A DNA stretch of 64,000 bases from Litoreibacter halocynthiae (GTDB lineage Bacteria > Pseudomonadota > Alphaproteobacteria > Rhodobacterales > Rhodobacteraceae), in NCBI RefSeq assembly GCF_004365635.1, contig NZ_SOBH01000004.1:1-64000 (forward strand), written 5' to 3'. Of the stretch, positions 1 through 64,000 are shown in pieces; the stretch's first letter is position 1; each line of letters starts with the position of its first letter. The translations under genes were made by a program, and so were the position numbers. Below the pieces are notes generated by a model. The model was not told the origin of the DNA and searched no databases. It worked only from the letters and a program-made list of their open reading frames with translations.

Positions 1-309
1 CCGACACTGCATCTCTGCCCTGCCGGTGAAGGGGGTTCTAGGCCCACTCGCACCCGCCCGCAACACCTTTTTTGAAAATTCTAAAAAATTCTCGATAGGT
101 GGCGTAATACATCATTATAAACAACGTCTTATGGCGATTTTCTTTTTGTAAAATTACAGCTGATTTCTGCACCTGCGAAGGTGCCCTCGGGGCAACTTCG
201 GCCCCCTCTTGGTGTTATCCACAACACAACCACAAAATGTGGATTCTTTGAGGCTTAAAACTGGAGACTCAGCTGCGATTCAGTTTTCGACCAGCCAAAT
301 GAGTCGGAA
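1..309. other. Gene-free left edge with AT-rich stretch and DnaA boxes
   Basis: I see no gene here. Positions 66-160 are strongly AT-rich compared with the rest of the window. A perfect match to the E. coli DnaA box, TTATCCACA, lies at 215-223. A 7-of-9 match in the opposite orientation (TGTGGATTC) lies at 238-246, so the two face each other. This could be part of a replication origin, a DnaA-controlled promoter for a gene to the left of the window, or chance. No dnaA, rpsT or gidA gene is visible to support an origin. Confidence 0.4.
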
Positions 310-951
310 TCACGGCATCAGGCGTTTGCCGCGCAAAGCCAACAAACCTGCGATCACACCCAGATACACCAAAGGTTCGGTCTCCCAGACCTTCTGAACC
401 ATGACATAGTGCAAGCCACCCAAAAGAAGTGCCGGGTAAGCAAGCTTGTGTAGACGTTGCCAAGCCACAGGACCCATCCGGCGGATCATCGCATTGTTGG
501 ACGTCACTGCGAGAGGAACCAGCAAGAGGAACCCGACCATTCCGATTGTAATAAACGGACGCTTCAGGATGTCGGCCCAAGCCTCTGCCCAGCGGAACTG
601 GATATCCAGTCCGAGCCAGACACTCAGATGCAAGCAGACATAGAAGAAGGTCAGCAATCCAAGGGGACGGCGAAATTTGATCAGCTTCAACCGGAAGCGA
701 TCCCGCAGCACCGAGATCAACATGGTGGCAATGAAGAACTGTAGTGCCAACTCCCCCAACCAGTGCTCGATCGTGCGGGCGGGGTCGACGCCAAGACTGT
801 TCCCGAACAGGTCAAACGTGCCGGACAACGTCAGACCGATGCCCGCCACGATATAGAGCCCCGGCAATGCACCGAGCAAATAGACCAACCAAGTCGGCAC
901 CAGGCGCAGAACGGCATTGATCCGTTCCGCGGGGGTCAAGGCGTGCGACAT
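310..951 (-). CDS. msrQ: MsrQ, haem-binding membrane subunit of MsrPQ methionine sulfoxide reductase
   Basis: Inner-membrane b-type haem protein that passes electrons from the quinone pool or a cytoplasmic flavin to periplasmic MsrP, which repairs oxidised methionines in envelope proteins. The 213-residue product has about six hydrophobic segments (roughly 20-43, 66-82, 97-116, 132-150, 168-186 and 192-206) and the His residues in helices typical of the ferric-reductase-like family. It starts 9 bases after the stop of msrP, so the two form an operon. The size matches the family. Function is assigned by family and by the msrP neighbour. Confidence 0.93.
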   Translation of the reverse strand: MSHALTPAERINAVLRLVPTWLVYLLGALPGLYIVAGIGLTLSGTFDLFGNSLGVDPARTIEHWLGELALQFFIATMLISVLRDRFRLKLIKFRRPLGLLTFFYVCLHLSVWLGLDIQFRWAEAWADILKRPFITIGMVGFLLLVPLAVTSNNAMIRRMGPVAWQRLHKLAYPALLLGGLHYVMVQKVWETEPLVYLGVIAGLLALRGKRLMP

Positions 952-960
952 CAGGAGGGC

Positions 961-1872
961 TTAGAAGTTTTTGGCAAGGTCCAAGCCCTCGTAGAGGCCA
1001 GCAACTTGATCCGCATACCCATTGAACATCGGCGTCGGGATACGTTTGGCCAGAAGCCCGCCGCCGACACGACGCTCGGATGCCTGCGACCAGCGCGGGT
1101 GATCCACCTCGGGGTTCACGTTGCTATAGAAGCCGTACTCGCTGGCGTTGATCGTGTTCCAGCTGGTTTCGGGCTGTGTGTCGGTCAGCGTGATCTTCAC
1201 GATCGACTTGATAGACTTGAAACCATATTTCCACGGCACCACCAGACGCATGGGCGCGCCGTTCTGGTTCGGGATCGGCTTGCCATAAATGCCCGTCGCC
1301 ATGATGGTCAGCGGGTGCATCGCCTCGTCCAGACGCAGACCTTCGCGGTAGGGCCATGGAACGAAGCGCCGTTTCTGGCCCCACATCTCCTCGGGGCGGA
1401 GCAGGGTTTCAAACGCGACGTATTTGGCACCGCTTTGCACGCCAGCCATGTTCAGCAAATCGGCCAGTTCAAACCCGTTCCACGGGATGACCATCGACCA
1501 TGCCTCGACGCAGCGGAAGCGGTAGATACGTTCCTCCACGGTCATAGCGGCCATGATGTCTTTGAAGGAATATGCGCCGGGCTTGTCGACCAAGCCGTCG
1601 ATTACGACCTCCCACGGATCAGTCGTCAACGCCCCTGCATATTCAGCTGGGTCGGACTTGCCGGTCCCGAACTCGTAGAAGTTGTTGTACTGTGTGATTT
1701 CATCCCACGCGTTGGGCTCTTCGTCAGTCGAGTATTGCGACGCCAGGGCAGGCCCCGCGATGCCCGTGGCGGCCAAGGCCGAGGCGCCAGCCATGAAAGC
1801 CCGCCGGTTCAGGAATACATTTTCGGGAGTGACGTCGTCCCATGTCAGATCAGATTTGAACCGGTTGGCCAT
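961..1872 (-). CDS. msrP: MsrP, periplasmic molybdopterin methionine sulfoxide reductase catalytic subunit
   Basis: Tat-exported molybdoenzyme of the sulfite-oxidase fold that reduces protein-bound methionine sulfoxide in the periplasm, using electrons from MsrQ. The 303-residue product has a twin-arginine signal (R23-R24, RRAFMAG, hydrophobic stretch to about A44). The single Cys expected to ligate the molybdenum is C121, in the segment [10 protein letters not shown]. It is first in an operon with msrQ. The region upstream (1873-2010) shows no clear operator or molybdenum-cofactor riboswitch that I can recognise. Confidence 0.95.
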
Positions 1873-2010
1873 AATATAGAGTCCTCGCTATTGCGTGTTC
1901 CCTTATGACTTACGCGCCCCGAGGCACAAAACCAAATGAGGCCTGCTCACGAAACTGTGGGGATGGTGTCATCGTCGCGTGAGCTGCTTCATCCCGCCTG
2001 CGCTAAATTT

Positions 2011-2640
2011 TCAATAAAGTCGGGTCTTCTCGTCAGTTGAATGATCATCTTGCACGTCGCCCAAGGTTTGTTCCCGCTCGACGGTTGCAAGAACCCACTC
2101 CGCCAGTGTGGGGGCAGTTTTTCGTGCTGGCCAGCTGTCCGGGTACCAAAGTCGGGACCGAATTAACGATTTGGAGCAATGCATAAACGCCTCCTGAACC
2201 TCCACAACCATGGCCAGCAATGGCTCTTTGCCATTAATCGCGTGACGTTTGCTAATCGCACGGTCCTTTACGATCCGTGCTTTGCCTGCAACGCGGAGAG
2301 TGTCGCCATGACCCGGCACAATGAACAAAATAGCTACATTGGGATCTTCAAGAATGTTCTTGAAGCCATCGACTCGGTGATTGCCCAATCTATCAGGAAT
2401 TATCAGCGTTCTATTATCAAAAACCTCGACAAAACCAGCGGGATCTCCCTTCGGCGACACATCAATCAGACCCTTTGAAGATTTAGTGGCCACAACAATG
2501 AAGGGTGCGATGGCAATGAACTTACAAGCGACATCGTTAAGCTGATCTGTGACTTTGAGAAACGTGTTGGTAAAGCCTTCGGTCGGCATCAATTCGCGTA
2601 ACCGAGATACACTCGTAATTTCTTCGTCCACCTTTAGCAT
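2011..2640 (-). CDS. Pyridoxamine 5'-phosphate oxidase-like (PPOX) flavin-binding family protein
   Basis: Predicted cytoplasmic protein of 209 residues with the split-barrel flavin-binding PPOX fold. The strands around FIVVATKSSKGLIDVSPKGD and the GHGDTLRVAGKARIV segment are typical of family members annotated only as pyridoxamine 5'-phosphate oxidase family. It is unlikely to be the vitamin B6 enzyme PdxH, because the substrate-binding C-terminus does not match. I chose the ATG at 2640 because AAAGGA lies about 7 bases upstream. The in-frame ATG at 2673 has no comparable site. By eye its GC is lower than that of its neighbours, which may mean acquisition. The substrate is unknown. Confidence 0.75.
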   Translation of the reverse strand: MLKVDEEITSVSRLRELMPTEGFTNTFLKVTDQLNDVACKFIAIAPFIVVATKSSKGLIDVSPKGDPAGFVEVFDNRTLIIPDRLGNHRVDGFKNILEDPNVAILFIVPGHGDTLRVAGKARIVKDRAISKRHAINGKEPLLAMVVEVQEAFMHCSKSLIRSRLWYPDSWPARKTAPTLAEWVLATVEREQTLGDVQDDHSTDEKTRLY

Positions 2641-2772
2641 CGGAACATCCTTTTCAAGGTGACCGCCATTCATTGCCAGCCAGCAAATCTACTATAGCAG
2701 GTACTGAAGGAATCTCAGGGGATTAGTAGCAAGGTATGAATCGGCAAGGTACGACCAGAGCAAAAAAGGGTC

Positions 2773-4260
2773 CTACCCCGCGTCCTTCACTGGATACAAC
2801 ACATCCATCGGCACCGATTTCCCCGTGTCCTGCACAAGCCGCACATGTTCGCGCCGCATCTGGCGCGGCTCGGGTACACCGACGGAGTGGGCGATCAGCT
2901 CCACCTCTTTCACGATACCTTTGGCGTAGCGCGCGACCTTCTTGTACTTGTCTTCCGGCACCAATCCTTGCTGGAACCTCGGGTCATGCGTGGTGATGCC
3001 TGTCGGGCAGGTGTTCTTGTTGCACTTCATGGCCTGAATGCAGCCAAGGCTAAACATGAAGCCCCGTGCAGAGGTTACAAAGTCCGCCCCGGCAGCCAGC
3101 GCCCAAGCCACATCACCTGGCACCATCAGCTTGCCTGAGGCAATCAGCCGTATCCGGTCTTTCAACCCGTATTCCCGCAGCAGGTTCGCGACTTCTGGCA
3201 ACGCTTCCTTGATCGTCACCCCGACAAGATCCATCAGCGGAAGGGGGGCCGCTCCGGTTCCGCCTTCTCCGCCGTCGATGGTAATAAAGTCAGGGGCCTC
3301 GTCGCGTTGCAGCACCAGATCAAAGAGGTCGCGGAAAGGGGTCTCCGATCCAAAAACCGTTTTTATCCCTGTCGGCTTGCCTGTCACTTCGCGCACATGG
3401 GCAATCATGTCCAACAGCTCAGCGACGTTGGAAATCTCGACATGGCGGTTCGGTGAAATGCTGTCTTGCCCCTCGTCGATCCCGCGAATGGCGGCGATTT
3501 CGGCCGTGACCTTGGCACCGGGCAGGATGCCGCCCTTGCCAGGCTTTGCCCCTTGCGCCAACTTGATCTCGAACATCTTCACTTCGGGATGTGCTGCAAC
3601 TTCACGCAGCTTGTCGTCATTGAGCGATCCATCTTTGTTGCGCACGCCATATTTGGCAGTGCCAATCTGGAACACGATGTCCGCGCCACCCTCCAGATGA
3701 TAGGGGCTGAGCCCCCCCTCACCCGTGTTCATCCAGATACCTGCTTCCTTGGCCCCGCGTGAAAGGGCAGTCACCGCAGGTTTCGAAATCGCACCAAAGG
3801 ACATGCCCGACAGGTTGAAGAACGATTTGGCCTCGAAGGGATGTCTTGCTGTGCTGCCAATTACCAAAGGCTCCGAGGATGCAAACTGATCGTCCAACGG
3901 AGGAAACGCGGCATTCACAAAAAGCGGTGTCCCCACCACTGACAGATTGCGGGTCGATCCGAACGCGACTGTATTTCCCTCTCCACTGGTTGAACGGGAT
4001 ATCCAGTCCCGCTGCGCCCTGTTGAACGGTAGTTCCTCACGATCCATCGCGAAAAAATACTGACGGAAGAACTCGCCAAGCTCGGTAAAAATGTGTCGAA
4101 ACCGTCCGATGACAGGATAATTGCGCCGAATGGCGTCGCTCGTTTGGGACCGGTCGATGGCAAACAGAACCATCGCCAACAGCACCGCGATGCCGATGAC
4201 ACCTGCGAAGGCCAATGCCATCACCTCGATCACCCAGCCCGCCCAATCAAACATCCACAT
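2773..4260 (-). CDS. Membrane-anchored FMN-binding glutamate synthase family protein
   Basis: A 495-residue protein with one or two N-terminal hydrophobic helices, then the FMN and 3Fe-4S domain of the large glutamate synthase subunit. Visible signatures are the glycine-rich IDGGEGGTGAAPLPL stretch, the KPGKGGILPG loop and the cysteine cluster in CIQAMKCNKNTCPTG. The glutaminase domain is absent, so it is not a stand-alone glutamate synthase and the reaction is unknown. The frame stays open to 4482, but I prefer the ATG at 4260 (GGGA about 8 bases upstream; a second ATG at 4254 is close by), which puts the start just before the membrane helix. The N-terminal extension would be unusual for the family. 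Confidence 0.75.
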   Translation of the reverse strand: MWMFDWAGWVIEVMALAFAGVIGIAVLLAMVLFAIDRSQTSDAIRRNYPVIGRFRHIFTELGEFFRQYFFAMDREELPFNRAQRDWISRSTSGEGNTVAFGSTRNLSVVGTPLFVNAAFPPLDDQFASSEPLVIGSTARHPFEAKSFFNLSGMSFGAISKPAVTALSRGAKEAGIWMNTGEGGLSPYHLEGGADIVFQIGTAKYGVRNKDGSLNDDKLREVAAHPEVKMFEIKLAQGAKPGKGGILPGAKVTAEIAAIRGIDEGQDSISPNRHVEISNVAELLDMIAHVREVTGKPTGIKTVFGSETPFRDLFDLVLQRDEAPDFITIDGGEGGTGAAPLPLMDLVGVTIKEALPEVANLLREYGLKDRIRLIASGKLMVPGDVAWALAAGADFVTSARGFMFSLGCIQAMKCNKNTCPTGITTHDPRFQQGLVPEDKYKKVARYAKGIVKEVELIAHSVGVPEPRQMRREHVRLVQDTGKSVPMDVLYPVKDAG

Positions 4261-4519
4261 TCCGGTTCCCCATTTTATGTTTTGCGTACTGTCGGATGCG
4301 CCAGCAGAACACGCAAGTGAATGCTCAAAAAGCCACGCTGCGATCACGGGCGATAACAAGAATGTCATTGGAAAGCTGGAAAACCGGTTGCTTAGGCCAA
4401 GCTCGAGTTTGGTCAAGAATGAAAAAGTGCGGATCGGCGGCATCCTGCCGTGGGGTTTGTGCGTATCGGTTCCGATGCTCAATCACGAGCGTCTTTTGAA
4501 ATGAACAGGAGACCACGAT

Positions 4520-5002
4520 ATGATCCGCAGAACTTTTATCGCCCTGACCGCCGCCGCAGCCCTGACGGCACCAGCCTTCGCAGATGGCCACTCCAAAGAC
4601 ATCGTCGATACAGCCGTTGCCGCAGGCAGCTTCGGTACCCTTGTCGCAGCTGTGCAGGCGGCGGGCTTGGTTGACACCCTGAAGGGTGAAGGCCCGTTCA
4701 CCGTCTTCGCCCCCACGGACGAAGCGTTTGCTGCCCTGCCCGAAGGCACGGTCGAAACTCTGCTCAAGCCGGAGAACAAGGATCAGCTAACCGCGATCCT
4801 TACCTATCACGTCGTGGCTGGCAAAGTGATGTCGGGCGATCTGACCGACGGCATGACGGCTGCAACAGTCCAAGGTGGCGAAGTGACAATCAAAACCGAA
4901 GGTGGTGTGATGGTAAACGATGCCAACGTAACCGCCGCCGACATTGAGGCCTCCAATGGCGTCATCCACGTCATCGACAAGGTCATCATGCCCGCAAGCT
5001 AA
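4520..5002 (+). CDS. Secreted fasciclin (FAS1) domain protein
   Basis: A 160-residue protein with a signal peptide (residues 1-22, ending AFA-DG) and one FAS1 domain. The two conserved FAS1 blocks are visible: [15 protein letters not shown] at about residue 57 and the HVIDKVIMP ending. FAS1 proteins are exported adhesion or surface proteins; the bacterial role is usually unknown. It has AGGAG about 8 bases before the ATG. It is divergent from the glutamate-synthase-domain gene and is followed by a strong bidirectional terminator shared with clpB. Confidence 0.88.
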
Positions 5003-5022
5003 CGGGCCAAACCTGAATAAGG

Positions 5023-5046
5023 AAAGGGCGCCCGAAGGCGCCCTTT
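5023..5046. terminator. Bidirectional intrinsic terminator between fasciclin gene and clpB
   Basis: A perfect 10-base-pair stem, AAAGGGCGCC and GGCGCCCTTT, around a CGAA tetraloop. The A and T runs at the two ends let it work in both directions, which fits the convergent genes ending at 5002 and 5053. Confidence 0.9.
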
Positions 5047-5052
5047 CTTACT

Positions 5053-7668
5053 TTAGTGAACCACCGCGTCGTCCGGCTTCGGCCTGTTGGACGCGCTAAT
5101 GCGCCCCCCAACCAGCAATCCGTCCGGCCCTGCGCTCACTTCGACGGTCGAGCCATCAAGCACCTCGCCGGCCAAGATCATCTCGGCCAACGGATCTTGA
5201 AGCGCACGCTGAATGGCGCGCTTCAAAGGCCGTGCCCCAAACACTGGGTCGTAGCCTTCGTCGGCCAGCCATTGCTTGGCCTCCTCGTCCAGCGCCAAAG
5301 TGATCTTGCGACCAGCAAGGCGTTTTTCCAAACGCGCCATCTGGATGTCCACAATCGCGTTCATGTCGTCGCGGGCAAGGCGGTCGAAGATAATCGTCTC
5401 GTCCAGACGGTTCAGGAACTCGGGTCGGAAATGCGCCCGCACCGCGTCCATTACGTCACGCTTGGCAGCCGCAGCGTCCGCGCCTTCAGGAAGCTGGCTC
5501 AACGCCTGCGCCCCAAGGTTCGAGGTCAGGATGATCAGCGTCTGCTTGAAGTCCACGGTGCGGCCTTGGCCGTCTGTCAGAACCCCGTCATCCAGCACCT
5601 GCAACAGCACGTTGAACACGTCAGGGTGTGCCTTTTCGACTTCGTCGAACAACACAACCTGATAAGGTCTGCGCCGCACGGCCTCGGTCAAAACGCCGCC
5701 TTCGTCATAGCCGACATAGCCCGGAGGGGCACCGATCAGACGTGACACCGCGTGCTTCTCCATAAACTCCGACATATCGATACGCACCATCGCGCTGTCA
5801 TCGTCGAACAGGTACTCCGCCACAGCTTTGGTCAGTTCGGTTTTACCCACGCCTGTTGGCCCGAGGAACAAGAACGAGCCAAGTGGCCGGTTTTCGTCGT
5901 TCAGCCCGGCACGCGCACGGCGCACCGCGTTCGACACTGCTTGCACCGGAAGACGCTGCCCGATCACACGACGACCCAGCTCTTCTTCCATTTTCAGCAG
6001 CTTCTCACGCTCGCCTTCCAGCATCTTGGAGGTCGGAATACCGGTCCAGCGCTCAACGACGCTGGCGATCTGCTCAGGGCGCACGGCCTCCTCGACCATC
6101 TGCGTCTCTTCGCGGCTTTCAGCCTCTGCCAACGCCTTCTCCAGATCAGGGATCACGCCGTAAGACAGCTCCCCCGCTTTGGCGAGGTTGCCTTCGCGTT
6201 TGGCGATATCCAACTCGGCCCGCGCACGGTCCAGCTTCTCTTTCAAATCACGCGCGCCTTCGAGTTTGTCACGCTCTGCCTGCCAAGCAGCGGTCATTTC
6301 GCTGGAGCGTTCCTGCAAGTCGGAAAGTTCCTTCTGCAAGGTCGTCAAGCGATCTACCGAAGCCGCATCATCCTCTTTCTCCAGCGCAGCTGCTTCGATT
6401 TGCAGTTGCAGGATCTGGCGATCCAATGCGTCCAACTCTTCCGGCTTGCTGTCGACTTCCATGCGCAACCGCGACGCGGCTTCGTCTACAAGGTCGATGG
6501 CTTTATCCGGCAGGAAACGATCGGTGATATACCGGTGCGAAAGCTCCGCAGCCGCGACCAGCGCGCTGTCGGAAATCCGTACACCGTGGTGCAGCTCGTA
6601 CTTTTCCTTGATGCCACGCAGGATCGAGACCGTGTCTTCCACGGTCGGCTCTGCAACCATGACCGGCTGGAAACGCCGCGCCAAAGCCGCGTCTTTTTCA
6701 ACGTGCTTGCGGTATTCGTCCAAAGTCGTGGCACCAACGCAGTGCAACTCACCCCGCGCCAAAGCAGGTTTCAGCAAGTTGGAGGCGTCCATAGACCCCT
6801 CGCTCGCGCCCGCGCCGACCAGCGTGTGCATCTCGTCGATGAACAGAATGATCTCCCCCGCAGCGGTGGTAACCTCTGACAGGATCGCTTTCAGACGTTC
6901 CTCGAACTCGCCGCGATACTTCGCGCCTGCAATCAGCGCACCCATGTCCAAAGACATCAGCTGCTTGTTGCGCAGGGATTCCGGCACGTCACCATCAACG
7001 ATGCGCAGGGCAAGACCCTCGGCAATCGCGGTTTTACCCACGCCAGGTTCCCCGATCAGAACGGGGTTGTTCTTCGTGCGGCGCGACAGAACCTGCATCG
7101 TACGGCGGATTTCTTCGTCACGACCAATAATCGGGTCAATCTTACCCTCGCGTGCAGCTTCGGTAAGGTCACGCGCATATTTCTTCAGCGCGTCGTAACC
7201 TTCTTCGGCATTGGCACTGTCAGCGGTGCGCCCCTTGCGAACGTCGTTAATCGCGGAGTTCAGCTTCTGCGCTGATACGGCACCCGCGTCCAACGCATCC
7301 TTCGCGGGGCTTTTCACCATCGCTAGGGCGCATAGCATCCGCTCGACAGGCACGAAGCTGTCTCCAGCTTTCTTCGCCAGCTTCTCGGCTTCGTCCAGCA
7401 CTTTGCCAGTTTGGCTGTCCATATAGACCTGCCCGCCAGAGCCGGTCACTTTCGGGATTTTCCCCATCGCTAGTTCCACGGCCTCTTTCACGCGCGCAGG
7501 TGCGCCACCAGCGGCAGAAATCAGGTTGGAGGCAAGCCCTTGCTCGTCATCCATAATCGCCTTGAGGAGGTGTTCGGGGGCAAGGCGCTGGTGATCCTCG
7601 CGCATTGCGATCGTTTGCGCGGCCTGGATGAATCCGCGGGCGCGCTCTGTGAATTTTTCCAAATCCAT
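5053..7668 (-). CDS. clpB: ClpB disaggregating AAA+ chaperone
   Basis: Hexameric cytosolic ATPase that, with DnaK, pulls proteins out of aggregates after heat shock. The 871-residue product has the N-domain, a first AAA+ module (Walker [10 protein letters not shown]), the coiled-coil middle domain, and a second AAA+ module (Walker [10 protein letters not shown], then the pore and sensor motifs). The open frame continues upstream to 7788. I chose the ATG at 7668 because AAAGGA lies about 8 bases before it, the resulting N-terminus ([12 protein letters not shown]) matches ClpB, and the longer frame would run through the heat-shock promoter. Confidence 0.97.
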
Positions 7669-7747
7669 TGGGTACGTTCCTTTCATTAAGCCTTTGTCGA
7701 ATTGTAGCCCGCCAGGCGGCACTGTGCTTTGACAAATCTCAAATCCT

Positions 7748-7776
7748 AAATGGGGAGTAGCCTCCATCCGCTCAAG
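7748..7776 (-). promoter_or_regulatory. RpoH (sigma-32) heat-shock promoter of clpB
   Basis: On the minus strand CTTGAG at 7776-7771 is followed after 15 bases by CCCCATTT at 7755-7748. This nearly matches the sigma-32 consensus (CTTGAA, 13-15 bases, CCCCATNT). It is about 80 bases before the chosen clpB start. Confidence 0.85.
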
Positions 7777-7888
7777 GGGTGTGATCACAAAATTTCGACG
7801 TTACAAGGATTCACTACGTTGTTACCGGCCTTAAGTGGCGACGGAACCTTTTCAATCCTAAGTTGTTAATAGTGAAAAGGAGGTAACT

Positions 7889-8203
7889 ATGAGCAGTTAT
7901 CAAACAGAAGTGCAAAACTTGAATTACAACGCCGCAACGCGGTGTTTCGAGGCCTTGGTTGTGTTTCACGAGGGGCACGAGACCCGTAAGGTTCCGATCT
8001 CCGCTCCTTTGCCGATCGCGACAGATTTCGAGGCGGTTTCAACCGTTTTGGTCGCACGCGCCAAAGCGCATCGCGCGAGGGGCCGTGCGAAATTGATGTC
8101 GCGCTCACCCACTCAAAAAGCTGGTCGCCTCATCCACATCAACGACATGATCCGCCAACTCAAGGATACCATGGGTCTTAACAATATGCAGACCGCCGCT
8201 TGA
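7889..8203 (+). CDS. Small conserved-looking protein of unknown function upstream of pyrF
   Basis: I do not recognise this 104-residue protein. It is soluble, with no signal peptide or membrane helix. It has a basic middle (ARAKAHRARGRAK, about residues 56-68) and a C-terminal stretch that could be helical. A very strong ribosome-binding site (AGGAGG, 5 bases before the ATG) and good codon use argue that it is a real, well-expressed gene. It is 57 bases upstream of pyrF on the same strand and may be cotranscribed. No function can be inferred. Confidence 0.75.
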   Translation: MSSYQTEVQNLNYNAATRCFEALVVFHEGHETRKVPISAPLPIATDFEAVSTVLVARAKAHRARGRAKLMSRSPTQKAGRLIHINDMIRQLKDTMGLNNMQTAA

Positions 8204-8260
8204 CGACACGACGTCAGACGGGCAGCTAGGGCAAAATCCTAGCTGCAAAGGCCTGCTCCC

Positions 8261-8950
8261 ATGTCCGATGACCGTCTGATCGTTGCAATTGACCTCCCCA
8301 ATGCCCTCGCTGGGCTGGATTTAAGCCAGCGCCTCGGCGATAGCGTAAATTTCTACAAAATCGGCCTCGGGATGCTGACCGGTGGTGGCCTTGCTCTCGC
8401 CAACGAGCTCAAGGACGAGCACGGCAAGCGCATTTTCCTCGACATGAAGCTGTTCGACATCGGGGCAACCGTCGAAGCAGCCGTCCGTGGCCTTGCACAG
8501 TTCGACCATGATTTCCTAACCGTCCATGGCGACCCCCATGTGGTGCGCGCCGCCAAGGAAGGTGCGTCGGGAACCAACATGAAAATCCTTGGCGTAACGG
8601 TTCTTACGTCGCTCGATCGCGCCGATCTGGATGATGGCTGTATCAAAGCTGGCGACATTCACGAAATTACGCTCGAACGTGCTGCAAAAGCCCTAGAGGC
8701 TGGGGCCGACGGCGTCATCGCCTCCCCGCAAGAAGCTGCGATGATCCGCGCCCTCCCCGAGGCCAAGGGCCGTTTGATCGTCACCCCCGGCGTGCGCCCG
8801 TCCGGTTCGGCACTTGGCGATCAAAAACGCGTTGCGACTCCAGCCAAAGCTATCAGCGACGGGGCCGACCACATCGTGGTAGGCCGCCCGATCTGGCAAG
8901 CAGAAAACGCGCGCGAAGCAGCCCAAGCGATCCTAGACGAATTGCCATAA
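8261..8950 (+). CDS. pyrF: Orotidine 5'-phosphate decarboxylase
   Basis: Last step of de novo UMP synthesis, decarboxylation of OMP to UMP in the cytoplasm. The 229-residue TIM-barrel protein has the class I signature with D61-x-K63-x-x-D66 (the catalytic Lys/Asp array) and a phosphate-binding end near IVVGRPIW. The length is normal for bacterial PyrF. A terminator follows directly after the stop. Confidence 0.96.
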   Translation: MSDDRLIVAIDLPNALAGLDLSQRLGDSVNFYKIGLGMLTGGGLALANELKDEHGKRIFLDMKLFDIGATVEAAVRGLAQFDHDFLTVHGDPHVVRAAKEGASGTNMKILGVTVLTSLDRADLDDGCIKAGDIHEITLERAAKALEAGADGVIASPQEAAMIRALPEAKGRLIVTPGVRPSGSALGDQKRVATPAKAISDGADHIVVGRPIWQAENAREAAQAILDELP

Positions 8951-8987
8951 AAAAACGAGCCCCTCGGTTAAGAGGAGCCCGTTTTTT
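8949..8987 (+). terminator. Intrinsic terminator after pyrF
   Basis: A long inverted repeat. AAAAAACGAGCCCCTC pairs, with two mismatches, with GAGGAGCCCGTTTTTT, and the hairpin ends in a run of six T. The A run on the other side may also let it stop transcription of the minus-strand gene ending at 9012. Confidence 0.85.
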
Positions 8988-9011
8988 GGTCTCGGGAGGA
9001 GATCTGTTGGA

Positions 9012-9302
9012 TTAGTTGAGCGCTGTACGCTCAGCGGCAGAGTCGTTGCCAAGTGCGAAGAAAGCTTGCACGTCGCGGCTTACATCAGCGCCACCGATCA
9101 TTGCGTTCATTTCAGCTGCGGATTCATTGGCAGAGATGCCAACTTTCAGCGCTTTCGCTACGTTGCCTGTCGATGTTTCGCTCACGGTCAGTTCAGCGGC
9201 AGAGTCGTTGCCCATGGCGAAGAAGGCTTGCGGGTTGCTCACGTCTGCAAAAGCAGGTGCGGTTGCGGTCAGGGCGATAACAGTTGCGATAATGGTTTTC
9301 AT
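9012..9302 (-). CDS. Secreted small protein with repeated FFAxGNDSAAE motif
   Basis: I do not recognise the family. The 96-residue product has a signal peptide (MKTIIATVIALTATAPAFA, cleavage near residue 19). The mature protein of about 77 residues carries a near-identical 14-residue repeat at 25-38 and 79-92 (QAFFAMGNDSAAEL and QAFFALGNDSAAER). A degenerate third core (NESAAEM) lies at 59-65. The mature protein has no Cys and no membrane helix. The ATG at 9302 has GGAG about 9 bases upstream; the frame stays open to 9464 but that extension looks non-coding. It is probably periplasmic or extracellular. Confidence 0.8.
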   Translation of the reverse strand: MKTIIATVIALTATAPAFADVSNPQAFFAMGNDSAAELTVSETSTGNVAKALKVGISANESAAEMNAMIGGADVSRDVQAFFALGNDSAAERTALN

Positions 9303-9581
9303 TTTAAGTACTCCGGTTTCGATTTTAAGGTTCAGCGTTGTTGCTGTTGATGAACCTAATTTGGAGCTTTCCGCGCTCACGCTCAATGAACAGGTTCGTG
9401 AGAATTGCGCACGATTGGTGCGCAGGTGAACAGACTTGGTGCAAGGTTGAGCAGCGGATAACAAGCCCGTTAGAACTGATCAATTCGCAAAATTATTTGA
9501 AACTATTCGGCGGCTAGATACGTGAAGGCCCGCACCAAAGGCACGGGCACATGATCTTTTTTACGCGGTCGGGAAAAGGAA

Positions 9582-9881
9582 TCAGTTCTCGTTGATATCT
9601 TTGTCCCAGACTTTGACCTGACCGTTACGGCGACCAAAGTACTGGCGCAGCCCCAACCATGTGATCAGCGACACCGCCCCGTAAACCGATAGCGTTATGG
9701 GCAACGAGTCCATCATCATCCCAGCAGGCCAGACACCGACTGCGAACACAACCCCCATTGCCGCCGCCGCGAGGGCAAAGCCCAGCAGGATGTAGCCCGG
9801 CATCAGGATTTCGAATACGCCAAGCAACAACGCCAGCGCGAACCAAACCCAGTATTGGTTCCACAGAATGAATTGTTCCAT
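9582..9881 (-). CDS. Short NfeD-family membrane protein, partner of SPFH protein
   Basis: A 99-residue protein with two or three hydrophobic segments (about 9-30, 35-52 and 60-80). It then has a short charged C-terminus in place of the usual OB domain, and it lacks the ClpP-like protease domain of long NfeD. Short NfeD proteins are almost always paired with SPFH/stomatin proteins and are thought to help organise membrane microdomains. Its start overlaps the stop of the SPFH gene (TGATG), so translation is probably coupled. Confidence 0.88.
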   Translation of the reverse strand: MEQFILWNQYWVWFALALLLGVFEILMPGYILLGFALAAAAMGVVFAVGVWPAGMMMDSLPITLSVYGAVSLITWLGLRQYFGRRNGQVKVWDKDINEN

Positions 9882-10768
9882 CAGGTCCTCCCCTTCAGAA
9901 GTTTAAACGCGTCGCCAAAGGCATCCAGCGCGGCGGAAGGCAACAACACGGTTTGCTTGCCAGAGCCTTTGGCCACTTCGGACAATGCCTCCACCTGCTT
10001 CAAGGCCACTTGATACTGTGCAGCCTCGACGCCGTTTTCCTTGATCGCGATCGCAACCACTTCCGTGGCATAGGCTTCCGCGTCCGCTTCAATTCGGCGG
10101 GCTTTAGCCAATTGCTCGGCAGCATAAAGCTGCGCGTCGGCATTCAACTCGACCGACCGCTTGGAGCCTTCGGCTTCCGTCACTTGCGCACGGCGCGCAC
10201 GTTCGGCATTCAACTGCTGCATCATCGCGGCGCGGGTTGCGTCATCAAGGTTAACGTCCAAAATTTCCGCTCGGGTTACTTCGATACCCCAATCATCCAC
10301 GACCTTCTCAAGCGAAGATTGAATGCGTTCGATCAACTGTCCACGATTGGACTGGACTTGGTCCAGCTCCAGCGTACCCAACTCGGAGCGCACGATGCCA
10401 ACAACAGTGGTCGTGATCGCCGCGTCGATGTCGCGAATACGGTAAACCGTCTTTTCCGGCTCGATGATGCGGTAAAACACGCTGCTTTCGACCTGCACCA
10501 ATACGTTGTCAGACGTGATGGCATCTTGGCGATTGGTCGGCAGCTGGCGTTCCAGAATGGAAATCTTGTGCGCCACACGATCCAGAAACGGCACGATAAA
10601 GTTGATGCCAGGCCCAAGCACCGAACGCAGGCGACCGAAGCGTTCAACCACGAACTTGTCGCTTTGAGGGACGATCCGCACGCCCGCAAGGACGACGACC
10701 ACCAAAAAGACGAACAACAGCAGGAATACCGCGTTATTGCCCAAAAATCCCAAAATAATGTCTTCCAT
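9881..10768 (-). CDS. SPFH/Band 7 (stomatin-like) membrane protein
   Basis: A 295-residue protein with one N-terminal transmembrane helix (about 10-30), an SPFH domain (about 32-195) and an Ala/Glu-rich coiled-coil tail (about 195-260). It resembles paraslipin/QmcA proteins, which form large membrane-bound oligomers and influence FtsH-type proteolysis and membrane microdomains. The ATG at 10768 is preceded by AAGGGA. A TTG one codon upstream is the other possible start. It is first in a two-gene operon with the short NfeD. A perfect inverted repeat lies 63-77 bases upstream of the start. Confidence 0.92.
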   Translation of the reverse strand: MEDIILGFLGNNAVFLLLFVFLVVVVLAGVRIVPQSDKFVVERFGRLRSVLGPGINFIVPFLDRVAHKISILERQLPTNRQDAITSDNVLVQVESSVFYRIIEPEKTVYRIRDIDAAITTTVVGIVRSELGTLELDQVQSNRGQLIERIQSSLEKVVDDWGIEVTRAEILDVNLDDATRAAMMQQLNAERARRAQVTEAEGSKRSVELNADAQLYAAEQLAKARRIEADAEAYATEVVAIAIKENGVEAAQYQVALKQVEALSEVAKGSGKQTVLLPSAALDAFGDAFKLLKGRT

Positions 10769-10830
10769 CAATAAATTCCCTTCACTGTCCTAAGGGTTAT
10801 ATGGGGTGCAGAAGGCCCGTTTAGAAGAAA

Positions 10831-10845
10831 GAAACAGTCTGTTTC
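10831..10845. promoter_or_regulatory. Perfect inverted repeat upstream of the SPFH operon
   Basis: GAAACA-GTC-TGTTTC, a 15-base perfect palindrome, sits in the short gap between the end of the NUDIX gene and the SPFH start. It may be an operator for the SPFH/NfeD pair. It is too short and lacks a T run for a convincing terminator of the NUDIX gene. Confidence 0.35.
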
Positions 10846-10860
10846 GGTCGATATCGGCAG

Positions 10861-11268
10861 CTAGAGTCTTTCCAGATACACCCGTAAGCAGTCCTGCAAA
10901 TGTGCGATAGCATCGCTGCGGGACAGGTATTCTTCCGGGGTCATGAGCATCCAGCGCTGCCCTTCATCCCCGAAAACTACGCCCGATTCCGCTCCGGTGG
11001 GCAAATGAGCGGCGAAGAAATACGCGGTCCCTACGGGCACGGTTGTCTGATACGCCCATTTGCCGACCAGTTGATCCGATATCAATATCAGACCGAACTC
11101 TTCCTTCAGTTCGCGCAACACGCATTCCTCGGGGCTTTCCCCCAACTCCCGTCCGCCTCCGGCAAAATCCCAGCAATCCGGAAAAGGGATGTGATCAAAA
11201 TCATCGCGCAAAGCGACCAACACCCGCCCGCCTATGAAAACCGCAACTTTTGCGCCGTGAAATTCCAT
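10861..11268 (-). CDS. NUDIX hydrolase
   Basis: A 135-residue cytosolic pyrophosphohydrolase with a complete NUDIX box: the glycine at GGRELGE, then the REL.EE.G helix (RELKEEFGL, about residues 51-59) that binds the metal. The substrate is not predictable; such small enzymes act on modified nucleotides or nucleotide sugars. I chose the ATG at 11268. A GTG at 11301 would add 11 residues. It is divergent from dinB, with little room for two separate promoters. Confidence 0.88.
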   Translation of the reverse strand: MEFHGAKVAVFIGGRVLVALRDDFDHIPFPDCWDFAGGGRELGESPEECVLRELKEEFGLILISDQLVGKWAYQTTVPVGTAYFFAAHLPTGAESGVVFGDEGQRWMLMTPEEYLSRSDAIAHLQDCLRVYLERL

Positions 11269-11323
11269 GCGCCACACATAGCATAAGATTGCCGCCCACA
11301 CCCCGCTGGCGTATCACCACTCC

Positions 11324-12574
11324 ATGCCTTCGCTTTGCCGCACCTGTTTCCACCAATATGACCAAGGCCCCCGCTGCCCCGCCTGCGGGTCGCCTCGCGT
11401 CATGTCACATCCGGAACTGTTCGAGCTTTCCATCGCGCACATGGATTGCGACGCCTTTTATGCGTCTGTCGAAAAGCGCGATAATCCGGCTCTACGCGAC
11501 AAGCCCGTGATAATTGGGGGCGGCAGGCGCGGTGTTGTTTCTACCGCCTGCTACATCGCCCGCATCAAAGGTGTGCGTTCCGCCATGCCGATGTTTCAGG
11601 CACTCAAGCTTTGCCCCGAGGCCGAAGTCGTGCGTGGCCGCATGGACGTCTATGTGGACGTGTCCCGCCAAATCCGCGCCTTGATGCAGGAATTGACCCC
11701 CGCCATCGAACCGCTTTCCCTCGACGAAGCTTTTCTGGACCTCACAGGCACCGGAAAACTGCACCACGCCCCGCCCGCGGTTATGCTCGCGCGCTTGGTT
11801 AACCGGATGGAAAGCGACATCGGTGTGAGCGGCTCCATCGGATTGAGCCACAACAAGTTCCTCGCAAAGGTCGCGTCTGACTTGGACAAGCCGCGCGGCT
11901 TTTCTGTGATCGGCAAGGCGGAAACCGACGACTTCCTGCGTGACCGCCCCGTCTCCTTGATCTGGGGCGTCGGCGCGGTAACCCGCGAGAGTCTGGAAAA
12001 GGCCGGCATTCGCACATTCGCCGACCTGCTCCGGTGGGACCGCCTAGACCTACACGCGCGCTTTGGCTCGATGGGGGATCGCTTGTGGCATCTTGCCCGT
12101 GGTGAAGACCGCCGCCGTGTGTCCGCCCATGAGCCGGTCAAAGGGATCTCGAACGAAACCACGTTCCATGATGACACCGCCGACACTGACCTGTTGGACG
12201 GTCACCTGTGGCGCATGGCGGAAAAGGTGGCGGATCGCGCGAAGGCCAAGCAAATTGCGGGCCGCGTCGTCACGCTGAAGCTGAAGACCGCCAAGTTCAA
12301 ACTCATTACCCGCCGCCAATCCTTGCGAGACCCGACGCAATTGGCCGACCGCATATACCGCACGGCGCGGGACCTGATGGCCAATGTAAACGAAGGGCCT
12401 TACCGCCTGCTTGGCGTCGGCATCTCCGATCTGATGCCCGAAACTGACGCCGACCGCACGCCAGACCTGCTCGACCCTGATGCCGCGAAGCGCACGGATG
12501 CTGAGCGGGCAACTGACAAGATTCGCGAGAAATTCGGTAGCGATGCGATCAAGAAAGGCCGCTCCCTGCGGTAG
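11324..12574 (+). CDS. dinB: DNA polymerase IV (Y family) with N-terminal zinc-ribbon
   Basis: Error-prone translesion polymerase. The 416-residue product has the DinB core beginning at about residue 38 (AHMDCDAFYASVE, the first catalytic carboxylate), the SLDEAFLD motif with the other metal-binding residues, the helix-hairpin-helix thumb and a C-terminal little-finger domain. Before the core is a four-cysteine knuckle (C5, C8, C18, C21: CRTC and CPAC) not present in E. coli DinB. I see no LexA box I would trust in the short upstream gap. It ends 3 bases from the convergent amidohydrolase gene. Confidence 0.94.
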   Translation: MPSLCRTCFHQYDQGPRCPACGSPRVMSHPELFELSIAHMDCDAFYASVEKRDNPALRDKPVIIGGGRRGVVSTACYIARIKGVRSAMPMFQALKLCPEAEVVRGRMDVYVDVSRQIRALMQELTPAIEPLSLDEAFLDLTGTGKLHHAPPAVMLARLVNRMESDIGVSGSIGLSHNKFLAKVASDLDKPRGFSVIGKAETDDFLRDRPVSLIWGVGAVTRESLEKAGIRTFADLLRWDRLDLHARFGSMGDRLWHLARGEDRRRVSAHEPVKGISNETTFHDDTADTDLLDGHLWRMAEKVADRAKAKQIAGRVVTLKLKTAKFKLITRRQSLRDPTQLADRIYRTARDLMANVNEGPYRLLGVGISDLMPETDADRTPDLLDPDAAKRTDAERATDKIREKFGSDAIKKGRSLR

Positions 12575-12577
12575 CGC

Positions 12578-13438
12578 CTATTCGGCGGCCAAGGGCAGCT
12601 CTTGGCGACCCAGATCAGAAATCTCCGCCACGATTTTTTCCATCAACTGGCAGAAGCTGTCGAAATTGCCGTTCGGCCTGACAAATTGCTCGTTCATATA
12701 CAAAGCGCGGTCGATCTCGATCTGGATCGCATGATGGCCGCGCGACGGGCGACCGTAAACCTGCGTTATATATGCCCCTGCAAAGGGCGCGTTCCGGCTG
12801 ACCCGCAATCCGGCCTCCAGGAATATGGTCTCGATCCGGTCAACAATGTCGCCACCAGCCGCCGCCCCGAAACGGTCACCTAGCACCACTTCAGGGCGGG
12901 CAAACCCCACCAGCGCCACGGATTGCACGGCCTCGTGGGGCATAGAATGGAAGTCGACCAACACCGCGCGCCCGAAAGTCCGGTTGGTTTCCTCCATCAG
13001 GTTCCCAAGGCATTTGTGATACGGATGCCAGTACTGCTCGATCCGCGTACTGGCCTCCTCCATCGATAGTTTCCCCGCGTAAATTGCGCGCCCGTTCGCC
13101 ACCACGCGGGGAATCACCCCAAGTCCGGAGGCGATGCGCGGGTTATGGCCCGGTCGGCGAACACCCTGCACGACGGCAGGGTCCAGTTCATCACAGGCTC
13201 GGTTCAGGTCAAGAAAGGCCCGGGGCATATTCGCGGCCAGAAACGGGGACCCATACTTGGCCGCAGGGGCGACCAGCCTGTCCACGAACGCATCTTCCGA
13301 TGAGCGTATCTGTAAATCGTCCAGCACGGTGCGCCGCAGAAATGCGTGGCTATAATTCCGCCCGCTATGCGGACTGGCAAAGACCATGCAACTGGTTTGG
13401 ACCTCTGGTAGGGTCAATGTGTAAGCGTCGTTCGTCAT
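12578..13438 (-). CDS. N-formylglutamate amidohydrolase family protein
   Basis: A 286-residue enzyme of the family that hydrolyses N-formyl-L-glutamate to glutamate and formate, the last step of one histidine degradation route. Family features seen are the N-terminal FASPHSGR block, the LDLNRACDELD stretch and VDFHSMPHE with metal-ligand-type His residues. No other hut genes are in the window, so the physiological substrate is uncertain; related proteins deformylate other N-acyl amino acids. The start ATG has GGAG 5 bases upstream. Confidence 0.87.
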   Translation of the reverse strand: MTNDAYTLTLPEVQTSCMVFASPHSGRNYSHAFLRRTVLDDLQIRSSEDAFVDRLVAPAAKYGSPFLAANMPRAFLDLNRACDELDPAVVQGVRRPGHNPRIASGLGVIPRVVANGRAIYAGKLSMEEASTRIEQYWHPYHKCLGNLMEETNRTFGRAVLVDFHSMPHEAVQSVALVGFARPEVVLGDRFGAAAGGDIVDRIETIFLEAGLRVSRNAPFAGAYITQVYGRPSRGHHAIQIEIDRALYMNEQFVRPNGNFDSFCQLMEKIVAEISDLGRQELPLAAE

Positions 13439-13491
13439 GCCCGCTCCTGTTGCCCAGAGTATAGGGCTAAAAATTGCGTATTCAAAAGCCC

Positions 13492-13520
13492 TTGAACAGC
13501 ATTCCGACTCCTTCTATAGA
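13492..13520 (+). promoter_or_regulatory. Sigma-70 type promoter of tRNA-Val
   Basis: TTGAAC at 13492-13497, a 17-base spacer, then TATAGA at 13515-13520. The predicted start of transcription is about 60 bases before the tRNA. There is no gene between it and the tRNA. Confidence 0.75.
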
Positions 13521-13588
13521 GCGCGGACCAACGTGCTCCGGCTGCGTCCCCTTTGCTGTGGGATCGGATCGGAATATGAAGGTCAGAT

Positions 13589-13663
13589 GGGCGCTTAGCT
13601 CAGCGGTAGAGCACTTCGTTGACATCGAAGTGGTCACTGGTTCGATCCCAGTAGTGCCCACCA
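13589..13663 (+). tRNA. tRNA-Val (anticodon GAC)
   Basis: A full cloverleaf of 75 bases including an encoded CCA. The acceptor stem is GGGCGCT with AGTGCCC, the D arm is GCTC/GAGC, the anticodon stem is CTTCG/CGAAG around loop TTGACAT (anticodon GAC, valine), and the T arm is ACTGG/CCAGT with TTCGATC. It has its own promoter 70-100 bases upstream and lies 57 bases before rpmJ, with which it may be cotranscribed. Confidence 0.97.
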
Positions 13664-13720
13664 TCTGAACGAATTTTAATTGAAGGCGCCCTACCGCGCT
13701 GGACGAATAGGAGAAGAGAC

Positions 13721-13846
13721 ATGAAGGTTAAGAACTCACTTCGCTCCCTGAAGTCGCGCCACCGGGATTGCCGGGTCGTGCGCCGCAAAGGCCGCGTTTA
13801 CGTGATCAACAAAACCCAGCCTCGCTTTAAAGCCCGCCAAGGTTAA
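13721..13846 (+). CDS. rpmJ: Ribosomal protein bL36 (zinc-free type)
   Basis: A 41-residue, very basic protein of the large ribosomal subunit, starting [17 protein letters not shown] and ending FKARQG. Only one cysteine is present (C17), so it is the alternative bL36 type that does not bind zinc, not the four-ligand form. It is preceded by AGGAGAAGAGAC and followed by a strong terminator. Its separate position from the large ribosomal protein operons is normal for this type. Confidence 0.95.
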
Positions 13847-13891
13847 TTCCTTGGGCCAAGCTTGAGCGCTTCGGCGTTTTGGACTGAACAG

Positions 13892-13923
13892 AAAAAGGCC
13901 GCTCTCTCGGGAGCGGCCTTTTT
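13892..13923 (+). terminator. Intrinsic terminator after rpmJ
   Basis: A perfect 13-base-pair stem, AAAAAGGCCGCTC and GAGCGGCCTTTTT, with a short loop and a T run. The A run on the left means that it can also stop transcription coming from the right. Confidence 0.92.
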
Positions 13924-13995
13924 TAATTCCAATATCAACCATCACAGAGTGATTAAACGTCCGGACAACTTCGCAGACGTTGGTGAACGCGCAAG

Positions 13996-14337
13996 TTAGC
14001 TACCGATCAGGCGCCCAAGAAACGACCGCGGTTTTTCGGCTGGTTGTTCAGTAGCCCGCGCAGCAGGTGCCGGGGAAATCGGTGGCAAGGCAGCTGCTTT
14101 TTGCGCCGCTGGCTTTTTAGGCTCCACTGCGGGCGTTGCGGCCTCGGCATAGGGTTCAGAAGCGCTTGGCGCTGCGGCTTCTGGCTTTTGCACTTCTGGG
14201 GCAGTCGGGAGCGGCATTGGTGTTTGAGTCTTCTTCAAAGCCTCTTCTTCCAACAGCTCTTTGATCGTTTTCATTGTAAAGGCTGTTTTCTCCCGACCGG
14301 AGGCACCCTTCATCGGCTGAAGACGTCCATGTTCCAT
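13996..14337 (-). CDS. Pro/Ala-rich protein of unknown function
   Basis: I do not recognise this 113-residue protein. A short N-terminal part with a predicted helix (KTIKELLEEEALKK, about residues 23-36) is followed by about 60 residues very rich in Pro, Ala, Glu and Lys that should be disordered. It ends in a conserved-looking basic and hydrophobic tail (RSFLGRLIGS). There is no signal peptide. The ATG at 14337 has a strong AGGAGG site 7 bases upstream, which supports a real gene. The tail could be a docking or membrane-contact motif; this is a guess. Confidence 0.65.
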   Translation of the reverse strand: MEHGRLQPMKGASGREKTAFTMKTIKELLEEEALKKTQTPMPLPTAPEVQKPEAAAPSASEPYAEAATPAVEPKKPAAQKAAALPPISPAPAARATEQPAEKPRSFLGRLIGS

Positions 14338-14493
14338 TCTCTGACCTCCTAAATCTTGAGCAAATTGTTAAAACTCACGCAAATTTTCCTTCGCGTGGTT
14401 GGAACAATCCTCTTTAATTATGGCAATTTTGCGCTTTAGGTTGGGCGAAACGGTGCCAGTGCACTCGCTCGGAAACCCTTTTTGGTGCCTTAA

Positions 14494-15441
14494 CTAGCTG
14501 CGCCAATCAAAGAAGTTCTTCGGGGCTCGCGCGGTTAACCGGTCTGCCACGGCACGGCCCATCTCGGCTGCATCCTCGATCGGAGCGGATTCAGCATCAC
14601 TCAATGCCTCGGATCCGTCAGGGCGCAAAATCTGGGCCCGGAACTGCACTGTTCCTCCGTTCAATTCAGCCAAACCGGCAATCGGCGTCTCGCAAGAGCC
14701 TTCCAGTTGCGCCAGATAAGCCCGCTCGCAAGCCAGCCTCTGACCTGTAGGAACATCATGGATCGCCGTTAGCATCTCTGCCACGCGGCTATCATCACCA
14801 CGGCGCTCAATCCCGATCGCACCCTGTGCGACGGCGGGAAGCATGTCGTTCGTCTCAATCTCTGTTGCAGGAACACTGTCCATCGCAAGCCGGTTCAGCC
14901 CCGCCATCGCAAGGAAGGTGCAGGTTGCGACTCCAGCATCCAGCTTCTTCAGCCGTGTCTGCACATTGCCACGGAATTCCACCACATTCAGATCAGGGCG
15001 GCGGTTCAAAATCTGCGCACGACGCCGCAATGACGACGTCCCAACAGTTTCTCCGGCAGCCAAATCCGCAATGCCCTTTGCCTTGAACGACACAAACGCG
15101 TCGCGCACATCCTCGCGCGGCAGGTAGGTGTCCAGAAGCAAGCCATCGGGCTGCTCCACGGGCATGTCTTTCATCGAATGGACCGCAATGTCGATCTGGC
15201 CCGACAGCAGGTCATCCTCGATCTCGCGGGTAAACAGCCCCTTGCCGCCGATCTCCTTCAGCGGCCGGTCCAGAATGGCGTCCCCCGTGGTTTTGATCAC
15301 CACGACCTCGAACGCCTCTTCCGGCAAATCAAACGCCGCCATAAGCCGCGTGCGCGTCTCGTAGGCCTGCGCCAAAGCAAGCGGCGATCCGCGGGTGCCA
15401 ATCCGCAAGGGTGAGGTCGGGGTGGGTAGGTTCAATGCCAT
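14494..15441 (-). CDS. hemC: Porphobilinogen deaminase (hydroxymethylbilane synthase)
   Basis: Haem pathway enzyme that joins four porphobilinogens into hydroxymethylbilane. The 315-residue product shows the VHSMKDMP motif, the GTSSLRRRAQ substrate-binding arginines and the cysteine in LEGSCETPIAG that carries the dipyrromethane cofactor. I chose the ATG at 15441 (MALNLPTP); the open frame reaches 15564 but that part overlaps the start of divergent hemE. It is divergent from hemE across about 100 bases. Confidence 0.95.
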   Translation of the reverse strand: MALNLPTPTSPLRIGTRGSPLALAQAYETRTRLMAAFDLPEEAFEVVVIKTTGDAILDRPLKEIGGKGLFTREIEDDLLSGQIDIAVHSMKDMPVEQPDGLLLDTYLPREDVRDAFVSFKAKGIADLAAGETVGTSSLRRRAQILNRRPDLNVVEFRGNVQTRLKKLDAGVATCTFLAMAGLNRLAMDSVPATEIETNDMLPAVAQGAIGIERRGDDSRVAEMLTAIHDVPTGQRLACERAYLAQLEGSCETPIAGLAELNGGTVQFRAQILRPDGSEALSDAESAPIEDAAEMGRAVADRLTARAPKNFFDWRS

Positions 15442-15541
15442 GACAGTCTGCTTAAATGGGCTCACGAATGCTGACAAGCTGTCGCCTTGACATTCGGTCG
15501 CCCGAGCGCGGACAAGAGGTCGCAATAGAAGGAGTGTGGCC

Positions 15542-16585
15542 ATGGCCGAGCAGAAGAAAATCATGCGTGCATTGGCAGGCGAAACCCTGGATACGCCGCC
15601 AATCTGGATGATGCGCCAGGCGGGCCGCTATCTGCCGGAATACAAGGCCACCCGCGCGCAAGCGGGCGACTTCCTGTCTCTGTGCTACAACCCTGAATTG
15701 GCGACCGAGGTCACACTTCAACCGCTCCGCCGCTTCGACTTTGACGCGGCCATTCTGTTCGCCGACATCTTGCTGTTGCCGCAAGCCTTGGGGGCGGATC
15801 TGTGGTTCGTCACGGGCGAAGGCCCGCGCCTGTCAACCGTGACCAGCGCCGCCGACTTCGCCAAACTCAAAGGCCCGTCCGACGTGCACGAGCATCTGTC
15901 GCCGATCTACCAAACAGTACGCAACCTTGCAGGCGAGCTACCAAAGCAAACCACGCTGATCGGTTTCGCAGGTGCCCCATGGACCGTGGCCACTTACATG
16001 ATTGCGGGCCAGGGCACACCCGACCAAGCCCCCGCCCACAAGCTACGCGTCGAACAGCCCGATGTGTTCGACGCCTTGATCGATCTGCTGACTGACGCCA
16101 CCATCGAATACCTGTCCGCGCAGATCGACGCGGGTGCCGAAGTGGTGAAACTGTTCGACAGTTGGGCAGGTTCGCTGTCCGGCGATGCGTTCAAAAAATA
16201 CGCTTTGGCCCCTACAGCGAAGATCATCACTGCGCTGAAAGCCCGCCACCCCGACACGCCTATCATCGCCTTCCCGCGTGAAGCAGGCGACAACTACATC
16301 GGCTTCGCCAAGGCAACTGGCGCGGATTGCGTGGCGCTCGACAACTCCGTCTCCGCCGACTGGGCCGCCGCAAAGGTACAGGTCGATGGGTGCGTGCAAG
16401 GCAACCTTGCTTCGCGCCACATGGTGACCGGCGGGAAGGATCTCGTCGACGAGACCCGCGCCATCGTCAAAGCCTTTTCCAAAGGCCCGCACATCTTCAA
16501 CCTCGGCCACGGCATCACCCCCGACGCCAATCCCGACAATGTGCAATTGATGATCGACACGGTGCGCGAAACAACCACCGGTTAG
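15542..16585 (+). CDS. hemE: Uroporphyrinogen decarboxylase
   Basis: Cytosolic enzyme that removes four carboxyl groups from uroporphyrinogen III to give coproporphyrinogen III. The 347-residue product has the N-terminal signature [16 protein letters not shown] (catalytic Arg and Asp region), GFAGAPWT in the middle and HILNLGHG-like [12 protein letters not shown] near the end. I chose the ATG at 15542 because AGAAGGAG lies 7 bases before it; the GTG at 15536 is too close to that site. It forms a haem gene cluster with hemC and, beyond the channel gene, hemF. Confidence 0.96.
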
Positions 16586-16639
16586 GTTCACTCTCTTTTC
16601 ACTGGAACACCAACCGCCTGCCCCGCTAGGGTCGGGCGC

Positions 16640-18040
16640 ATGATGACTCGTATCCTGTTCGCGCTCTGCGCCGTTTTCGCCCTGTCCTTCCCCGCCCTCT
16701 CGCAAGAGGCATCCAGCGAGGGTCAAGACGTCACTTCCCCGTCACAAGCCGTCTCGGTCGAACCTACGGCACGGGACGAGCAGATCGCCGACCGGATCGT
16801 CGGCATCCTGCGCTCGACAGGCTGGTACAAGTTTTCCCGTGTCGAAGTGAAAGACGGCATCGTCTTCCTCGACGGGCGCACCACCAATGACGACCACAAA
16901 CGATGGGCGCGCGATCTGGCCTCGCAAACCCAAGACGTGGTCGCCGTGGTCAACCGCATTCAGGTGGTGCAAGAGGCCAACTGGTCCTTTGCCCCCGCAT
17001 TGGGCGAGATCAAGTCCGTCGGCAAACGCATCGTCACTTCCCTGCCCCTGATCGTGCTGGCGTTGATCGTTCTGCCGCTGACTTGGTGGCTATCCTCCCT
17101 CGCCGCCAGAGGTATCCGCCGCTGGCTGCTGGGCGGCATTGCGTCTCCGTTCCTGCGCGACATCGTCAGCCGCGCCATCGCGCTACCGATATTCCTGATC
17201 GGGTTGTTCGTGGTGTTGCAGGTGGCGGGCCTCACGCAAATCGCCGTGTCAGTCGTTGGCGGCGCAGGGGTGATCGGTATCGTCGTCGGCTTCGCGTTCC
17301 GCGACATTGCAGAGAACTTTCTGGCTTCGTTGCTCCTATCCATCCGCCGCCCCTTCCAGTCCGGTGACTACATCGAAGTCGCGGGCATGGCAGGCTCGGT
17401 GCGCTCGATGAACACACGTTCGACCGTACTGCTCAGCCCCGAAGGCAACCACATCCAGATCCCCAATGCGATGATCTTCAAAAGCACAATCGTCAACTAC
17501 ACCAGCTCCGCCAACCGCCGCGACACGCTGGTGATCGGCGTCGGATACGATGTGTCGGTCGCCCGCGCCCAAAGCCTGATCCTCGAGGTCATCGCAGGCC
17601 ACGAAGCTGTGCTGAACCAGCCGGAGCCGATGATCCTCGTCGACGGCCTCGGCAGCTCCACGGTGAATATCAAGGCGTACTACTGGGTGAACGCCAAAGA
17701 CTTCTCCGTGCTCAAGGTCAAATCCGCGCTGCTGCGGCAGGTCACCAAGCGGTTGACTGAGGAAGGCGTCTCCATGCCCGACGACGCACGGGAAATCATT
17801 TTCCCACAAGGCGTTCCGGTCTTACAACTCGAGGGGGCCGCGGAGAAATCCGCGCTCGCCATCGCCAGTCAGGAGTTTTCCGAAGGCGCCAAGCAAGTCG
17901 CCGCTGCGGCCGCCGCCGACGATGCGATGCCGGAAGTTGAGGGCAATCTGCTCAACGAACAAAGCGACGTCGAACAAGCCACCGCCGACGCCGTGGTCAC
18001 AGAAGAAGACGGCGCAGACCTGTTGTCAGACAAAGCCTGA
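16640..18040 (+). CDS. Mechanosensitive channel (MscS family) with periplasmic BON-like domain
   Basis: A 466-residue inner-membrane protein. It has a signal peptide (1-21), then a BON-like domain (about 45-111, with the glycine in VFLDGRTTN). Three membrane helices follow (about 131-153, 177-196 and 200-221); the last is the Gly/Ala-rich pore helix. The cytoplasmic beta domain (QSGDYIEVAGMAGSV) and an acidic, Ala-rich tail complete it. MscS channels release solutes on hypo-osmotic shock. The BON domain may contact the outer envelope. It lies 54 bases after hemE on the same strand and may be cotranscribed. Confidence 0.9.
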   Translation: MMTRILFALCAVFALSFPALSQEASSEGQDVTSPSQAVSVEPTARDEQIADRIVGILRSTGWYKFSRVEVKDGIVFLDGRTTNDDHKRWARDLASQTQDVVAVVNRIQVVQEANWSFAPALGEIKSVGKRIVTSLPLIVLALIVLPLTWWLSSLAARGIRRWLLGGIASPFLRDIVSRAIALPIFLIGLFVVLQVAGLTQIAVSVVGGAGVIGIVVGFAFRDIAENFLASLLLSIRRPFQSGDYIEVAGMAGSVRSMNTRSTVLLSPEGNHIQIPNAMIFKSTIVNYTSSANRRDTLVIGVGYDVSVARAQSLILEVIAGHEAVLNQPEPMILVDGLGSSTVNIKAYYWVNAKDFSVLKVKSALLRQVTKRLTEEGVSMPDDAREIIFPQGVPVLQLEGAAEKSALAIASQEFSEGAKQVAAAAAADDAMPEVEGNLLNEQSDVEQATADAVVTEEDGADLLSDKA

Positions 18041-18052
18041 CCGTTCCCCGCG

Positions 18053-18104
18053 TTTCATCTTGGCAAAAATATTCTCAGGGGGTCCGGGGGATGAAATCCC
18101 CCGG
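18053..18104. repeat. Intergenic element, copy 1 (AAAAATATTC core plus perfect hairpin)
   Basis: TTTCATCTTGGC followed by AAAAATATTC (18053-18074), then a perfect 9-base-pair hairpin CCGGGGGAT-GAA-ATCCCCCGG at 18084-18104. The first 22 bases are identical to copy 4 at 38107-38128. Read on the minus strand it is a hairpin followed by a T-rich tract, so it probably terminates hemF, which ends at 18134. Confidence 0.7.
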
Positions 18105-18133
18105 CCGGTCGACGCGCGCCAGCGCGGCGAAAC

Positions 18134-19024
18134 TCAGTACCACTTCGCAACAGGCGGCAGTGACATCAGCACCGCATTGGCGTCATGGCCCGTCTCCAAC
18201 CCGAACTTGGTCCCGCGGTCGTAGACGAGATTGTATTCCGCATAAAGCCCGCGATGCGCCAGTTGCGCTTCCTTGTCAGCCTCCGACCACGGCGCATCCC
18301 GCCATTTTTCCGTAACCCCCAGAAACGCCGGTAGAAATGCGCGGCCCACATCCTGCGTGAACGCAAAATCCGCATCCCAATCACCGGTGTTCAGATCGTC
18401 ATAAAAGATGCCACCAACACCGCGCGCACGGTGACGATGCGGAACATAAAAATACTCGTCCGCCCATTCTTTGAAACGCGGGTAATAACCGGCGTCATGC
18501 TTGTCGCAGTACTCTTTCAACACAGTGTGGAAAAACGCAGTGTCCTCCTCACGCTCGATGCAAGGGTTCAGGTCCGACCCGCCCCCGAACCACCACGCAC
18601 CCGGCGTCCAGAACATGCGGGTGTTCATGTGAACCGCTGGCGTTTGCGGGTTCTGCATATGGGCCACCAGCGAAATCCCCGACGCCCAGAACCGCGGGTC
18701 GTCCGCCATCCCTGGCACGCCCCGTGCCGCCATGGCTTTCTGCGCCCGCTCGCCCAATGTGCCGTAGACCGTCGAGACGTTCACACCGACCTTCTCGAAC
18801 ACGCGCCCGCCGCGCATCACGCTCATCAAACCACCACCCGCATCTGATCCGTCGTCAGAACTGCGGGTCGTCTTGGTCACTTCAAACGCACCCGCTGGCT
18901 GGTCCGCAAACGGCCCTTCCGTCTGGGTATTTTCCAAGCCCTCGAAGGCGGCAACGATATCGTCGCGCAGGCTGCGGAACCATGCAGAGGCTTGGGCTTT
19001 CTTGGCGTCGAAATCGTTAGTCAC
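18134..19024 (-). CDS. hemF: Oxygen-dependent coproporphyrinogen III oxidase
   Basis: Aerobic enzyme that converts coproporphyrinogen III to protoporphyrinogen IX using O2. The 296-residue protein shows the family blocks around VHMNTRMFWT, the WWFGGGSDLNP stretch with substrate-binding Asp, and GVGGIFYDDLN. The start is a GTG at 19024 with AGGA 7 bases upstream. It converges on the MscS-type gene, and the intergenic hairpin between them can terminate it. Confidence 0.95.
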   Translation of the reverse strand: MTNDFDAKKAQASAWFRSLRDDIVAAFEGLENTQTEGPFADQPAGAFEVTKTTRSSDDGSDAGGGLMSVMRGGRVFEKVGVNVSTVYGTLGERAQKAMAARGVPGMADDPRFWASGISLVAHMQNPQTPAVHMNTRMFWTPGAWWFGGGSDLNPCIEREEDTAFFHTVLKEYCDKHDAGYYPRFKEWADEYFYVPHRHRARGVGGIFYDDLNTGDWDADFAFTQDVGRAFLPAFLGVTEKWRDAPWSEADKEAQLAHRGLYAEYNLVYDRGTKFGLETGHDANAVLMSLPPVAKWY

Positions 19025-19114
19025 AGGCTTGTCCTATTTGCTTCACGTCGTGCTAACATTTGTCGGTGACAAGTGTCACGTTCCCTTGGCGTCGCAGCTG
19101 GAGTATTATGGCTC

Positions 19115-19504
19115 ATGAGAAAAATTCTGATTGTCCCGCTTTTATTGCTGTCCGCCTGTGCCAGCCCACGCGAAACCTGCATGCAAAATGCGGTCAAGGA
19201 TTTGCGCATCGTACAGGCGCTCATTGCCGATACGCAGGCCACCATTGATCGGGGCTATGCCATTCAAACCGAAACACGCACAGTGATTTACACCAATTTT
19301 TGCGTCGGCACCGGAATAGGCAGCGACGGGCGATTCAGTTTCTGCAACTACCCGCAGCCTGTGACGACCAAAAAGCCTGTGGCTGTCGATTTGGATCAGG
19401 AACGGCGCAAACTACGCTCGCTCAAAGCAAAGGAAACGGAGCTGAAACGAGAAAGTTTACTGCAACAACAGCGCTGTGAATTAGAGTTTCCCGAGGCATC
19501 CTGA
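19115..19504 (+). CDS. Small lipoprotein of unknown function
   Basis: A 129-residue protein with a lipoprotein signal (MRKILIVPLLLLSAC, lipidated Cys at residue 15). The mature part contains several cysteines (including NFCVG and SFCNYP) that may form disulfides in the periplasm, and a charged, coiled-coil-like C-terminus (about 95-125, rich in Lys, Glu, Arg and Leu). I do not recognise the family. GGAG lies 11 bases before the ATG. A stable nested hairpin follows 15 bases after the stop. Confidence 0.75.
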   Translation: MRKILIVPLLLLSACASPRETCMQNAVKDLRIVQALIADTQATIDRGYAIQTETRTVIYTNFCVGTGIGSDGRFSFCNYPQPVTTKKPVAVDLDQERRKLRSLKAKETELKRESLLQQQRCELEFPEAS

Positions 19505-19519
19505 TACCTTTTTCCAAAT

Positions 19520-19552
19520 ATCTAGTGGGTCGCCACGACCCCGCCACTAGAT
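19520..19552. terminator. Nested hairpin after the lipoprotein gene
   Basis: An outer perfect stem, ATCTAGTGG with CCACTAGAT, encloses a second stem GTCG/CGAC with a CCA loop. There is no T run, so it is either a weak terminator, an mRNA-stabilising structure or a binding site for a regulator of the carboxypeptidase gene that follows. Confidence 0.45.
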
Positions 19553-19708
19553 GTGGGTGAGACACTTCAACGACACCCCCAAACTGCCTGAAACTAAACT
19601 GTTTTCTGAAACCGATCTTTGTGCTAGCGGTGTTTCAAAGGTCGGTGATCGGCTGAAAAATAATAATGGGGATGCAACGTCATTCCCGAGGCAAAATGGG
19701 CAGACGTC

Positions 19709-21127
19709 GTGGTTTTACGTCTTTTGAACACAGTCCGTGTAGGACTGGTTATTCTTGTGGCATCCGCTTGGGCTGGGGCAACCTACGCAGCACCCTATGC
19801 GGCGCTTGTGATCGACGCGCGCACTGGCGAAGTGCTGCACGCACGAAACGCTGACACGCGACTTCATCCAGCGTCTTTGACCAAGATGATGACGCTCTAC
19901 GTCACCTTTGACGCGATCCGTCGGGGCCAGCTGACACTCGACACCAAGGTTAAAATTTCCCGCAAAGCCGCCGCCGAGCAGCCTTCGAAACTTGGCCTGA
20001 AAGCTGGCCAACGTATTGCAATCCGCTATTTGATCCGGGCCGCATCCGTGAAGTCGGCCAATGACGCAGCTACCGCGCTTGGCGAAGCCGTCTCCGGCTC
20101 CGAGGCCGCGTTTGCACGCCGTATGAATGCCATGGCCAAAGCCCTTGGCATGACCAACACCACTTTCAAGAATGCTCACGGTCTGACCGAAAACGGCCAT
20201 ATGTCCACCGCCCGTGACATGACAACCCTTGGTCGCCACCTGATTTATGACTACCCGCAATATTATAACCTGTTCTCTCGCCAGACGACTCATGCTGGTG
20301 TGAAACAAGTGTCCAACACCAACCGCCGCCTTTTGCAAAACTACAAAGGCGCAGACGGAATCAAGACCGGCTACACCCGCGCCGCTGGCTTCAACCTCGT
20401 CGCCTCCGCCGAGCGTGGCAACGAGCGCGTGATTGCCACCGTGTTCGGTGGTACATCCTCTGCCGCCCGCAATGCCCGCGTCGCCGAGCTGTTGGACATG
20501 GGCTTCAAACGGGCGCCCTCCCGCGCCAAGTTGAGCAAACCAACCCGCCCGAATCTTGCCGCGCAGACCGTGATCGAGCCGAAGGTCATCAAGGTCGCCC
20601 CGACCATCACCGCGCGCCGCTCCAGCCCGAGACCGTTGCAGCGGCCTGACCGCGCACCGTCCGAGGACATGTTGCTCGCCATCGTGGAGAGCGTCGACAA
20701 TAACGTCAGCCAAGCCCGTGCAGAGGTGGCCACCCGCGCCGCGCAAAGCACAGAACTTGCGAGCGCTGGAGCCGTCGTCACGCCAATCAGAAAACCCCAA
20801 AACCTGGTACAAGCGGCCATCGACACCACAGAGCCCGCGCGCAAGCCCCAGCCCCGCCGGATCATCACCCGCGCCTCAACGTCAGGCGGGCGTCATTGGT
20901 CCATTTCGCTGGGCAACTACACCACACGCAACACCGCCGAGCGGCTTTTGCTGAAAACGGCATTGCAGGAAATCGACACGCTAGACGAAGCGCTGCGTAA
21001 GGTCGTAAATCGCCCGCGCGGATGGGAAGCCAATTTCGTGGGTCTGTCGCAAAACAATGCCACTTTGGCGTGCCAACGCCTCAGCGCGCGCGGTCATGAT
21101 TGTGAAGTGCGTGGCCCGGGGGCGTAA
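19709..21127 (+). CDS. D-alanyl-D-alanine carboxypeptidase (penicillin-binding protein, S11 family) with SPOR-like tail
   Basis: Periplasmic enzyme that trims the terminal D-Ala from peptidoglycan pentapeptides. The 472-residue product has a signal peptide (to about residue 28) and the three active-site motifs S56-L-T-K59, S116-A-N118 and K219-T-G221. A Pro/Ala-rich linker (about 280-400) leads to a C-terminal SPOR-like domain (about 400-470), which in other proteins binds denuded glycan at the division site. It starts with GTG. A role in septal or side-wall peptidoglycan is therefore likely. Confidence 0.92.
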   Translation: MVLRLLNTVRVGLVILVASAWAGATYAAPYAALVIDARTGEVLHARNADTRLHPASLTKMMTLYVTFDAIRRGQLTLDTKVKISRKAAAEQPSKLGLKAGQRIAIRYLIRAASVKSANDAATALGEAVSGSEAAFARRMNAMAKALGMTNTTFKNAHGLTENGHMSTARDMTTLGRHLIYDYPQYYNLFSRQTTHAGVKQVSNTNRRLLQNYKGADGIKTGYTRAAGFNLVASAERGNERVIATVFGGTSSAARNARVAELLDMGFKRAPSRAKLSKPTRPNLAAQTVIEPKVIKVAPTITARRSSPRPLQRPDRAPSEDMLLAIVESVDNNVSQARAEVATRAAQSTELASAGAVVTPIRKPQNLVQAAIDTTEPARKPQPRRIITRASTSGGRHWSISLGNYTTRNTAERLLLKTALQEIDTLDEALRKVVNRPRGWEANFVGLSQNNATLACQRLSARGHDCEVRGPGA

Positions 21128-21134
21128 ACGCCCC

Positions 21135-22730
21135 CTACTTCGCCTTTAGCTCCAGTGCGGCCGCCAGCAACTGCTGGGTGTAGGGAACTTTCGGGTTGGC
21201 AAACAGCTCCTCGCTGTCGCCAATCTCGACCACATCGCCCTGCTTCATCACGATCACCTTATGCGACATCGCCCGCACAACCTTCAGATCGTGGCTGATG
21301 AACAGGTAGGCCAACCCGTATTTCTTTTGCAGGTCGCGCAACAGCTCCACAATCTGCACCTGCACCGTCATATCCAACGCGCTTGTCGGCTCGTCCAGCA
21401 CAACGAGTTTGGGGCGCAGGATCATGGCGCGGGCAATTGCGATCCGCTGCCGTTGACCACCCGAGAATTCGTGCGGGTAGCGGTGCATCAATTCGGGCTT
21501 TAAGCCCACTTCCGTCATGATCTCCGACACCATCTCGCGCCGGTCACGCCCCGGTTCGGTACCGTGAACGCCCAAACCCTCGGCGATGATCTGCTCCACG
21601 GTCATACGTGGGCTGAGCGAGCCGTAGGGGTCCTGAAACACAATCTGCATATCGGCTCGAAGCGGTCGGACCTCTTTAGAGGACAACCCCTGAATCTCGC
21701 GTCCCTCGAACTGGATCGACCCCTTGCTGGAAATCAAACGCATAATAGCCAGCGCCAGCGTCGTCTTGCCGGAGCCGGATTCACCGACGATACCCAACGT
21801 CTCCCCCGCTCGCACGGAAACTGTCGCTGCGTTGACTGCCTTCACATGGCCTGTCGTGCGCTTCAATAATCCCGTCTGAATAGGGAACCAGATGCGCAGG
21901 TCTTCGGTGGACACCATCTCGGGTGCGTCGTCGGGTACGGTAACCGGGATACCCGTGGCCTCCGCCTCCAACAAAAGCTTGGTGTAGGGATGCTGCGGGT
22001 TGTCGAAAATTTCTGCCGTTGGCCCGGTCTCGACGATCTGCCCGTGCTGCATTACGCAAACGCGGTCCGCAATCTTGCGCACCACGCCAAGGTCATGGGT
22101 GATGAACAGCAAGGACATGTTCTCGCGTCTTTTAAGGTCCGCAAGCAGTTCCAAAATCTGCGCCTGAATAGTCACGTCCAGCGCCGTGGTCGGCTCGTCC
22201 GCGATCAGCAGTTCCGGCCCGTTGGCCAGCGCCATCGCAATCATCACCCGCTGCCGTTGCCCACCAGACAGCTGGTGCGGGTAGCTTGATAGGCGGCTCT
22301 CAGGATCGCGGATGCCGACTTTTTCCATCAACTCGATCACCCGCGCCCGCGCAGCCGCGCCGCGTAGACCTTGGTGCAACTCGATGCTCTCGGTGATCTG
22401 CCGTTCCAGCGTGTGCAGCGGGTTCAGCGACGTCATAGGCTCTTGGAAAATGAAGCTGATGTCGTTGCCACGCACCTGACGCAACTCGCGCTCGCTCGCC
22501 GCCGTCAGGTCTTTGCCGTCATAGCTGATCTGCCCCGTTACCGTCGCACTGTCAGGCAACAGCTGAACGGTCGAAAGTGCCGATACCGATTTACCCGAGC
22601 CCGACTCGCCCACCAAAGCCACGGTCTCGCCGCGATCCACATGGAAGGACACACCCTTGACCGCCTCGGTCACTTCACCGTCTTGGCGGAAGCTGACGGA
22701 CAGGTCTTTGACCTCCAGTAGCAAACTCAT
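21135..22730 (-). CDS. yejF: Peptide ABC transporter ATPase, YejF type (two fused ATPase domains)
   Basis: The 531-residue protein carries two complete ABC ATPase modules, each with Walker [10 protein letters not shown] and an LSGGQRQR or FSGGQRQR signature. In E. coli and other bacteria YejABEF imports oligopeptides and peptide antibiotics such as microcin C. It is last in a four-gene operon (yejA-yejB-yejE-yejF) and its ATG overlaps the yejE stop (ATGA). The closest alternatives are other dipeptide/oligopeptide importers with fused ATPases. Confidence 0.93.
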
Positions 22731-23833
22731 TGGAAGGTCTTTCTAGGGTCAAACGCGTCGCGCACACCCTCGAAGATGAACACCAGCAGCGACAGCATCA
22801 CCGCGAATGTGGTGAAAGCGGTAAAGGCCAGCCACGGGGCTTGCAGGTTCTGTTTCGCTTGCAAGGTCAGCTCCCCCAGCGACGGGGCCGAGGATGGCAG
22901 GCCGAAGCCAAGAAAATCGAGGGACGCCAGCATCCCGATGGTCCCTGTCACGATGAACGGCAGGAAGGTCAGCGTCGCGACCATGGCGTTGGGCAGCATG
23001 TGGCGGAACATAATGGTGGTGTTGGAAACGCCCAGCGCCCGCGCCGCGCGGACATATTCAAAGTTGCGCGCCCGCAGGAATTCGGCCCGCACCACGCCGA
23101 CCAAAGCGGGCCAGCCGAACAGGATCGACAAGGCGACCAACAGCCAGAAGCTTCGTCCAAGAATGGCGAACATGATGATAATAACGTAGAGGCTTGGTGT
23201 GGCCCCCCAAATTTCCAGCACCCGCTGAAAGATCAGGTCCGTGCGCCCGCCAAAGAACCCCTGCACCGCCCCCGCGGCTATGCCGATAAGTGACGACACC
23301 ACAGTCACCACAAGCGTGAACACGATCGACAGACGGAAGCCGTAGATCACCCGCGCCGCTACATCGCGCGAGGTGTTATCCGTGCCCAGCCAGTTCGTCG
23401 CGTCTGGTGCCGCAGGCGCGGTTCCGGGGCGGTCGACGATGGTGGTGTAGCTGTAGGGAATGATCGGCTTGATGATCCACCCTTTCTCCACCGGCTCCCC
23501 CGCGAAGGTGCCGGTCGCGGCCTCTTCCATGACGGCCTCGGGATCGTCCCAGCAGTCTTCTATGCCGCCGGTTTTGATCAGGCATTGAATCTCGATATCG
23601 CGATACACCGCTTCGGTCCGCAAATCCCCGCCGAACGTCGTCTCCGGGTAAAAGCTGGTAATCGGGGTAAACAACTCACCGCGATATTTGATCAGGATCG
23701 GCTTGTCGTTGGCGATAAGCTCCGCACACAACGAAAGCCCGAATAATACCGCGAAAATCCACAGCGACCACAGCGCGCGACGGTTGCGCTTGAAATTGGT
23801 CCAGCGACGTTGGTTCAGAGGCGACAGCGTCAT
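22727..23833 (-). CDS. yejE: Peptide ABC transporter permease, YejE type
   Basis: A 368-residue inner-membrane permease with an N-terminal helix (about 20-42), a long periplasmic insertion (about 50-150, containing the two cysteines in [14 protein letters not shown]) and five further helices. The EAA loop near [20 protein letters not shown] contacts the ATPase. The large periplasmic loop is typical of YejE and separates it from ordinary DppC. It overlaps both neighbours by ATGA. Confidence 0.93.
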
Positions 23834-24915
23834 GTTTCGCGGCTTTCGAAGTCGATGCGCGGGTCAATGAAGACATACATCAGGTCTGACAGGATGCCGA
23901 CGATCAGGCCGATCAGCCCGAAGAAATAGAGCGTCCCGAACACCACCGGATAATCCCGCGCAACGGTCGCCTCAAACGCCAAGCGCCCCAAGCCGTCCAG
24001 CGAGAAGATGGTTTCGATAATCAACGAACCCGACAGGAAGATGCCCAGAAACAGGCTCGGGAAGCCGGCAATAACGATCAGCATCGCGTTGCGGAAGACG
24101 TGGCCATATAGCACCCGTCCCTCGGACAACCCTTTGGCCTTGGCAGTCACCACATACTGCTTCTTGATCTCGTCCAGAAACGAGTTCTTCGTCAGCAAGG
24201 TCAGCGTCGCAAACGCGGCGATGGTCGAGGCGGTCACCGGCAGCGCGATGTGCCAGAGGTAATCCAGAACCTTACCTACCGCACTCAGGTCGTCAAAATT
24301 GTCAGACGTCAGCCCTCTAAGCGGGAACCACTGGTAATAGGACCCGCCCGCAAACAACACCAGTAACACGATGGCGAATAGAAAACCCGGAATGGCATAA
24401 GCCACGATGATCAACGCAGAGGTCCAAGTGTCAAAGCTGGACCCGTCGCGGATGGCCTTGCGGATGCCAAGCGGGATCGAGACGATATAGGCAATGATCG
24501 TCGACCAAAGCCCTAGGGTGATCGACACTGGCATCTTTTCCCAGACCAGATCAAGCACCCCGACGGATCGGAAATAACTCTCCCCGAAATCGAACCGCAG
24601 GTAGTTCCACATCATGTTCAGGAACCGCTCTACTGGCGGTTTGTCGAAGCCGAATTCTTTCTCCAGCTTGGCGATGAATTCCGGCGGCAGCCCCCGCGCA
24701 CCCTCGTATTTGCTGTCAGTGCTCAGGCTCTCCAGCTGGCTGTCGTTACTGCCGCCCGAGAAGCCTTCAAAAACATCGCCCTGCCCTTCAAGATTCGCGA
24801 TGATCTGCTCGATCGGGCCGCCCGGCACGAACTGCGTCAACGCAAAGTTCACGATCATGATCCCGATCAATGTCGGGATCACCAGCAAAAGCCGTCTGAG
24901 GATATATGCGCCCAT
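23830..24915 (-). CDS. yejB: Peptide ABC transporter permease, YejB type
   Basis: A 361-residue inner-membrane permease: an N-terminal helix (about 7-30), a periplasmic domain with several charged stretches (about 35-110), and five more helices with an EAA loop ([20 protein letters not shown]). It is paired with yejE to form the channel. Its stop overlaps the yejE start, and it begins 33 bases after the binding-protein gene. Confidence 0.93.
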
Positions 24916-24948
24916 GTTCGGGTCTTACCGCCTGTTTTTCCGACGCCT

Positions 24949-26850
24949 CTAGAGGGCGCCTTTTGCCTTCAAGGCCGCAGCCTTGTCGGCGTTATACCAC
25001 CAAAAATCCAGATGACCCAAGGCCAGTGGCGGCAATTTTTCCGGATGCTCGAACATGTCGTAATATGCGACCCAGAACGTGTCGTTGTACCACGCAGGGA
25101 TCATGATACGCGCGGCGCGCAAGATACGGTCCGTAGCCCGTACCGCCGCCTGCATCTGGTCCAGCGTCTCGGCGTCCAGCATCTTTTTGATAAGTTCGTC
25201 CACGGCAGGTGAGCTATATCCCGACGGGTTGAACAGCGAATACTCCGCGTCTTCCGAGCCAAAACGCTGCGAAATGCCGCTGCCTTCCTCGAAATAGTTG
25301 ACGTAGCCGTCATAAACCATGTCCCAGTCAAACCCGCGTTCGCGGTTGGTGTACTGGGCGGGGTCCACGCGGGTATATGTCGCTTGAATGCCGATGCGTT
25401 TCAAATTTTCGATATAGGGCTGGATCAACCGGTCATAGGCAGGGCTGCCGGACAGGAACTCAAGCTCGAACGGCTTACCGTCCTTTGACAAAATGCCGTT
25501 CGCGCCAGCCTCCCATCCTGCTTCGGAAAACAGTTTGTTCGCTTTGCGCAGATTCTTGCGGTCCAGCTGACGCGCGCTGCTTTCATGGGCAACCACGACA
25601 GGCTCCGTCAGAACCGACTTGTCTTCCAGCAGATGCTCCACCGATTTCAGATATTCCAACTCCAGCCCTTCGGCCACGCCTTTGGCCTCCAGATCAGTAT
25701 TTTGCCAGAACGAGTCACGCTGGGCGAACAGCCCGAATTGCAGTGTCTCGTTCGTCCAGGTGAAGTTATACATCAGCTGTAGCGCCTCACGGACCCGCGG
25801 GTCGTCGAACTTGTCGCGGCGCAGGTTGAACACCATGCCATAGGCAGGCGGCAAATTACCGTTTGGCAGCTCTGCCTTTACGACGGTGCCATTCTCGATG
25901 GCCGGGAAGTCGTAGGCAGTCGCCCACTTCAAAGAGCTGCTTTCGCGGCGAAACGTATACACGCCGCTTTTGAACGCTTCCAATGCGGCTGTGTCGTCCG
26001 CGAAATACTCGATGCGGATACGGTCGAAGTTCCAGCGCCCCTTGTTGATCGGCAAGTCCGCGCCCCAGTAGTCGGGGTTGCGCTCGTAGACGATCCTCCG
26101 TGGGGGGTCGACATCCATCGGAACGTAAGGACCGGAGCCTATCGCCGCCTTCAGCCGCGGCTCCTTGATGTTGGCGTTGTTTTCCTCGAACCACTTTTTG
26201 GAAAACGCAATCGACACGCCCGCTTGGCTGATAAGGCCTTTGCGCGGAATGCCTTCGTTGAAGGTGAACTTGATTCGATGGTCGTCCAGCGCCTCGTAGC
26301 TTTTGTAATACTTCGACACGGCCTGCGCGAAAGATGGCAGGCCGTCGGTCAGGAAGGATTTCACGGTAAAGACTACGTCATGAGCGGTCACCGGCGTCCC
26401 GTCCGAGAACTTCGCCTCGGGTCGCAGGTTGAAGATCACCCACTCCTGACTTTCGGGGTATTCCAGGGTCTCGCACAGCAGACAATACATGCTGTACGGG
26501 TCGTCGTCGACGGAGCCCATCAACCGCTCGTAAGGAAGGCTGGACAACGCGCCGCCACGCCCCTTGCGGCTGAACGGGTTCATGCTGTCAAACGTACCCG
26601 GTGCCGATACCGAGACTTCCCCGCCCTTGGGCGCGTCGGGATTCACGTAGTTCAGATGCGGATAATCCGAAGGGTATTTCAGTTCGCCAAAGTCGGAAAA
26701 ACCGTGCGACTTGATGATCGTCTCGCTTCGAGCCGCTGTCACCGAAGCCATCAAAGCTGCCATCAGGAGCAACCCCGCACCCATCCATTTCAACCGGGCA
26801 CCGGCATGGGATCGGGATTTTACAAGCGCTTGCGGGTGGCGGTTCTTCAT
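24949..26850 (-). CDS. yejA: Peptide ABC transporter periplasmic binding protein, YejA type
   Basis: A 633-residue exported solute-binding protein of family 5 (the large peptide/nickel-binding type). The N-terminus is a long signal peptide (hydrophobic core about residues 24-39, cleavage near ARS-E at about 42). The mature N-terminus SHGFSDFGELKYP and the PDAPKGG motif match YejA rather than DppA/OppA. The ATG at 26850 has AGGAGG 6 bases upstream; a frame start at 26880 is not needed. It is first in the yejABEF operon. Confidence 0.93.
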   Translation of the reverse strand: MKNRHPQALVKSRSHAGARLKWMGAGLLLMAALMASVTAARSETIIKSHGFSDFGELKYPSDYPHLNYVNPDAPKGGEVSVSAPGTFDSMNPFSRKGRGGALSSLPYERLMGSVDDDPYSMYCLLCETLEYPESQEWVIFNLRPEAKFSDGTPVTAHDVVFTVKSFLTDGLPSFAQAVSKYYKSYEALDDHRIKFTFNEGIPRKGLISQAGVSIAFSKKWFEENNANIKEPRLKAAIGSGPYVPMDVDPPRRIVYERNPDYWGADLPINKGRWNFDRIRIEYFADDTAALEAFKSGVYTFRRESSSLKWATAYDFPAIENGTVVKAELPNGNLPPAYGMVFNLRRDKFDDPRVREALQLMYNFTWTNETLQFGLFAQRDSFWQNTDLEAKGVAEGLELEYLKSVEHLLEDKSVLTEPVVVAHESSARQLDRKNLRKANKLFSEAGWEAGANGILSKDGKPFELEFLSGSPAYDRLIQPYIENLKRIGIQATYTRVDPAQYTNRERGFDWDMVYDGYVNYFEEGSGISQRFGSEDAEYSLFNPSGYSSPAVDELIKKMLDAETLDQMQAAVRATDRILRAARIMIPAWYNDTFWVAYYDMFEHPEKLPPLALGHLDFWWYNADKAAALKAKGAL

Positions 26851-26971
26851 TTGGATCCTCCTGAGACCTGTCATCGTCACGACACTAACCAGTTAATCCA
26901 AAAGAAGTCGGATTTGTTCAACAATCAAGGCCGATTGCGCGATTGTGAGCGAAGCGGATCGACTTGAAACG

Positions 26972-27000
26972 AAAAAGGCCGCCCAATCGGACGGCCTTTC
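26972..27000 (-). terminator. Intrinsic terminator after cytochrome c gene
   Basis: AAAGGCCG and CGGCCTTT pair around a short loop with a few extra G-C pairs. On the minus strand the structure ends in TTTTTC. It lies 23 bases after the stop of the cytochrome gene at 27023. Confidence 0.85.
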
Positions 27001-27022
27001 GGAAATCATGTCTACGCCGGAC

Positions 27023-27547
27023 TTAGCCGCCAATTGTCTCGAGATATGCAATCAGGTTCGCGCGGTCGTCGATTTTCTTCAGACCAGCAAAGCTCATCTT
27101 CGTGCCCGGAGCATATGCTTTAGGGTTTTCAAGGAACGCTTGCAGCTCTTCCGGGGTCCATGCACCGCCATTACCGGCCAGCACGTCGGAATATCCAAAG
27201 TCACCAATAGCGGCAATATCACGTCCAACGACACCATACAGGTGCGGGCCGGTGCCGTTCGCGCCGTCTTCCAGTTTGTGACAGGCTTTGCACTTGGAGA
27301 AGACCTTGGAGCCTTTTTCGGCATCGGCTTCAGCCATCACCGCCGCGAAGTCTACTTCTTCGACTTCTTCTTCGACTTCGGCCTCGCCACCTTCAACTTC
27401 GATAACATAGGCTTGCTGATGCTCGTCCCCGTGGCCGCCTTCGCCGCCATGGTAGATCAGGTCGGCAGCCCAGCCACCCAGAAGGAACACCAGAAGCGAT
27501 CCGCAGAGCGCGCCCAGAACTTTGGTCATTGTCATCGTGTCAAACAT
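27023..27547 (-). CDS. Membrane-anchored class I cytochrome c (CycM-like, c552 type)
   Basis: A 174-residue protein with one N-terminal membrane helix (about 8-30), an acidic linker rich in Glu and Val (about 45-66), and a cytochrome c domain with the haem-binding CKACH motif and the axial Met in GTKMSF. In Paracoccus-like bacteria CycM carries electrons from the bc1 complex to aa3 oxidase. The anchor is uncleaved and keeps the haem domain on the periplasmic side. It is divergent from pheA. Confidence 0.93.
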
Positions 27548-27654
27548 GTCTGTCTCTCACCCGTTTGGCGTTTCGGCGGTATGTATCGTCTTCCCATACG
27601 GTTCTGCAAGGGCTAGACACCGCGACTAAACGCCTTTTTGCGGGAAAATGCACT

Positions 27655-28488
27655 ATGACTCAGAAAATTGCGTTCCAAGGGGAGCTCGGCGCCTATTCTC
27701 ACGAGGCCTGCGTGCGCGCCCGCCCCGACATGGAGCCGCTGCCCTGCACGACGTTCGAAGAGGTGATCGACGCTGTCCGGTCGGGCAACGCGGCGCTTGC
27801 GATGCTGCCTGTCGAGAACACAACTTACGGTCGCGTCGCGGATATTCACCGCTTGCTACCCGAATCCGGCCTGCACATCATCGACGAGGCGTTCGTGCGG
27901 GTGCGCATCGCCCTCATGGCTCCCAAAGGCACCTCGCTCGACAGCATCAAAACCGTGCGTGCGCATCTGGTCCTGATCCCGCAATGTCGCGCCTTTCTCG
28001 AATCGCATGGCATCCGTGGCGAGGCTGCAGCCGATAGCGCGGGCGCCGCAGCCGAACTTGCCGCGCATCCCGAAGCAGGCATCGGCGTTCTGGCGTCCGA
28101 GATGGCCGCCGAAACCCACGGGCTCGAAGTGCTGGCCCACGACATCGAAGATCACGACACCAACACCACGCGCTTCCTGATCATGTCGCCCGAGGCCAAC
28201 ATGACGCGGCGCGGCGACACTCACATGATCACGTCCTTTGTGTTCAACGTCCGCAACATCCCGGCCGCGCTCTACAAGGCGATGGGCGGTTTCGCGACCA
28301 ACGGCGTCAACATGACGAAGCTGGAAAGCTACATGGTCGACGGCGAATTCACCGCAACGCAGTTCTACGCGGACATCTCCGGCCACCCCGACGACATCGG
28401 CGTGCAACATGCGATGGACGAGTTGGAGTTCTTCACCTCCGAAATCAAGATCCTCGGCACCTACCCCGCCGCCTTCGCGCGTGACTGA
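27655..28488 (+). CDS. pheA: Prephenate dehydratase
   Basis: Converts prephenate to phenylpyruvate in phenylalanine synthesis. The 277-residue monofunctional enzyme has the catalytic domain (about 1-180, starting IAFQGELGAYSHEA and including the NTTRF motif with the catalytic Thr). It then has a C-terminal ACT domain with the KLESYM phenylalanine-binding segment for feedback inhibition. The chorismate mutase domain is absent. The frame is open upstream to 27529 but the ATG at 27655 gives the correct family N-terminus. Confidence 0.95.
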   Translation: MTQKIAFQGELGAYSHEACVRARPDMEPLPCTTFEEVIDAVRSGNAALAMLPVENTTYGRVADIHRLLPESGLHIIDEAFVRVRIALMAPKGTSLDSIKTVRAHLVLIPQCRAFLESHGIRGEAAADSAGAAAELAAHPEAGIGVLASEMAAETHGLEVLAHDIEDHDTNTTRFLIMSPEANMTRRGDTHMITSFVFNVRNIPAALYKAMGGFATNGVNMTKLESYMVDGEFTATQFYADISGHPDDIGVQHAMDELEFFTSEIKILGTYPAAFARD

Positions 28489-28930
28489 GCCGCGTCGCCC
28501 CAAGCTCGGGGCGATTGCCGTTGTCGTGCACGAAGGTCAAACGCTGCTGGTCCAACGCCGCAACGCGCCGAACGCTGGCCTTTGGGGCTTCCCCGGTGGT
28601 CATGTGGAGCTTGGAGAAACCGCGCTGGACGCGGCCTCCCGTGAGTTGCTGGAGGAAACAGGCGTCATCGCGACACCCACTGGCTACCTCACAAACATCG
28701 ACGTCATTGCGCAAGCCGACGACGGATCGGTGCTACACCACTACCTGCTCGCCGCTGTGCTTTGCACATACGTCTCAGGCGCACCCGTCGCCGGCGACGA
28801 TGCGATGGACGCCGAATGGGTGCCAGTAGAGGCAGCCCTGTCAGGGGACCGTCCGATGTCGGAAAACGTGGATAAAGTGTTGCGCCTCGCCCTCGACCTT
28901 AACCGGACGGTGGCATCTGGGGAAATTTAG
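28481..28930 (+). CDS. NUDIX hydrolase
   Basis: A 149-residue pyrophosphohydrolase with the NUDIX box at about residues 43-65 (GHVELGETALDAASRELLEE). The start is probably the GTG at 28481, which overlaps the pheA stop by 8 bases, so translation is coupled to pheA. It resembles the ADP-ribose/nucleotide group, but the substrate is unknown. The last 32 bases overlap the end of the convergent GFA-family gene. Confidence 0.85.
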   Translation: MTEPRRPKLGAIAVVVHEGQTLLVQRRNAPNAGLWGFPGGHVELGETALDAASRELLEETGVIATPTGYLTNIDVIAQADDGSVLHHYLLAAVLCTYVSGAPVAGDDAMDAEWVPVEAALSGDRPMSENVDKVLRLALDLNRTVASGEI

Positions 28931-29309
28931 GGAGGTCGTCATTGATCCCATGCCACTTCGGAGCGGACGAGACATAGATATGCATCTCCGGCTCAAGGTC
29001 GGAACTGTCGTCCAACGCGCCCAGCTTCAACGCGAAAAATGGCTCATGCGCTGGAATGCTCCATAACGGGGTGCCGCAGTTACCACAAAATGCCCGACCA
29101 ATGGTCCCGCCACTGGTTCCCTCGGATTGAAAGATGGACGGTTGCCCTTGCGTGACCTCCAACCCGTCTTTCGGGGTCAGGGCGACGTAGTTCGGACCTC
29201 CGCCCGATGCTTTTTGGCATTTCGTGCAATGGCACATTCCGACACCGATAAACGGCGCGGTGATTTTAAATTGAATAGCGCCACAGGCGCAGCTGCCGGT
29301 TCGGGACAT
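28899..29309 (-). CDS. GFA-family zinc protein (glutathione-dependent formaldehyde-activating-like)
   Basis: A 136-residue single-domain protein with the cysteine pattern of the GFA fold: C7/C9 in SCACGAIQF, the CHCTKC knot near residue 28 and the CGNCGTPLW pair near residue 76. These bind two zinc ions. Most family members are not true formaldehyde-activating enzymes, so the substrate is open. A clear AGGAG lies 7 bases before the ATG. Confidence 0.88.
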   Translation of the reverse strand: MSRTGSCACGAIQFKITAPFIGVGMCHCTKCQKASGGGPNYVALTPKDGLEVTQGQPSIFQSEGTSGGTIGRAFCGNCGTPLWSIPAHEPFFALKLGALDDSSDLEPEMHIYVSSAPKWHGINDDLPKFPQMPPSG

Positions 29310-29349
29310 TAAGAAACTCCTGCTCGATTGATTCTAAGGGGAGTTATAA

Positions 29350-29383
29350 ATCACGCCTCCTGACAGGTATTGTCAGGAGTGAT
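29350..29383 (-). terminator. Hairpin terminator after the SRPBCC gene
   Basis: CTCCTGACA and TGTCAGGAG form a perfect 9-base-pair stem extended by ATCAC/GTGAT with a small bulge. On the minus strand it is followed by TTTATAA, consistent with termination of the gene ending at 29412. Confidence 0.7.
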
Positions 29384-29411
29384 TTGCTTGACCGCAGAAA
29401 CTGGGTCACGC

Positions 29412-29894
29412 TCAGGCGGTAGTTGCACGGAGACCTTTTTTGTATCGGTCTTCCAGATCACTCGCGAAATGGGCGATCCGCGTTTTGTAGCGACGGTTGA
29501 GCGTATTCCGCGCCAGTTTGGCCGATTGCATCAGCAAACGGGCAGACAGCGTTTGCGGCCTGACATCCAACTCGATCCGCATCCGCGTGCGGGTCCGAGA
29601 CATCGCCACAAGTTCCACCAAGAACGTCGCGGCCATGTTCTTTGTCGTTACGTCGAACAGCATCTGGTTGGGGCGGTCATATTCGACCAGCTTCACAACG
29701 AAGTCGCGCTTTTTCCCGCGAACGGTCGCGCGGGCTTTCCAAGACAGGCCAACGCCAACTGCGTCCATTTTGTCGGTGCGGGAGACGTCCGCTCCGTGGC
29801 GCAGGATCGCGCGTTCAAACCCGTCGAAATCCGACAACATCCCGAAGACGTCGTCGATAGGTATCTCAAGATCTTCCTTCGTGGAAAATTTCAT
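29412..29894 (-). CDS. SRPBCC (START-like, polyketide cyclase/dehydrase) family protein
   Basis: A 160-residue soluble protein that fits the helix-grip fold of the SRPBCC superfamily. The N-terminus (MKFSTKEDLEIPIDDVFGMLSDFDGFER) and the beta-rich middle are typical. Such proteins bind hydrophobic ligands, but the ligand here is unknown. The C-terminal 45 residues are unusually basic (RRYKTRIAHF, KKGLRA). It stands alone between nudC and the GFA gene. Confidence 0.75.
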   Translation of the reverse strand: MKFSTKEDLEIPIDDVFGMLSDFDGFERAILRHGADVSRTDKMDAVGVGLSWKARATVRGKKRDFVVKLVEYDRPNQMLFDVTTKNMAATFLVELVAMSRTRTRMRIELDVRPQTLSARLLMQSAKLARNTLNRRYKTRIAHFASDLEDRYKKGLRATTA

Positions 29895-29921
29895 GTCGGC
29901 CTGCTCTTGCTTATCTTTTCT

Positions 29922-30887
29922 TTAGTCTAGTGTATCCCGAAGCCAGTTAAGCAACAGGAAATGCGCGATTGCGCCTTTGCGGGCGGCTTTCATTTTCGGA
30001 TTGTTGCCCGCAAACGTCTCCATCATCTCTTCGCGGGTGACCCAGATTGCGTCTTCGATTTCCTCAGGGTCGATGGTGATGTCCTTGTTAAGCGCATGAC
30101 CACGACACCCGAACATCAGTGACGCGGGAAATGGCCAGGGCTGGCTCGACAGATACTCCACCTCTCCCACACGAATGCCCGATTCCTCGAAGGTCTCGCG
30201 GCGCACGGCGGCCTCGATGGTCTCCCCCGGCTCCACAAATCCGGCAAGGCAGGAATACATCCCCTCCGGCCATCCCGGAGAACGCCCCATAAGTACCGAA
30301 TTGCCGAGGGTGACCAACATGATAACCACCGGATCGGTGCGCGGGAAGTGATGCGCACCACAGGCGTCGCAATCGCGCTGCCAGCCCGCCATCGATATCG
30401 TGCTTTTCGCGCCGCAACGGGCGCAATATCCGTGTGTCTCATGCCAGCTGCCAATGGCCTTTGCAGCTGTAATCAACTCTGCGTCGCGCGGGGTCATATG
30501 TGTCATGATCGCCCGTAATTCCGAGAACCGTTCGTCGTCGGGCAATCCTGGAAAGTGCTGCTCGGACGGATCAAGAAACTGGTTCAGCGTGTCCAAATTC
30601 TCGTCCGGCTCCCAGCCGGATATGTCACGCGCAAACCGTGCAACCCCGTCGTCCAGCCCCAAGAAGATCGGTGCCTCGTCCGCCTCGGAAAAAATCGGAT
30701 GGTTTGCAGATTGCCATGCAGGACGGTTACGCTCTTCGCCGCCAATCAACGGCTTACCTCGCCAAACGGGCAAAACACCCGTGTCCGGATTGTCCAACAA
30801 TGCGCTCAACGCATCCGTATCGCCCCGCAAATGTGCCGCGCGATCCAGTCCGGAGCCGCCAAAGGTAACCGTTTCCGCAAGTTTCAC
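29922..30887 (-). CDS. nudC: NADH pyrophosphatase / RNA decapping hydrolase
   Basis: Cytosolic NUDIX enzyme that cleaves NADH to NMNH and AMP and removes NAD caps from RNA 5' ends. The 321-residue protein has a zinc ribbon (C155, C158, C173, C176 counted from the chosen start), a NUDIX box near 217-239 (GFVEPGETIEAAVRRETFEE) and the SQPWPFP motif that marks NudC. I chose the GTG at 30887 because GAGGGA lies 6 bases upstream and the N-terminus then matches relatives; a GTG at 30923 is the alternative. It is divergent from the SRP RNA gene. Confidence 0.93.
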   Translation of the reverse strand: MKLAETVTFGGSGLDRAAHLRGDTDALSALLDNPDTGVLPVWRGKPLIGGEERNRPAWQSANHPIFSEADEAPIFLGLDDGVARFARDISGWEPDENLDTLNQFLDPSEQHFPGLPDDERFSELRAIMTHMTPRDAELITAAKAIGSWHETHGYCARCGAKSTISMAGWQRDCDACGAHHFPRTDPVVIMLVTLGNSVLMGRSPGWPEGMYSCLAGFVEPGETIEAAVRRETFEESGIRVGEVEYLSSQPWPFPASLMFGCRGHALNKDITIDPEEIEDAIWVTREEMMETFAGNNPKMKAARKGAIAHFLLLNWLRDTLD

Positions 30888-30945
30888 CGTAAGTCCCTCG
30901 TTTGATTGCTCCGCTTCTGGCACGGGAATACAAAGTTGGCAAACC

Positions 30946-30974
30946 TTGCGTTCGCGAGAATCTGTGCCTATATC
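30946..30974 (+). promoter_or_regulatory. Promoter of the SRP RNA gene
   Basis: TTGCGT at 30946-30951, exactly 17 bases, then TATATC at 30969-30974. The predicted first transcribed base falls at about 30981, the beginning of the RNA stem. Confidence 0.7.
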
Positions 30975-30980
30975 GGGCTT

Positions 30981-31075
30981 GAGGGGTTGGCGCGGGCAAG
31001 TGCCTCGCCAACCTGGTCAGATCCGGAAGGAAGCAGCCACAACGAGCCCCACTTGGGTCGATGTCCAACCTCTCA
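30981..31075 (+). ncRNA. ffs: Signal recognition particle RNA (4.5S type)
   Basis: Small bacterial SRP RNA that binds Ffh and guides inner-membrane proteins to FtsY. The conserved apical domain is present (GGTCAGATCCGGAAGGAAGC, with the GGAA tetraloop and the asymmetric loop for Ffh). The ends pair: GAGGGGTTGG at 30981-30990 with CCAACCTCTC at 31065-31074. It sits between nudC and the dnaX cluster. Reading frames that cross it are not genes. Confidence 0.93.
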
Positions 31076-31144
31076 CCCAGCGCGCCTGATCTATGGTGCG
31101 CTTTCTTCTTTCCATCACCGCGCGAAGCCCTATCCTTGCCAACT

Positions 31145-31510
31145 ATGAGCAAAGACAACCAAGAACTCGCGGAAGAACGTACCAACTGGGCCGAAGATCG
31201 CACAATTCTGGCCAACGAACGCACCTTCGCCAGCTGGATGGGCACGGGACTTGGCGCGGTTGGCGTCGCCATCGGCCTGAAAGCCGTGTTCGGCGATTTC
31301 GAGCCCACATGGGCCGCCAAGGTCGTGGCCTCCATGTTCCTGATCGTGGCAATCTCGATCTTCTGGGGCGCACAGCGACAGGCCACCAAAACATGGAATC
31401 GCCTCAACGACACCGATGCGGAGGCGACCCCAAGCCGGAATTTCCGCGTCATCGCCATCCTGATGAGCCTCGCATCCGCCGCCGTGGGCGCGGTACTGTG
31501 GAGTCTCTAG
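31145..31510 (+). CDS. DUF202 (YidH-like) inner-membrane protein
   Basis: A 121-residue protein with a charged N-terminus (NWAEDRTILANERTFASWM, the DUF202 signature) and three membrane helices (about 35-50, 60-78 and 100-120). The function of the family is unknown. It lies between ffs and dnaX on the same strand. Confidence 0.85.
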   Translation: MSKDNQELAEERTNWAEDRTILANERTFASWMGTGLGAVGVAIGLKAVFGDFEPTWAAKVVASMFLIVAISIFWGAQRQATKTWNRLNDTDAEATPSRNFRVIAILMSLASAAVGAVLWSL

Positions 31511-31569
31511 TGGACCTTGAGAGCCGCGCGAATTAGGGTCTGGGGCGCACCCGAATCCAAGGAACTCCC

Positions 31570-33303
31570 ATGACTGAAACGACCAGCGGCGGCTATCAGG
31601 TTCTGGCGCGGAAATACCGCCCTGCGACATTCGCCGACCTGATCGGTCAGGACGCCATGGTGCGCACCCTAAAGAACGCCTTCGACGCGGGCCGCATCGC
31701 GCAGGCCTTCATCATGACGGGCATTCGCGGCACCGGCAAAACCACCACCGCGCGGATCATCGCCAAGGGCATGAACTGCACCGGCGCGGACGGCACCGGC
31801 GGCCCGACGACAGAGCCATGTGGGGTCTGCGACAACTGCGTTGCCATCGCCGAAGGCCGCCATGTCGACGTGATGGAAATGGACGCCGCCTCGCGCACCG
31901 GCGTGGGCGACATCCGCGAAATCATCGACTCGGTGCATTACCGCGCCGCCTCCGCCCGCTACAAAATCTACATCATCGACGAGGTGCACATGCTCTCCAC
32001 CTCCGCCTTCAACGCCCTATTGAAGACGCTGGAGGAGCCGCCCGAGCACGTCAAATTCATCTTCGCCACCACGGAAATCCGTAAGGTTCCAGTCACCGTC
32101 CTGTCCCGCTGCCAGCGCTTCGATCTGCGCCGCATCGAGCCGGAGGTGATGATCGCCCACCTGCAATCCATCGCCGCCAAGGAGAACGCCGAAATCGCCG
32201 AGGACGCGCTGGCGCTGATCACCCGCGCCGCCGAAGGCTCCGTCCGCGACGCCATGTCCCTGATGGATCAAGCCATCAGCCACGGCGCGGGCGAGACCAC
32301 AGCGCCGCAAGTTCGCGCCATGCTCGGCCTCGCCGACCGTGGCCGCGTGCTGGACCTGTTCGACATGATCATGAAGGGCGACGCCGCAGGCGCTTTGCAG
32401 GAACTGTCCTCGCAATATGCTGACGGCGCCGACCCCATGGCCGTGCTGCGCGATCTGGCCGAGATCACCCACTGGGTCAGCGTCATCAAGATCACGCCCG
32501 AGGCCGCAGACGATCCCACCGTCGGCCCTGACGAGCGGACCCGCGGCGCCCAAATGGCTGAGGCCCTGCCGATGCGCGCCATGTCCCGCATGTGGCAGCT
32601 CTTACTCAAGTCCCTTGAGGAAGTCGCCAGCGCCCCCAACGCCATGATGGCCGCCGAAATGGCAATCATCCGCCTGACCCACATGGCCGACCTGCCCTCG
32701 CCCGAGGAACTCGTGCGCAAGCTGCAAGACACGCCGCCCCCGCCTACGCCACCCGCAGGCACCACCGCCCCACAAGGCGGCATGACCACCGCACGGGCGC
32801 AAACCCAAACGGTAAGCGCAGGCGGCGGCACCTCCGCCGCGCTGGACCTGTCGGCGGAAACCGCGCTGGCGCATTATCCCACCTTCAATCACATCGTCGG
32901 CCTGATCCGCGCCAACCGCGACGTCAAGCTGCTGGTGGAGGTCGAAGGCTACGTGCAGCTCGCCCACTACTCCCCCGGCCGCATCGAATTTGTCCCCACC
33001 GACGACGCCCCCCGCGACCTCGCCGCCCGTCTTGGCGCGCGGCTGCAGCAATGGACCGGTCAACGCTGGGCCGTCACCTTGGTCAACGAAGGCGGCGCCC
33101 CCACGCTGGCTGCCGAACGCGACGCAGAGGCCAACGCGCTCAAGGCCGAAGCTCACGAACACCCGCTGATGCAGGCCACGCTCCAAGCGTTCCCAAGCGC
33201 CAAGATCATCGAAATCCGCACCGCCGCAGACTTGATCCAGGAAGCCGCCGTCGAAGCGCTTCCCGTAGTGGAAGACGAATGGGACCCGTTCGAGGACGAC
33301 TAG
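31570..33303 (+). CDS. dnaX: DNA polymerase III subunits gamma and tau
   Basis: Clamp-loader ATPase of the replisome. The 577-residue product has Walker A at 51-58 (GIRGTGKT), the four-cysteine zinc module (C70, C84, C87, C90), the DEVHMLS Walker B and the sensor region SRCQRFDLRR. Domain III and a Pro-rich linker (about 390-400) lead to a tau-specific C-terminal domain (about 430-577). I see no obvious slippery A run for programmed frameshifting to gamma. It is followed by ybaB and recR, the classical order. Confidence 0.96.
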   Translation: MTETTSGGYQVLARKYRPATFADLIGQDAMVRTLKNAFDAGRIAQAFIMTGIRGTGKTTTARIIAKGMNCTGADGTGGPTTEPCGVCDNCVAIAEGRHVDVMEMDAASRTGVGDIREIIDSVHYRAASARYKIYIIDEVHMLSTSAFNALLKTLEEPPEHVKFIFATTEIRKVPVTVLSRCQRFDLRRIEPEVMIAHLQSIAAKENAEIAEDALALITRAAEGSVRDAMSLMDQAISHGAGETTAPQVRAMLGLADRGRVLDLFDMIMKGDAAGALQELSSQYADGADPMAVLRDLAEITHWVSVIKITPEAADDPTVGPDERTRGAQMAEALPMRAMSRMWQLLLKSLEEVASAPNAMMAAEMAIIRLTHMADLPSPEELVRKLQDTPPPPTPPAGTTAPQGGMTTARAQTQTVSAGGGTSAALDLSAETALAHYPTFNHIVGLIRANRDVKLLVEVEGYVQLAHYSPGRIEFVPTDDAPRDLAARLGARLQQWTGQRWAVTLVNEGGAPTLAAERDAEANALKAEAHEHPLMQATLQAFPSAKIIEIRTAADLIQEAAVEALPVVEDEWDPFEDD

Positions 33304-33379
33304 TCACAGCCGCTTGTGGCCCCTATATGCCCTCTGTCATAAGCACCCCGAATACGATTTCTCAACTGGAGACACTCAG

Positions 33380-33724
33380 ATGCTCAAAGGACTAGGCAGC
33401 CTCGGCGATATGGCCGGAATGATGAAAAAAGCCAAAGAGATGCAGGACAAGATGACCCAAATGCAGGAAGACCTGCAAAACATCGAAGTCCAAGGCGAAA
33501 GCGGCGCAGGTTTGGTCAAGGCCACAGCCACCGCCAAAGGCATCCTGACCGGCCTCGATATCGACCCGTCGATCTTCCACCCCGACGAAAAGGAAGTCGT
33601 CGAAGACCTGATCCTCGCCGCTATCAAAGATGCGCAATCCAAAGCCGCCGCCAAGGCCGAAGCCGAAATGAGCAAGCTCACCGAAGAAATGGGCATTCCC
33701 GCCGGAATGAAACTCCCCTTCTAA
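33380..33724 (+). CDS. YbaB/EbfC family nucleoid-associated protein
   Basis: A 114-residue dimeric DNA-binding protein, starting [25 protein letters not shown] with the expected long N-terminal helix, then the GESGAGLV stretch. It sits between dnaX and recR as in most bacteria. The ATG at 33380 is preceded by GGAGACACTCAG. It may coat DNA and assist recombination or replication restart; the precise role is not settled for the family. Confidence 0.94.
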
Positions 33725-33730
33725 CTTATC

Positions 33731-33762
33731 ATTGCTTCAAAAATACCTCCGCCGGAGGCTCC
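33731..33762. repeat. Intergenic element, copy 2 (AAAAATACC core plus hairpin)
   Basis: ATTGCTTCAAAAATACC is followed by the perfect small hairpin CCTCC-GCC-GGAGG at 33746-33758. It resembles copies 1 and 4 (TTGGCAAAAATATTC plus a GC-rich hairpin). It lies between ybaB and recR, which are 62 bases apart. Confidence 0.5.
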
Positions 33763-33786
33763 GACAGCAACACAAGGCGCGCCCGT

Positions 33787-34383
33787 TTGAGTAGCACGAA
33801 AGACATCGACGCCCTGATCGAAATGATGGCCAAGCTCCCCGGGCTTGGCCCCCGCTCGGCCCGTCGCGCGGTGTTGCATATGATCAAGAAACGCGCGCTG
33901 CTGATGATCCCGCTCTCCGACACGTTGCAAAACGTCGCCGCCACCGCGCGCGAATGCCTCAACTGCGGCAATATCGGCACGTCGGACGTCTGCGATATCT
34001 GCACCTCCCACAAGCGCGCCAATGGCGAGATTTGCGTCGTCGAAGACGTGGCCGATCTCTGGGCGATGGAGCGCTCCGGCGTCTTCAAGGGCCGCTATCA
34101 TGTGCTCGGCGGCACGCTCTCCGCACTGGATGCCGTCGGCCCCGAAGAACTCCGCATACCCAAGCTGATGACCCGCATCGCAGACGAGCACATCACCGAG
34201 GTGATCCTCGCCCTTAACGCCACAATCGACGGTCAAACCACTGCCCATTATATCGCCGGAGAGCTCGAAACACGCGGGGTCGCCGTCACGTCCCTCGCCC
34301 AAGGCGTCCCCATCGGGGGGGAGCTCGACTATCTCGACGACGGCACAATCTCAGCCGCCCTGAAAGCCCGCAAAGCGCTCTAA
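33787..34383 (+). CDS. recR: Recombination mediator RecR
   Basis: Works with RecO (and RecF) to load RecA at gaps. The 198-residue product has the helix-hairpin-helix ([13 protein letters not shown]), a zinc finger with CLNCGN and CDIC pairs, and a TOPRIM domain ([12 protein letters not shown]). It appears to start with TTG at 33787 (AAGG about 9 bases upstream); no in-frame ATG gives the family N-terminus. Its last four bases overlap the stop of the convergent caspase-like gene. Confidence 0.94.
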
Positions 34384-36026
34384 CGCAGCACCGAATCCGC
34401 CAAGAGCCGCACCAGCGTTTGCTGGTTCAGGAACCCCGTGCGCGGTAGGTTCCGCGCCTCTTGATACCGTCTGATCGCACGGCGGCTGTCATCATCAAAT
34501 ACCCCGTCCACCGCACCGGGTTTCAATCCCAGTGACTCCAGACGATCCTCGACCAATCTCCGCGTCGTGCCGTTCAACCCCAGCCGTTCCTCGTTGCGTT
34601 GCGCCGCCTCCAGCGCGCCCGCGTTCTTGGCCTCGAATTCCAGCTCGGCAATCTTCGCGCGGGCTTGCTCGACAAACGCCCCCTCGGGGTTTGCCTGCAC
34701 ATAGCCTTCATAGGCCGCAAGCGACCCTACCGACTCAGCCGCATCCCAAGCCGCACGATCCTGCTCTGCCGCCGCAGCGCGTCGCGCCTCTTCAAACGGC
34801 TCTAACCGCGCGGTGGCTATTTCGGCAAAAACGCCATCAGGATAGCGCTCCAGATAGGCGCGCAGCCCGGTCTCGTCACCACCCTGACCAGTCGCCCGCC
34901 AATAGGCACGGTCTTTGCGTTCCAGTTCAATCTTGCGCTTCTCGGCCTCAATTTCCAATTCCTGCGCCCGGCGGTCCGCCTGCGCGCCCAGCCGTTCAAT
35001 CTGCGATTGCGTCACGAAGCCCGTCGCAGTTTCGCCATTCACATTCTGCCATTTGCGGATCGCGGCCCGCGAGCCTCGCCCGAAAATCCCGTCGATGCCC
35101 TTGGGGTCATATTCCAGCAGCGACAATGCCCGCTGAATTTCCCGCCGCCTGTCCCGGCTCAGATTCAGCGCCTTTTCACCTTGCTCTGCCAACAGCAGTG
35201 GCTGTGCTTTGATCTTGTCGACCTCGGCCCGCGCGTCAGCCGCAAACAGCCCGTCAGGATGGCGCTTCAGATACGCTTCAAACGCGTCCATCGTGCCAAT
35301 GTCCTGAGTCACCTTCCAAAACGCTTTCTGCTCTGCATCAGGGTCGGCTTTCGCAACAACAGGTGGCGCTACGCCGTCACTTGGCAGGAACGGCACCAAC
35401 GGGGCCACGAACCCCGAACCGGTCAAACTCGGCCACGCATTCAGCGCATTGGCGATCGATTGTCCCTTCACGCCCAAAGCATCCTTGGCGAAATCTGCCA
35501 CATCACCCGAAGGTCCGGTAATGACGCTCACGCCTTGCGGCACGTCCAACCCGTCTAGTCCCGGCTGCACACCCGCACCGAACTCGAACTCCGCGTCTTC
35601 CAGTCCAAGCGCAACCACTGCGCCTCCCGGTGCACGGGCCGCAATGTCCATCAGTACGTTCAAAGAAGCCGACTGCGCGGCGACAGCCCCTAAATCCGGC
35701 ACATCCGCATCCGCGCCGATAAACCAGTTCCCGCTCAAGCTATTCCCGAAATGCCCCGCCAAGGCGATGACGACCCGTCCCGTCCCGTCCACCTTGGCGT
35801 TTAGCTCGGACACCAGTCCCGCCAACGCCTCAGACGTAAGATCCGAGCCGCTCAGCACCTCGAACCCCGCCTCTTCCAGCGGCGCAACCGCATCCAGCAT
35901 CTCGTCCGCCGCGTTCAAATCGCGCCCGTTGGCATAGTCCTCGTTGCCGACGACAAGGGCCACATCCCCCGCCCAAACCGGCACCGACATCATCAAAAAG
36001 GCGGCGAGGCTGGCACGAAGTTTCAT
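34380..36026 (-). CDS. Cysteine-less caspase-like protein with TPR-like repeats and two peptidoglycan-binding domains
   Basis: A 548-residue exported protein (signal peptide about 1-19). Residues 21-215 resemble the p20 domain of bacterial caspase-like proteins ([10 protein letters not shown] start; the catalytic-type His is H92 in ALAGHFG). The position of the nucleophile (about residue 140, normally a DAC motif) reads [10 protein letters not shown], and the whole protein contains no cysteine. Three 35-residue repeats (235-270, 374-408, 426-460; pattern W..a...g...a..gYl..yPdG.fa..Ara) alternate with two peptidoglycan-binding domains (286-347 and 479-545). It is probably a periplasmic scaffold, not a protease. 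Confidence 0.85.
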
Positions 36027-36040
36027 GGCAAAATCCTTAT

Positions 36041-37195
36041 CTAATCGTAGCTGCGTTGGTCCTCGATCACGAGGCCATCGTTGGGCAGGCTGCCCACAGG
36101 GACAACGTCCACCGCGCCTTTTAGTTTCAAAACATCTGCAACCGAGACGGCGTAAGCTTCCGCATCCCCGCCTTCAGCCTCGATCAAAACGCGCATCGTG
36201 TCCATCTCGCCGTCACGGGCGGCAACAACCCGCGCACGGGCAATCTCGGGGTGTTTTGCCACCAGATCGGCGACCTGTTCAGGCCGCACGAACATGCCCT
36301 TGATCTTGGTCGTCTGGTCCGCGCGCCCCATCCATCCCTTGATGCGCATGTTGGTCCGCCCGCAAGGCGACACGCCAGACATCACTGCGCTCATGTCACC
36401 GGTGCCAAACCTTATCAGCGGATAATCAGGGTTCAGCGAGGTCACAACGATCTCACCCACTTGGCCCTCGGCCACAGGGTTCCCCGTGCCGGGCGTCACG
36501 ATCTCCACGATCACGCCTTCATCGACGATCATCCCTTCCATCGCGTCAGTTTCATAGGCGATATGCCCCAGATCGGCAGTCGCGTAGCATTGTAAACATG
36601 AAATCCCGCGATCCGCGTAAGCCTGCCGCAGCGACGGGAACAACGCCCCGCCCGACACCGCCGCCTTGGTGAAGCCCAAGGCTTCGCTCATTTCGTCGGC
36701 TTTCTCCAAAATCACGTTCAGATAATCCGGCGTCCCCGCATAGGCCGTCGCACCCACGTCCTTGGCTGCCCGCACCTGCAGTTCGGTCTGGCCAGTGCCA
36801 GCCGGCAAAACCCGCGCCCCAACGGCCCGCGCGCCATTCTCGAACATCATCCCCGCAGGTGTCAGGTGATAGCCAAAGCAGTTCTGCACCACGTCATCAC
36901 GGCCAATCCCGCAGGCATGCAAGAACCGCCCAAAACGCCACCAGTCATGGGATACTCCGCCCGGCTCGTAAATCGGCCCGGGCGACTGAAACACATGCGC
37001 CACGTCGCCCACCTGCATCCCGCCAAACGGCGGCTGTGCCTTCTGTTTCGCCGACAGATCCGACTTGCGCAACACCGGCAGGCCAGCCAACTCCGCCACC
37101 CCCCCCAGCTTCACCCCAAGTGCGTCCAAAGCCGCCAAATGAGCCGCCTCGCGCGCATCCGCGCTGCGGGTCTCCAGATCGTCATAGAATCCCAC
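36041..37195 (-). CDS. Phenylacetate-CoA ligase family (PaaK-like) AMP-forming ligase
   Basis: A 384-residue adenylating enzyme of the PaaK group, which makes aryl-CoA thioesters from ATP, CoA and an aromatic acid. The central part shows the family segments VGEIVVTSLNPDYPLIRFGTGD and the C-terminal hinge RIKGWMGRADQTTKIKGMFV with its lysine. The start is a GTG at 37195 (GGAG 7 bases upstream). It is last in the LIV-type transporter operon, so it probably activates what the transporter brings in. Whether the acid is phenylacetate or another aromatic acid is not decided by the sequence. Confidence 0.85.
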   Translation of the reverse strand: MGFYDDLETRSADAREAAHLAALDALGVKLGGVAELAGLPVLRKSDLSAKQKAQPPFGGMQVGDVAHVFQSPGPIYEPGGVSHDWWRFGRFLHACGIGRDDVVQNCFGYHLTPAGMMFENGARAVGARVLPAGTGQTELQVRAAKDVGATAYAGTPDYLNVILEKADEMSEALGFTKAAVSGGALFPSLRQAYADRGISCLQCYATADLGHIAYETDAMEGMIVDEGVIVEIVTPGTGNPVAEGQVGEIVVTSLNPDYPLIRFGTGDMSAVMSGVSPCGRTNMRIKGWMGRADQTTKIKGMFVRPEQVADLVAKHPEIARARVVAARDGEMDTMRVLIEAEGGDAEAYAVSVADVLKLKGAVDVVPVGSLPNDGLVIEDQRSYD

Positions 37196-37205
37196 GTCAC
37201 GTCTC

Positions 37206-37223
37206 CATTTGGTTAAAAATACT
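37206..37223. repeat. Intergenic element, copy 3 (degenerate, no hairpin)
   Basis: CATTTGGTTAAAAATACTC lies in the 35-base gap between the PaaK-like gene and livF. It resembles the core of copies 1 and 4 (CATCTTGGCAAAAATATTC) but has no adjacent hairpin. Confidence 0.35.
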
Positions 37224-37230
37224 CAAAAAG

Positions 37231-38052
37231 CTACGACAGCCACCGCTTGCGGCGCCGGTAGCTGCGCACATCGCGGAACGACTTGCGCCCTTCATCCGAC
37301 ATGCCAAGGTAGAACTCCTTCACATCCGGATTCTCCCGCAACTCAGCCGCAGGCCCGTCCATCACCACGCGGCCAGATTCCAGAATATACCCGTAATGCG
37401 CAAAGCGCAGCGCCACGTTGGTGTTCTGCTCGGCCAGCAGGAAGGACACGCCTTCCTTTTCATTCAGCGATTTCACGATGCCGAAAATCTCTTCCACAAG
37501 TTGCGGGGCCAACCCCATCGACGGCTCGTCCAGCAGGATGGTTTCCGGCTTGGCCATCATCGCGCGGCCAATCGCAACCATTTGCTGCTCCCCGCCAGAC
37601 GTATACCCCGCCTGCGACGTCCGACGCTCCCGCAAACGCGGGAAATACGCATAGACCTTTTCCAAATCAGCCGCCACAGCCCCGCGCCCGTCAGAGCGCG
37701 TATAGGCCCCCGTCATCAGGTTTTCCTCGACGGTCAGGTGCTCAAAACAGTGACGCCCCTCCATCACCTGAATAACCCCGCGCTTCACCATATCCGCCGG
37801 GTCCAAACCAGCAATATGGTCGCCGCGATAAATGATCGAGCCCTTGGTGACTTCGCCACGTTCCGAATGCAGCAGGTTCGACACGGCCTTCAGCGTCGTC
37901 GACTTGCCTGCGCCATTGCCGCCCAGAAGCGCCGTAATCCCGCCTTGCGCCACCTTCAGGGACACGCCCTTCAGCACCAGAATGACGTGATTATAAATCA
38001 CCTCGATGTTGTTGACCTCCAAGAGGGTCTCGGTTTTGGAACCATCCAGCAT
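37231..38052 (-). CDS. LIV-type ABC transporter ATPase (LivF-like)
   Basis: A 273-residue ATPase with Walker A GGNGAGKST (about 44-52), signature SGGEQQM and a His switch. It is the second ATPase of a branched-chain amino-acid-type importer. It has a C-terminal extension of about 25 basic residues compared with E. coli LivF. It is separated from the binding-protein gene by 122 bases that contain a strong stem-loop. Given its CoA-ligase neighbours, the substrate is more likely a carboxylic acid than an amino acid. Confidence 0.9.
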   Translation of the reverse strand: MLDGSKTETLLEVNNIEVIYNHVILVLKGVSLKVAQGGITALLGGNGAGKSTTLKAVSNLLHSERGEVTKGSIIYRGDHIAGLDPADMVKRGVIQVMEGRHCFEHLTVEENLMTGAYTRSDGRGAVAADLEKVYAYFPRLRERRTSQAGYTSGGEQQMVAIGRAMMAKPETILLDEPSMGLAPQLVEEIFGIVKSLNEKEGVSFLLAEQNTNVALRFAHYGYILESGRVVMDGPAAELRENPDVKEFYLGMSDEGRKSFRDVRSYRRRKRWLS

Positions 38053-38106
38053 TTCAACATCCCATTAAGGTTAACACGGCCCGCGTCTTCATACGGAGCG
38101 TCGTAG

Positions 38107-38128
38107 TTTCATCTTGGCAAAAATATTC
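38107..38128. repeat. Intergenic element, copy 4 (AAAAATATTC core)
   Basis: These 22 bases (starting TTTCATCTTGG, ending AAAAATATTC) are identical to copy 1 at 18053-18074. A GC-rich hairpin follows at 38136-38160, the same arrangement as in copy 1. Confidence 0.7.
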
Positions 38129-38135
38129 AAATTCC

Positions 38136-38160
38136 CCGGCCCGCCACGACAGCGGGCCGG
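38136..38160 (-). terminator. Stem-loop between binding-protein gene and livF
   Basis: CCGGCCCGC and GCGGGCCGG make a perfect 9-base-pair stem with a 7-base loop. It lies 15 bases after the binding-protein stop. On the minus strand it is followed by an AT-rich tract ending in ATATTTTTG. It probably acts as an attenuator or 3'-end protector that gives more binding protein than the downstream LivF and ligase. Confidence 0.75.
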
Positions 38161-38174
38161 AGATATATCACGAC

Positions 38175-39446
38175 TTACTTACAGCCAGCTTCGATACCGG
38201 CTTCCGCTGCAAACGCGGCGCTGTCTTCGTCGATCAACGGTTGGATCACGTCTTGGTCGGATCCTTCATAGCCCGTGATCAACGACCACTTCTTCGCCGC
38301 CGCATCCCATTGCGCCACAGCGCCAAGGCCGTTGCCACCGTGGTTCTGGCAGGACACTTTGAACTCCGGACCAAAGCCCGGCAGGCCGATCTCAGCCATT
38401 TTGGCTTCGGTCATCTCCAAAGCTTCCATGCCATCGCGCATCATCGCAGGGGTCAGGTTTTTCTCGCCCGATAGCTCTTGCGCCGTCTTGGCAGCCTCGG
38501 CAGCCAACATCGCCGCGTACATACCACGGTTATACAGCGCCGTGCCAAGCTGGTCGCCCGCACCCGCGGCTTTCCCCGCATCGACCACGTATTTGCGCAG
38601 GTCTGCATATACCGGATAGTCGTCGCCCAGGTTGTGGAAGGTCAGCGCTTTGTAGCCATTGGCGCGGTCACCCGCTGGCAGCACGTCATTCTCCGAGCCG
38701 GACCACCAGATGCCGATGAAGTTTTCCATCGGGTAACGGATGTTCGCCGCTTCCTGAATCGCCACTTGGTTCATAACGCCCCAGCCATACATGATGACAT
38801 TGTCAGGCTTCTGCTGGCGGATCTGCAGCCATTGCGACTTCTGCTCCTGACCGGGGTGATCCACCGGCACCAGCATCAGCTCGAAGCCATGCTTCTTCGA
38901 CAGCTCTTCCAGCGTGCGGATGGGCTCCTTGCCATAGGCAGAGTTGTGGTAAACAAGTGCGATCTTCTTACCCGAGATGTCGCCTTGGCTCATGATGTGG
39001 TTCACAGCATGCGACGCGCCATCCCAATAGTTGGCTGGGTAGTTGAACACGTTGGAGAAAATCTCGCCGTTCTTCGCCGAGGTCCGGCCATAGCCCATCG
39101 TGTGCAGCGGGATGCCGTCCGCGGTCACTTTCGGGATCAGCTGGTAGGTGATGCCGGTCGACAGCGGTTGATAGATCAACGCGCCCTCGCCCTTGGTCGC
39201 CTCGTAGCACTCCACACCCTTCTCGGTGTTGTAGCCGGTCTCGCATTCGATGACCTTGGCCGGAACGCCGCCGATACCGCCGTCACGTTCGTTCAGCAGG
39301 GTGAAGTAGTCCTCATAGCCGTCCGCGAACGGGATGCCGTTGGCCGCGTAGGGGCCGGTGCGGTAAGACAGCGACGGGAACACAAGGTCCGCCATCACCG
39401 GGCTGGCTGCCATCACGGCTGCCACTGCAAGTGTTGTTAGTTTCAT
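38175..39446 (-). CDS. LIV-type ABC transporter periplasmic substrate-binding protein
   Basis: A 423-residue exported protein (signal peptide about 1-19, ASPVMA) of the type 1 periplasmic-binding fold used by LivJ-like and aromatic-acid binding proteins. The core begins LVFPSLSYRTGPYAANG. The mature protein has a few cysteines (CETGYN, GVECYE and the ends SCQNHGG and GCK) that could form disulfides. The ATG at 39446 has a very strong GGGAGG site; an in-frame start at 39494 is not needed. Low similarity to amino-acid binders by eye means that the ligand cannot be named. Confidence 0.9.
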   Translation of the reverse strand: MKLTTLAVAAVMAASPVMADLVFPSLSYRTGPYAANGIPFADGYEDYFTLLNERDGGIGGVPAKVIECETGYNTEKGVECYEATKGEGALIYQPLSTGITYQLIPKVTADGIPLHTMGYGRTSAKNGEIFSNVFNYPANYWDGASHAVNHIMSQGDISGKKIALVYHNSAYGKEPIRTLEELSKKHGFELMLVPVDHPGQEQKSQWLQIRQQKPDNVIMYGWGVMNQVAIQEAANIRYPMENFIGIWWSGSENDVLPAGDRANGYKALTFHNLGDDYPVYADLRKYVVDAGKAAGAGDQLGTALYNRGMYAAMLAAEAAKTAQELSGEKNLTPAMMRDGMEALEMTEAKMAEIGLPGFGPEFKVSCQNHGGNGLGAVAQWDAAAKKWSLITGYEGSDQDVIQPLIDEDSAAFAAEAGIEAGCK

Positions 39447-39498
39447 CTTTAGTATCCTCCCTTGGATTTCAAAGTAGGCGGGTCTCCCCGCCAAACCG

Positions 39499-40575
39499 CT
39501 AATGCGGAAACGGCCAGAGCCGTAGTTTCTCTTTCGCGACCCGCCAAAGCTGCGCCAGCCCGTGCGGTTCCAGAATCAGGAACACGATAATCAGGCCACC
39601 GGACACGATAAACTGCAAGTGCGCAGCCAGATCGGTGGGCCAGCCCAGCATGCCGACAAACACGTTTTTCAGGAACACCGGCAGTAGCACCATGAACGCC
39701 GCGCCCGCGAACGATCCGAAGATCGAGCCAAGCCCGCCGATAATCACCATGAACAGAACCAGAAACGACTTGTCGATCCCGAAGCTTTCACCCACTTCCG
39801 CCGCGCCCAGATAGACGCTGAAGAACAGCGCGCCCGCGATGCCGATGAAGAAGCCCGACACGGCAAACGCCGTCAACTTGGCCATCATCGGGTTCACCCC
39901 GATAATCTCGGCGGCGATATCCATGTCGCGGATCGCCATCCACTTCCGGCCGATCGAGCCGCGCGTCAGGTTGCGCGCGATCAACGCCGCCAGTGTCACG
40001 AAGATCAGGCAGATCATGTATTTGGCCCAAGCCTCGGTGTTTGGCCCTGTCACGATAATCCCGAACACACTGCGTTCTGGTGACGAAATCTGCCCCGAGG
40101 CCGAATAGTTATAAAACCACGGAACCTTGTTGAACAGCCACACCAGAAAGAACTGCGCGGCCAGTGTCGCCACCGCCAGATAGAACCCTTTGATGCGCAA
40201 ACTTGGCAGGCCAAAGATCGCCACAACCCCCGCCGTCACCAGTCCGGCCAGCGGCACGTGGATCAGCATCGACACTTCTGGAAATGCCGTCATCAGCTTG
40301 TAGACCGCATAGGCCCCGACAGCCATGAATGCCCCCGTCCCAAGGCTCACCTGTCCGCAATATCCGGTCAGGATGTTCAGCCCGATCGCCGCCGTGGCGT
40401 AGATCAGGAACGGCACAAACACCGCGTTCGCCCAGTAGTCGTTGATGAAGAACGGGATGACCAGATAGGCCACCGCCAACACCAGATAATAGCGATACCG
40501 GTCAAATTTGATCGGGAAGGTTTGGCTATCTTCTGGATAGCTGACCTTGAAGTCACCTGCTTCACGGTAGAACAT
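39499..40575 (-). CDS. LIV-type ABC transporter permease (LivM-like)
   Basis: A 358-residue inner-membrane permease with about eight to ten helices, starting at about residue 33 after a hydrophilic N-terminus of 25 residues. The conserved loop KWMAIRDMDIAAEIIGVNPMMAKL is the coupling region to the ATPases. It overlaps the stop of the small membrane protein gene by one base (TAATG), so translation is coupled. Confidence 0.93.
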   Translation of the reverse strand: MFYREAGDFKVSYPEDSQTFPIKFDRYRYYLVLAVAYLVIPFFINDYWANAVFVPFLIYATAAIGLNILTGYCGQVSLGTGAFMAVGAYAVYKLMTAFPEVSMLIHVPLAGLVTAGVVAIFGLPSLRIKGFYLAVATLAAQFFLVWLFNKVPWFYNYSASGQISSPERSVFGIIVTGPNTEAWAKYMICLIFVTLAALIARNLTRGSIGRKWMAIRDMDIAAEIIGVNPMMAKLTAFAVSGFFIGIAGALFFSVYLGAAEVGESFGIDKSFLVLFMVIIGGLGSIFGSFAGAAFMVLLPVFLKNVFVGMLGWPTDLAAHLQFIVSGGLIIVFLILEPHGLAQLWRVAKEKLRLWPFPH

Positions 40576-40826
40576 TAGGTCGCTCCCTCTTCATTTTCCC
40601 GCAGGTGTTCCGGTACGCGGTTGCGCGGTTTGGCATAGCCGGTGGCCTCGGAGTGGCGCACCAGTTGCAGGTAGGTGAACAGCCCTACCCCTGCGCCCAG
40701 CACCGCCAGAACGCCCGCGACCATCATCTGCGTGGTGTTCCCGACGTCGGCGCTCAGCGCCAGATATCCGAAGGCCCAGAAGCCCGACCACGCGATGACA
40801 TTCAAAATCGCAATCACCTTGCTCAT
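40575..40826 (-). CDS. Small two-helix membrane protein inside the LIV operon
   Basis: An 83-residue protein with two hydrophobic helices (about 4-25 and 33-56) and a charged C-terminal tail (RHSEATGYAKPRNRVPEHLRENEEGAT). It has no known family that I recognise. It lies exactly between the two permease genes. Its ATG follows the livH stop by 2 bases (a GTG two codons earlier is possible) and its stop overlaps the livM start. The tight spacing implies that it is made in step with the permeases; it could be an accessory subunit or assembly factor. The function is not known. Confidence 0.7.
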   Translation of the reverse strand: MSKVIAILNVIAWSGFWAFGYLALSADVGNTTQMMVAGVLAVLGAGVGLFTYLQLVRHSEATGYAKPRNRVPEHLRENEEGAT

Positions 40827-40828
40827 GC

Positions 40829-41815
40829 TCACACCCTTTCGATGATCTTCTCGCCGAACAGCCCTTGCGGGCGGAACACGAGGAACAACAGGGCCAGCAC
40901 ATAGGCGAACCAGTTCTCGGTCGCGCCACCGACCATCGGGCCGATCAGGAATTCGAACAGTTTCTCACCCACTCCGATAATCAACCCTCCGACAATCGCA
41001 CCGGGGATCGAGGTGAACCCGCCCAGCATCAGCACCGGCAGCGCCTTCAAGGCAATCAGCGACAGCGAGAATTGCACGCCGGACTTGGCGCCCCACATGA
41101 TGCCCGCGACCAAGGCGACGAAGCCCGCGATGGACCAAACCAGAACCCAGATGAAGTTCAGCGAAATCCCGACCGACAAGGCCGCTTGGTGGTCATCCGC
41201 CACAGCCCGCAAGGCACGGCCCTGCTTGGTGTATTGCGAGAAGATGATCAGCGCCGCCACGAGGAAAACCGCCACAATCGTGGCCGAGATATCGAGGTTG
41301 TCGATGAAGAACCCGTAGCCGAACGCCTCGAATGTGGTGACGTCGATCCACTCGTTGATCCCTTGCGGCAGACCCACATCAAGTTTCTTGATGTCGGAGC
41401 CCCACATCAGATCGCCCACCCCCTCAAGGAAGTATGCCAGCCCGATGGTCGCCATGAACAGAATGATCGGCTCTTGGTTGACCAGATGCCGGAAGATATA
41501 TCGCTGCACCAGCCACGCGAATATCACCATGACTCCGGCAGTCAGGATGATCGCCAGCAAGGCAGGTACGTGCCAGCCGAAATGGTGCAACTCGGTCCCG
41601 AAGGTCGCGTTGATGATGTGGCTGAACGGTATTTGCCCGTCCATGATCCCCACCAAGGTCAACGCCGCAAACAGCGCCATGACGCCTTGCGCATAGTTGA
41701 AGATGCCCGAGGCTTTGAAGATCAGAACGAAGCCCAAGGCCACCAGCGCATAAAGCACACCGGCCATCAGCCCGTTCAGGATAACTTCCATCGCAAAGAG
41801 AAACTGCTCAGGCAT
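40829..41815 (-). CDS. LIV-type ABC transporter permease (LivH-like)
   Basis: A 328-residue permease with about eight helices. Typical LivH features are the N-terminal FKASGIFNYAQGVMA segment and the coupling loop GRALRAVADDHQAALSVGI. The ATG at 41815 has GGAGG 5 bases upstream; the ATG at 41827 has no such site. A long insertion at about 55-75 (GQIPFSHIINATFGTELHHF) extends the first periplasmic loop. Confidence 0.93.
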   Translation of the reverse strand: MPEQFLFAMEVILNGLMAGVLYALVALGFVLIFKASGIFNYAQGVMALFAALTLVGIMDGQIPFSHIINATFGTELHHFGWHVPALLAIILTAGVMVIFAWLVQRYIFRHLVNQEPIILFMATIGLAYFLEGVGDLMWGSDIKKLDVGLPQGINEWIDVTTFEAFGYGFFIDNLDISATIVAVFLVAALIIFSQYTKQGRALRAVADDHQAALSVGISLNFIWVLVWSIAGFVALVAGIMWGAKSGVQFSLSLIALKALPVLMLGGFTSIPGAIVGGLIIGVGEKLFEFLIGPMVGGATENWFAYVLALLFLVFRPQGLFGEKIIERV

Positions 41816-41835
41816 TGGAGCCTCCATTTAGTGGT

Positions 41836-42354
41836 TCACGATTCAAGGTCTGTCTCCTCAACGCACATGATGAAGTTGCTGCCCTTGCCGCGCATCGACA
41901 ACGACACTTCAAGCTTCGGCTCGCGCCAAACAGTGCTGTGCAACACGAAGCCGAGGACGCGATCTTCTATCAGCTCATATCGTCCATCAGCCTGAACTGA
42001 CTCACCCCAGCTTTGGGACGACTGTGAAAAGCTCGGCGCATCTTGGGGTCCGACATTTATCCAGCACCATTTCGGTGCGCTTGAACGTCCATCCGAGATT
42101 GCCAACTTTGCGCTGCCCAGCTGGTAGGTGGTGTAGGTGTCACCGTCGTTTTTGAAATTCTGATACGGTTCTAGTGAGGTCGGTTGATCCAGTGCGACGT
42201 TTTCCATCGGCAGCAAACACAGCGCTTCGAACTCTTCCCAAGCCCCGGCCTGCGCGCCGGAGGCGGCCAAAAACACCACCCCTAGCGGTCCGACAACCTG
42301 CCCGACGCAAAGCTGACGCATTGCCGACGTTATGCAGACGCCGGTTTTAGTCAT
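41836..42354 (-). CDS. Exported protein of unknown function inside the LIV operon
   Basis: A 172-residue protein with a probable signal peptide whose hydrophobic core is GPLGVVFLAAS and whose cleavage is near GAQA-GA (about residue 37). The mature part of about 135 residues has three cysteines (EALCLL, PKWCWINV, NFIMCVEE) and no membrane helix. I do not recognise the family. The start at 42354 lies inside the end of livG (8-base overlap), so it is translationally coupled. By eye its GC is lower than that of the permease genes on each side, as if it were inserted in the operon later. Confidence 0.6.
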   Translation of the reverse strand: MTKTGVCITSAMRQLCVGQVVGPLGVVFLAASGAQAGAWEEFEALCLLPMENVALDQPTSLEPYQNFKNDGDTYTTYQLGSAKLAISDGRSSAPKWCWINVGPQDAPSFSQSSQSWGESVQADGRYELIEDRVLGFVLHSTVWREPKLEVSLSMRGKGSNFIMCVEETDLES

Positions 42355-43168
42355 GCGCCACACCCAGATAAGCGTCGATCACCTCTTGGTTGTTGCGCAC
42401 CTCATCCGGTGTCCCGTCGCCGATCTTTTTGCCGTAATCCATCACGACAACACGGTCGCTAAGGTCCATAACCACGCCCATATCGTGCTCGATCAGCGCA
42501 ATGGTCGTTCCAAATTCATCATTAACATCAAGGATAAAGCGGCTCATGTCCTCTTTTTCCTCGACATTCATCCCCGCCATCGGCTCGTCCAAAAGCAGCA
42601 GCTTCGGCTCCGCAGCCAATGCCCGCGCCAACTCCACCCGCTTTTTCAACCCGTAAGGCAATCGGCCCACAGGGGTCTTGCGAATGGCCTGAATTTCCAG
42701 AAAATCAATAATCTTTTCAACGACTTCCCGATTTTCCGTTTCTTCTTTCTCGGCCTTGCCCTTCCAGATCATCTGGCTCAGCATCCCCGATTTCATATGC
42801 GTCAAGCGACCTGTCATGACGTTGTCCAGAACGCTCATCCCCTCAAACAAGGCGATGTTCTGAAACGTCCGCGCGATCCCCTGCCGCGCCACTTGGTAGG
42901 GCCGCATCTGGGGGCGCTTTTTGCCGTGAAACCAAACCTCACCCTCTTGAGGATTGTAGAACCCCGAGATCACGTTCAGCATCGACGACTTACCGGCCCC
43001 GTTCGGCCCGATAATGGCGCGAATTTCGCCCTCGTTGATGTCGAAAGAGATATCCTTGATGGCCACCACCCCGCCAAAGCGCAGAGTGATATTTTTCATT
43101 TCCATCATGGTGTTACCGATCTTGCGGCCGTCCGCAGTCGTGTAATTTCCACCTGTCAAAGCGTTCAT
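42347..43168 (-). CDS. LIV-type ABC transporter ATPase (LivG-like)
   Basis: A 273-residue ATPase with Walker A GPNGAGKSS, an LPYGLKKRVELARAL signature region and the Walker B LLLDEPMAGMN. The N-terminal extension of about 22 residues precedes the ATPase fold. It is the first ATPase of the importer, placed directly after the acyl-CoA ligase gene. It has GAGGT 6 bases before the ATG. Confidence 0.92.
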   Translation of the reverse strand: MNALTGGNYTTADGRKIGNTMMEMKNITLRFGGVVAIKDISFDINEGEIRAIIGPNGAGKSSMLNVISGFYNPQEGEVWFHGKKRPQMRPYQVARQGIARTFQNIALFEGMSVLDNVMTGRLTHMKSGMLSQMIWKGKAEKEETENREVVEKIIDFLEIQAIRKTPVGRLPYGLKKRVELARALAAEPKLLLLDEPMAGMNVEEKEDMSRFILDVNDEFGTTIALIEHDMGVVMDLSDRVVVMDYGKKIGDGTPDEVRNNQEVIDAYLGVAHD

Positions 43169-43223
43169 AGGGCTACCTCACGGGATGGCGGGCGGGGCGA
43201 TGATGAAATCGAGCGTCGCACCG

Positions 43224-45185
43224 TCATTCCGCCGCTACTTTCCGGATTTCAAAAACACGGGCGTCGCGCACTTCCAGCGTCGCTTTGATCGACCCTTTAC
43301 GCCCGTCTTCATATGTTACTTCCGTCTCGGTGGAGATGTCCTTCGACCCGTCATAAAGCGCCACGATGATGTCCGCGAACTTCTCTTCAATGATCCGCCG
43401 GCGTACTTTCAACGTCCGCGTCAACTCCCCGTCATCCGCATCTAACTGCTTGTGAAGAACAACAAATCTGTGCACCTGACACCCCGACAACATCGGGTCT
43501 TCCGCGACGCTCGCGTTCACCTCTTCCACGTGGGACTGCATCGTCGCCAGCACCTCGGGGTGACCGGCCAGTTCCTGATAGCTGGAATAAGCAATGTTGT
43601 TGCGTTCCGCCCAGTTCCCCACGGCTGTCAGGTCAATGTTCAAAAACGCGGTGCAGTAGTCTTTGCCGCTACCAAACACGACAGCTTCCAGCACATTCGG
43701 GAAAAATTTCAGTTTATTTTCAACGTATTTAGGCGCGAACAGCGACCCGTCAGCCATTTTTCCGACGTCCTTGGCGCGGTCGATTATCCGCAAATGACCG
43801 CTCCCTTCTTCGATAAACCCGGCGTCGCCCGTCGCAACCCAGCCTTCCGCGTCCTTGGTCGACGCGGTGCTTTCGTCATTTTTGAAGTAGCGCACAAATA
43901 CACCCGGCGAGCGGTAGAACACCTCGCCATTGTCGGCGATTTTCAGCTCTACGCCTGGGCTAGGGACGCCAACCGTATCGGACCTAACTTCCCCGTCAGG
44001 TTGCTGCGTAATGAATACCGAGGCTTCTGTCTGGCCATAGAGCTGCTTCAGGTTGATCCCCAGCGAACGGTAGAAGTCAAAGATTTCCGGCCCAATGGCC
44101 TCGCCCGCCGTGTATCCGACGCGCACCCGCGAGAATCCAAGTGTGTTTTTCAGAGGCCCGTAAACCATCAGCTCACCAAGCTGATACTTCAGCTTGTCCC
44201 CAAACCCGACCGGCTTTCCATCCAACAAGTCTGGCCCGACTTTCTTGGCATGCGCCATGAAATGGTGGAACAGCCACTTTTTGAAGCGGCCAGCATCCTC
44301 CATCCGGATCATGACATCTGTCAGCTGGGTCTCGAAAACTCTCGGTGGTGCAAAATAATATGTCGGCCCGATTTCGCGCAGATCGCTGTGCATAGTGGCC
44401 GGGCTTTCGGGGCAGTTCACACAGAAGCCGGTCCAGAACGCCTGACCGATAGAGAAGATGAAATCGCCAACCCATGCCATCGGAAGGTAGGCGAGAATTT
44501 CGTCCTCGGCCCGCAGGTCATCAAACTCGGAAGATGCTTTGGACGTCTCGATGATGTTCCGGTTCGACAGCACCACGCCCTTAGGCTTACCAGTTGTGCC
44601 GGATGTATAGAGCATGACGCATGTATCGTCGTAGGTCGGCTTGTCGCGACGGCGGTTAAGCTCGGTACGGTCTCCGTCAGCGCGGCCTTTTTCTTGCAAT
44701 ACCTGATATTTCGTCAGCGCGCTGTGGTCGTATTTACGCATGCCGCGAGGGTCCAGATAGACCATATGCTCGATGCCCGGAAGCTGATCATGCACTTCGA
44801 AAACTTTATCAACCTGTTCTTGGTCCTGCGCGATCACAAACCGTGCGCCGCAGTGATCCAAAACATAGGCCAACTCCTCCGCGACTGCGTCTTGGTACAG
44901 CGGAACAGGAATGGCGCCGACCATTTCGGCAGCCACGAAGCTCCAATAAAGGTAGGGGCGGTTCCGGCCGATAATCGCAATATGGTCGCCTTCGTTCACA
45001 CCAAGTGTAAGAAGACCCAGCGCCAAGGCTTCGATCTCTTCCGCAACTTCGGCCCAAGTCCAAGTTTGCCAGATACCAAACTCTTTTTCGCGATATGCTG
45101 GCTTGTCGCCATACTTGGCAACATTACGCGCCAGAAGACGAGGTATAGTATCCAGACCAGCCGAAGCAGTTGTTGCGTGAACCAA
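43224..45185 (-). CDS. Long-chain acyl-CoA synthetase-like AMP-binding ligase
   Basis: A 653-residue adenylate-forming enzyme with the AMP-binding motif YTSGTTGKPKGVVLSNRN (about 195-215), the YGQTEASVF block and the ATGDAGFIEE hinge. It is expected to convert a carboxylic acid, ATP and CoA into acyl-CoA. The start is TTG at 45185 with an excellent GGAGG upstream. It is first in the LIV-type operon and about 95 bases downstream of two palindromes that may bind a regulator. Confidence 0.9.
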   Translation of the reverse strand: MVHATTASAGLDTIPRLLARNVAKYGDKPAYREKEFGIWQTWTWAEVAEEIEALALGLLTLGVNEGDHIAIIGRNRPYLYWSFVAAEMVGAIPVPLYQDAVAEELAYVLDHCGARFVIAQDQEQVDKVFEVHDQLPGIEHMVYLDPRGMRKYDHSALTKYQVLQEKGRADGDRTELNRRRDKPTYDDTCVMLYTSGTTGKPKGVVLSNRNIIETSKASSEFDDLRAEDEILAYLPMAWVGDFIFSIGQAFWTGFCVNCPESPATMHSDLREIGPTYYFAPPRVFETQLTDVMIRMEDAGRFKKWLFHHFMAHAKKVGPDLLDGKPVGFGDKLKYQLGELMVYGPLKNTLGFSRVRVGYTAGEAIGPEIFDFYRSLGINLKQLYGQTEASVFITQQPDGEVRSDTVGVPSPGVELKIADNGEVFYRSPGVFVRYFKNDESTASTKDAEGWVATGDAGFIEEGSGHLRIIDRAKDVGKMADGSLFAPKYVENKLKFFPNVLEAVVFGSGKDYCTAFLNIDLTAVGNWAERNNIAYSSYQELAGHPEVLATMQSHVEEVNASVAEDPMLSGCQVHRFVVLHKQLDADDGELTRTLKVRRRIIEEKFADIIVALYDGSKDISTETEVTYEDGRKGSIKATLEVRDARVFEIRKVAAE

Positions 45186-45281
45186 AATTTCCTCCCAATG
45201 CCGGAATGACCGACGGTGAAGCTAAGCGCTTCCTATTGGGGGAATACTGGTCGGCAGGCGTCGCGACGTCAAATGTTTTTT

Positions 45282-45307
45282 TGAACACTTGTTCAGATAG
45301 CGCTATC
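45282..45307. promoter_or_regulatory. Two abutting palindromes upstream of the ligase/LIV operon
   Basis: TGAACA-CT-TGTTCA at 45282-45295 is followed without gap by the perfect 12-base palindrome GATAGCGCTATC at 45296-45307. They lie 97-122 bases before the first gene of the operon. The first is similar to sites bound by TetR-family regulators of acyl-CoA metabolism, but no such regulator is in the window. Confidence 0.5.
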
Positions 45308-45375
45308 AACTACCTGAATTCGGCGGGCAACAACTTATATTTAAAAGGCTTTGCAGCATTAGTGGCGAAAAGGCG

Positions 45376-45415
45376 CACCCATGCCTCCACCATAAAGAGG
45401 GCGGGGGCATGGGTG
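45376..45415 (-). terminator. Hairpin terminator after formate dehydrogenase gene
   Basis: CACCCATGCC and GGCATGGGTG form a perfect 10-base-pair stem with a long loop, followed on the minus strand by CGCCTTTTCGCC. It lies 37 bases after the stop at 45452. Confidence 0.75.
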
Positions 45416-45451
45416 ATGTTCGAAAGTCAGAATCAGTCGCTCTGCGGCTGC

Positions 45452-48217
45452 TTACTCCGCGGGAACAGGTTGATCCGCCTTCTCGACACGAACCGCTGCA
45501 AACTTGAATTCCGGAATCTTACCGAAAGGATCGACCGCAGGGTTGGTCAGAATGTTTGCAGCAGCTTCAACATAAGCAAATGGCAGGAACACCATGTCAG
45601 GTGCGACCGCACGGTCAGATCGTGCCATGACATTGATTGTGCCGCGCCGCGTAGTCAGTCGCAACATGCCACCTGGCTCTACTCCAAGCTTGCGCAACGT
45701 CGACGGGTGCAGTGAACAGTTGGCTTCTGGCTGCAATGCGTCCAACACCGAAGCGCGGCGTGTCATCGACCCTGTGTGCCAGTGCTCCAGTTGGCGACCG
45801 GTCGTCAGAATCATCGGATACTCGGCATCAGGTACCTCATCCGGCGCAATGACGTTAGCGGGAGTGAACTTCGCGCGGCCATCAGCTCGCGGGAATCCAT
45901 CTCCAAACACAATTGGTTGTCCGGGGTCTGTGGGGGAAAGTGACGGATAGGTCACCACACTTTCCCTCTCCAAGCGATCCCACGAAATGTTGTTTAGCGA
46001 TCCCATATTCAATTTCATCTCGGCAAAGACGTCAGCCGGACCGCTGTAGTTCCAGTCCAAACCAAGACGTTTGGCCAGCTCAACCTCGATCCACCAGTCT
46101 TCTTTCGCGTCGCCAGGCGGTGGTAAAGCAGGGCGGCCCATTTGCACCTGACGATTGGTGTTGGTCACGGTGCCGGACTTCTCGGCAAAGGCTGAGGCGG
46201 GCAGGATGACATCCGCGAAATTCACGGTCTCAGTCAGGAAGATATCTTGAACGACCAAATGATCCAGTTTCGCCAACGCGTCACGGGCATGCTCCACATC
46301 AGGGTCCGACATCGCCGGATTTTCGCCTAGGATATACATCGACTTGATGTCGCCCGCGTGGACCGCATCCAGAATTTCGGTCACAGTCAGGCCCTTCTCG
46401 TTCGAGAAGTCTTCCGAACCCCAAACTTCGGTGAAGGCAGAGCGTACACCATCATCCATCACACTTTGATAGTCCGGCAAGAACATCGGCACGAGCCCCG
46501 CATCCGACGCGCCTTGCACGTTGTTCTGCCCGCGCAGTGGGTGAAGCCCAGAACCCAGACGACCCACCTGACCCGTCATCAACGCAAGGCTGATCAGGCA
46601 GCGGGAATTGTCGGTGCCGTGGATGTGTTGCGAGACACCCATGCCCCAGAAAATCATAGCCGCTTTCGCGCCTGCAAAGGTACGGGCCACGTCGCGCAAC
46701 ATCTCAGGAGAGATACCGCAAATCTCGCTCATCTTCTCCGGAGTGAAACCTGCCAGATGAGCCTTCTCGGCCTCCCAATTCTCAGTATAGGCGTCGATAT
46801 ATTGCTGGTCGTAGAGGCCTTCTTCCACAATCACATGCATGATCGCGTTCAGCATCGACACGTCCGCGCCGGGGCGGAATTGCAGCATGTGGCTAGAATG
46901 GCGTTTCAACGCTTGCCCACGCGGGTCCATGACGATCAACTTGCCGCCGCGCTTGGCGAATTGCTTGAAATAGGTCGCGGCGACGGGATGGTTTTCCGTC
47001 GGGTTCGCGCCAATGACAATCGCCACATCCGCGTTTTCGATCTCGTTGAACGTCGCGGTGACAGCGCCCGAGCCCACGTTCTCCATCAGCGCCGCAACTG
47101 ACGACGCATGACAAAGCCGCGTGCAGTGGTCGACGTTGTTGTGACCAAAGCCTTGGCGGATAATTTTCTGGAATAGGTAGGCCTCTTCGTTGGTGCATTT
47201 GGCCGACCCGAAGCCAGCGACCTCACGGCCCCGACCTTTCATGCCGCCCGCAGCCATATCCAGCGCCTCGTCCCATGTCGCCTCGCGGAAGAACTCTTGC
47301 CAGTTGCCGGGGTCGACGTTCAGCCCCTTGGCTGGAGCGTCGTCGCGACGGATGAGCGGCTTGGTCAGGCGATGGTCATGGTGGATGTAGTCAAAGCCAA
47401 AACGGCCTTTAACGCACAGGCGACCTTCATTGGCGGGGCCATTGATGCCGTCCACATATTTGACGTTGCCGTCTTTGACCTTCAGCGAAATCTGGCACCC
47501 TACACCGCAGAACGGGCAAACGCTGTCCACTTCACTGTCGAAATCCTTGCTGTCGCCAACCTGATTTTCATCGGTCACCGTCGCAGGCATCAACGCACCG
47601 GTCGGGCAGGCTTGCACGCACTCGCCGCAAGCCACGCAAGTGCTGTCGCCCATCGGGTCTGCGAAATCGAAGGTCGGGTAGGAATCGTGACCACGACCCG
47701 ACATGCCGATCACGTCATTGACTTGAACCTCGCGGCAGGCGCGCACGCACAGGCCGCACTGAATACACGCATCCAAATTCACAGACATCGCCACGTGGCT
47801 GTCATCCAGCAACGGGATGCGGCCTTCCTCCAGTTTCGGGAACCGGCTTTCAGACACGCCCTGCATTGCCGCCATATCCCAAAGGTGGGAAGATTTGTCA
47901 TGCGCCACATCCGGCGCCGGTTGATCCGCGACCAGCATTTCAACGACCATTTTGCGCGCGGTTTCCGCGCGGTTGGAGTTGCTGGTAACGACCATCCCCT
48001 CGACAGGTTCGCGAATGCAGGACGCCGCCAAAACCCGCTCGCCTTCGATCTCGACCATACACGCGCGGCAGTTGCCGTCGGGGCGGTATCCGGGTGCCGG
48101 TTTGTGACACAGATGCGGGATCACAAGGCCACGGCCATTGGCCACTTCCCAGATCGTCTCGCCCGCTTGGGCCTCTACCTGCTCACCGTTGAGCGTGAAT
48201 TTGATCGTATCGGTCAT
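45452..48217 (-). CDS. Formate dehydrogenase alpha subunit (molybdenum, NAD-type)
   Basis: A 921-residue cytosolic molybdenum enzyme (no Tat signal) that oxidises formate to CO2. Order: an N-terminal [2Fe-2S] domain (NCRACMVEI and flanking Cys), two [4Fe-4S] motifs (CIQCGLCVRAC, CVACGECVQACP), then CPFCGVGC of the bis-MGD domain. The catalytic site has cysteine (RLCHASS), not selenocysteine. A C-terminal molybdopterin-binding domain follows. It resembles FdsA/FdhF of NAD-dependent enzymes, but no FdsB, FdsG, FdsC or FdsD gene is next to it. The start has GGAG 8 bases upstream. Confidence 0.9.
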   Translation of the reverse strand: MTDTIKFTLNGEQVEAQAGETIWEVANGRGLVIPHLCHKPAPGYRPDGNCRACMVEIEGERVLAASCIREPVEGMVVTSNSNRAETARKMVVEMLVADQPAPDVAHDKSSHLWDMAAMQGVSESRFPKLEEGRIPLLDDSHVAMSVNLDACIQCGLCVRACREVQVNDVIGMSGRGHDSYPTFDFADPMGDSTCVACGECVQACPTGALMPATVTDENQVGDSKDFDSEVDSVCPFCGVGCQISLKVKDGNVKYVDGINGPANEGRLCVKGRFGFDYIHHDHRLTKPLIRRDDAPAKGLNVDPGNWQEFFREATWDEALDMAAGGMKGRGREVAGFGSAKCTNEEAYLFQKIIRQGFGHNNVDHCTRLCHASSVAALMENVGSGAVTATFNEIENADVAIVIGANPTENHPVAATYFKQFAKRGGKLIVMDPRGQALKRHSSHMLQFRPGADVSMLNAIMHVIVEEGLYDQQYIDAYTENWEAEKAHLAGFTPEKMSEICGISPEMLRDVARTFAGAKAAMIFWGMGVSQHIHGTDNSRCLISLALMTGQVGRLGSGLHPLRGQNNVQGASDAGLVPMFLPDYQSVMDDGVRSAFTEVWGSEDFSNEKGLTVTEILDAVHAGDIKSMYILGENPAMSDPDVEHARDALAKLDHLVVQDIFLTETVNFADVILPASAFAEKSGTVTNTNRQVQMGRPALPPPGDAKEDWWIEVELAKRLGLDWNYSGPADVFAEMKLNMGSLNNISWDRLERESVVTYPSLSPTDPGQPIVFGDGFPRADGRAKFTPANVIAPDEVPDAEYPMILTTGRQLEHWHTGSMTRRASVLDALQPEANCSLHPSTLRKLGVEPGGMLRLTTRRGTINVMARSDRAVAPDMVFLPFAYVEAAANILTNPAVDPFGKIPEFKFAAVRVEKADQPVPAE

Positions 48218-48388
48218 TGGCGTGTCTCCCTGCGTACGCCAAGTTAAAGCATCGGGCGGGCAATTTCAGAGCATCATGCGCGACCTCAAACACCGTATTT
48301 GCGTCAGCCTGTTTCCCATTGGCGCATGGGGTGGCGCGCATAGACGGCCTCGCGTAAGTCTTAATCTAGCACGAGAAGGGAATCTGAC

Positions 48389-49435
48389 ATGACACATCTT
48401 TGGGTTCGATCCGAAAGCCGCGACCACGAACAACGGGTCGGCGTGACGCCTGAAGGTGTCAAAGAGCTTATGAACGCAGGGATCAAAGTCACCGTTGAGA
48501 AAAGCTCCTCTCGCGCCATTGGTATTGATGGCTATAGGGCGACGGGCTGCGAAATTGCGCCCGAAGGCAGCTGGACCGACGCCCCTCGCGAAGCAATCAT
48601 TTTCGGCCTCAAAGAGCTGCCCGAAGACGGCACACCTCTGCCACACCACCACATTATGTTCGGTCACGCCTACAAGGGGCAACCCTCGGGCCGCGTGTTG
48701 CTGGACCGCTTCAAGGCGGGCGGCGGTACCCTATTCGATTTGGAGTATCTTGTGGGCGAAGACGGCCGCCGCGTTGCTGCGTTCGGATATTGGGCGGGCT
48801 ATGCGGGGGCGGCAGTCAGTCTGATGTGCTGGATTGCCCAGCAGACCGGAAGCATAGTGGAGCCGGTCGGAGTCTACGCATCATCGAAGGCAATGCAGGA
48901 AGACCTGAACGAGCGCATGGCGGCATTTGATGACAAGCGACCTTCGGCCCTGATTATCGGCGCTTTGGGCCGCGTGGGGACGGGTGGTGCCGATCTTTGC
49001 ACGTCCATGGGATTGCCAGTTACCAAATGGGACATGGCAGAGACCTCGAGCGGAGGTCCGTTCCCCGAGGTTCTGGAACACGACATTTTCCTGAACTGCA
49101 TTCTCGCGCGCCCCGGAACGCCGGTCTTCGTTCCGGCATCGGCAAAAACAGCTCCGCGCAAACTCTCGGTGATTGGTGATATCGCCTGCGACCCTGACAG
49201 CGACTTTTCCCCGATCAAAGTCTATGATCGTGTCACGACGTGGGACGCGCCCGCCCTACGGGTTCACAACGACCCCGTTCTGGATGTGACAGCCATCGAC
49301 AACTTGCCCTCAATGCTGCCCACCGAAGCTTCCGAAGATTTTTCCAGTCAGTTGTTGTCAAGTCTCCTCACCCTCGACTCGCTGGACGAAGGCGTATGGA
49401 GCCGCGCAAAGGCGACCTTTGACGAGCATCTTTAG
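48389..49435 (+). CDS. Saccharopine dehydrogenase family protein (lysine-forming type)
   Basis: A 348-residue enzyme of the alanine dehydrogenase/transhydrogenase-like fold, with the N-terminal VRSESRDHEQRVGVTP block and a Rossmann motif ALIIGALGRVGTGG (about 190-203). Similar proteins (fungal Lys1 type) interconvert saccharopine and lysine plus 2-oxoglutarate. There is no partner saccharopine reductase/LKR in the window. In this group the role may be lysine breakdown or a related imine reduction. It has AAGGGA 7 bases before the ATG and is divergent from the formate dehydrogenase gene. Confidence 0.82.
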   Translation: MTHLWVRSESRDHEQRVGVTPEGVKELMNAGIKVTVEKSSSRAIGIDGYRATGCEIAPEGSWTDAPREAIIFGLKELPEDGTPLPHHHIMFGHAYKGQPSGRVLLDRFKAGGGTLFDLEYLVGEDGRRVAAFGYWAGYAGAAVSLMCWIAQQTGSIVEPVGVYASSKAMQEDLNERMAAFDDKRPSALIIGALGRVGTGGADLCTSMGLPVTKWDMAETSSGGPFPEVLEHDIFLNCILARPGTPVFVPASAKTAPRKLSVIGDIACDPDSDFSPIKVYDRVTTWDAPALRVHNDPVLDVTAIDNLPSMLPTEASEDFSSQLLSSLLTLDSLDEGVWSRAKATFDEHL

Positions 49436-49746
49436 AGGAGATCTTCTTCTGCATCCGACAGGTCAAAGCCCATCATTTCAGAGCCGTTTTCAAGATGGTC
49501 TGCAAGATGAGGGATTCCCAAAAGGTAGTCCTCGGTTGGGCTCACCTTCTCTTGTCGCGCAGTGAGCAATGCCTCGTCCCATTCGCTTGCATCAAAGCTG
49601 CCGCGTCCGATCCATGTCAGTGCGACAAGCTCGGCCTGCTCGTCCTCGTTCAAACCATCGATGAACGCGCGAAGTTCGCCCTCTGCGCGGTCGATTTCGT
49701 GTGCAAACAAGACAACTTGCGCGACCTTGTGTAGGGAAATGTCCAT
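49432..49746 (-). CDS. DUF3775 domain protein
   Basis: A 104-residue acidic soluble protein with the DUF3775 pattern (ISLHKVAQVVLFAHEI near the start, ALTWIGRGSFDASEWDEAL in the middle). The function of the domain is unknown. The ATG at 49746 has GGAGGAG 9 bases upstream; a longer frame to 49791 is not needed. It overlaps the end of the saccharopine dehydrogenase gene by 4 bases on the opposite strand. Confidence 0.8.
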   Translation of the reverse strand: MDISLHKVAQVVLFAHEIDRAEGELRAFIDGLNEDEQAELVALTWIGRGSFDASEWDEALLTARQEKVSPTEDYLLGIPHLADHLENGSEMMGFDLSDAEEDLL

Positions 49747-49824
49747 CGACAATGCTCCTCCGTGTTGATGATCCACTGTAGGCGCCAGCATAGCCGTCTC
49801 CCATGATATGGATCAAACAGGAAC

Positions 49825-50556
49825 TCAGGAGAAAATGCGGTAATACAGCCAGTCCGGCAGGAATTGGCTGCCTCTGAATACAAGGCTGAACAGAGTCGGG
49901 AAGCTACGTTTGAAACCGCCAGACCTCATATGGTCGAACACGATCTGCGCGGCCTCTTCCGGCTCCATAATGAACGGCATGTTGAAGTCGTTCTTGTCGG
50001 TCAGTTGGGTCTTGATAAACCCCGGGTTCACTACCTGCACATCCACGCCCGTTTTGCGTAAGTCGGCATACATGCATTCGGCCAAACTCATGGTGGCCGC
50101 CTTGCTCGCTGTGTAACCGATAGAGCCGGGGAGTCCTCTAAATCCGGTCAGGCTAGACGTGATAACGATATGCCCGCAGTCCCGCCGAACCATGTTCGGA
50201 ACGACTTGCCCCAAGACACGCGCCAAACCAGTGAAATTGATATCGCACATGGCGTTTACCCGATCGGCGTCCCATTCCTTCGCGCCTTGCGGCCAATAAA
50301 CACCCGCCAGATGCACATATCCGTCGACCTCACCGACTTCCTTAGAAGCGCGGATCACGTCGTCATTTTCGGACACATCAACGGTGACGTAGGACGCCTT
50401 CGGACCGATCTCGGACACCGCTTGTTTCAGCCCATCTTCGCCACGAGCAGAGATCACCACTTCGGCTCCGGCCTGCACCAATTTATCAGCCAAAGCACGG
50501 CCCAGCCCAGCGGAGGCACCGACCAACCAATATCGTTTCCCGTTAAAATCTCTCAT
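49825..50556 (-). CDS. Short-chain dehydrogenase/reductase of the RpoE-linked operon
   Basis: A 243-residue Rossmann protein with the nucleotide motif GASAGLGRA (about 13-21), the catalytic YTASK (Y148-K152 region) and an upstream Ser. The substrate is probably lipid-like, because it follows the UfaD-like and DUF1365 genes. The ATG overlaps the stop of a 16-codon mini-ORF (ATGA). In Rhodobacter sphaeroides a comparable SDR belongs to the RpoE-dependent gene group. The exact reaction is unknown. Confidence 0.88.
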   Translation of the reverse strand: MRDFNGKRYWLVGASAGLGRALADKLVQAGAEVVISARGEDGLKQAVSEIGPKASYVTVDVSENDDVIRASKEVGEVDGYVHLAGVYWPQGAKEWDADRVNAMCDINFTGLARVLGQVVPNMVRRDCGHIVITSSLTGFRGLPGSIGYTASKAATMSLAECMYADLRKTGVDVQVVNPGFIKTQLTDKNDFNMPFIMEPEEAAQIVFDHMRSGGFKRSFPTLFSLVFRGSQFLPDWLYYRIFS

Positions 50557-50603
50557 CCGGCGGCTTTCGCTAATTCTGTTCTGTCGCTTTCAGCAGCACT
50601 CAT
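50553..50603 (-). CDS. 16-codon mini-ORF between DUF1365 gene and SDR gene
   Basis: The sequence reads MSAAESDRTELAKAAG. Its ATG overlaps the DUF1365 stop as ATGA, and its stop overlaps the SDR start as ATGA. The double coupling suggests that ribosomes pass through it to reach the SDR gene. It could be a functional small protein, a translation relay or the remnant of a lost gene. I see no ribosome-binding site that would let it be translated on its own. Confidence 0.3.
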   Translation of the reverse strand: MSAAESDRTELAKAAG

Positions 50604-51358
50604 CTCGATACCTTTTTGGATGGTGGTTCTGAATGCGCACGAAATTTTGCACCCTTCCACCACAGTTTTAGGGCCTGCCAATGTATCAGCCCCAAAACGC
50701 GGCGCGATCCTAACGGGCGGCGTAAACACGCCCTCAGAATCGACCAGTTGGTCAGCGGCGCACGCTTGCCAGTTAGGGTCGCCAGCAAGCCGTTGTTCCT
50801 GCAAGTGTAGTCGATCCAAACGCCGATCTTGTCGTCGGTGAAGTCAAATCGGAACGTGTATTCACCCGCGACCGGCTGAAACGGCGAGACGTAGAAGATC
50901 TTGCGTGCGGTCAGTCGGTCAGTCGGCAGGATAGCGCAGTGCTCATCATGGAAACAAAGGTAGCAATGCCGATCTCCATAGGTGTTCGAGACCTCGGGTA
51001 TTACTGCGCGCAGGCCACCCTCAGCATCAAAGCCAAGCCAGAAGCTCACCGGGTTGAATACATGTCCCATGACACGCGGCTGGGCGAGCAGTTCAATCCG
51101 GTCGACGACATTCATCAAACCTTCGGCCTCAAAGATCGCGCGCGCCCAAGACGCGCCCGCACCTTGATTCGGATCACCCCCGTGGTCGCTGTCGTGCAGA
51201 GATACCAGATTGGCGCTGTTGCGTGAAAACAATGCCGGAGATTTCACTTCCGAGGTAGGGTCCAACAAGACGTAGTCCACGCCATATCGGAAGGCGTTTT
51301 CAATCGCCCCTTTGCGCCCGTGAAAGGTCACGCCTGCGATATGACTAATTCCGCTCAC
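50600..51358 (-). CDS. DUF1365 protein of the RpoE-linked operon
   Basis: A 252-residue protein of the DUF1365 family, often found next to flavin amine oxidases and lipid methyltransferases. It begins ISHIAGVTFHGRKG and contains the conserved FNPVSFWLGFD and SNTYGDRHCYLC segments. It has no signal peptide and no clear catalytic motif; a link to modified fatty acids is inferred from neighbours only. The start is GTG, overlapping the UfaD-like stop (GTGA). Confidence 0.88.
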   Translation of the reverse strand: MSGISHIAGVTFHGRKGAIENAFRYGVDYVLLDPTSEVKSPALFSRNSANLVSLHDSDHGGDPNQGAGASWARAIFEAEGLMNVVDRIELLAQPRVMGHVFNPVSFWLGFDAEGGLRAVIPEVSNTYGDRHCYLCFHDEHCAILPTDRLTARKIFYVSPFQPVAGEYTFRFDFTDDKIGVWIDYTCRNNGLLATLTGKRAPLTNWSILRACLRRPLGSRRVLGLIHWQALKLWWKGAKFRAHSEPPSKKVSR

Positions 51359-52650
51359 GCGGCCTCAGACGTTTCAAGTTTCGAGGCGAATGCCCGAGCA
51401 ACATCAACCGCACTGGACAAGCCATCTTCGTGGAAGCCGTTTTTCATCCAAGCCCCGCAGAACCATGTCCGGTTTGTCCCGTTCATGGCCGAGATTGTGT
51501 CCTGCGCTTTCAAAGCGGCGACATCATAAACCGGATGATGGAATGTCTTCGTATCATAAATCAGGTCCTCACGAATCTCGCGGGTCGAGTTCAGGGTTAC
51601 AAAGAGCGGATCATCATGCGGGATCGGCTGAAGGGAGTTCATCCAGTAGGTCAGGTCAATTCTGTCTGAAGACTTGTGCTTGTCTTCGCAATATACCCAG
51701 CTGGCCCAGACCTTGCGCCGCTTCGGCATCATTGACGGGTCGGCATGTAGCACAGCCTCGTTGGGTTGGTATTTCACCGCCCCCAAGGCTGCGCGCTCCG
51801 CATGAGACGCATCAGTCAGCATGGCCAAGCTTTGATCGGCATGGGAGGCGAATACAACTTCATCAAAACGCTCAAGCACCCCTCCGACAGGCGTAATCTC
51901 GACATGGGTTTGAGCACGCTCAACCGACTTGATCGGCGTTCCCACGCGGATGCTTACGCCTTGGTTCCTCAATCGCGCTTCCAGCTTGCTGACATATTGC
52001 GTCGAGCCGCCTTTCACGGTGCGCCATTGGTGCTGGCCCGAATAGCCCAACAAGGCATGGTTTTGCATGAAGCGTATCATCGCTTGCGCGGGAAATGCCT
52101 CCATCCGTTCAATCGGCGTAGACCAAATTGCGCCAGTAAATGGCAACAGGTACTTGTCGCGGAACCATGAACCGGTGCCAAGCTGCCCCAAAAGCTCCGA
52201 AATGGAAATGTCAGGGTCATTTGCTACATCCACCGCGCGGGCGTTGAAGCGAACGATATCGCGGATCATCCGAAGGAACCGTGGGTCCATGGCATTGCGA
52301 CGTTGCGCAAAAATCGCGTCAATGCTGTGCAGACCGTATTCCAACTTCCCTCCTCCGATCGAGGCACCGAAGCTCATATTGCTTTTGACCGTTTCGACAC
52401 CGAGGTCGGCAAACAGATTTACCAGATGAGGGTAGTTGGTTTCGTTGAACACGATGAACCCAGTGTCCACAGGCTGATCGCCGCGCCTTCCGGCAATTAT
52501 GGTGCGCGCGTGGCCGCCCAAGCGGGGTTCCGCCTCGAATAATGTCACCTGATGCGATTTCGACAGCATATGTGCGGCACCCATGCCGGAAATTCCCGCC
52601 CCGATTACGGCAATTCGCTTCGGGGCTATAGTCATGGGTTCAAACGGCAT
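51355..52650 (-). CDS. UfaD-like flavin amine oxidase (NAD/FAD-binding, COG2907 type)
   Basis: A 431-residue FAD enzyme with the dinucleotide motif VIGAGISGMGAAHML (about 15-29 from the chosen start) and an amine-oxidase-like C-terminus (GLSSAVDVARAF). Its homologue in Rhodobacter sphaeroides (RSP_1091) lies beside rpoE-chrR and takes part in making unusual unsaturated and furan fatty acids in singlet-oxygen stress. I chose the ATG at 52650 (GGAG 6 bases upstream). It is first of four coupled frames and divergent from rpoE. Confidence 0.88.
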   Translation of the reverse strand: MPFEPMTIAPKRIAVIGAGISGMGAAHMLSKSHQVTLFEAEPRLGGHARTIIAGRRGDQPVDTGFIVFNETNYPHLVNLFADLGVETVKSNMSFGASIGGGKLEYGLHSIDAIFAQRRNAMDPRFLRMIRDIVRFNARAVDVANDPDISISELLGQLGTGSWFRDKYLLPFTGAIWSTPIERMEAFPAQAMIRFMQNHALLGYSGQHQWRTVKGGSTQYVSKLEARLRNQGVSIRVGTPIKSVERAQTHVEITPVGGVLERFDEVVFASHADQSLAMLTDASHAERAALGAVKYQPNEAVLHADPSMMPKRRKVWASWVYCEDKHKSSDRIDLTYWMNSLQPIPHDDPLFVTLNSTREIREDLIYDTKTFHHPVYDVAALKAQDTISAMNGTNRTWFCGAWMKNGFHEDGLSSAVDVARAFASKLETSEAA

Positions 52651-52683
52651 TTTTCGCTCCAGCACAGAAAAGTTTTTCTAAGA

Positions 52684-52713
52684 GTAGTACGTCTGCGCGC
52701 GCGCTCTGGATCA
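52684..52713 (-). promoter_or_regulatory. Possible RpoE promoter of the UfaD-like operon (weak -10)
   Basis: TGATCC on the minus strand at 52713-52708, then 18 bases, then TACTAC (52689-52684). The -35 matches the RpoE type exactly but the -10 departs from TAAGA. It is well placed for a start of transcription about 30 bases before the gene. Confidence 0.45.
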
Positions 52714-52725
52714 ATGACTGCGAAG

Positions 52726-52755
52726 TGATCCAAATTAGATCCTAGTCCGTAGAAG
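52726..52755 (+). promoter_or_regulatory. RpoE-type promoter of rpoE-chrR
   Basis: TGATCC at 52726-52731, exactly 18 bases, then TAGAAG at 52750-52755. This fits the Rhodobacter RpoE consensus (TGATCC-N18-TAAGA) and implies autoregulation. The predicted start of transcription near 52762 excludes a translation start at 52760. Confidence 0.75.
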
Positions 52756-52870
52756 GTACATGTTGACGGCAGACACAACTTTTGACGACTCTGGGCTTGT
52801 AGTGCAGCCTGTGTGCAAACCGGCGCGCCGCGAGGGTGGCGTCAGAAAGGGTCGTGAGAAGATTGTGTCC

Positions 52871-53413
52871 ATGAAGGAACAAGAAGACCTGCGATTTGTA
52901 GAATGCGTTCTGTTGATACGCGATGCTCAGGATAAGGCGGCATTCGCAGAACTGTTCAAGCATTTCGCTCCGCGCGTGAAAGGGTTCCTGATCAAATCTG
53001 GAACCGACGCTTCGATGGCGGAGGAATGCGCTCAGGACGTCATGGCTACGCTGTGGCACAAGGCGCATTTGTTCGACCCGACGCGGGCCAGCGTGAGCAC
53101 TTGGGTGTTCACCATCGCACGGAACCGGCGGATCGACATGTTGCGAAAGCAGCGGCGGTCCGAGCCGGACGAATTGACATGGGGCCCAGAGCCGGAGCCG
53201 GATGCGGCTGATGTTATGGAGCTTCAACAAGAAAGTACCCGATTGGTTCAGGCTTTAGCTGAACTGCCGGACAAACAGAGGGATTTGATTCAGAAAGCCT
53301 ATTTCGGCGATCTGTCCCATAGCGAAATCGCTGATGAGACAGGGCTGCCACTGGGAACGATCAAGTCAAGAATTAGACTGGCGCTTGAAAAGCTGCGCCA
53401 CGTAATGAAGTGA
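52871..53413 (+). CDS. rpoE: ECF sigma factor RpoE (singlet-oxygen stress type)
   Basis: Directs RNA polymerase to genes for defence against singlet oxygen; ChrR holds it inactive until stress. The 180-residue product has sigma2 (about 20-90, with the AEECAQDVMATLW and IARNRRIDMLR segments) and sigma4 (about 115-175, LPLGTIKSRIRLALEKLR). The frame is open to 52760, but the predicted promoter makes the ATG at 52871 the better start; a GTG at 52865 is close by. Its stop lies 8 bases before the chosen chrR ATG. Confidence 0.92.
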   Translation: MKEQEDLRFVECVLLIRDAQDKAAFAELFKHFAPRVKGFLIKSGTDASMAEECAQDVMATLWHKAHLFDPTRASVSTWVFTIARNRRIDMLRKQRRSEPDELTWGPEPEPDAADVMELQQESTRLVQALAELPDKQRDLIQKAYFGDLSHSEIADETGLPLGTIKSRIRLALEKLRHVMK

Positions 53414-53421
53414 AACGGACT

Positions 53422-54078
53422 ATGGAAAACATCAAACACCATATCAACGATGGTTTGTTGATCAGCTACGCAGCAGGCAGTTTATCCGAGGCGTTCAGCC
53501 TTGTGGTCGCGACGCATGTGAGCATGTGCGACGCTTGCCGCGTGCGCCTTGAAGCGTATGAAGCCGTGGGAGGCGCGATCTTAACGGACACGCCTGAAAG
53601 CGATAGCACATCTGACGTGACTGTTGATTTGAACGCAACTTTGGCTCTTATCGACGCCGGTGAGAAAGCCCCTATTCGCGTCCATCACACCAAGCCTGGA
53701 CTATTTCCATCCGCATTGCAGAGCTATGTCGGAGGGGATCTGGATTCCGTAAAATGGCGTTCGGTCGGGATGGGCGTCCGGCAAGCAATTCTACCGACAT
53801 CGAAAGATGCATCCGTGCGCTTGCTCCATATCCCTGCAGGGTGCGCCGTGCCTGACCATGGTCACCGTGGGACTGAATTGACTTTGGTTCTTCAAGGCGC
53901 CTTCCGCGACGAGTTTGATCGGTTCGGACCGGGTGATCTGGAAATTGCCACGGAAGAAGACGAACACACACCTGTGGCAGAAGCAGGTGCAGATTGTATC
54001 TGCCTTGCAGCTACCGACGCGCCGCTGAGATTCCGTGGCCTTGTGCAACGCATCGCGCAGCCGTTCTTGCGGATTTAA
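53422..54078 (+). CDS. chrR: ChrR zinc-dependent anti-sigma factor
   Basis: Binds RpoE through its N-terminal zinc domain and releases it when singlet oxygen is sensed. The 218-residue protein has H6 (and H7), H32, C36 and C39 as zinc ligands (HVSMCDAC). The C-terminal cupin domain has H146, H148, E152 and H182, all matching the pattern of Rhodobacter sphaeroides ChrR with a small offset. A GTG at 53410 overlapping the rpoE stop (GTGA) is an alternative start. Its end overlaps rmuC on the other strand by 4 bases. Confidence 0.93.
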   Translation: MENIKHHINDGLLISYAAGSLSEAFSLVVATHVSMCDACRVRLEAYEAVGGAILTDTPESDSTSDVTVDLNATLALIDAGEKAPIRVHHTKPGLFPSALQSYVGGDLDSVKWRSVGMGVRQAILPTSKDASVRLLHIPAGCAVPDHGHRGTELTLVLQGAFRDEFDRFGPGDLEIATEEDEHTPVAEAGADCICLAATDAPLRFRGLVQRIAQPFLRI

Positions 54079-55298
54079 TCCGGAGACTTGCCGAGCGGGA
54101 CCACGTTTGTCTCTTCGGGCACCAGTTCCTCGAAATCGAAGTTGTCCAAGCGGTCCGCCCGTTTACCCGCGCGCGTAGCGGCAGTCAGCACGCCCGACAC
54201 ATCGTCGCCTGCTTGCCGCAGGTGCGTTTCCAGCTTGCCCGCCTTCTCTCCGATGATCTCCACATCGCGGTGAAGCTGGCGCAGGGCTTTGCGAATTTCG
54301 CCTGTTTGCTCGCGCATCCGCGAATCCTTCAGGATCGAGCGCATCGTGTGCAGCGTCGCCATGCATGTCGTGGGGGAGACGATCCATACTCGCGCGGCGA
54401 AGCCCTCGCGGATGATGTTTGGCAAACGGGAATGAAGCTCCGCATAGACCGCTTCGGAAGGTAGGAACATCAGCGCCCCATCCGCGGTTTCACCTTCGAT
54501 CTGGTAGCTCTCGGAGATTTTCTTGATATGCACACGTACCGCTTGCCCCAAAGCCGTCAACGCGCGCGCTTGTTGCTCTTTGGTTTCGGCGGCGACCAGC
54601 GCCTCGTACGCCTCCAACGGGAATTTCGCGTCGATCACGATCGGGCCCGGCGGGTTCGGTAGCTTGATCAGGCAGTCCGCCCGCTTGCCGTTAGATAGGG
54701 TGCATTGAAACGAGTAGCTGTCAGCGGGCAACGCTTTGGACACGATGTCGTTCAGCTGGATTTCCCCGAACGCCCCGCGCGTCTGCTTGTTAGACAAGAT
54801 GTCTTGCAAGGACAGCACGTCGCCCGACAGCTTTTCGATGTTGGTCTGGGCCTTGTCGATGGTCGCCAGCCGTTCCTGCAATTGCGTCAGCGACTTAGTG
54901 GTTTTCTCCGACGATCCATGCAGCGTGTCGTTCATACGCTCTTGCAAATCCGACAGGGACCGCGCGGACTTCATCGCGTTCTCATGCAATCGCTCCGCCA
55001 TTTTCTGCTGCACTTCGGCCAGACGGACTTCCATAGTCTGGATCGTCATGCTCTGGCTTTTTGACAAGCTCTCCAGCCCGCCTGACAACTGCGCCTGCCC
55101 CGTGCCAAGGCTCTGTACAGTCTGGTTCAACTGCCCCATCTGCATCATCATCGGCTGCGCCATCTGCGCCGCGCGCCCGGCAGAGCGCACGGCGACGATC
55201 AACAGCACGACCACCAAAAGCAGCACGGCGGCACCCACGAAGCCCGCAATCACCAGCGGGTCGTCCCACTGCAAAACCGTATCGCCAATCTGGATCAT
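54075..55298 (-). CDS. rmuC: DNA recombination protein RmuC
   Basis: A 407-residue protein with an N-terminal membrane helix (about 16-36), a long coiled coil (about 50-165) and the nuclease-like RmuC domain (about 170-370, starting RGAFGEIQLNDIV and including PIVIDAKFPLEAYEAL). RmuC limits inversions between short inverted repeats. Its start overlaps the mutL stop (ATGA), so the two are an operon. Confidence 0.94.
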   Translation of the reverse strand: MIQIGDTVLQWDDPLVIAGFVGAAVLLLVVVLLIVAVRSAGRAAQMAQPMMMQMGQLNQTVQSLGTGQAQLSGGLESLSKSQSMTIQTMEVRLAEVQQKMAERLHENAMKSARSLSDLQERMNDTLHGSSEKTTKSLTQLQERLATIDKAQTNIEKLSGDVLSLQDILSNKQTRGAFGEIQLNDIVSKALPADSYSFQCTLSNGKRADCLIKLPNPPGPIVIDAKFPLEAYEALVAAETKEQQARALTALGQAVRVHIKKISESYQIEGETADGALMFLPSEAVYAELHSRLPNIIREGFAARVWIVSPTTCMATLHTMRSILKDSRMREQTGEIRKALRQLHRDVEIIGEKAGKLETHLRQAGDDVSGVLTAATRAGKRADRLDNFDFEELVPEETNVVPLGKSPD

Positions 55299-57136
55299 GT
55301 GCGTCCGAACAACCGTTCAATATCGGCCAGCTTAAGTTCCACATAGGTGGGGCGGCCGTGGTTACATTGGCCCGAATGAGGCGTCGCCTCCATCTCGCGC
55401 AGCAGGGCGTTCATCTCGTCCGCCCGCATCCAGCGGCCTGAACGGATCGAGCCGTGGCAGGCCACGCGGCTCAGCACCGCCTCGATCTTGTCGGCCACCA
55501 GTTGCGTGTCGCCAAGGTCGTCCAACTCGTCCAGAATATCGCGCACCATCGCTTCGGCGTTGACCTCGCCCAGAATAGCAGGGGTTTCGCGCACGGCGAT
55601 TGCACCCCCACCGAACGGCTCCAGCGTCAGACCTAGTTTGGACAGCGCGTCGGCATGGGTCAGCAAGGTCGCAGCATCCGCGTCGGACATTTCCACAATT
55701 TCGGGGATCAGCAAAGCCTGCGCCGCGACGCCGTTCGCAGCCATTTGCTTCTTTAGTTTCTCGTAAACCAAACGCTCATGTGCAGCGTGCTGGTCGACGA
55801 TCACCATGCCGTCCTTGGTCTGCGCGATGATGTAGTTCTCATGCACCTGCCCCCGCGCCGCGCCCAATGGCTGGTCCGCAGGTTCGGCGGCCGCAGGCTC
55901 CACCACATCAACACGGCTGTAAACAGCCTGCGTTTCCGCGAAGCCGGGCGCTTGCGCCTCATAGGAAGCACGCATTCCGCCAAGCGACGGGCGGTCCATT
56001 TGGTAGACGGGGCGGTCCACCCGCTCCGGCTGGAACGCGCCCAGTGTCGCACCCGCCACGGTGGTCGAGGCGCGGTGCCCCGCATCCGCCAGTGCGTGTT
56101 TCAGCGCCGAGACGATCAGCCCTCGCGCCAGCCCCGGATCGCGGAACCGCACTTCGGCCTTAGCGGGGTGGACGTTGACGTCGACCTTGGTCGGCTCAAG
56201 TTCCAGAAACAGCGCTACGACTGGATGACGGTCGCGGCTCAGGAAGTCGGAATAGGCACCGCGCAGCGCACCGACGAGCAGCTTGTCCCGCACGGGACGT
56301 CCGTTCACGAACAGGAACTGCGAAATACTGTTGCCGCGTGAATAGGTAGGCAAGGCCGCGTATCCGGTCAGGGTAATCCCCTCCCGCTCCGCATCAATCG
56401 CCAAGGCATTATCTGCAAACTCCGCCCCAAGGATCGAGCGCAGCCGCCCGCCAAGCGCGTCGAACATATCTCCCGACTGCGGGTCTGCTCGGAACGTCAC
56501 GCGCCCCGTATCGTCACGCGACAGGTCGCGGATGGTGAAGCCGACGTAAGGCTCCGCCATGGCCAGCTTTTTGACCACATCGGCTATCGCGCCCATCTCG
56601 GCGCGGTCGGTGCGCAGGAATTTCAGCCGTGCGGGTGTGGCGTAGAAGAGGTTTCGCAGTTCGACCACCGTGCCTTTGGACAGTGCCGCCGGAGCGACCT
56701 TTCCCATCGCGCCGCCATCCACGGTGATCTGCGCCGCGTCCTCGCCCGCTACGCGGGAGGTGATCGTCATCCGCCCCACCGCCGCCATCGACGGCAGCGC
56801 CTCGCCACGAAAGCCGAAGGTGTGGATGTTCAGCAGGTCGGAGCCGTCGATCTTCGAGGTGGCGTGCCGCGATAACGCCAGCGGCAAATCTTGCGCTGGA
56901 ATACCGTGACCGTCATCGGTCACGCGGATCAGAGTCTTGCCGCCGTCCTTGAGACAAAGCTCGATGCGTGTCGCGCCTGCGTCCAGCGCGTTCTCGATCA
57001 GCTCTTTCACCGCCGAGGCGGGTCGTTCGACCACTTCGCCAGCCGCGATCCGGTTGACGGCCACTTCATCCAATTGCTTGATCTGAGGCCGTTTTGCGGG
57101 CTGACTATCGCCTATGTTGGGGGTCTGGGCATTCAT
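55295..57136 (-). CDS. mutL: DNA mismatch repair protein MutL (endonuclease type)
   Basis: A 613-residue mismatch repair ATPase. The N-terminal GHKL domain has ELIENALDAGA, DDGHGI and GFRGEAL. The C-terminal domain has the endonuclease motif DQHA-x2-E-x4-E (DQHAAHERLVYE). This motif marks the nicking MutL of bacteria that lack MutH. It is followed by rmuC with an ATGA overlap. A Pro-containing linker (about 350-420) joins the domains. Confidence 0.96.
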   Translation of the reverse strand: MNAQTPNIGDSQPAKRPQIKQLDEVAVNRIAAGEVVERPASAVKELIENALDAGATRIELCLKDGGKTLIRVTDDGHGIPAQDLPLALSRHATSKIDGSDLLNIHTFGFRGEALPSMAAVGRMTITSRVAGEDAAQITVDGGAMGKVAPAALSKGTVVELRNLFYATPARLKFLRTDRAEMGAIADVVKKLAMAEPYVGFTIRDLSRDDTGRVTFRADPQSGDMFDALGGRLRSILGAEFADNALAIDAEREGITLTGYAALPTYSRGNSISQFLFVNGRPVRDKLLVGALRGAYSDFLSRDRHPVVALFLELEPTKVDVNVHPAKAEVRFRDPGLARGLIVSALKHALADAGHRASTTVAGATLGAFQPERVDRPVYQMDRPSLGGMRASYEAQAPGFAETQAVYSRVDVVEPAAAEPADQPLGAARGQVHENYIIAQTKDGMVIVDQHAAHERLVYEKLKKQMAANGVAAQALLIPEIVEMSDADAATLLTHADALSKLGLTLEPFGGGAIAVRETPAILGEVNAEAMVRDILDELDDLGDTQLVADKIEAVLSRVACHGSIRSGRWMRADEMNALLREMEATPHSGQCNHGRPTYVELKLADIERLFGRT

Positions 57137-57183
57137 GCCCCAATTTGTAGCACGCCCAATCCCGATTCGGCCATTGGGCTTGG

Positions 57184-58491
57184 CTAGTTTGACGCCTCTA
57201 ATCCGGTCGGCTTGCCGACGACAACAAAATGCAGATTATCGGGCTTCAGAAGTCTTTTCGAAACGCGCTTGATGTCCTCTAACGTCACCGCTTCGACCTG
57301 TGCATTGCGGTTGTCGATGTAGTCGATCGGCAAATCATCGAACTGCATTGCAGCAAGAATGTTAGCGATGCGCGCGTTGCCATCGAAGCGCAGCGGATAG
57401 GCGCCGGTCAGGTAGGTTTTTGCCGTCTCCAACTCCTTCTCAGTCACGCCCACGTCAGCCATCTTTGCCCATTCGTCACGGATGACCGAGATCGCTTCCG
57501 CAACGCTGTCATTCGACGAAGACACCTGACCCATCACCAAGTTCACATGCTCCCGAAGAACCAGATAGGAATATACCCCATAGGTAAGTCCGCGCTTTTC
57601 ACGCACCTCGTCCATAAGGCGGGAACCGAACCCGCCGGAACCCAGAACCTGATTCATCACATAGGCTGCAAAGAAATCGGGATCAGTTCTTTCGATACCT
57701 GCATGACCGAAAATGGCGACAGATTGTGGCGTGTTATAGGGAACCACCGTTTCACCACCACTCAACAAGAAAGGAGCGGGGCCCGGCAAATCTGGGCCGG
57801 TTGCAGGCAACGCACCCAGCAGTTCATCCAGAATGACACCCAGCTCTTCAGCGGAGATATCGCCCACTGCACCAACGTATACACGGTCGCGGGTAAGGAG
57901 TGATTTATGCGATGCAATCAGATCATCGCGTGTCAGCATCGTGACGGATTCCGCCGTGCCTTCAAGCTTGGTTGCATATGGGTGGTCACCGTATGCAAGC
58001 GATGCGAAGGTCTTACCTGCGATGTCGTTTGGATCTTCTGAGTCAGAGGCGATAATCGACAGCACCTGCGCACGTACACGATCCACCGCATCTTGATCAA
58101 ACCGAGGCTCGTTCAGCGATTTGCGCAGCAATTCGAGGGAGGCGTCACGGTTTTCCGTCAAAAACTGCGCAGACACTGAAAAGCTGTCGGAGGACGCGTC
58201 AAAATCGTACTTGAATGCGAGTTCTTCAGCAGCCAGCGCGAATTCGGTCGAGGTCAGCTCACCCGCGCCCTCGTCCAACAGGCCGGACATCAAATAGGCG
58301 GCACCACGCTTTCCCTCAGCGTCCAGCGAAGCACCGCCTTTGAACCGGATTTCAAGCGCGGTGAACGGTATTGAGGTTTCTTCGACCAGCCACGCTTTGA
58401 TGCCACCCGGAGAGGTCACCTCTTTAATATCAATTGCGGCGGCTGGTAGTGTAACGAGGGCCAAGCAAGTGGCCAGAACAACACGGATCAT
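57184..58491 (-). CDS. M16 family peptidase-like subunit lacking the zinc motif
   Basis: A 435-residue exported protein (signal peptide about 1-19) of the insulinase/processing peptidase fold. The position where M16 enzymes have HxxEH reads AYLMSGLLDEG, so it should be inactive and act as the partner of the upstream M16 enzyme. The Arg/Tyr pair of the C-terminal half (RGLTYGVYSYL) is kept, as expected for the non-catalytic half of a heterodimer. Its start overlaps the catalytic gene's stop (ATGA). Confidence 0.9.
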   Translation of the reverse strand: MIRVVLATCLALVTLPAAAIDIKEVTSPGGIKAWLVEETSIPFTALEIRFKGGASLDAEGKRGAAYLMSGLLDEGAGELTSTEFALAAEELAFKYDFDASSDSFSVSAQFLTENRDASLELLRKSLNEPRFDQDAVDRVRAQVLSIIASDSEDPNDIAGKTFASLAYGDHPYATKLEGTAESVTMLTRDDLIASHKSLLTRDRVYVGAVGDISAEELGVILDELLGALPATGPDLPGPAPFLLSGGETVVPYNTPQSVAIFGHAGIERTDPDFFAAYVMNQVLGSGGFGSRLMDEVREKRGLTYGVYSYLVLREHVNLVMGQVSSSNDSVAEAISVIRDEWAKMADVGVTEKELETAKTYLTGAYPLRFDGNARIANILAAMQFDDLPIDYIDNRNAQVEAVTLEDIKRVSKRLLKPDNLHFVVVGKPTGLEASN

Positions 58492-59831
58492 TGGGAAACC
58501 TCCTCCGTCGTCGGCTTGCGGAACCAACCGGTTACTGCCTTTTTACGGTTAAGCACCAAGCGCGCAGCGTTCATAATGTCATCTTCAGTGACGGCATCTA
58601 GAACAGCAGGCCATTGCTGCACGTCTTCGACTGTCAAACCAGAGGTCAGAGCCGCACCATATTCACGGCCGAGAGAGGCGACATCGTCCTGTCCGTAGAT
58701 CAAGGATGCCCGAATTTGCGATTTCACTCGCGCCAAGTGCTCCGCGTCGACGCCATCCTCAAGAAATTGCGCGATCACTGCATCCATCTCGTCCTCGCCT
58801 TGCTGCAAACTCAGCCCGGGCGCTGGGACGATGAACACTCCGAAAGTCGTGTCGTCGTAGTTCACACCTGAATAGAACGCCGATGTGTAGACTGCTTTAT
58901 TGCTCTCGAATTGCAATGCTCGACCAAGCACAGACGTCTGCCCTGATCCACCGAGAACTTCGGCAAGCAGGGTCAGGGCGGCGGCAGTTTTCTGGTCTCC
59001 GGAATCCCGTTCCGGAGCCATATATGATCGGATCACATAAGGCTGTGCAGCTTGTGGGTCTTCATAGACAATTCGGCGCTCTGCGCGCTGCGGTGGCTCT
59101 TGGGGTCGCCTACGCGCCTCCAATCCAACGGTGGGCTCCAAGGGGCCGTAATGTTTCTTAGCCAACTCTTCCACCTCGGCAGGGTCCACATCGCCCGCAA
59201 CGATCAACACAGCCGCGTTCGGCGCGTAGTATTTTTGATAGTAGCCAAGTGCATCCTCACGGCTCAACTTGGCCGCCTCATGACGCCAGCCGATAATCGG
59301 GCGACCATAGGGATGGTTTAGATATTGTGCGGCATTTCGTTGCTCACTGAACAAAGCACCCGGATCGCTATCCGTGCGCTGCGCACGCTCCTCAAGGATC
59401 ACTTTGCGTTCGGTCTCCACGTCTTCTTCGGTCAGACGAATGTTGCGCATCCGGTCGGCTTCCATACCCATCATCAGATCAAGGCGGTCCGCCGCGATCC
59501 GCTGGTAGTAGGCCGTATAGTCCCAAGAGGTGAACGCGTTGTCCGACCCGCCATTTGCTTCGACCACAGCTGAGAACTCACCAGCCTCCAGCTTGTCAGT
59601 GGCCTTGAACAGCAAGTGTTCCAGAAAATGCGCAATGCCGGAGACCCCCGGCGCTTCGTCCGCCGCCCCCGCTTTGTACCAGAGCATATGCACCACGACC
59701 GGCGCACGATGATCTTCGAGCACGACCGCCTCGAGGCCATTATCCAATGTGAATGTGGTGATCTTTTCGGCTCCAAAAGCCGGAAAGGCCAATACGACCG
59801 GAGCAATCAGACAAGCAAATAGGCGGCGCAT
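58488..59831 (-). CDS. M16 family zinc peptidase, catalytic subunit
   Basis: A 447-residue periplasmic zinc protease with a signal peptide (about 1-20) and the inverted motif H68-F-L-E71-H72 plus a downstream Glu in the EEDVETERKVILEE region. It probably degrades peptides or proteins in the periplasm together with the following inactive homologue. The ATG at 59831 has GAAGGG about 6 bases upstream; ATGs at 59837 and 59849 are less likely. Confidence 0.93.
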   Translation of the reverse strand: MRRLFACLIAPVVLAFPAFGAEKITTFTLDNGLEAVVLEDHRAPVVVHMLWYKAGAADEAPGVSGIAHFLEHLLFKATDKLEAGEFSAVVEANGGSDNAFTSWDYTAYYQRIAADRLDLMMGMEADRMRNIRLTEEDVETERKVILEERAQRTDSDPGALFSEQRNAAQYLNHPYGRPIIGWRHEAAKLSREDALGYYQKYYAPNAAVLIVAGDVDPAEVEELAKKHYGPLEPTVGLEARRRPQEPPQRAERRIVYEDPQAAQPYVIRSYMAPERDSGDQKTAAALTLLAEVLGGSGQTSVLGRALQFESNKAVYTSAFYSGVNYDDTTFGVFIVPAPGLSLQQGEDEMDAVIAQFLEDGVDAEHLARVKSQIRASLIYGQDDVASLGREYGAALTSGLTVEDVQQWPAVLDAVTEDDIMNAARLVLNRKKAVTGWFRKPTTEEVSQ

Positions 59832-59920
59832 AAGCATCCCTTCAGACAATCACGTTAATAGAAAACATGGCAGGAGTTGCCGAGAATTCAACCTGAGCCA
59901 CGGCCTTGTGACTTGCCCGA

Positions 59921-60439
59921 CTATTCGTAGCCTTCGGGCGGCGCGGAATTGGTGCGTACTCCAAGCCGGCGCAAACGCTCAAGCTCGGCGTATTGATCAA
60001 GAGATTGCTTGCGGTAGGCCTTGAAGTAGACATTCACGTTGAAGATGCGCTCTAGCAGGCGGCCATCGTTCTTGCGGCGGAATTCCAGATCTTCGGTTGC
60101 AAGAGCGCCCCGGATATTTGGAGTAACGCCATAGCGCGACGCGTAGTTCACGAGCCCGCCGTCACTGATACCACCATCCGGATTACCCCCTAGCGCCACC
60201 ACGGCATCGGCCAGTGGCGTCACGTCGGTGCGGTTGGTTCCGCCCTTCGTTGGCGCGGGCAAGGCTGTGTAGTCATCAGGAAGCGTCAAAGGCTTGTTCG
60301 GCAAGATCGCGAACTCGTCTGGCCCGCCTTCCTGATTGGATTTCACGTTGAGCAACTGGGGCTGTTTGTTCCGGTCACATGCCGACAGCGCCAGTACGGC
60401 ACAGACCATCCCGCCAAGGATCATCGCTTTACGTTGCAT
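59921..60439 (-). CDS. DUF3035 lipoprotein, BamF-like
   Basis: A 172-residue lipoprotein (lipobox LSAC, lipidated C21) of the DUF3035 family, described in Caulobacter as the BamF subunit of the outer-membrane barrel assembly complex. The mature protein is rich in Pro near the start (PLTLPDDYTALPAP) and has a predicted helical C-terminus. It lies after lspA, the signal peptidase that processes it, and before the M16 pair. The start has AGGAG 9 bases upstream. Confidence 0.86.
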   Translation of the reverse strand: MQRKAMILGGMVCAVLALSACDRNKQPQLLNVKSNQEGGPDEFAILPNKPLTLPDDYTALPAPTKGGTNRTDVTPLADAVVALGGNPDGGISDGGLVNYASRYGVTPNIRGALATEDLEFRRKNDGRLLERIFNVNVYFKAYRKQSLDQYAELERLRRLGVRTNSAPPEGYE

Positions 60440-60508
60440 GAAAGGCCACTCCTGCTCTTCTTTTGACGGTGTTTTAGCGTAATCCGACGCGGTCGTCACG
60501 AGGGTTCT

Positions 60509-60988
60509 TTATCCTGTTTGTTGCTCGCCCTTGGTGTCATCAAATGCAACCAAGGCGAAAGCGCCTGCAAATATGCCAATGTCGGCGATATTGAAGGTGT
60601 AGGGATTGCTGATACCGCAGCAGGACATGTTCAAAAAATCGGCTACCGCCCCGTAAAGTACGCGATCCAGCGCATTTGCAAGTGCACCACCGATAATTGC
60701 CCCGGCCCCCATCTGCGTGATTGTCCGGCCAAGATTGCGATTGCCCCACCACAGCAAGAATCCAGACACCACGATGGCCAGTGTGACCAGCACGTAGCGC
60801 ATGATCTCTGGGCTGTCTGAAAACAAACCGAAATTAATACCCGTATTCCAACCCATGCGGAAATTTAGCAAGGGTGGCAACACGTCGACGGAAAGCCGCT
60901 CGATCAGGTTCATCTTATGGACGACCGCCCATTTGGAAAACTGGTCAATCCCGAAAACGGCCAGCGCTGAGAGAAGAATAACGCGCAT
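60509..60988 (-). CDS. lspA: Lipoprotein signal peptidase (SPase II)
   Basis: Inner-membrane aspartic protease that cleaves the signal peptide before the lipidated Cys of prolipoproteins. The 159-residue product has four helices and the catalytic aspartates D108 (NALDRV) and D136 (NIADIGI). The ATG at 60988 overlaps the end of purH; the long open frame up to 61036 is part of purH. It is followed by the lipoprotein gene bamF. Confidence 0.94.
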   Translation of the reverse strand: MRVILLSALAVFGIDQFSKWAVVHKMNLIERLSVDVLPPLLNFRMGWNTGINFGLFSDSPEIMRYVLVTLAIVVSGFLLWWGNRNLGRTITQMGAGAIIGGALANALDRVLYGAVADFLNMSCCGISNPYTFNIADIGIFAGAFALVAFDDTKGEQQTG

Positions 60989-60989
60989 A

Positions 60990-62576
60990 TCAGTGCCGGA
61001 AATGACGCATGCCGGTGAAGACCATCGCAAGGCCAAGCTCGTCGGCGGCTGCGATTACTTCATCATCTCGCATGGAACCACCGGGCTGGATCAGCGCGGT
61101 CGCCCCTGCTTCGGCTGCGGTTTGCAAACCATCCGCGAAAGGGAAGAACGCGTCGGAGGCCACTGCAGACCCGATTGTGCGTGGCTCGGGCAGTTTCAAC
61201 AACTCCGCCACGTCTTGCGCCTTGCGCGCCGCGATGCGGGAGCTATCGACCCGGCTCATTTGCCCAGCGCCGATGCCCACTGTCGCACCATCCTTGACGT
61301 AGACGATAGCGTTGGATTTCACATGTTTCGCCACACGCCACGCGAACAACATGTCGGCGAGTTCCTGCTCAGAAGGCGCGCGCTTGGTCACGACCTTCAG
61401 GTCACCCGCCAGAATCCGACCGTTGTCTTTGTCTTGCACCAGCAACCCGCCGGACACTTGGCGCACTGTCAATGCGGCGGCAACCGGATCAGGCAAACCG
61501 TCCGTTGTCAGCAAACGCAGGTTCTTCTTCTTGGCGAAAATCGCACGGGCGTCGTCATCCGCACCGGGGGCAATTACAACCTCGGTAAAGATGCCGCTAA
61601 TTGCTTCGGCTGTCGCCCCGTCAAGCGGCTGGTTCACTGCGATGATACCACCGAAGGCCGACGTCTGATCGCATTCGAACGCCTTGTTGTAGGCTTCGGC
61701 GATAGTCGCGCCGCGGGCCACGCCACATGGATTGGCGTGTTTGATGATTGCCACGGCAGGGCCGTCCTTGGGGTCAAACTCAGCCACCAGCTCAAACGCG
61801 GCGTCTGTGTCGTTGATGTTGTTGTAGGACAGCTCTTTACCCTGATGCTGTTTTGCGGTCGCAACACCCGGTCTGGCAGAGCCATCCGTGTAGAACGCCG
61901 CCTGCTGATGCGGGTTTTCGCCATAGCGCAGGGTTTGCGCCAGCGTCCCCGCAAACGACTTGCGGCGCGGTGTTTCACCCAAAGCGCCCGCCATCCAGCC
62001 GGAGACCGCAGTATCATAGGCCGCCGTGCGCGAATACGCTGTCAGCGCCAAGCGCTGGCGGAAGGCGTAAGACGTCGCACCGTCATTTGCGCCCATCTCG
62101 GCCAGCACCGCATCGTAGTCCTGCACATCCGTCACGACGTTCACAAACTGGTGGTTCTTCGCGGCAGAGCGCAGCATCGCTGGTCCGCCAATGTCGATAT
62201 TCTCGATGCAGGTCGCGTAGTCGGCGCCTTTGGTGACGGTTTCTTCGAACGGATACAGATTCACCACAAGCAGGTCGATTGCACCGATGCCATGCTCCGT
62301 CATTGAGCCGACGTGACCTTCGTTATCGCGCAATGCCAGCAAACCACCGTGAACAATCGGATGCAGAGTTTTCACACGACCATCCATCATCTCGGGAAAA
62401 CCCGTCACCTCGGACACGTCTTTCACATCCAGCCCCGCTTCGCGGATCGCGGCGGCAGTACCACCAGTTGACAGCAACTCAACACCGTGACCCGCCAAGG
62501 CACGGGCGAATTCAATCAGGCCGGTTTTATCGGATACAGAAAGCAGCGCGCGGCGCACGGGAACGAGATCGGTCAT
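60990..62576 (-). CDS. purH: Bifunctional AICAR formyltransferase / IMP cyclohydrolase
   Basis: Last two steps of de novo IMP synthesis. The 528-residue protein has the N-terminal MGS-like cyclohydrolase domain ([17 protein letters not shown]) and the AICAR transformylase domain (about 200-528, with KHANPCGVA and the RYGENPHQ motif). The length is normal. lspA follows directly. Confidence 0.97.
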
Positions 62577-62605
62577 AGCAGTCCTTAAGGCTCAAGCAGC
62601 AGAGG

Positions 62606-64000
62606 TCAGTTCAACGCCAGCTCAAGGTCCTCGTCCACGTCGCGCAAGTAAGACGGAGTGTCCTGCGCTTTAGCCAAAGACCAGCTGACCTGGCTCGCAT
62701 ACTCCATCACGCGCGAGGATAAAACGATCTGTTTGGACGCACGTGGCTTTAATCGCCCTTTTTCCAGATAAACACTGGGTTCAATCGTCATTTTTGCCGC
62801 GAATGACGGCCTGAACACCCAAACTTCACCACTTTTTAGAGCCAGTGAGATGGCCGTCCCTCCCATGTCCAGAGAGGCATCTACCTCCGGGTGAAGGTGA
62901 AACCGGACCGAATAGGGCACGCCCTGAAGAGAGATTTTGTCCATATGCGCCTCGAACCGGACCCGATCCGGGTCGGACAATGCTGCTAAAGTATCCTCAC
63001 CTGTCACCCGTCGCCCATCCAGACTGACTTCCATTTTCCGGACATGGGTCAAACCGTATTCCACGCAATAGCTGTTATGGCTCGCGATGATTTCGGTGGC
63101 ATCGCTTCCAACATTGCGTTGCTCGGTGACTTTCGTTGGGCCGGATGTCAGAAATTCACCTTGTGGCTCTGCAATCAACTTGGCAGATGACACGCCGTCT
63201 ATAGATAAGGTCGAATGAGAAGGTGTGGCGCGACCAGCCCTGCGCCATTCCGCACCGAACGGTGCACCGGACCCGCAATTCACAATCAATGCACGACGGC
63301 CAGATGTCAGCTCAAAGGCCAAGGTACTGGCATGTGCGACCCGTGACGCATTTCGCGCCGGTGGTGCGCTGACATCGGCAATCACTGTCGTGCGCCCACC
63401 TGATAGGCGCGCGTAGCCCATGGCAAGCCCGTCCAATTGGGCTGCTTTAACGCCGGAGTAGGCCAAGGCATGGTCTAAACGACCGTCCAAACCCCGACCG
63501 CCACCATGAAAACGCGCCAAGCCGCCATCAGCGTGGCGCAATGCCCGAAGCGTCGGAGCCATGCGCTCGATAGCGGCCAAATGCGCAGGTAGCGGCGTCC
63601 GGCCTGCTTCTGTCAATGCGGCGGCAGCCCATGTCAGGAGAGTGAAAACCTCCAGAAGCTCTTCGGGATTTCGCGTGGGGATGCCGCCTTCGGCGTCAAT
63701 CTGGTCGGCGCATTCGCGCGCCAGCGCGTTGGTTGACGGCGTCGCATACCGTTCCATTCCGCCGAGGCTAAGGGATGCGTATAGCAGACCGGTCAAAGCC
63801 TCAAAGCGCGGCAATCCGCGCGAGGCGACCGACCAACGCCGACCTAGATAGGCTGTCTGATGCGCCAGTGATTTGTAATACCGGTCGTTGGCTTCGGGTG
63901 TTTGGCCATTCATCAAGAACAGCGCGTGGTTGATCCACCGGATCAGACGGCGCCCTGTAAGATCAGGCGACCAGCCCAAACCGCGTCCGCGACCGAAGCG
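62606..64000 (-). CDS. Heparinase II/III family protein, 5' end cut by the window
   Basis: At least 464 residues of a heparinase II/III-like protein with an alpha/alpha-barrel N-terminal part (DGGLARFHGGGRG) and a beta-sandwich C-terminal half (SRVAHASTLAFELTSGRR and the Cys/Gly stretch VNCGSG). The reading frame is open to the right edge, so the true start is outside the window; a TTG at 63979 is unlikely to be the start. The family includes polysaccharide lyases, but these proteins next to purH in alphaproteobacteria are of unknown substrate. Confidence 0.82.
   Translation of the reverse strand, partial: RFGRGRGLGWSPDLTGRRLIRWINHALFLMNGQTPEANDRYYKSLAHQTAYLGRRWSVASRGLPRFEALTGLLYASLSLGGMERYATPSTNALARECADQIDAEGGIPTRNPEELLEVFTLLTWAAAALTEAGRTPLPAHLAAIERMAPTLRALRHADGGLARFHGGGRGLDGRLDHALAYSGVKAAQLDGLAMGYARLSGGRTTVIADVSAPPARNASRVAHASTLAFELTSGRRALIVNCGSGAPFGAEWRRAGRATPSHSTLSIDGVSSAKLIAEPQGEFLTSGPTKVTEQRNVGSDATEIIASHNSYCVEYGLTHVRKMEVSLDGRRVTGEDTLAALSDPDRVRFEAHMDKISLQGVPYSVRFHLHPEVDASLDMGGTAISLALKSGEVWVFRPSFAAKMTIEPSVYLEKGRLKPRASKQIVLSSRVMEYASQVSWSLAKAQDTPSYLRDVDEDLELALN

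Follow-up and report, generated by a model that had tools for sequence, protein, structure and literature searches.

The window, i.e., the whole stretch of 64,000 nucleotides of Litoreibacter halocynthiae DNA that was analyzed, contains an ordinary, well-explained standard singlet-oxygen stress locus of the R. sphaeroides RSP1087-1093 type, predicted to serve the synthesis of protective membrane lipids that contain furan. As had been read from the sequence alone, rpoE-chrR stands opposite genes for a UfaD-like protein, a DUF1365 protein, and an SDR, and all five were found in this arrangement (Table 1). A known RpoE-ChrR (ECF11) singlet-oxygen locus, combined with a furan-lipid route, is very probably the explanation of this region. 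Loci of this type have already been published, as have their conservation and biochemistry; less known is the regulation of the enzyme through which the pathway is entered. Among relatives, ufaD was found opposite rpoE-chrR at 75 of the 80 ChrR loci, in 74 cases at a distance of at most 700 bases. No tRNA genes were found in positions 40000-64000 of the window.

Table 1. Features of the singlet-oxygen stress locus, in positions of the window
Feature	Position	Strand	Remarks
ECF sigma factor, rpoE	52871..53413 (from ATG)	+	180 codons; ORF open from 52760; Sigma70_r2 and r4 domains
chrR	53422..54078 (from ATG)	+	Zinc anti-sigma factor with cupin; ORF list starts at GTG 53410
ufaD homologue, FAD amine-oxidase-type desaturase	51355..52665	-	Amino_oxidase; ATG 52650 is the likelier start
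ufaO homologue, DUF1365	50600..51358	-	PF07103, 227 bits
SDR	49825..50556	-	adh_short; RSP1087 counterpart by place and family
16-codon ORF between ufaO and SDR	50553..50603	-	Overlaps both; read from sequence
RpoE-type promoter towards rpoE-chrR	52726..52751	+	TGATCC-N16-CGTA; motif and conservation
RpoE-type promoter towards ufaD	52713-52688	-	TGATCC-N16-CGTA; motif and conservation

The sigma/anti-sigma pair is, judged by its sequence, a member of the ECF11 RpoE-ChrR group. Indeed, RpoE matched the R. sphaeroides RpoE (2q1z_A) with 265 bits, and ChrR matched TIGR02451 with 209 bits (cut-off 124.5) and shares 60% identity with the R. sphaeroides ChrR of known structure (2z2s). The ATG of chrR stands eight bases behind the stop codon of rpoE, so that chrR directly follows the sigma factor gene, as in ECF11 pairs. 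Besides the zinc ligands of ChrR, two further cysteines, C187 and C189, were kept. All eight zinc ligands, namely H6, H31, C35, and C38 of the anti-sigma domain and H141, H143, E147, and H177 of the cupin (PMC6852236), were identical in an alignment to the R. sphaeroides protein.

The autoregulatory TGATCC-N16-CGTA promoter of ECF11 pairs was found before rpoE. Allowing at most one mismatch, this rpoE-facing motif was present in all 75 intergenic regions compared (the window and 74 relatives) and in 48/48 of a second, partly overlapping set; the ufaD-facing motif was present in 68/75 of the former regions and in 32/46 of another genome set. It is this conservation across relatives that argues against chance for the two locus sites. 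In the 3.68-Mb genome, 11 exact matches to the motif were counted, only modestly above the approximately six expected from the base composition of the window (reversed-pattern control, two matches), so that a lone exact match carries little weight. Of these 11, three directly precede convincing gene starts, namely those of rpoE, ufaD, and an RpoH-family sigma factor gene (C1:110220). A lack of the RpoE promoter of ufaD in congeners was considered and rejected: strict matching recovered it in 14/48, and most of the others carried TAATCC, TCATCC, or a similar variant at about the same place. The -10 element TAAGA of the sequence-only reading is absent; TAGAA stands at one site and TACTA at the other, with CGTA as the element in common. 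Similarly, a genome scan with its promoter pattern (TGATCC...TAAG, N17-19) yielded ten matches versus four for the reversed control, none of them at the locus, and the pattern was discarded as a mark of the regulon. The TGATCC-N16-CGTA consensus was also recovered by ChIP-seq in Pseudomonas syringae, according to the available text of PMC5507510.

On the other side of the promoters, the ufaD homologue is 60% identical to its Cereibacter johrii counterpart, with the same place and orientation, and the ufaO homologue is 61% identical to its counterpart. The SDR is 55% identical to the one ending the same operon in C. johrii. The DUF1365 protein, which the sequence-only reading did not link to UfaO, is a member of the family that includes this furan-forming oxygenase; the genome has no other DUF1365 match. 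That reading had also claimed that the R. sphaeroides equivalents make furan and trans fatty acids. Indeed, UfaD (RSP1091) and UfaO (RSP1090, DUF1365) are described as experimentally shown furan fatty acid enzymes in the available text of PMC7380195. The trans fatty acid known from R. sphaeroides is the methylated intermediate. A predicted model of UfaO (pLDDT 95, pTM 0.92) gave no Foldseek match in the PDB at E 0.001 or better. In a second structural comparison, the best hit was the designed beta-barrel 8uzl (Z 7.2, 129 aligned, rmsd 3.9), and the nitrobindin-like 2a13 reached Z 7.1 (129 aligned, rmsd 3.9); a Z of about 7, a level that the comparison tool calls common, hints at most at a nitrobindin-like or fatty-acid-binding type of barrel, from which no cofactor follows. 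Fourteen residues of UfaO are invariant, among them H13, R15, Y133, K153, S158, P159, and Y167.

The locus had been called complete, which overstates the operon, as the counterparts of RSP1089 (MFS_2) and RSP1088 (DUF3833) are missing. The ufaO stop and the SDR start are 43 bases apart, and no match to either gene was found between them; both are present in 33/47 relatives. The operon has recently lost these two genes, and the 16-codon ORF is possibly their scar. Genome-wide, DUF3833 gave no match and its control was silent too, so the absence applies locally to the operon. In R. sphaeroides, deleting RSP1087, RSP1088, or RSP1089 in frame, one at a time, reportedly left the fatty acid profile unchanged. 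Congeners differing in the two inner genes provide natural material to test which parts of the operon are needed.

The methyltransferase gene ufaM, absent from the window, was sought elsewhere in the genome, as the sequence-only reading had proposed, and an ortholog was found on another contig (G000:C1:1318504-1319736); its absence from the organism was thereby rejected. Three Cereibacter-group genomes have a single strong CMAS protein each (the next-best CMAS scored 33-35 bits), and the encoded protein is 72-74% identical to these. A photolyase gene lies directly upstream of ufaM in all four genomes, and the ufaM frame is open, without stops, and 94% identical in two congeners. A second strong CMAS (C1:124154) was rejected as UfaM or FufM, as it shares 36% identity with the UfaM counterpart of C. 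johrii; its best model is a Brucella cyclopropane synthase (479 bits, under the cut-off of 600). Across 292 genomes of the order, UfaO (E ≤ 0.001) and UfaM (E ≤ 1e-100) occurred together in 214, UfaO alone in 43, UfaM alone in 13, and neither in 22 (Fisher p 3e-8, relatedness uncorrected). The 43 genomes with a UfaO-family match and no UfaM ortholog at this threshold indicate that the family does not always serve the furan route, and the weaker UfaO hits among them may include DUF1365 proteins of another kind. As judged by homology, the gene set for 9M5-furan fatty acid (UfaM, UfaD, and UfaO) is present in this genome. No phototrophic reaction-centre gene was found in it, and the prediction is that a non-phototrophic organism makes 9M5-furan fatty acid and responds to singlet oxygen.

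In R. sphaeroides, ufaM is part of the RpoE response, and no promoter motif supports such control here. Upstream of phr-ufaM, no RpoE motif was found in this genome or in five congeners, the best match having four mismatches in each, which is the level of the control; rpoE, ufaD, and an rpoH gene keep the motif where phr-ufaM has none. A missing motif is weak evidence for missing control; still, RpoE control was apparently lost from the first step of the pathway. Of 61 genomes, 24 carry the motif at phr with at most one mismatch, and in the other 37 it was not found, with at least 13 changes of gain or loss on a quick tree. It seems that the entry enzyme has repeatedly dropped out of the sigma-E regulon, with the later enzymes mostly staying in it. 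As a tentative reading, somewhat short of an even chance, the pathway in this genus would be a two-input circuit: UfaM would pre-load membranes with methylated substrate from a non-RpoE promoter of its own, and singlet oxygen would act through RpoE on UfaD and UfaO only, the RpoE promoter of phr-ufaM being gained or lost many times among relatives and those of rpoE and ufaD nearly always kept. A pattern CTTGAG-N10-12-TATC upstream of ufaM was found in 6/6 genomes of the genus, which are related and hence not independent, and in 8/64 genomes overall versus 0.02 in shuffles. A loose sigma-70-type pattern was found there in 20/64 genomes versus 1.6 in shuffles, and not in the genome of the window itself. 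Relatives with and without the phr promoter are likewise natural test material for the parts needed.

Alternatively, and with a slightly smaller probability, ufaM may still be induced by singlet oxygen, through an RpoE-dependent RpoH-type sigma factor or a degenerate RpoE site missed by the scan. The RpoE motif before the RpoH-family gene fits the former, as does a pattern TTG-N18-21-C[CT]ATNT, which precedes ufaM in the genome of the window and in the two congeners nearest to it (3/64 genomes versus a shuffle mean of 0.4 and maximum of 2). However, this pattern was drawn up with the sequence already in view, the genomes that carry it are just three close relatives, and its spacing is borderline for RpoH; the four mismatches of the best RpoE match speak against a degenerate site. 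It is unlikely that the locus serves mainly ChrR turnover and singlet-oxygen signalling, with little or no furan lipid because UfaM is not co-induced. The missing motif at phr-ufaM would agree with this, as would the finding in R. sphaeroides, reported in the available text of PMC3818230, that RSP1090 is needed when singlet oxygen leads to the degradation of ChrR, but ufaM has been kept as an intact, conserved frame, and UfaO and UfaM mostly occur together. That UfaD, UfaO, and the SDR work on another lipid is very improbable, as the UfaM, UfaD, and UfaO orthologs are 60-74% identical to the Cereibacter-group ones and the genome has no second DUF1365 match, despite the UfaO-only genomes and an SDR without a known reaction.

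Under the preferred reading of a known ECF11 locus with a furan-lipid route, ChrR would keep RpoE inactive, as taken from R. sphaeroides, and singlet oxygen would lead to loss of ChrR and release of RpoE. Free RpoE would then fire both divergent promoters, one side remaking rpoE-chrR and the other producing UfaD, which would desaturate the 11-methyl chain on phospholipids, UfaO, which would add O2-derived oxygen and close the furan, and the SDR. The pathway would start with UfaM, methylating cis-vaccenyl chains. As phr-ufaM has no recognizable RpoE promoter, the substrate may be supplied independently of RpoE, which would switch on its conversion. The genes, their orthology, the promoters, the rpoH motif, and the lack of a motif at phr-ufaM come from the present analysis; enzyme activities and ChrR turnover are carried over from work on R. 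sphaeroides and R. palustris, and lipid production and independent ufaM control are predicted.

Comparison with known systems places this locus close to published ones. The UfaM, UfaO, and UfaD set is shared with R. palustris RPA2569-2571, where, according to the available text of PMC7380195, the three genes are consecutively numbered and FufM is present; here, ufaM lies on another contig and no FufM candidate was identified, the second CMAS fitting the cyclopropane synthase model best. Pseudomonas syringae PSPTO_1043-1042 shares the promoter consensus and homologues of the core genes; in contrast to the present genome, the available text of PMC5507510 describes phrB, SDR, UfaD, UfaO, and cfa homologues in one locus (PSPTO_1121-1116) with a single RpoE-type promoter, apart from the sigma gene. 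The likeness is greatest in layout to R. sphaeroides RSP1087-1093, compared at sequence level via its sister species C. johrii, from which the window differs in the missing RSP1089 and RSP1088 counterparts, and the genome in phr-ufaM without an RpoE motif and in that no reaction-centre gene was found. Both have rpoE-chrR divergent from ufaD-ufaO...SDR, with RpoE promoters on both sides, and ufaM away from the locus beside a photolyase gene, as in RSP2143-2144 (phrA-ufaM). In addition, rpoHII belongs to the R. sphaeroides RpoE regulon according to the available texts of PMC3818230 and PMC7074977, and the motif before rpoH suggests the same here.

The singlet-oxygen response locus that the sequence-only reading had recognized is real, and its interpretation was right in the main. 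R. sphaeroides RpoE (2q1z_A) matched the sigma factor with 265 bits, and ChrR shared 60% identity with its R. sphaeroides counterpart of solved structure, retaining all eight zinc ligands named in PMC6852236. Along the divergent strand, ufaD, ufaO (DUF1365), a 16-codon ORF and the SDR gene overlap end to start, as in a coupled operon. Relatives of the DUF3775 gene that follows were present in 20 of 80 ChrR loci. In four of the loci (L083, L084, L088 and L104), this gene lies about 300 bases from rpoE and the intervening ufaD, ufaO and SDR matches are absent, possibly representing natural losses of the whole block. A Pseudorhodobacter MAG contig (L051) carried rpoE-chrR without a UfaD, UfaO or SDR match.

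Features of the locus and of contig C1 of the same genome (G000)
Feature	Position	Strand
rpoE-chrR	within 49825-54078	+
UfaD-like flavoprotein, DUF1365 protein, SDR	within 49825-54078	-
DUF3775 gene, next after SDR	49432-49791	-
TGATCC-N16-CGTA, rpoE side	52726-52751	+
TGATCC-N16-CGTA, ufaD side	52713-52688	-
UfaM ortholog (411 aa, PF02353 match)	C1:1318504-1319736	
RpoE-type promoter directly before RpoH-family sigma gene (L145)	C1:110097-110122	+

Both divergent promoters carry TGATCC-N16-CGTA, the ChIP-seq consensus of the P. syringae homologue (PMC5507510). In a 75-region set made up of the window and 74 relatives, the latter from the 80 ChrR loci (five of which had no UfaD match and one a more distant UfaD), the motif facing rpoE occurred with at most one mismatch in all 75 regions (exact in 73) and that facing ufaD in 68 (exact in 51). 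Similarly, the rpoE site was found in 48/48 genomes of a partly overlapping set (the window, three Cereibacter-group genomes and 44 others). Across 46 genomes, the ufaD site showed at most one mismatch in 32 and at most two in 45, a few of the two-mismatch cases falling outside the usual position; control windows, nearly all within the photolyase gene phr, gave 3/512 and 68/512, respectively. Genome-wide, 11 exact matches were retrieved (about six expected from base composition; two for the reversed control), three of them directly before a convincing gene, namely rpoE, ufaD and an RpoH-family sigma factor gene (C1:110220). The other eight lie inside open frames of more than 150 codons with no convincing gene start after them, a test that alone is undecisive, as opposite-strand open frames overlie the rpoE and rpoH sites too. 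Since an RpoE-type promoter precedes the RpoH-family gene, the RpoE-RpoH cascade seems retained; RpoE would induce ufaD-ufaO-SDR as well as an rpoH gene.

The sequence-only reading had predicted furan lipids while noting that UfaM, the methyltransferase of the first step, was not in the window; a ufaM ortholog was found elsewhere in the genome. The PF02353 profile retrieved two strong and two weak proteins. One of the two strong ones (C1:1318504-1319736) was 72-74% identical to the sole strong CMAS of Cereibacter johrii, Luteovulum azotoformans and C. ovatus each, and in all four genomes a photolyase gene lies immediately upstream, on which evidence a UfaM ortholog is present. R. sphaeroides itself was absent from the 80 ChrR loci and was represented by C. 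johrii (ChrR 95% identical); its photolyase gene is RSP2143 (PMC7074977) and its UfaM RSP2144 (PMC7380195). In R. sphaeroides, UfaM converts cis-vaccenyl chains to 11Me-12t-18:1, which UfaD desaturates, and UfaO is required for addition of O2-derived oxygen and furan formation (PMC7380195); degradation of ChrR in response to singlet oxygen also depends on UfaO (RSP1090; PMC3818230). Because all three enzymes have orthologs, the same furan chemistry is the best prediction for this organism. Phototrophic reaction-centre genes were not found in its genome, in a search whose control matched in Synechococcus only.

A UfaO model from a 50-sequence alignment was confident, consisting largely of beta structure followed by two helices at the C-terminus. 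Its matches in structure searches were too weak to assign a fold or cofactor, and the sequence matched two PDB chains (best E 0.14), neither a credible relative. UfaO (E <= 0.001) was matched in 257 and UfaM (E <= 1e-100) in 227 of 292 genomes of the order, with both in 214, UfaO only in 43, UfaM only in 13 and neither in 22 (Fisher p 3e-8, uncorrected for kinship; sets were taken from the two match lists, unlisted misses being assigned by elimination, and totals agree). Many UfaO matches in the 43 genomes without a UfaM ortholog looked weaker than elsewhere, an uncounted impression; these may form a separate DUF1365 group that serves a different function.

Unlike the R. sphaeroides operon, the window has no counterparts of RSP1089 (MFS_2) and RSP1088 (DUF3833) between ufaO and SDR. 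Among 47 relatives (those with UfaO among the matches listed, out of 60 of the genomes compared below for ufaM), both genes occurred in 33, MFS_2 only in eight, DUF3833 only in three and neither in three. Within the genus, the pair is absent from this genome and G209 and present in the other four congeners compared, so its loss was probably recent; the 16-codon ORF is a possible scar. Single deletion of either gene leaves the R. sphaeroides fatty acid profile unaltered (PMC7380195), and variation in this inner part of the operon has been published (PMC3818230).

Control of ufaM was compared in 64 hand-picked genomes (this one, five congeners, three of the Cereibacter group and 55 others intended as one per genus and drawn only from the better-scoring UfaM rows among the matches listed). 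A same-strand photolyase gene lies upstream in 61, at 600-900 bases in three of these. The RpoE motif precedes phr with at most one mismatch in 24/61 (-41 to -111); the remaining 37 come no closer than 2-4 mismatches, the control level, with four in this genome and in each of its five congeners. Directly upstream of ufaM, at most one mismatch was found in only 1/64. When presence of the phr motif is mapped on a photolyase tree, a quick one in which many forks are weak, it changes at least 13 times. RpoE induction of ufaM is doubtful here. A CTTGAG-N10-12-TATC element before ufaM, conserved in 6/6 genomes of the genus, suggests that the gene is under its own control.

Neither the system nor its conservation or chemistry is new; what novelty remains is that ufaM seems to have left the RpoE regulon, a prediction from motif absence. 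As an earlier study is reported to have placed phrB and cfaS in a core regulon conserved in 45/73 species (PMC5507510), a lineage without phr-ufaM in this regulon departs from the norm, but not without precedent: R. capsulatus is reported to be without the entire RSP1087-1091 operon (PMC7074977).
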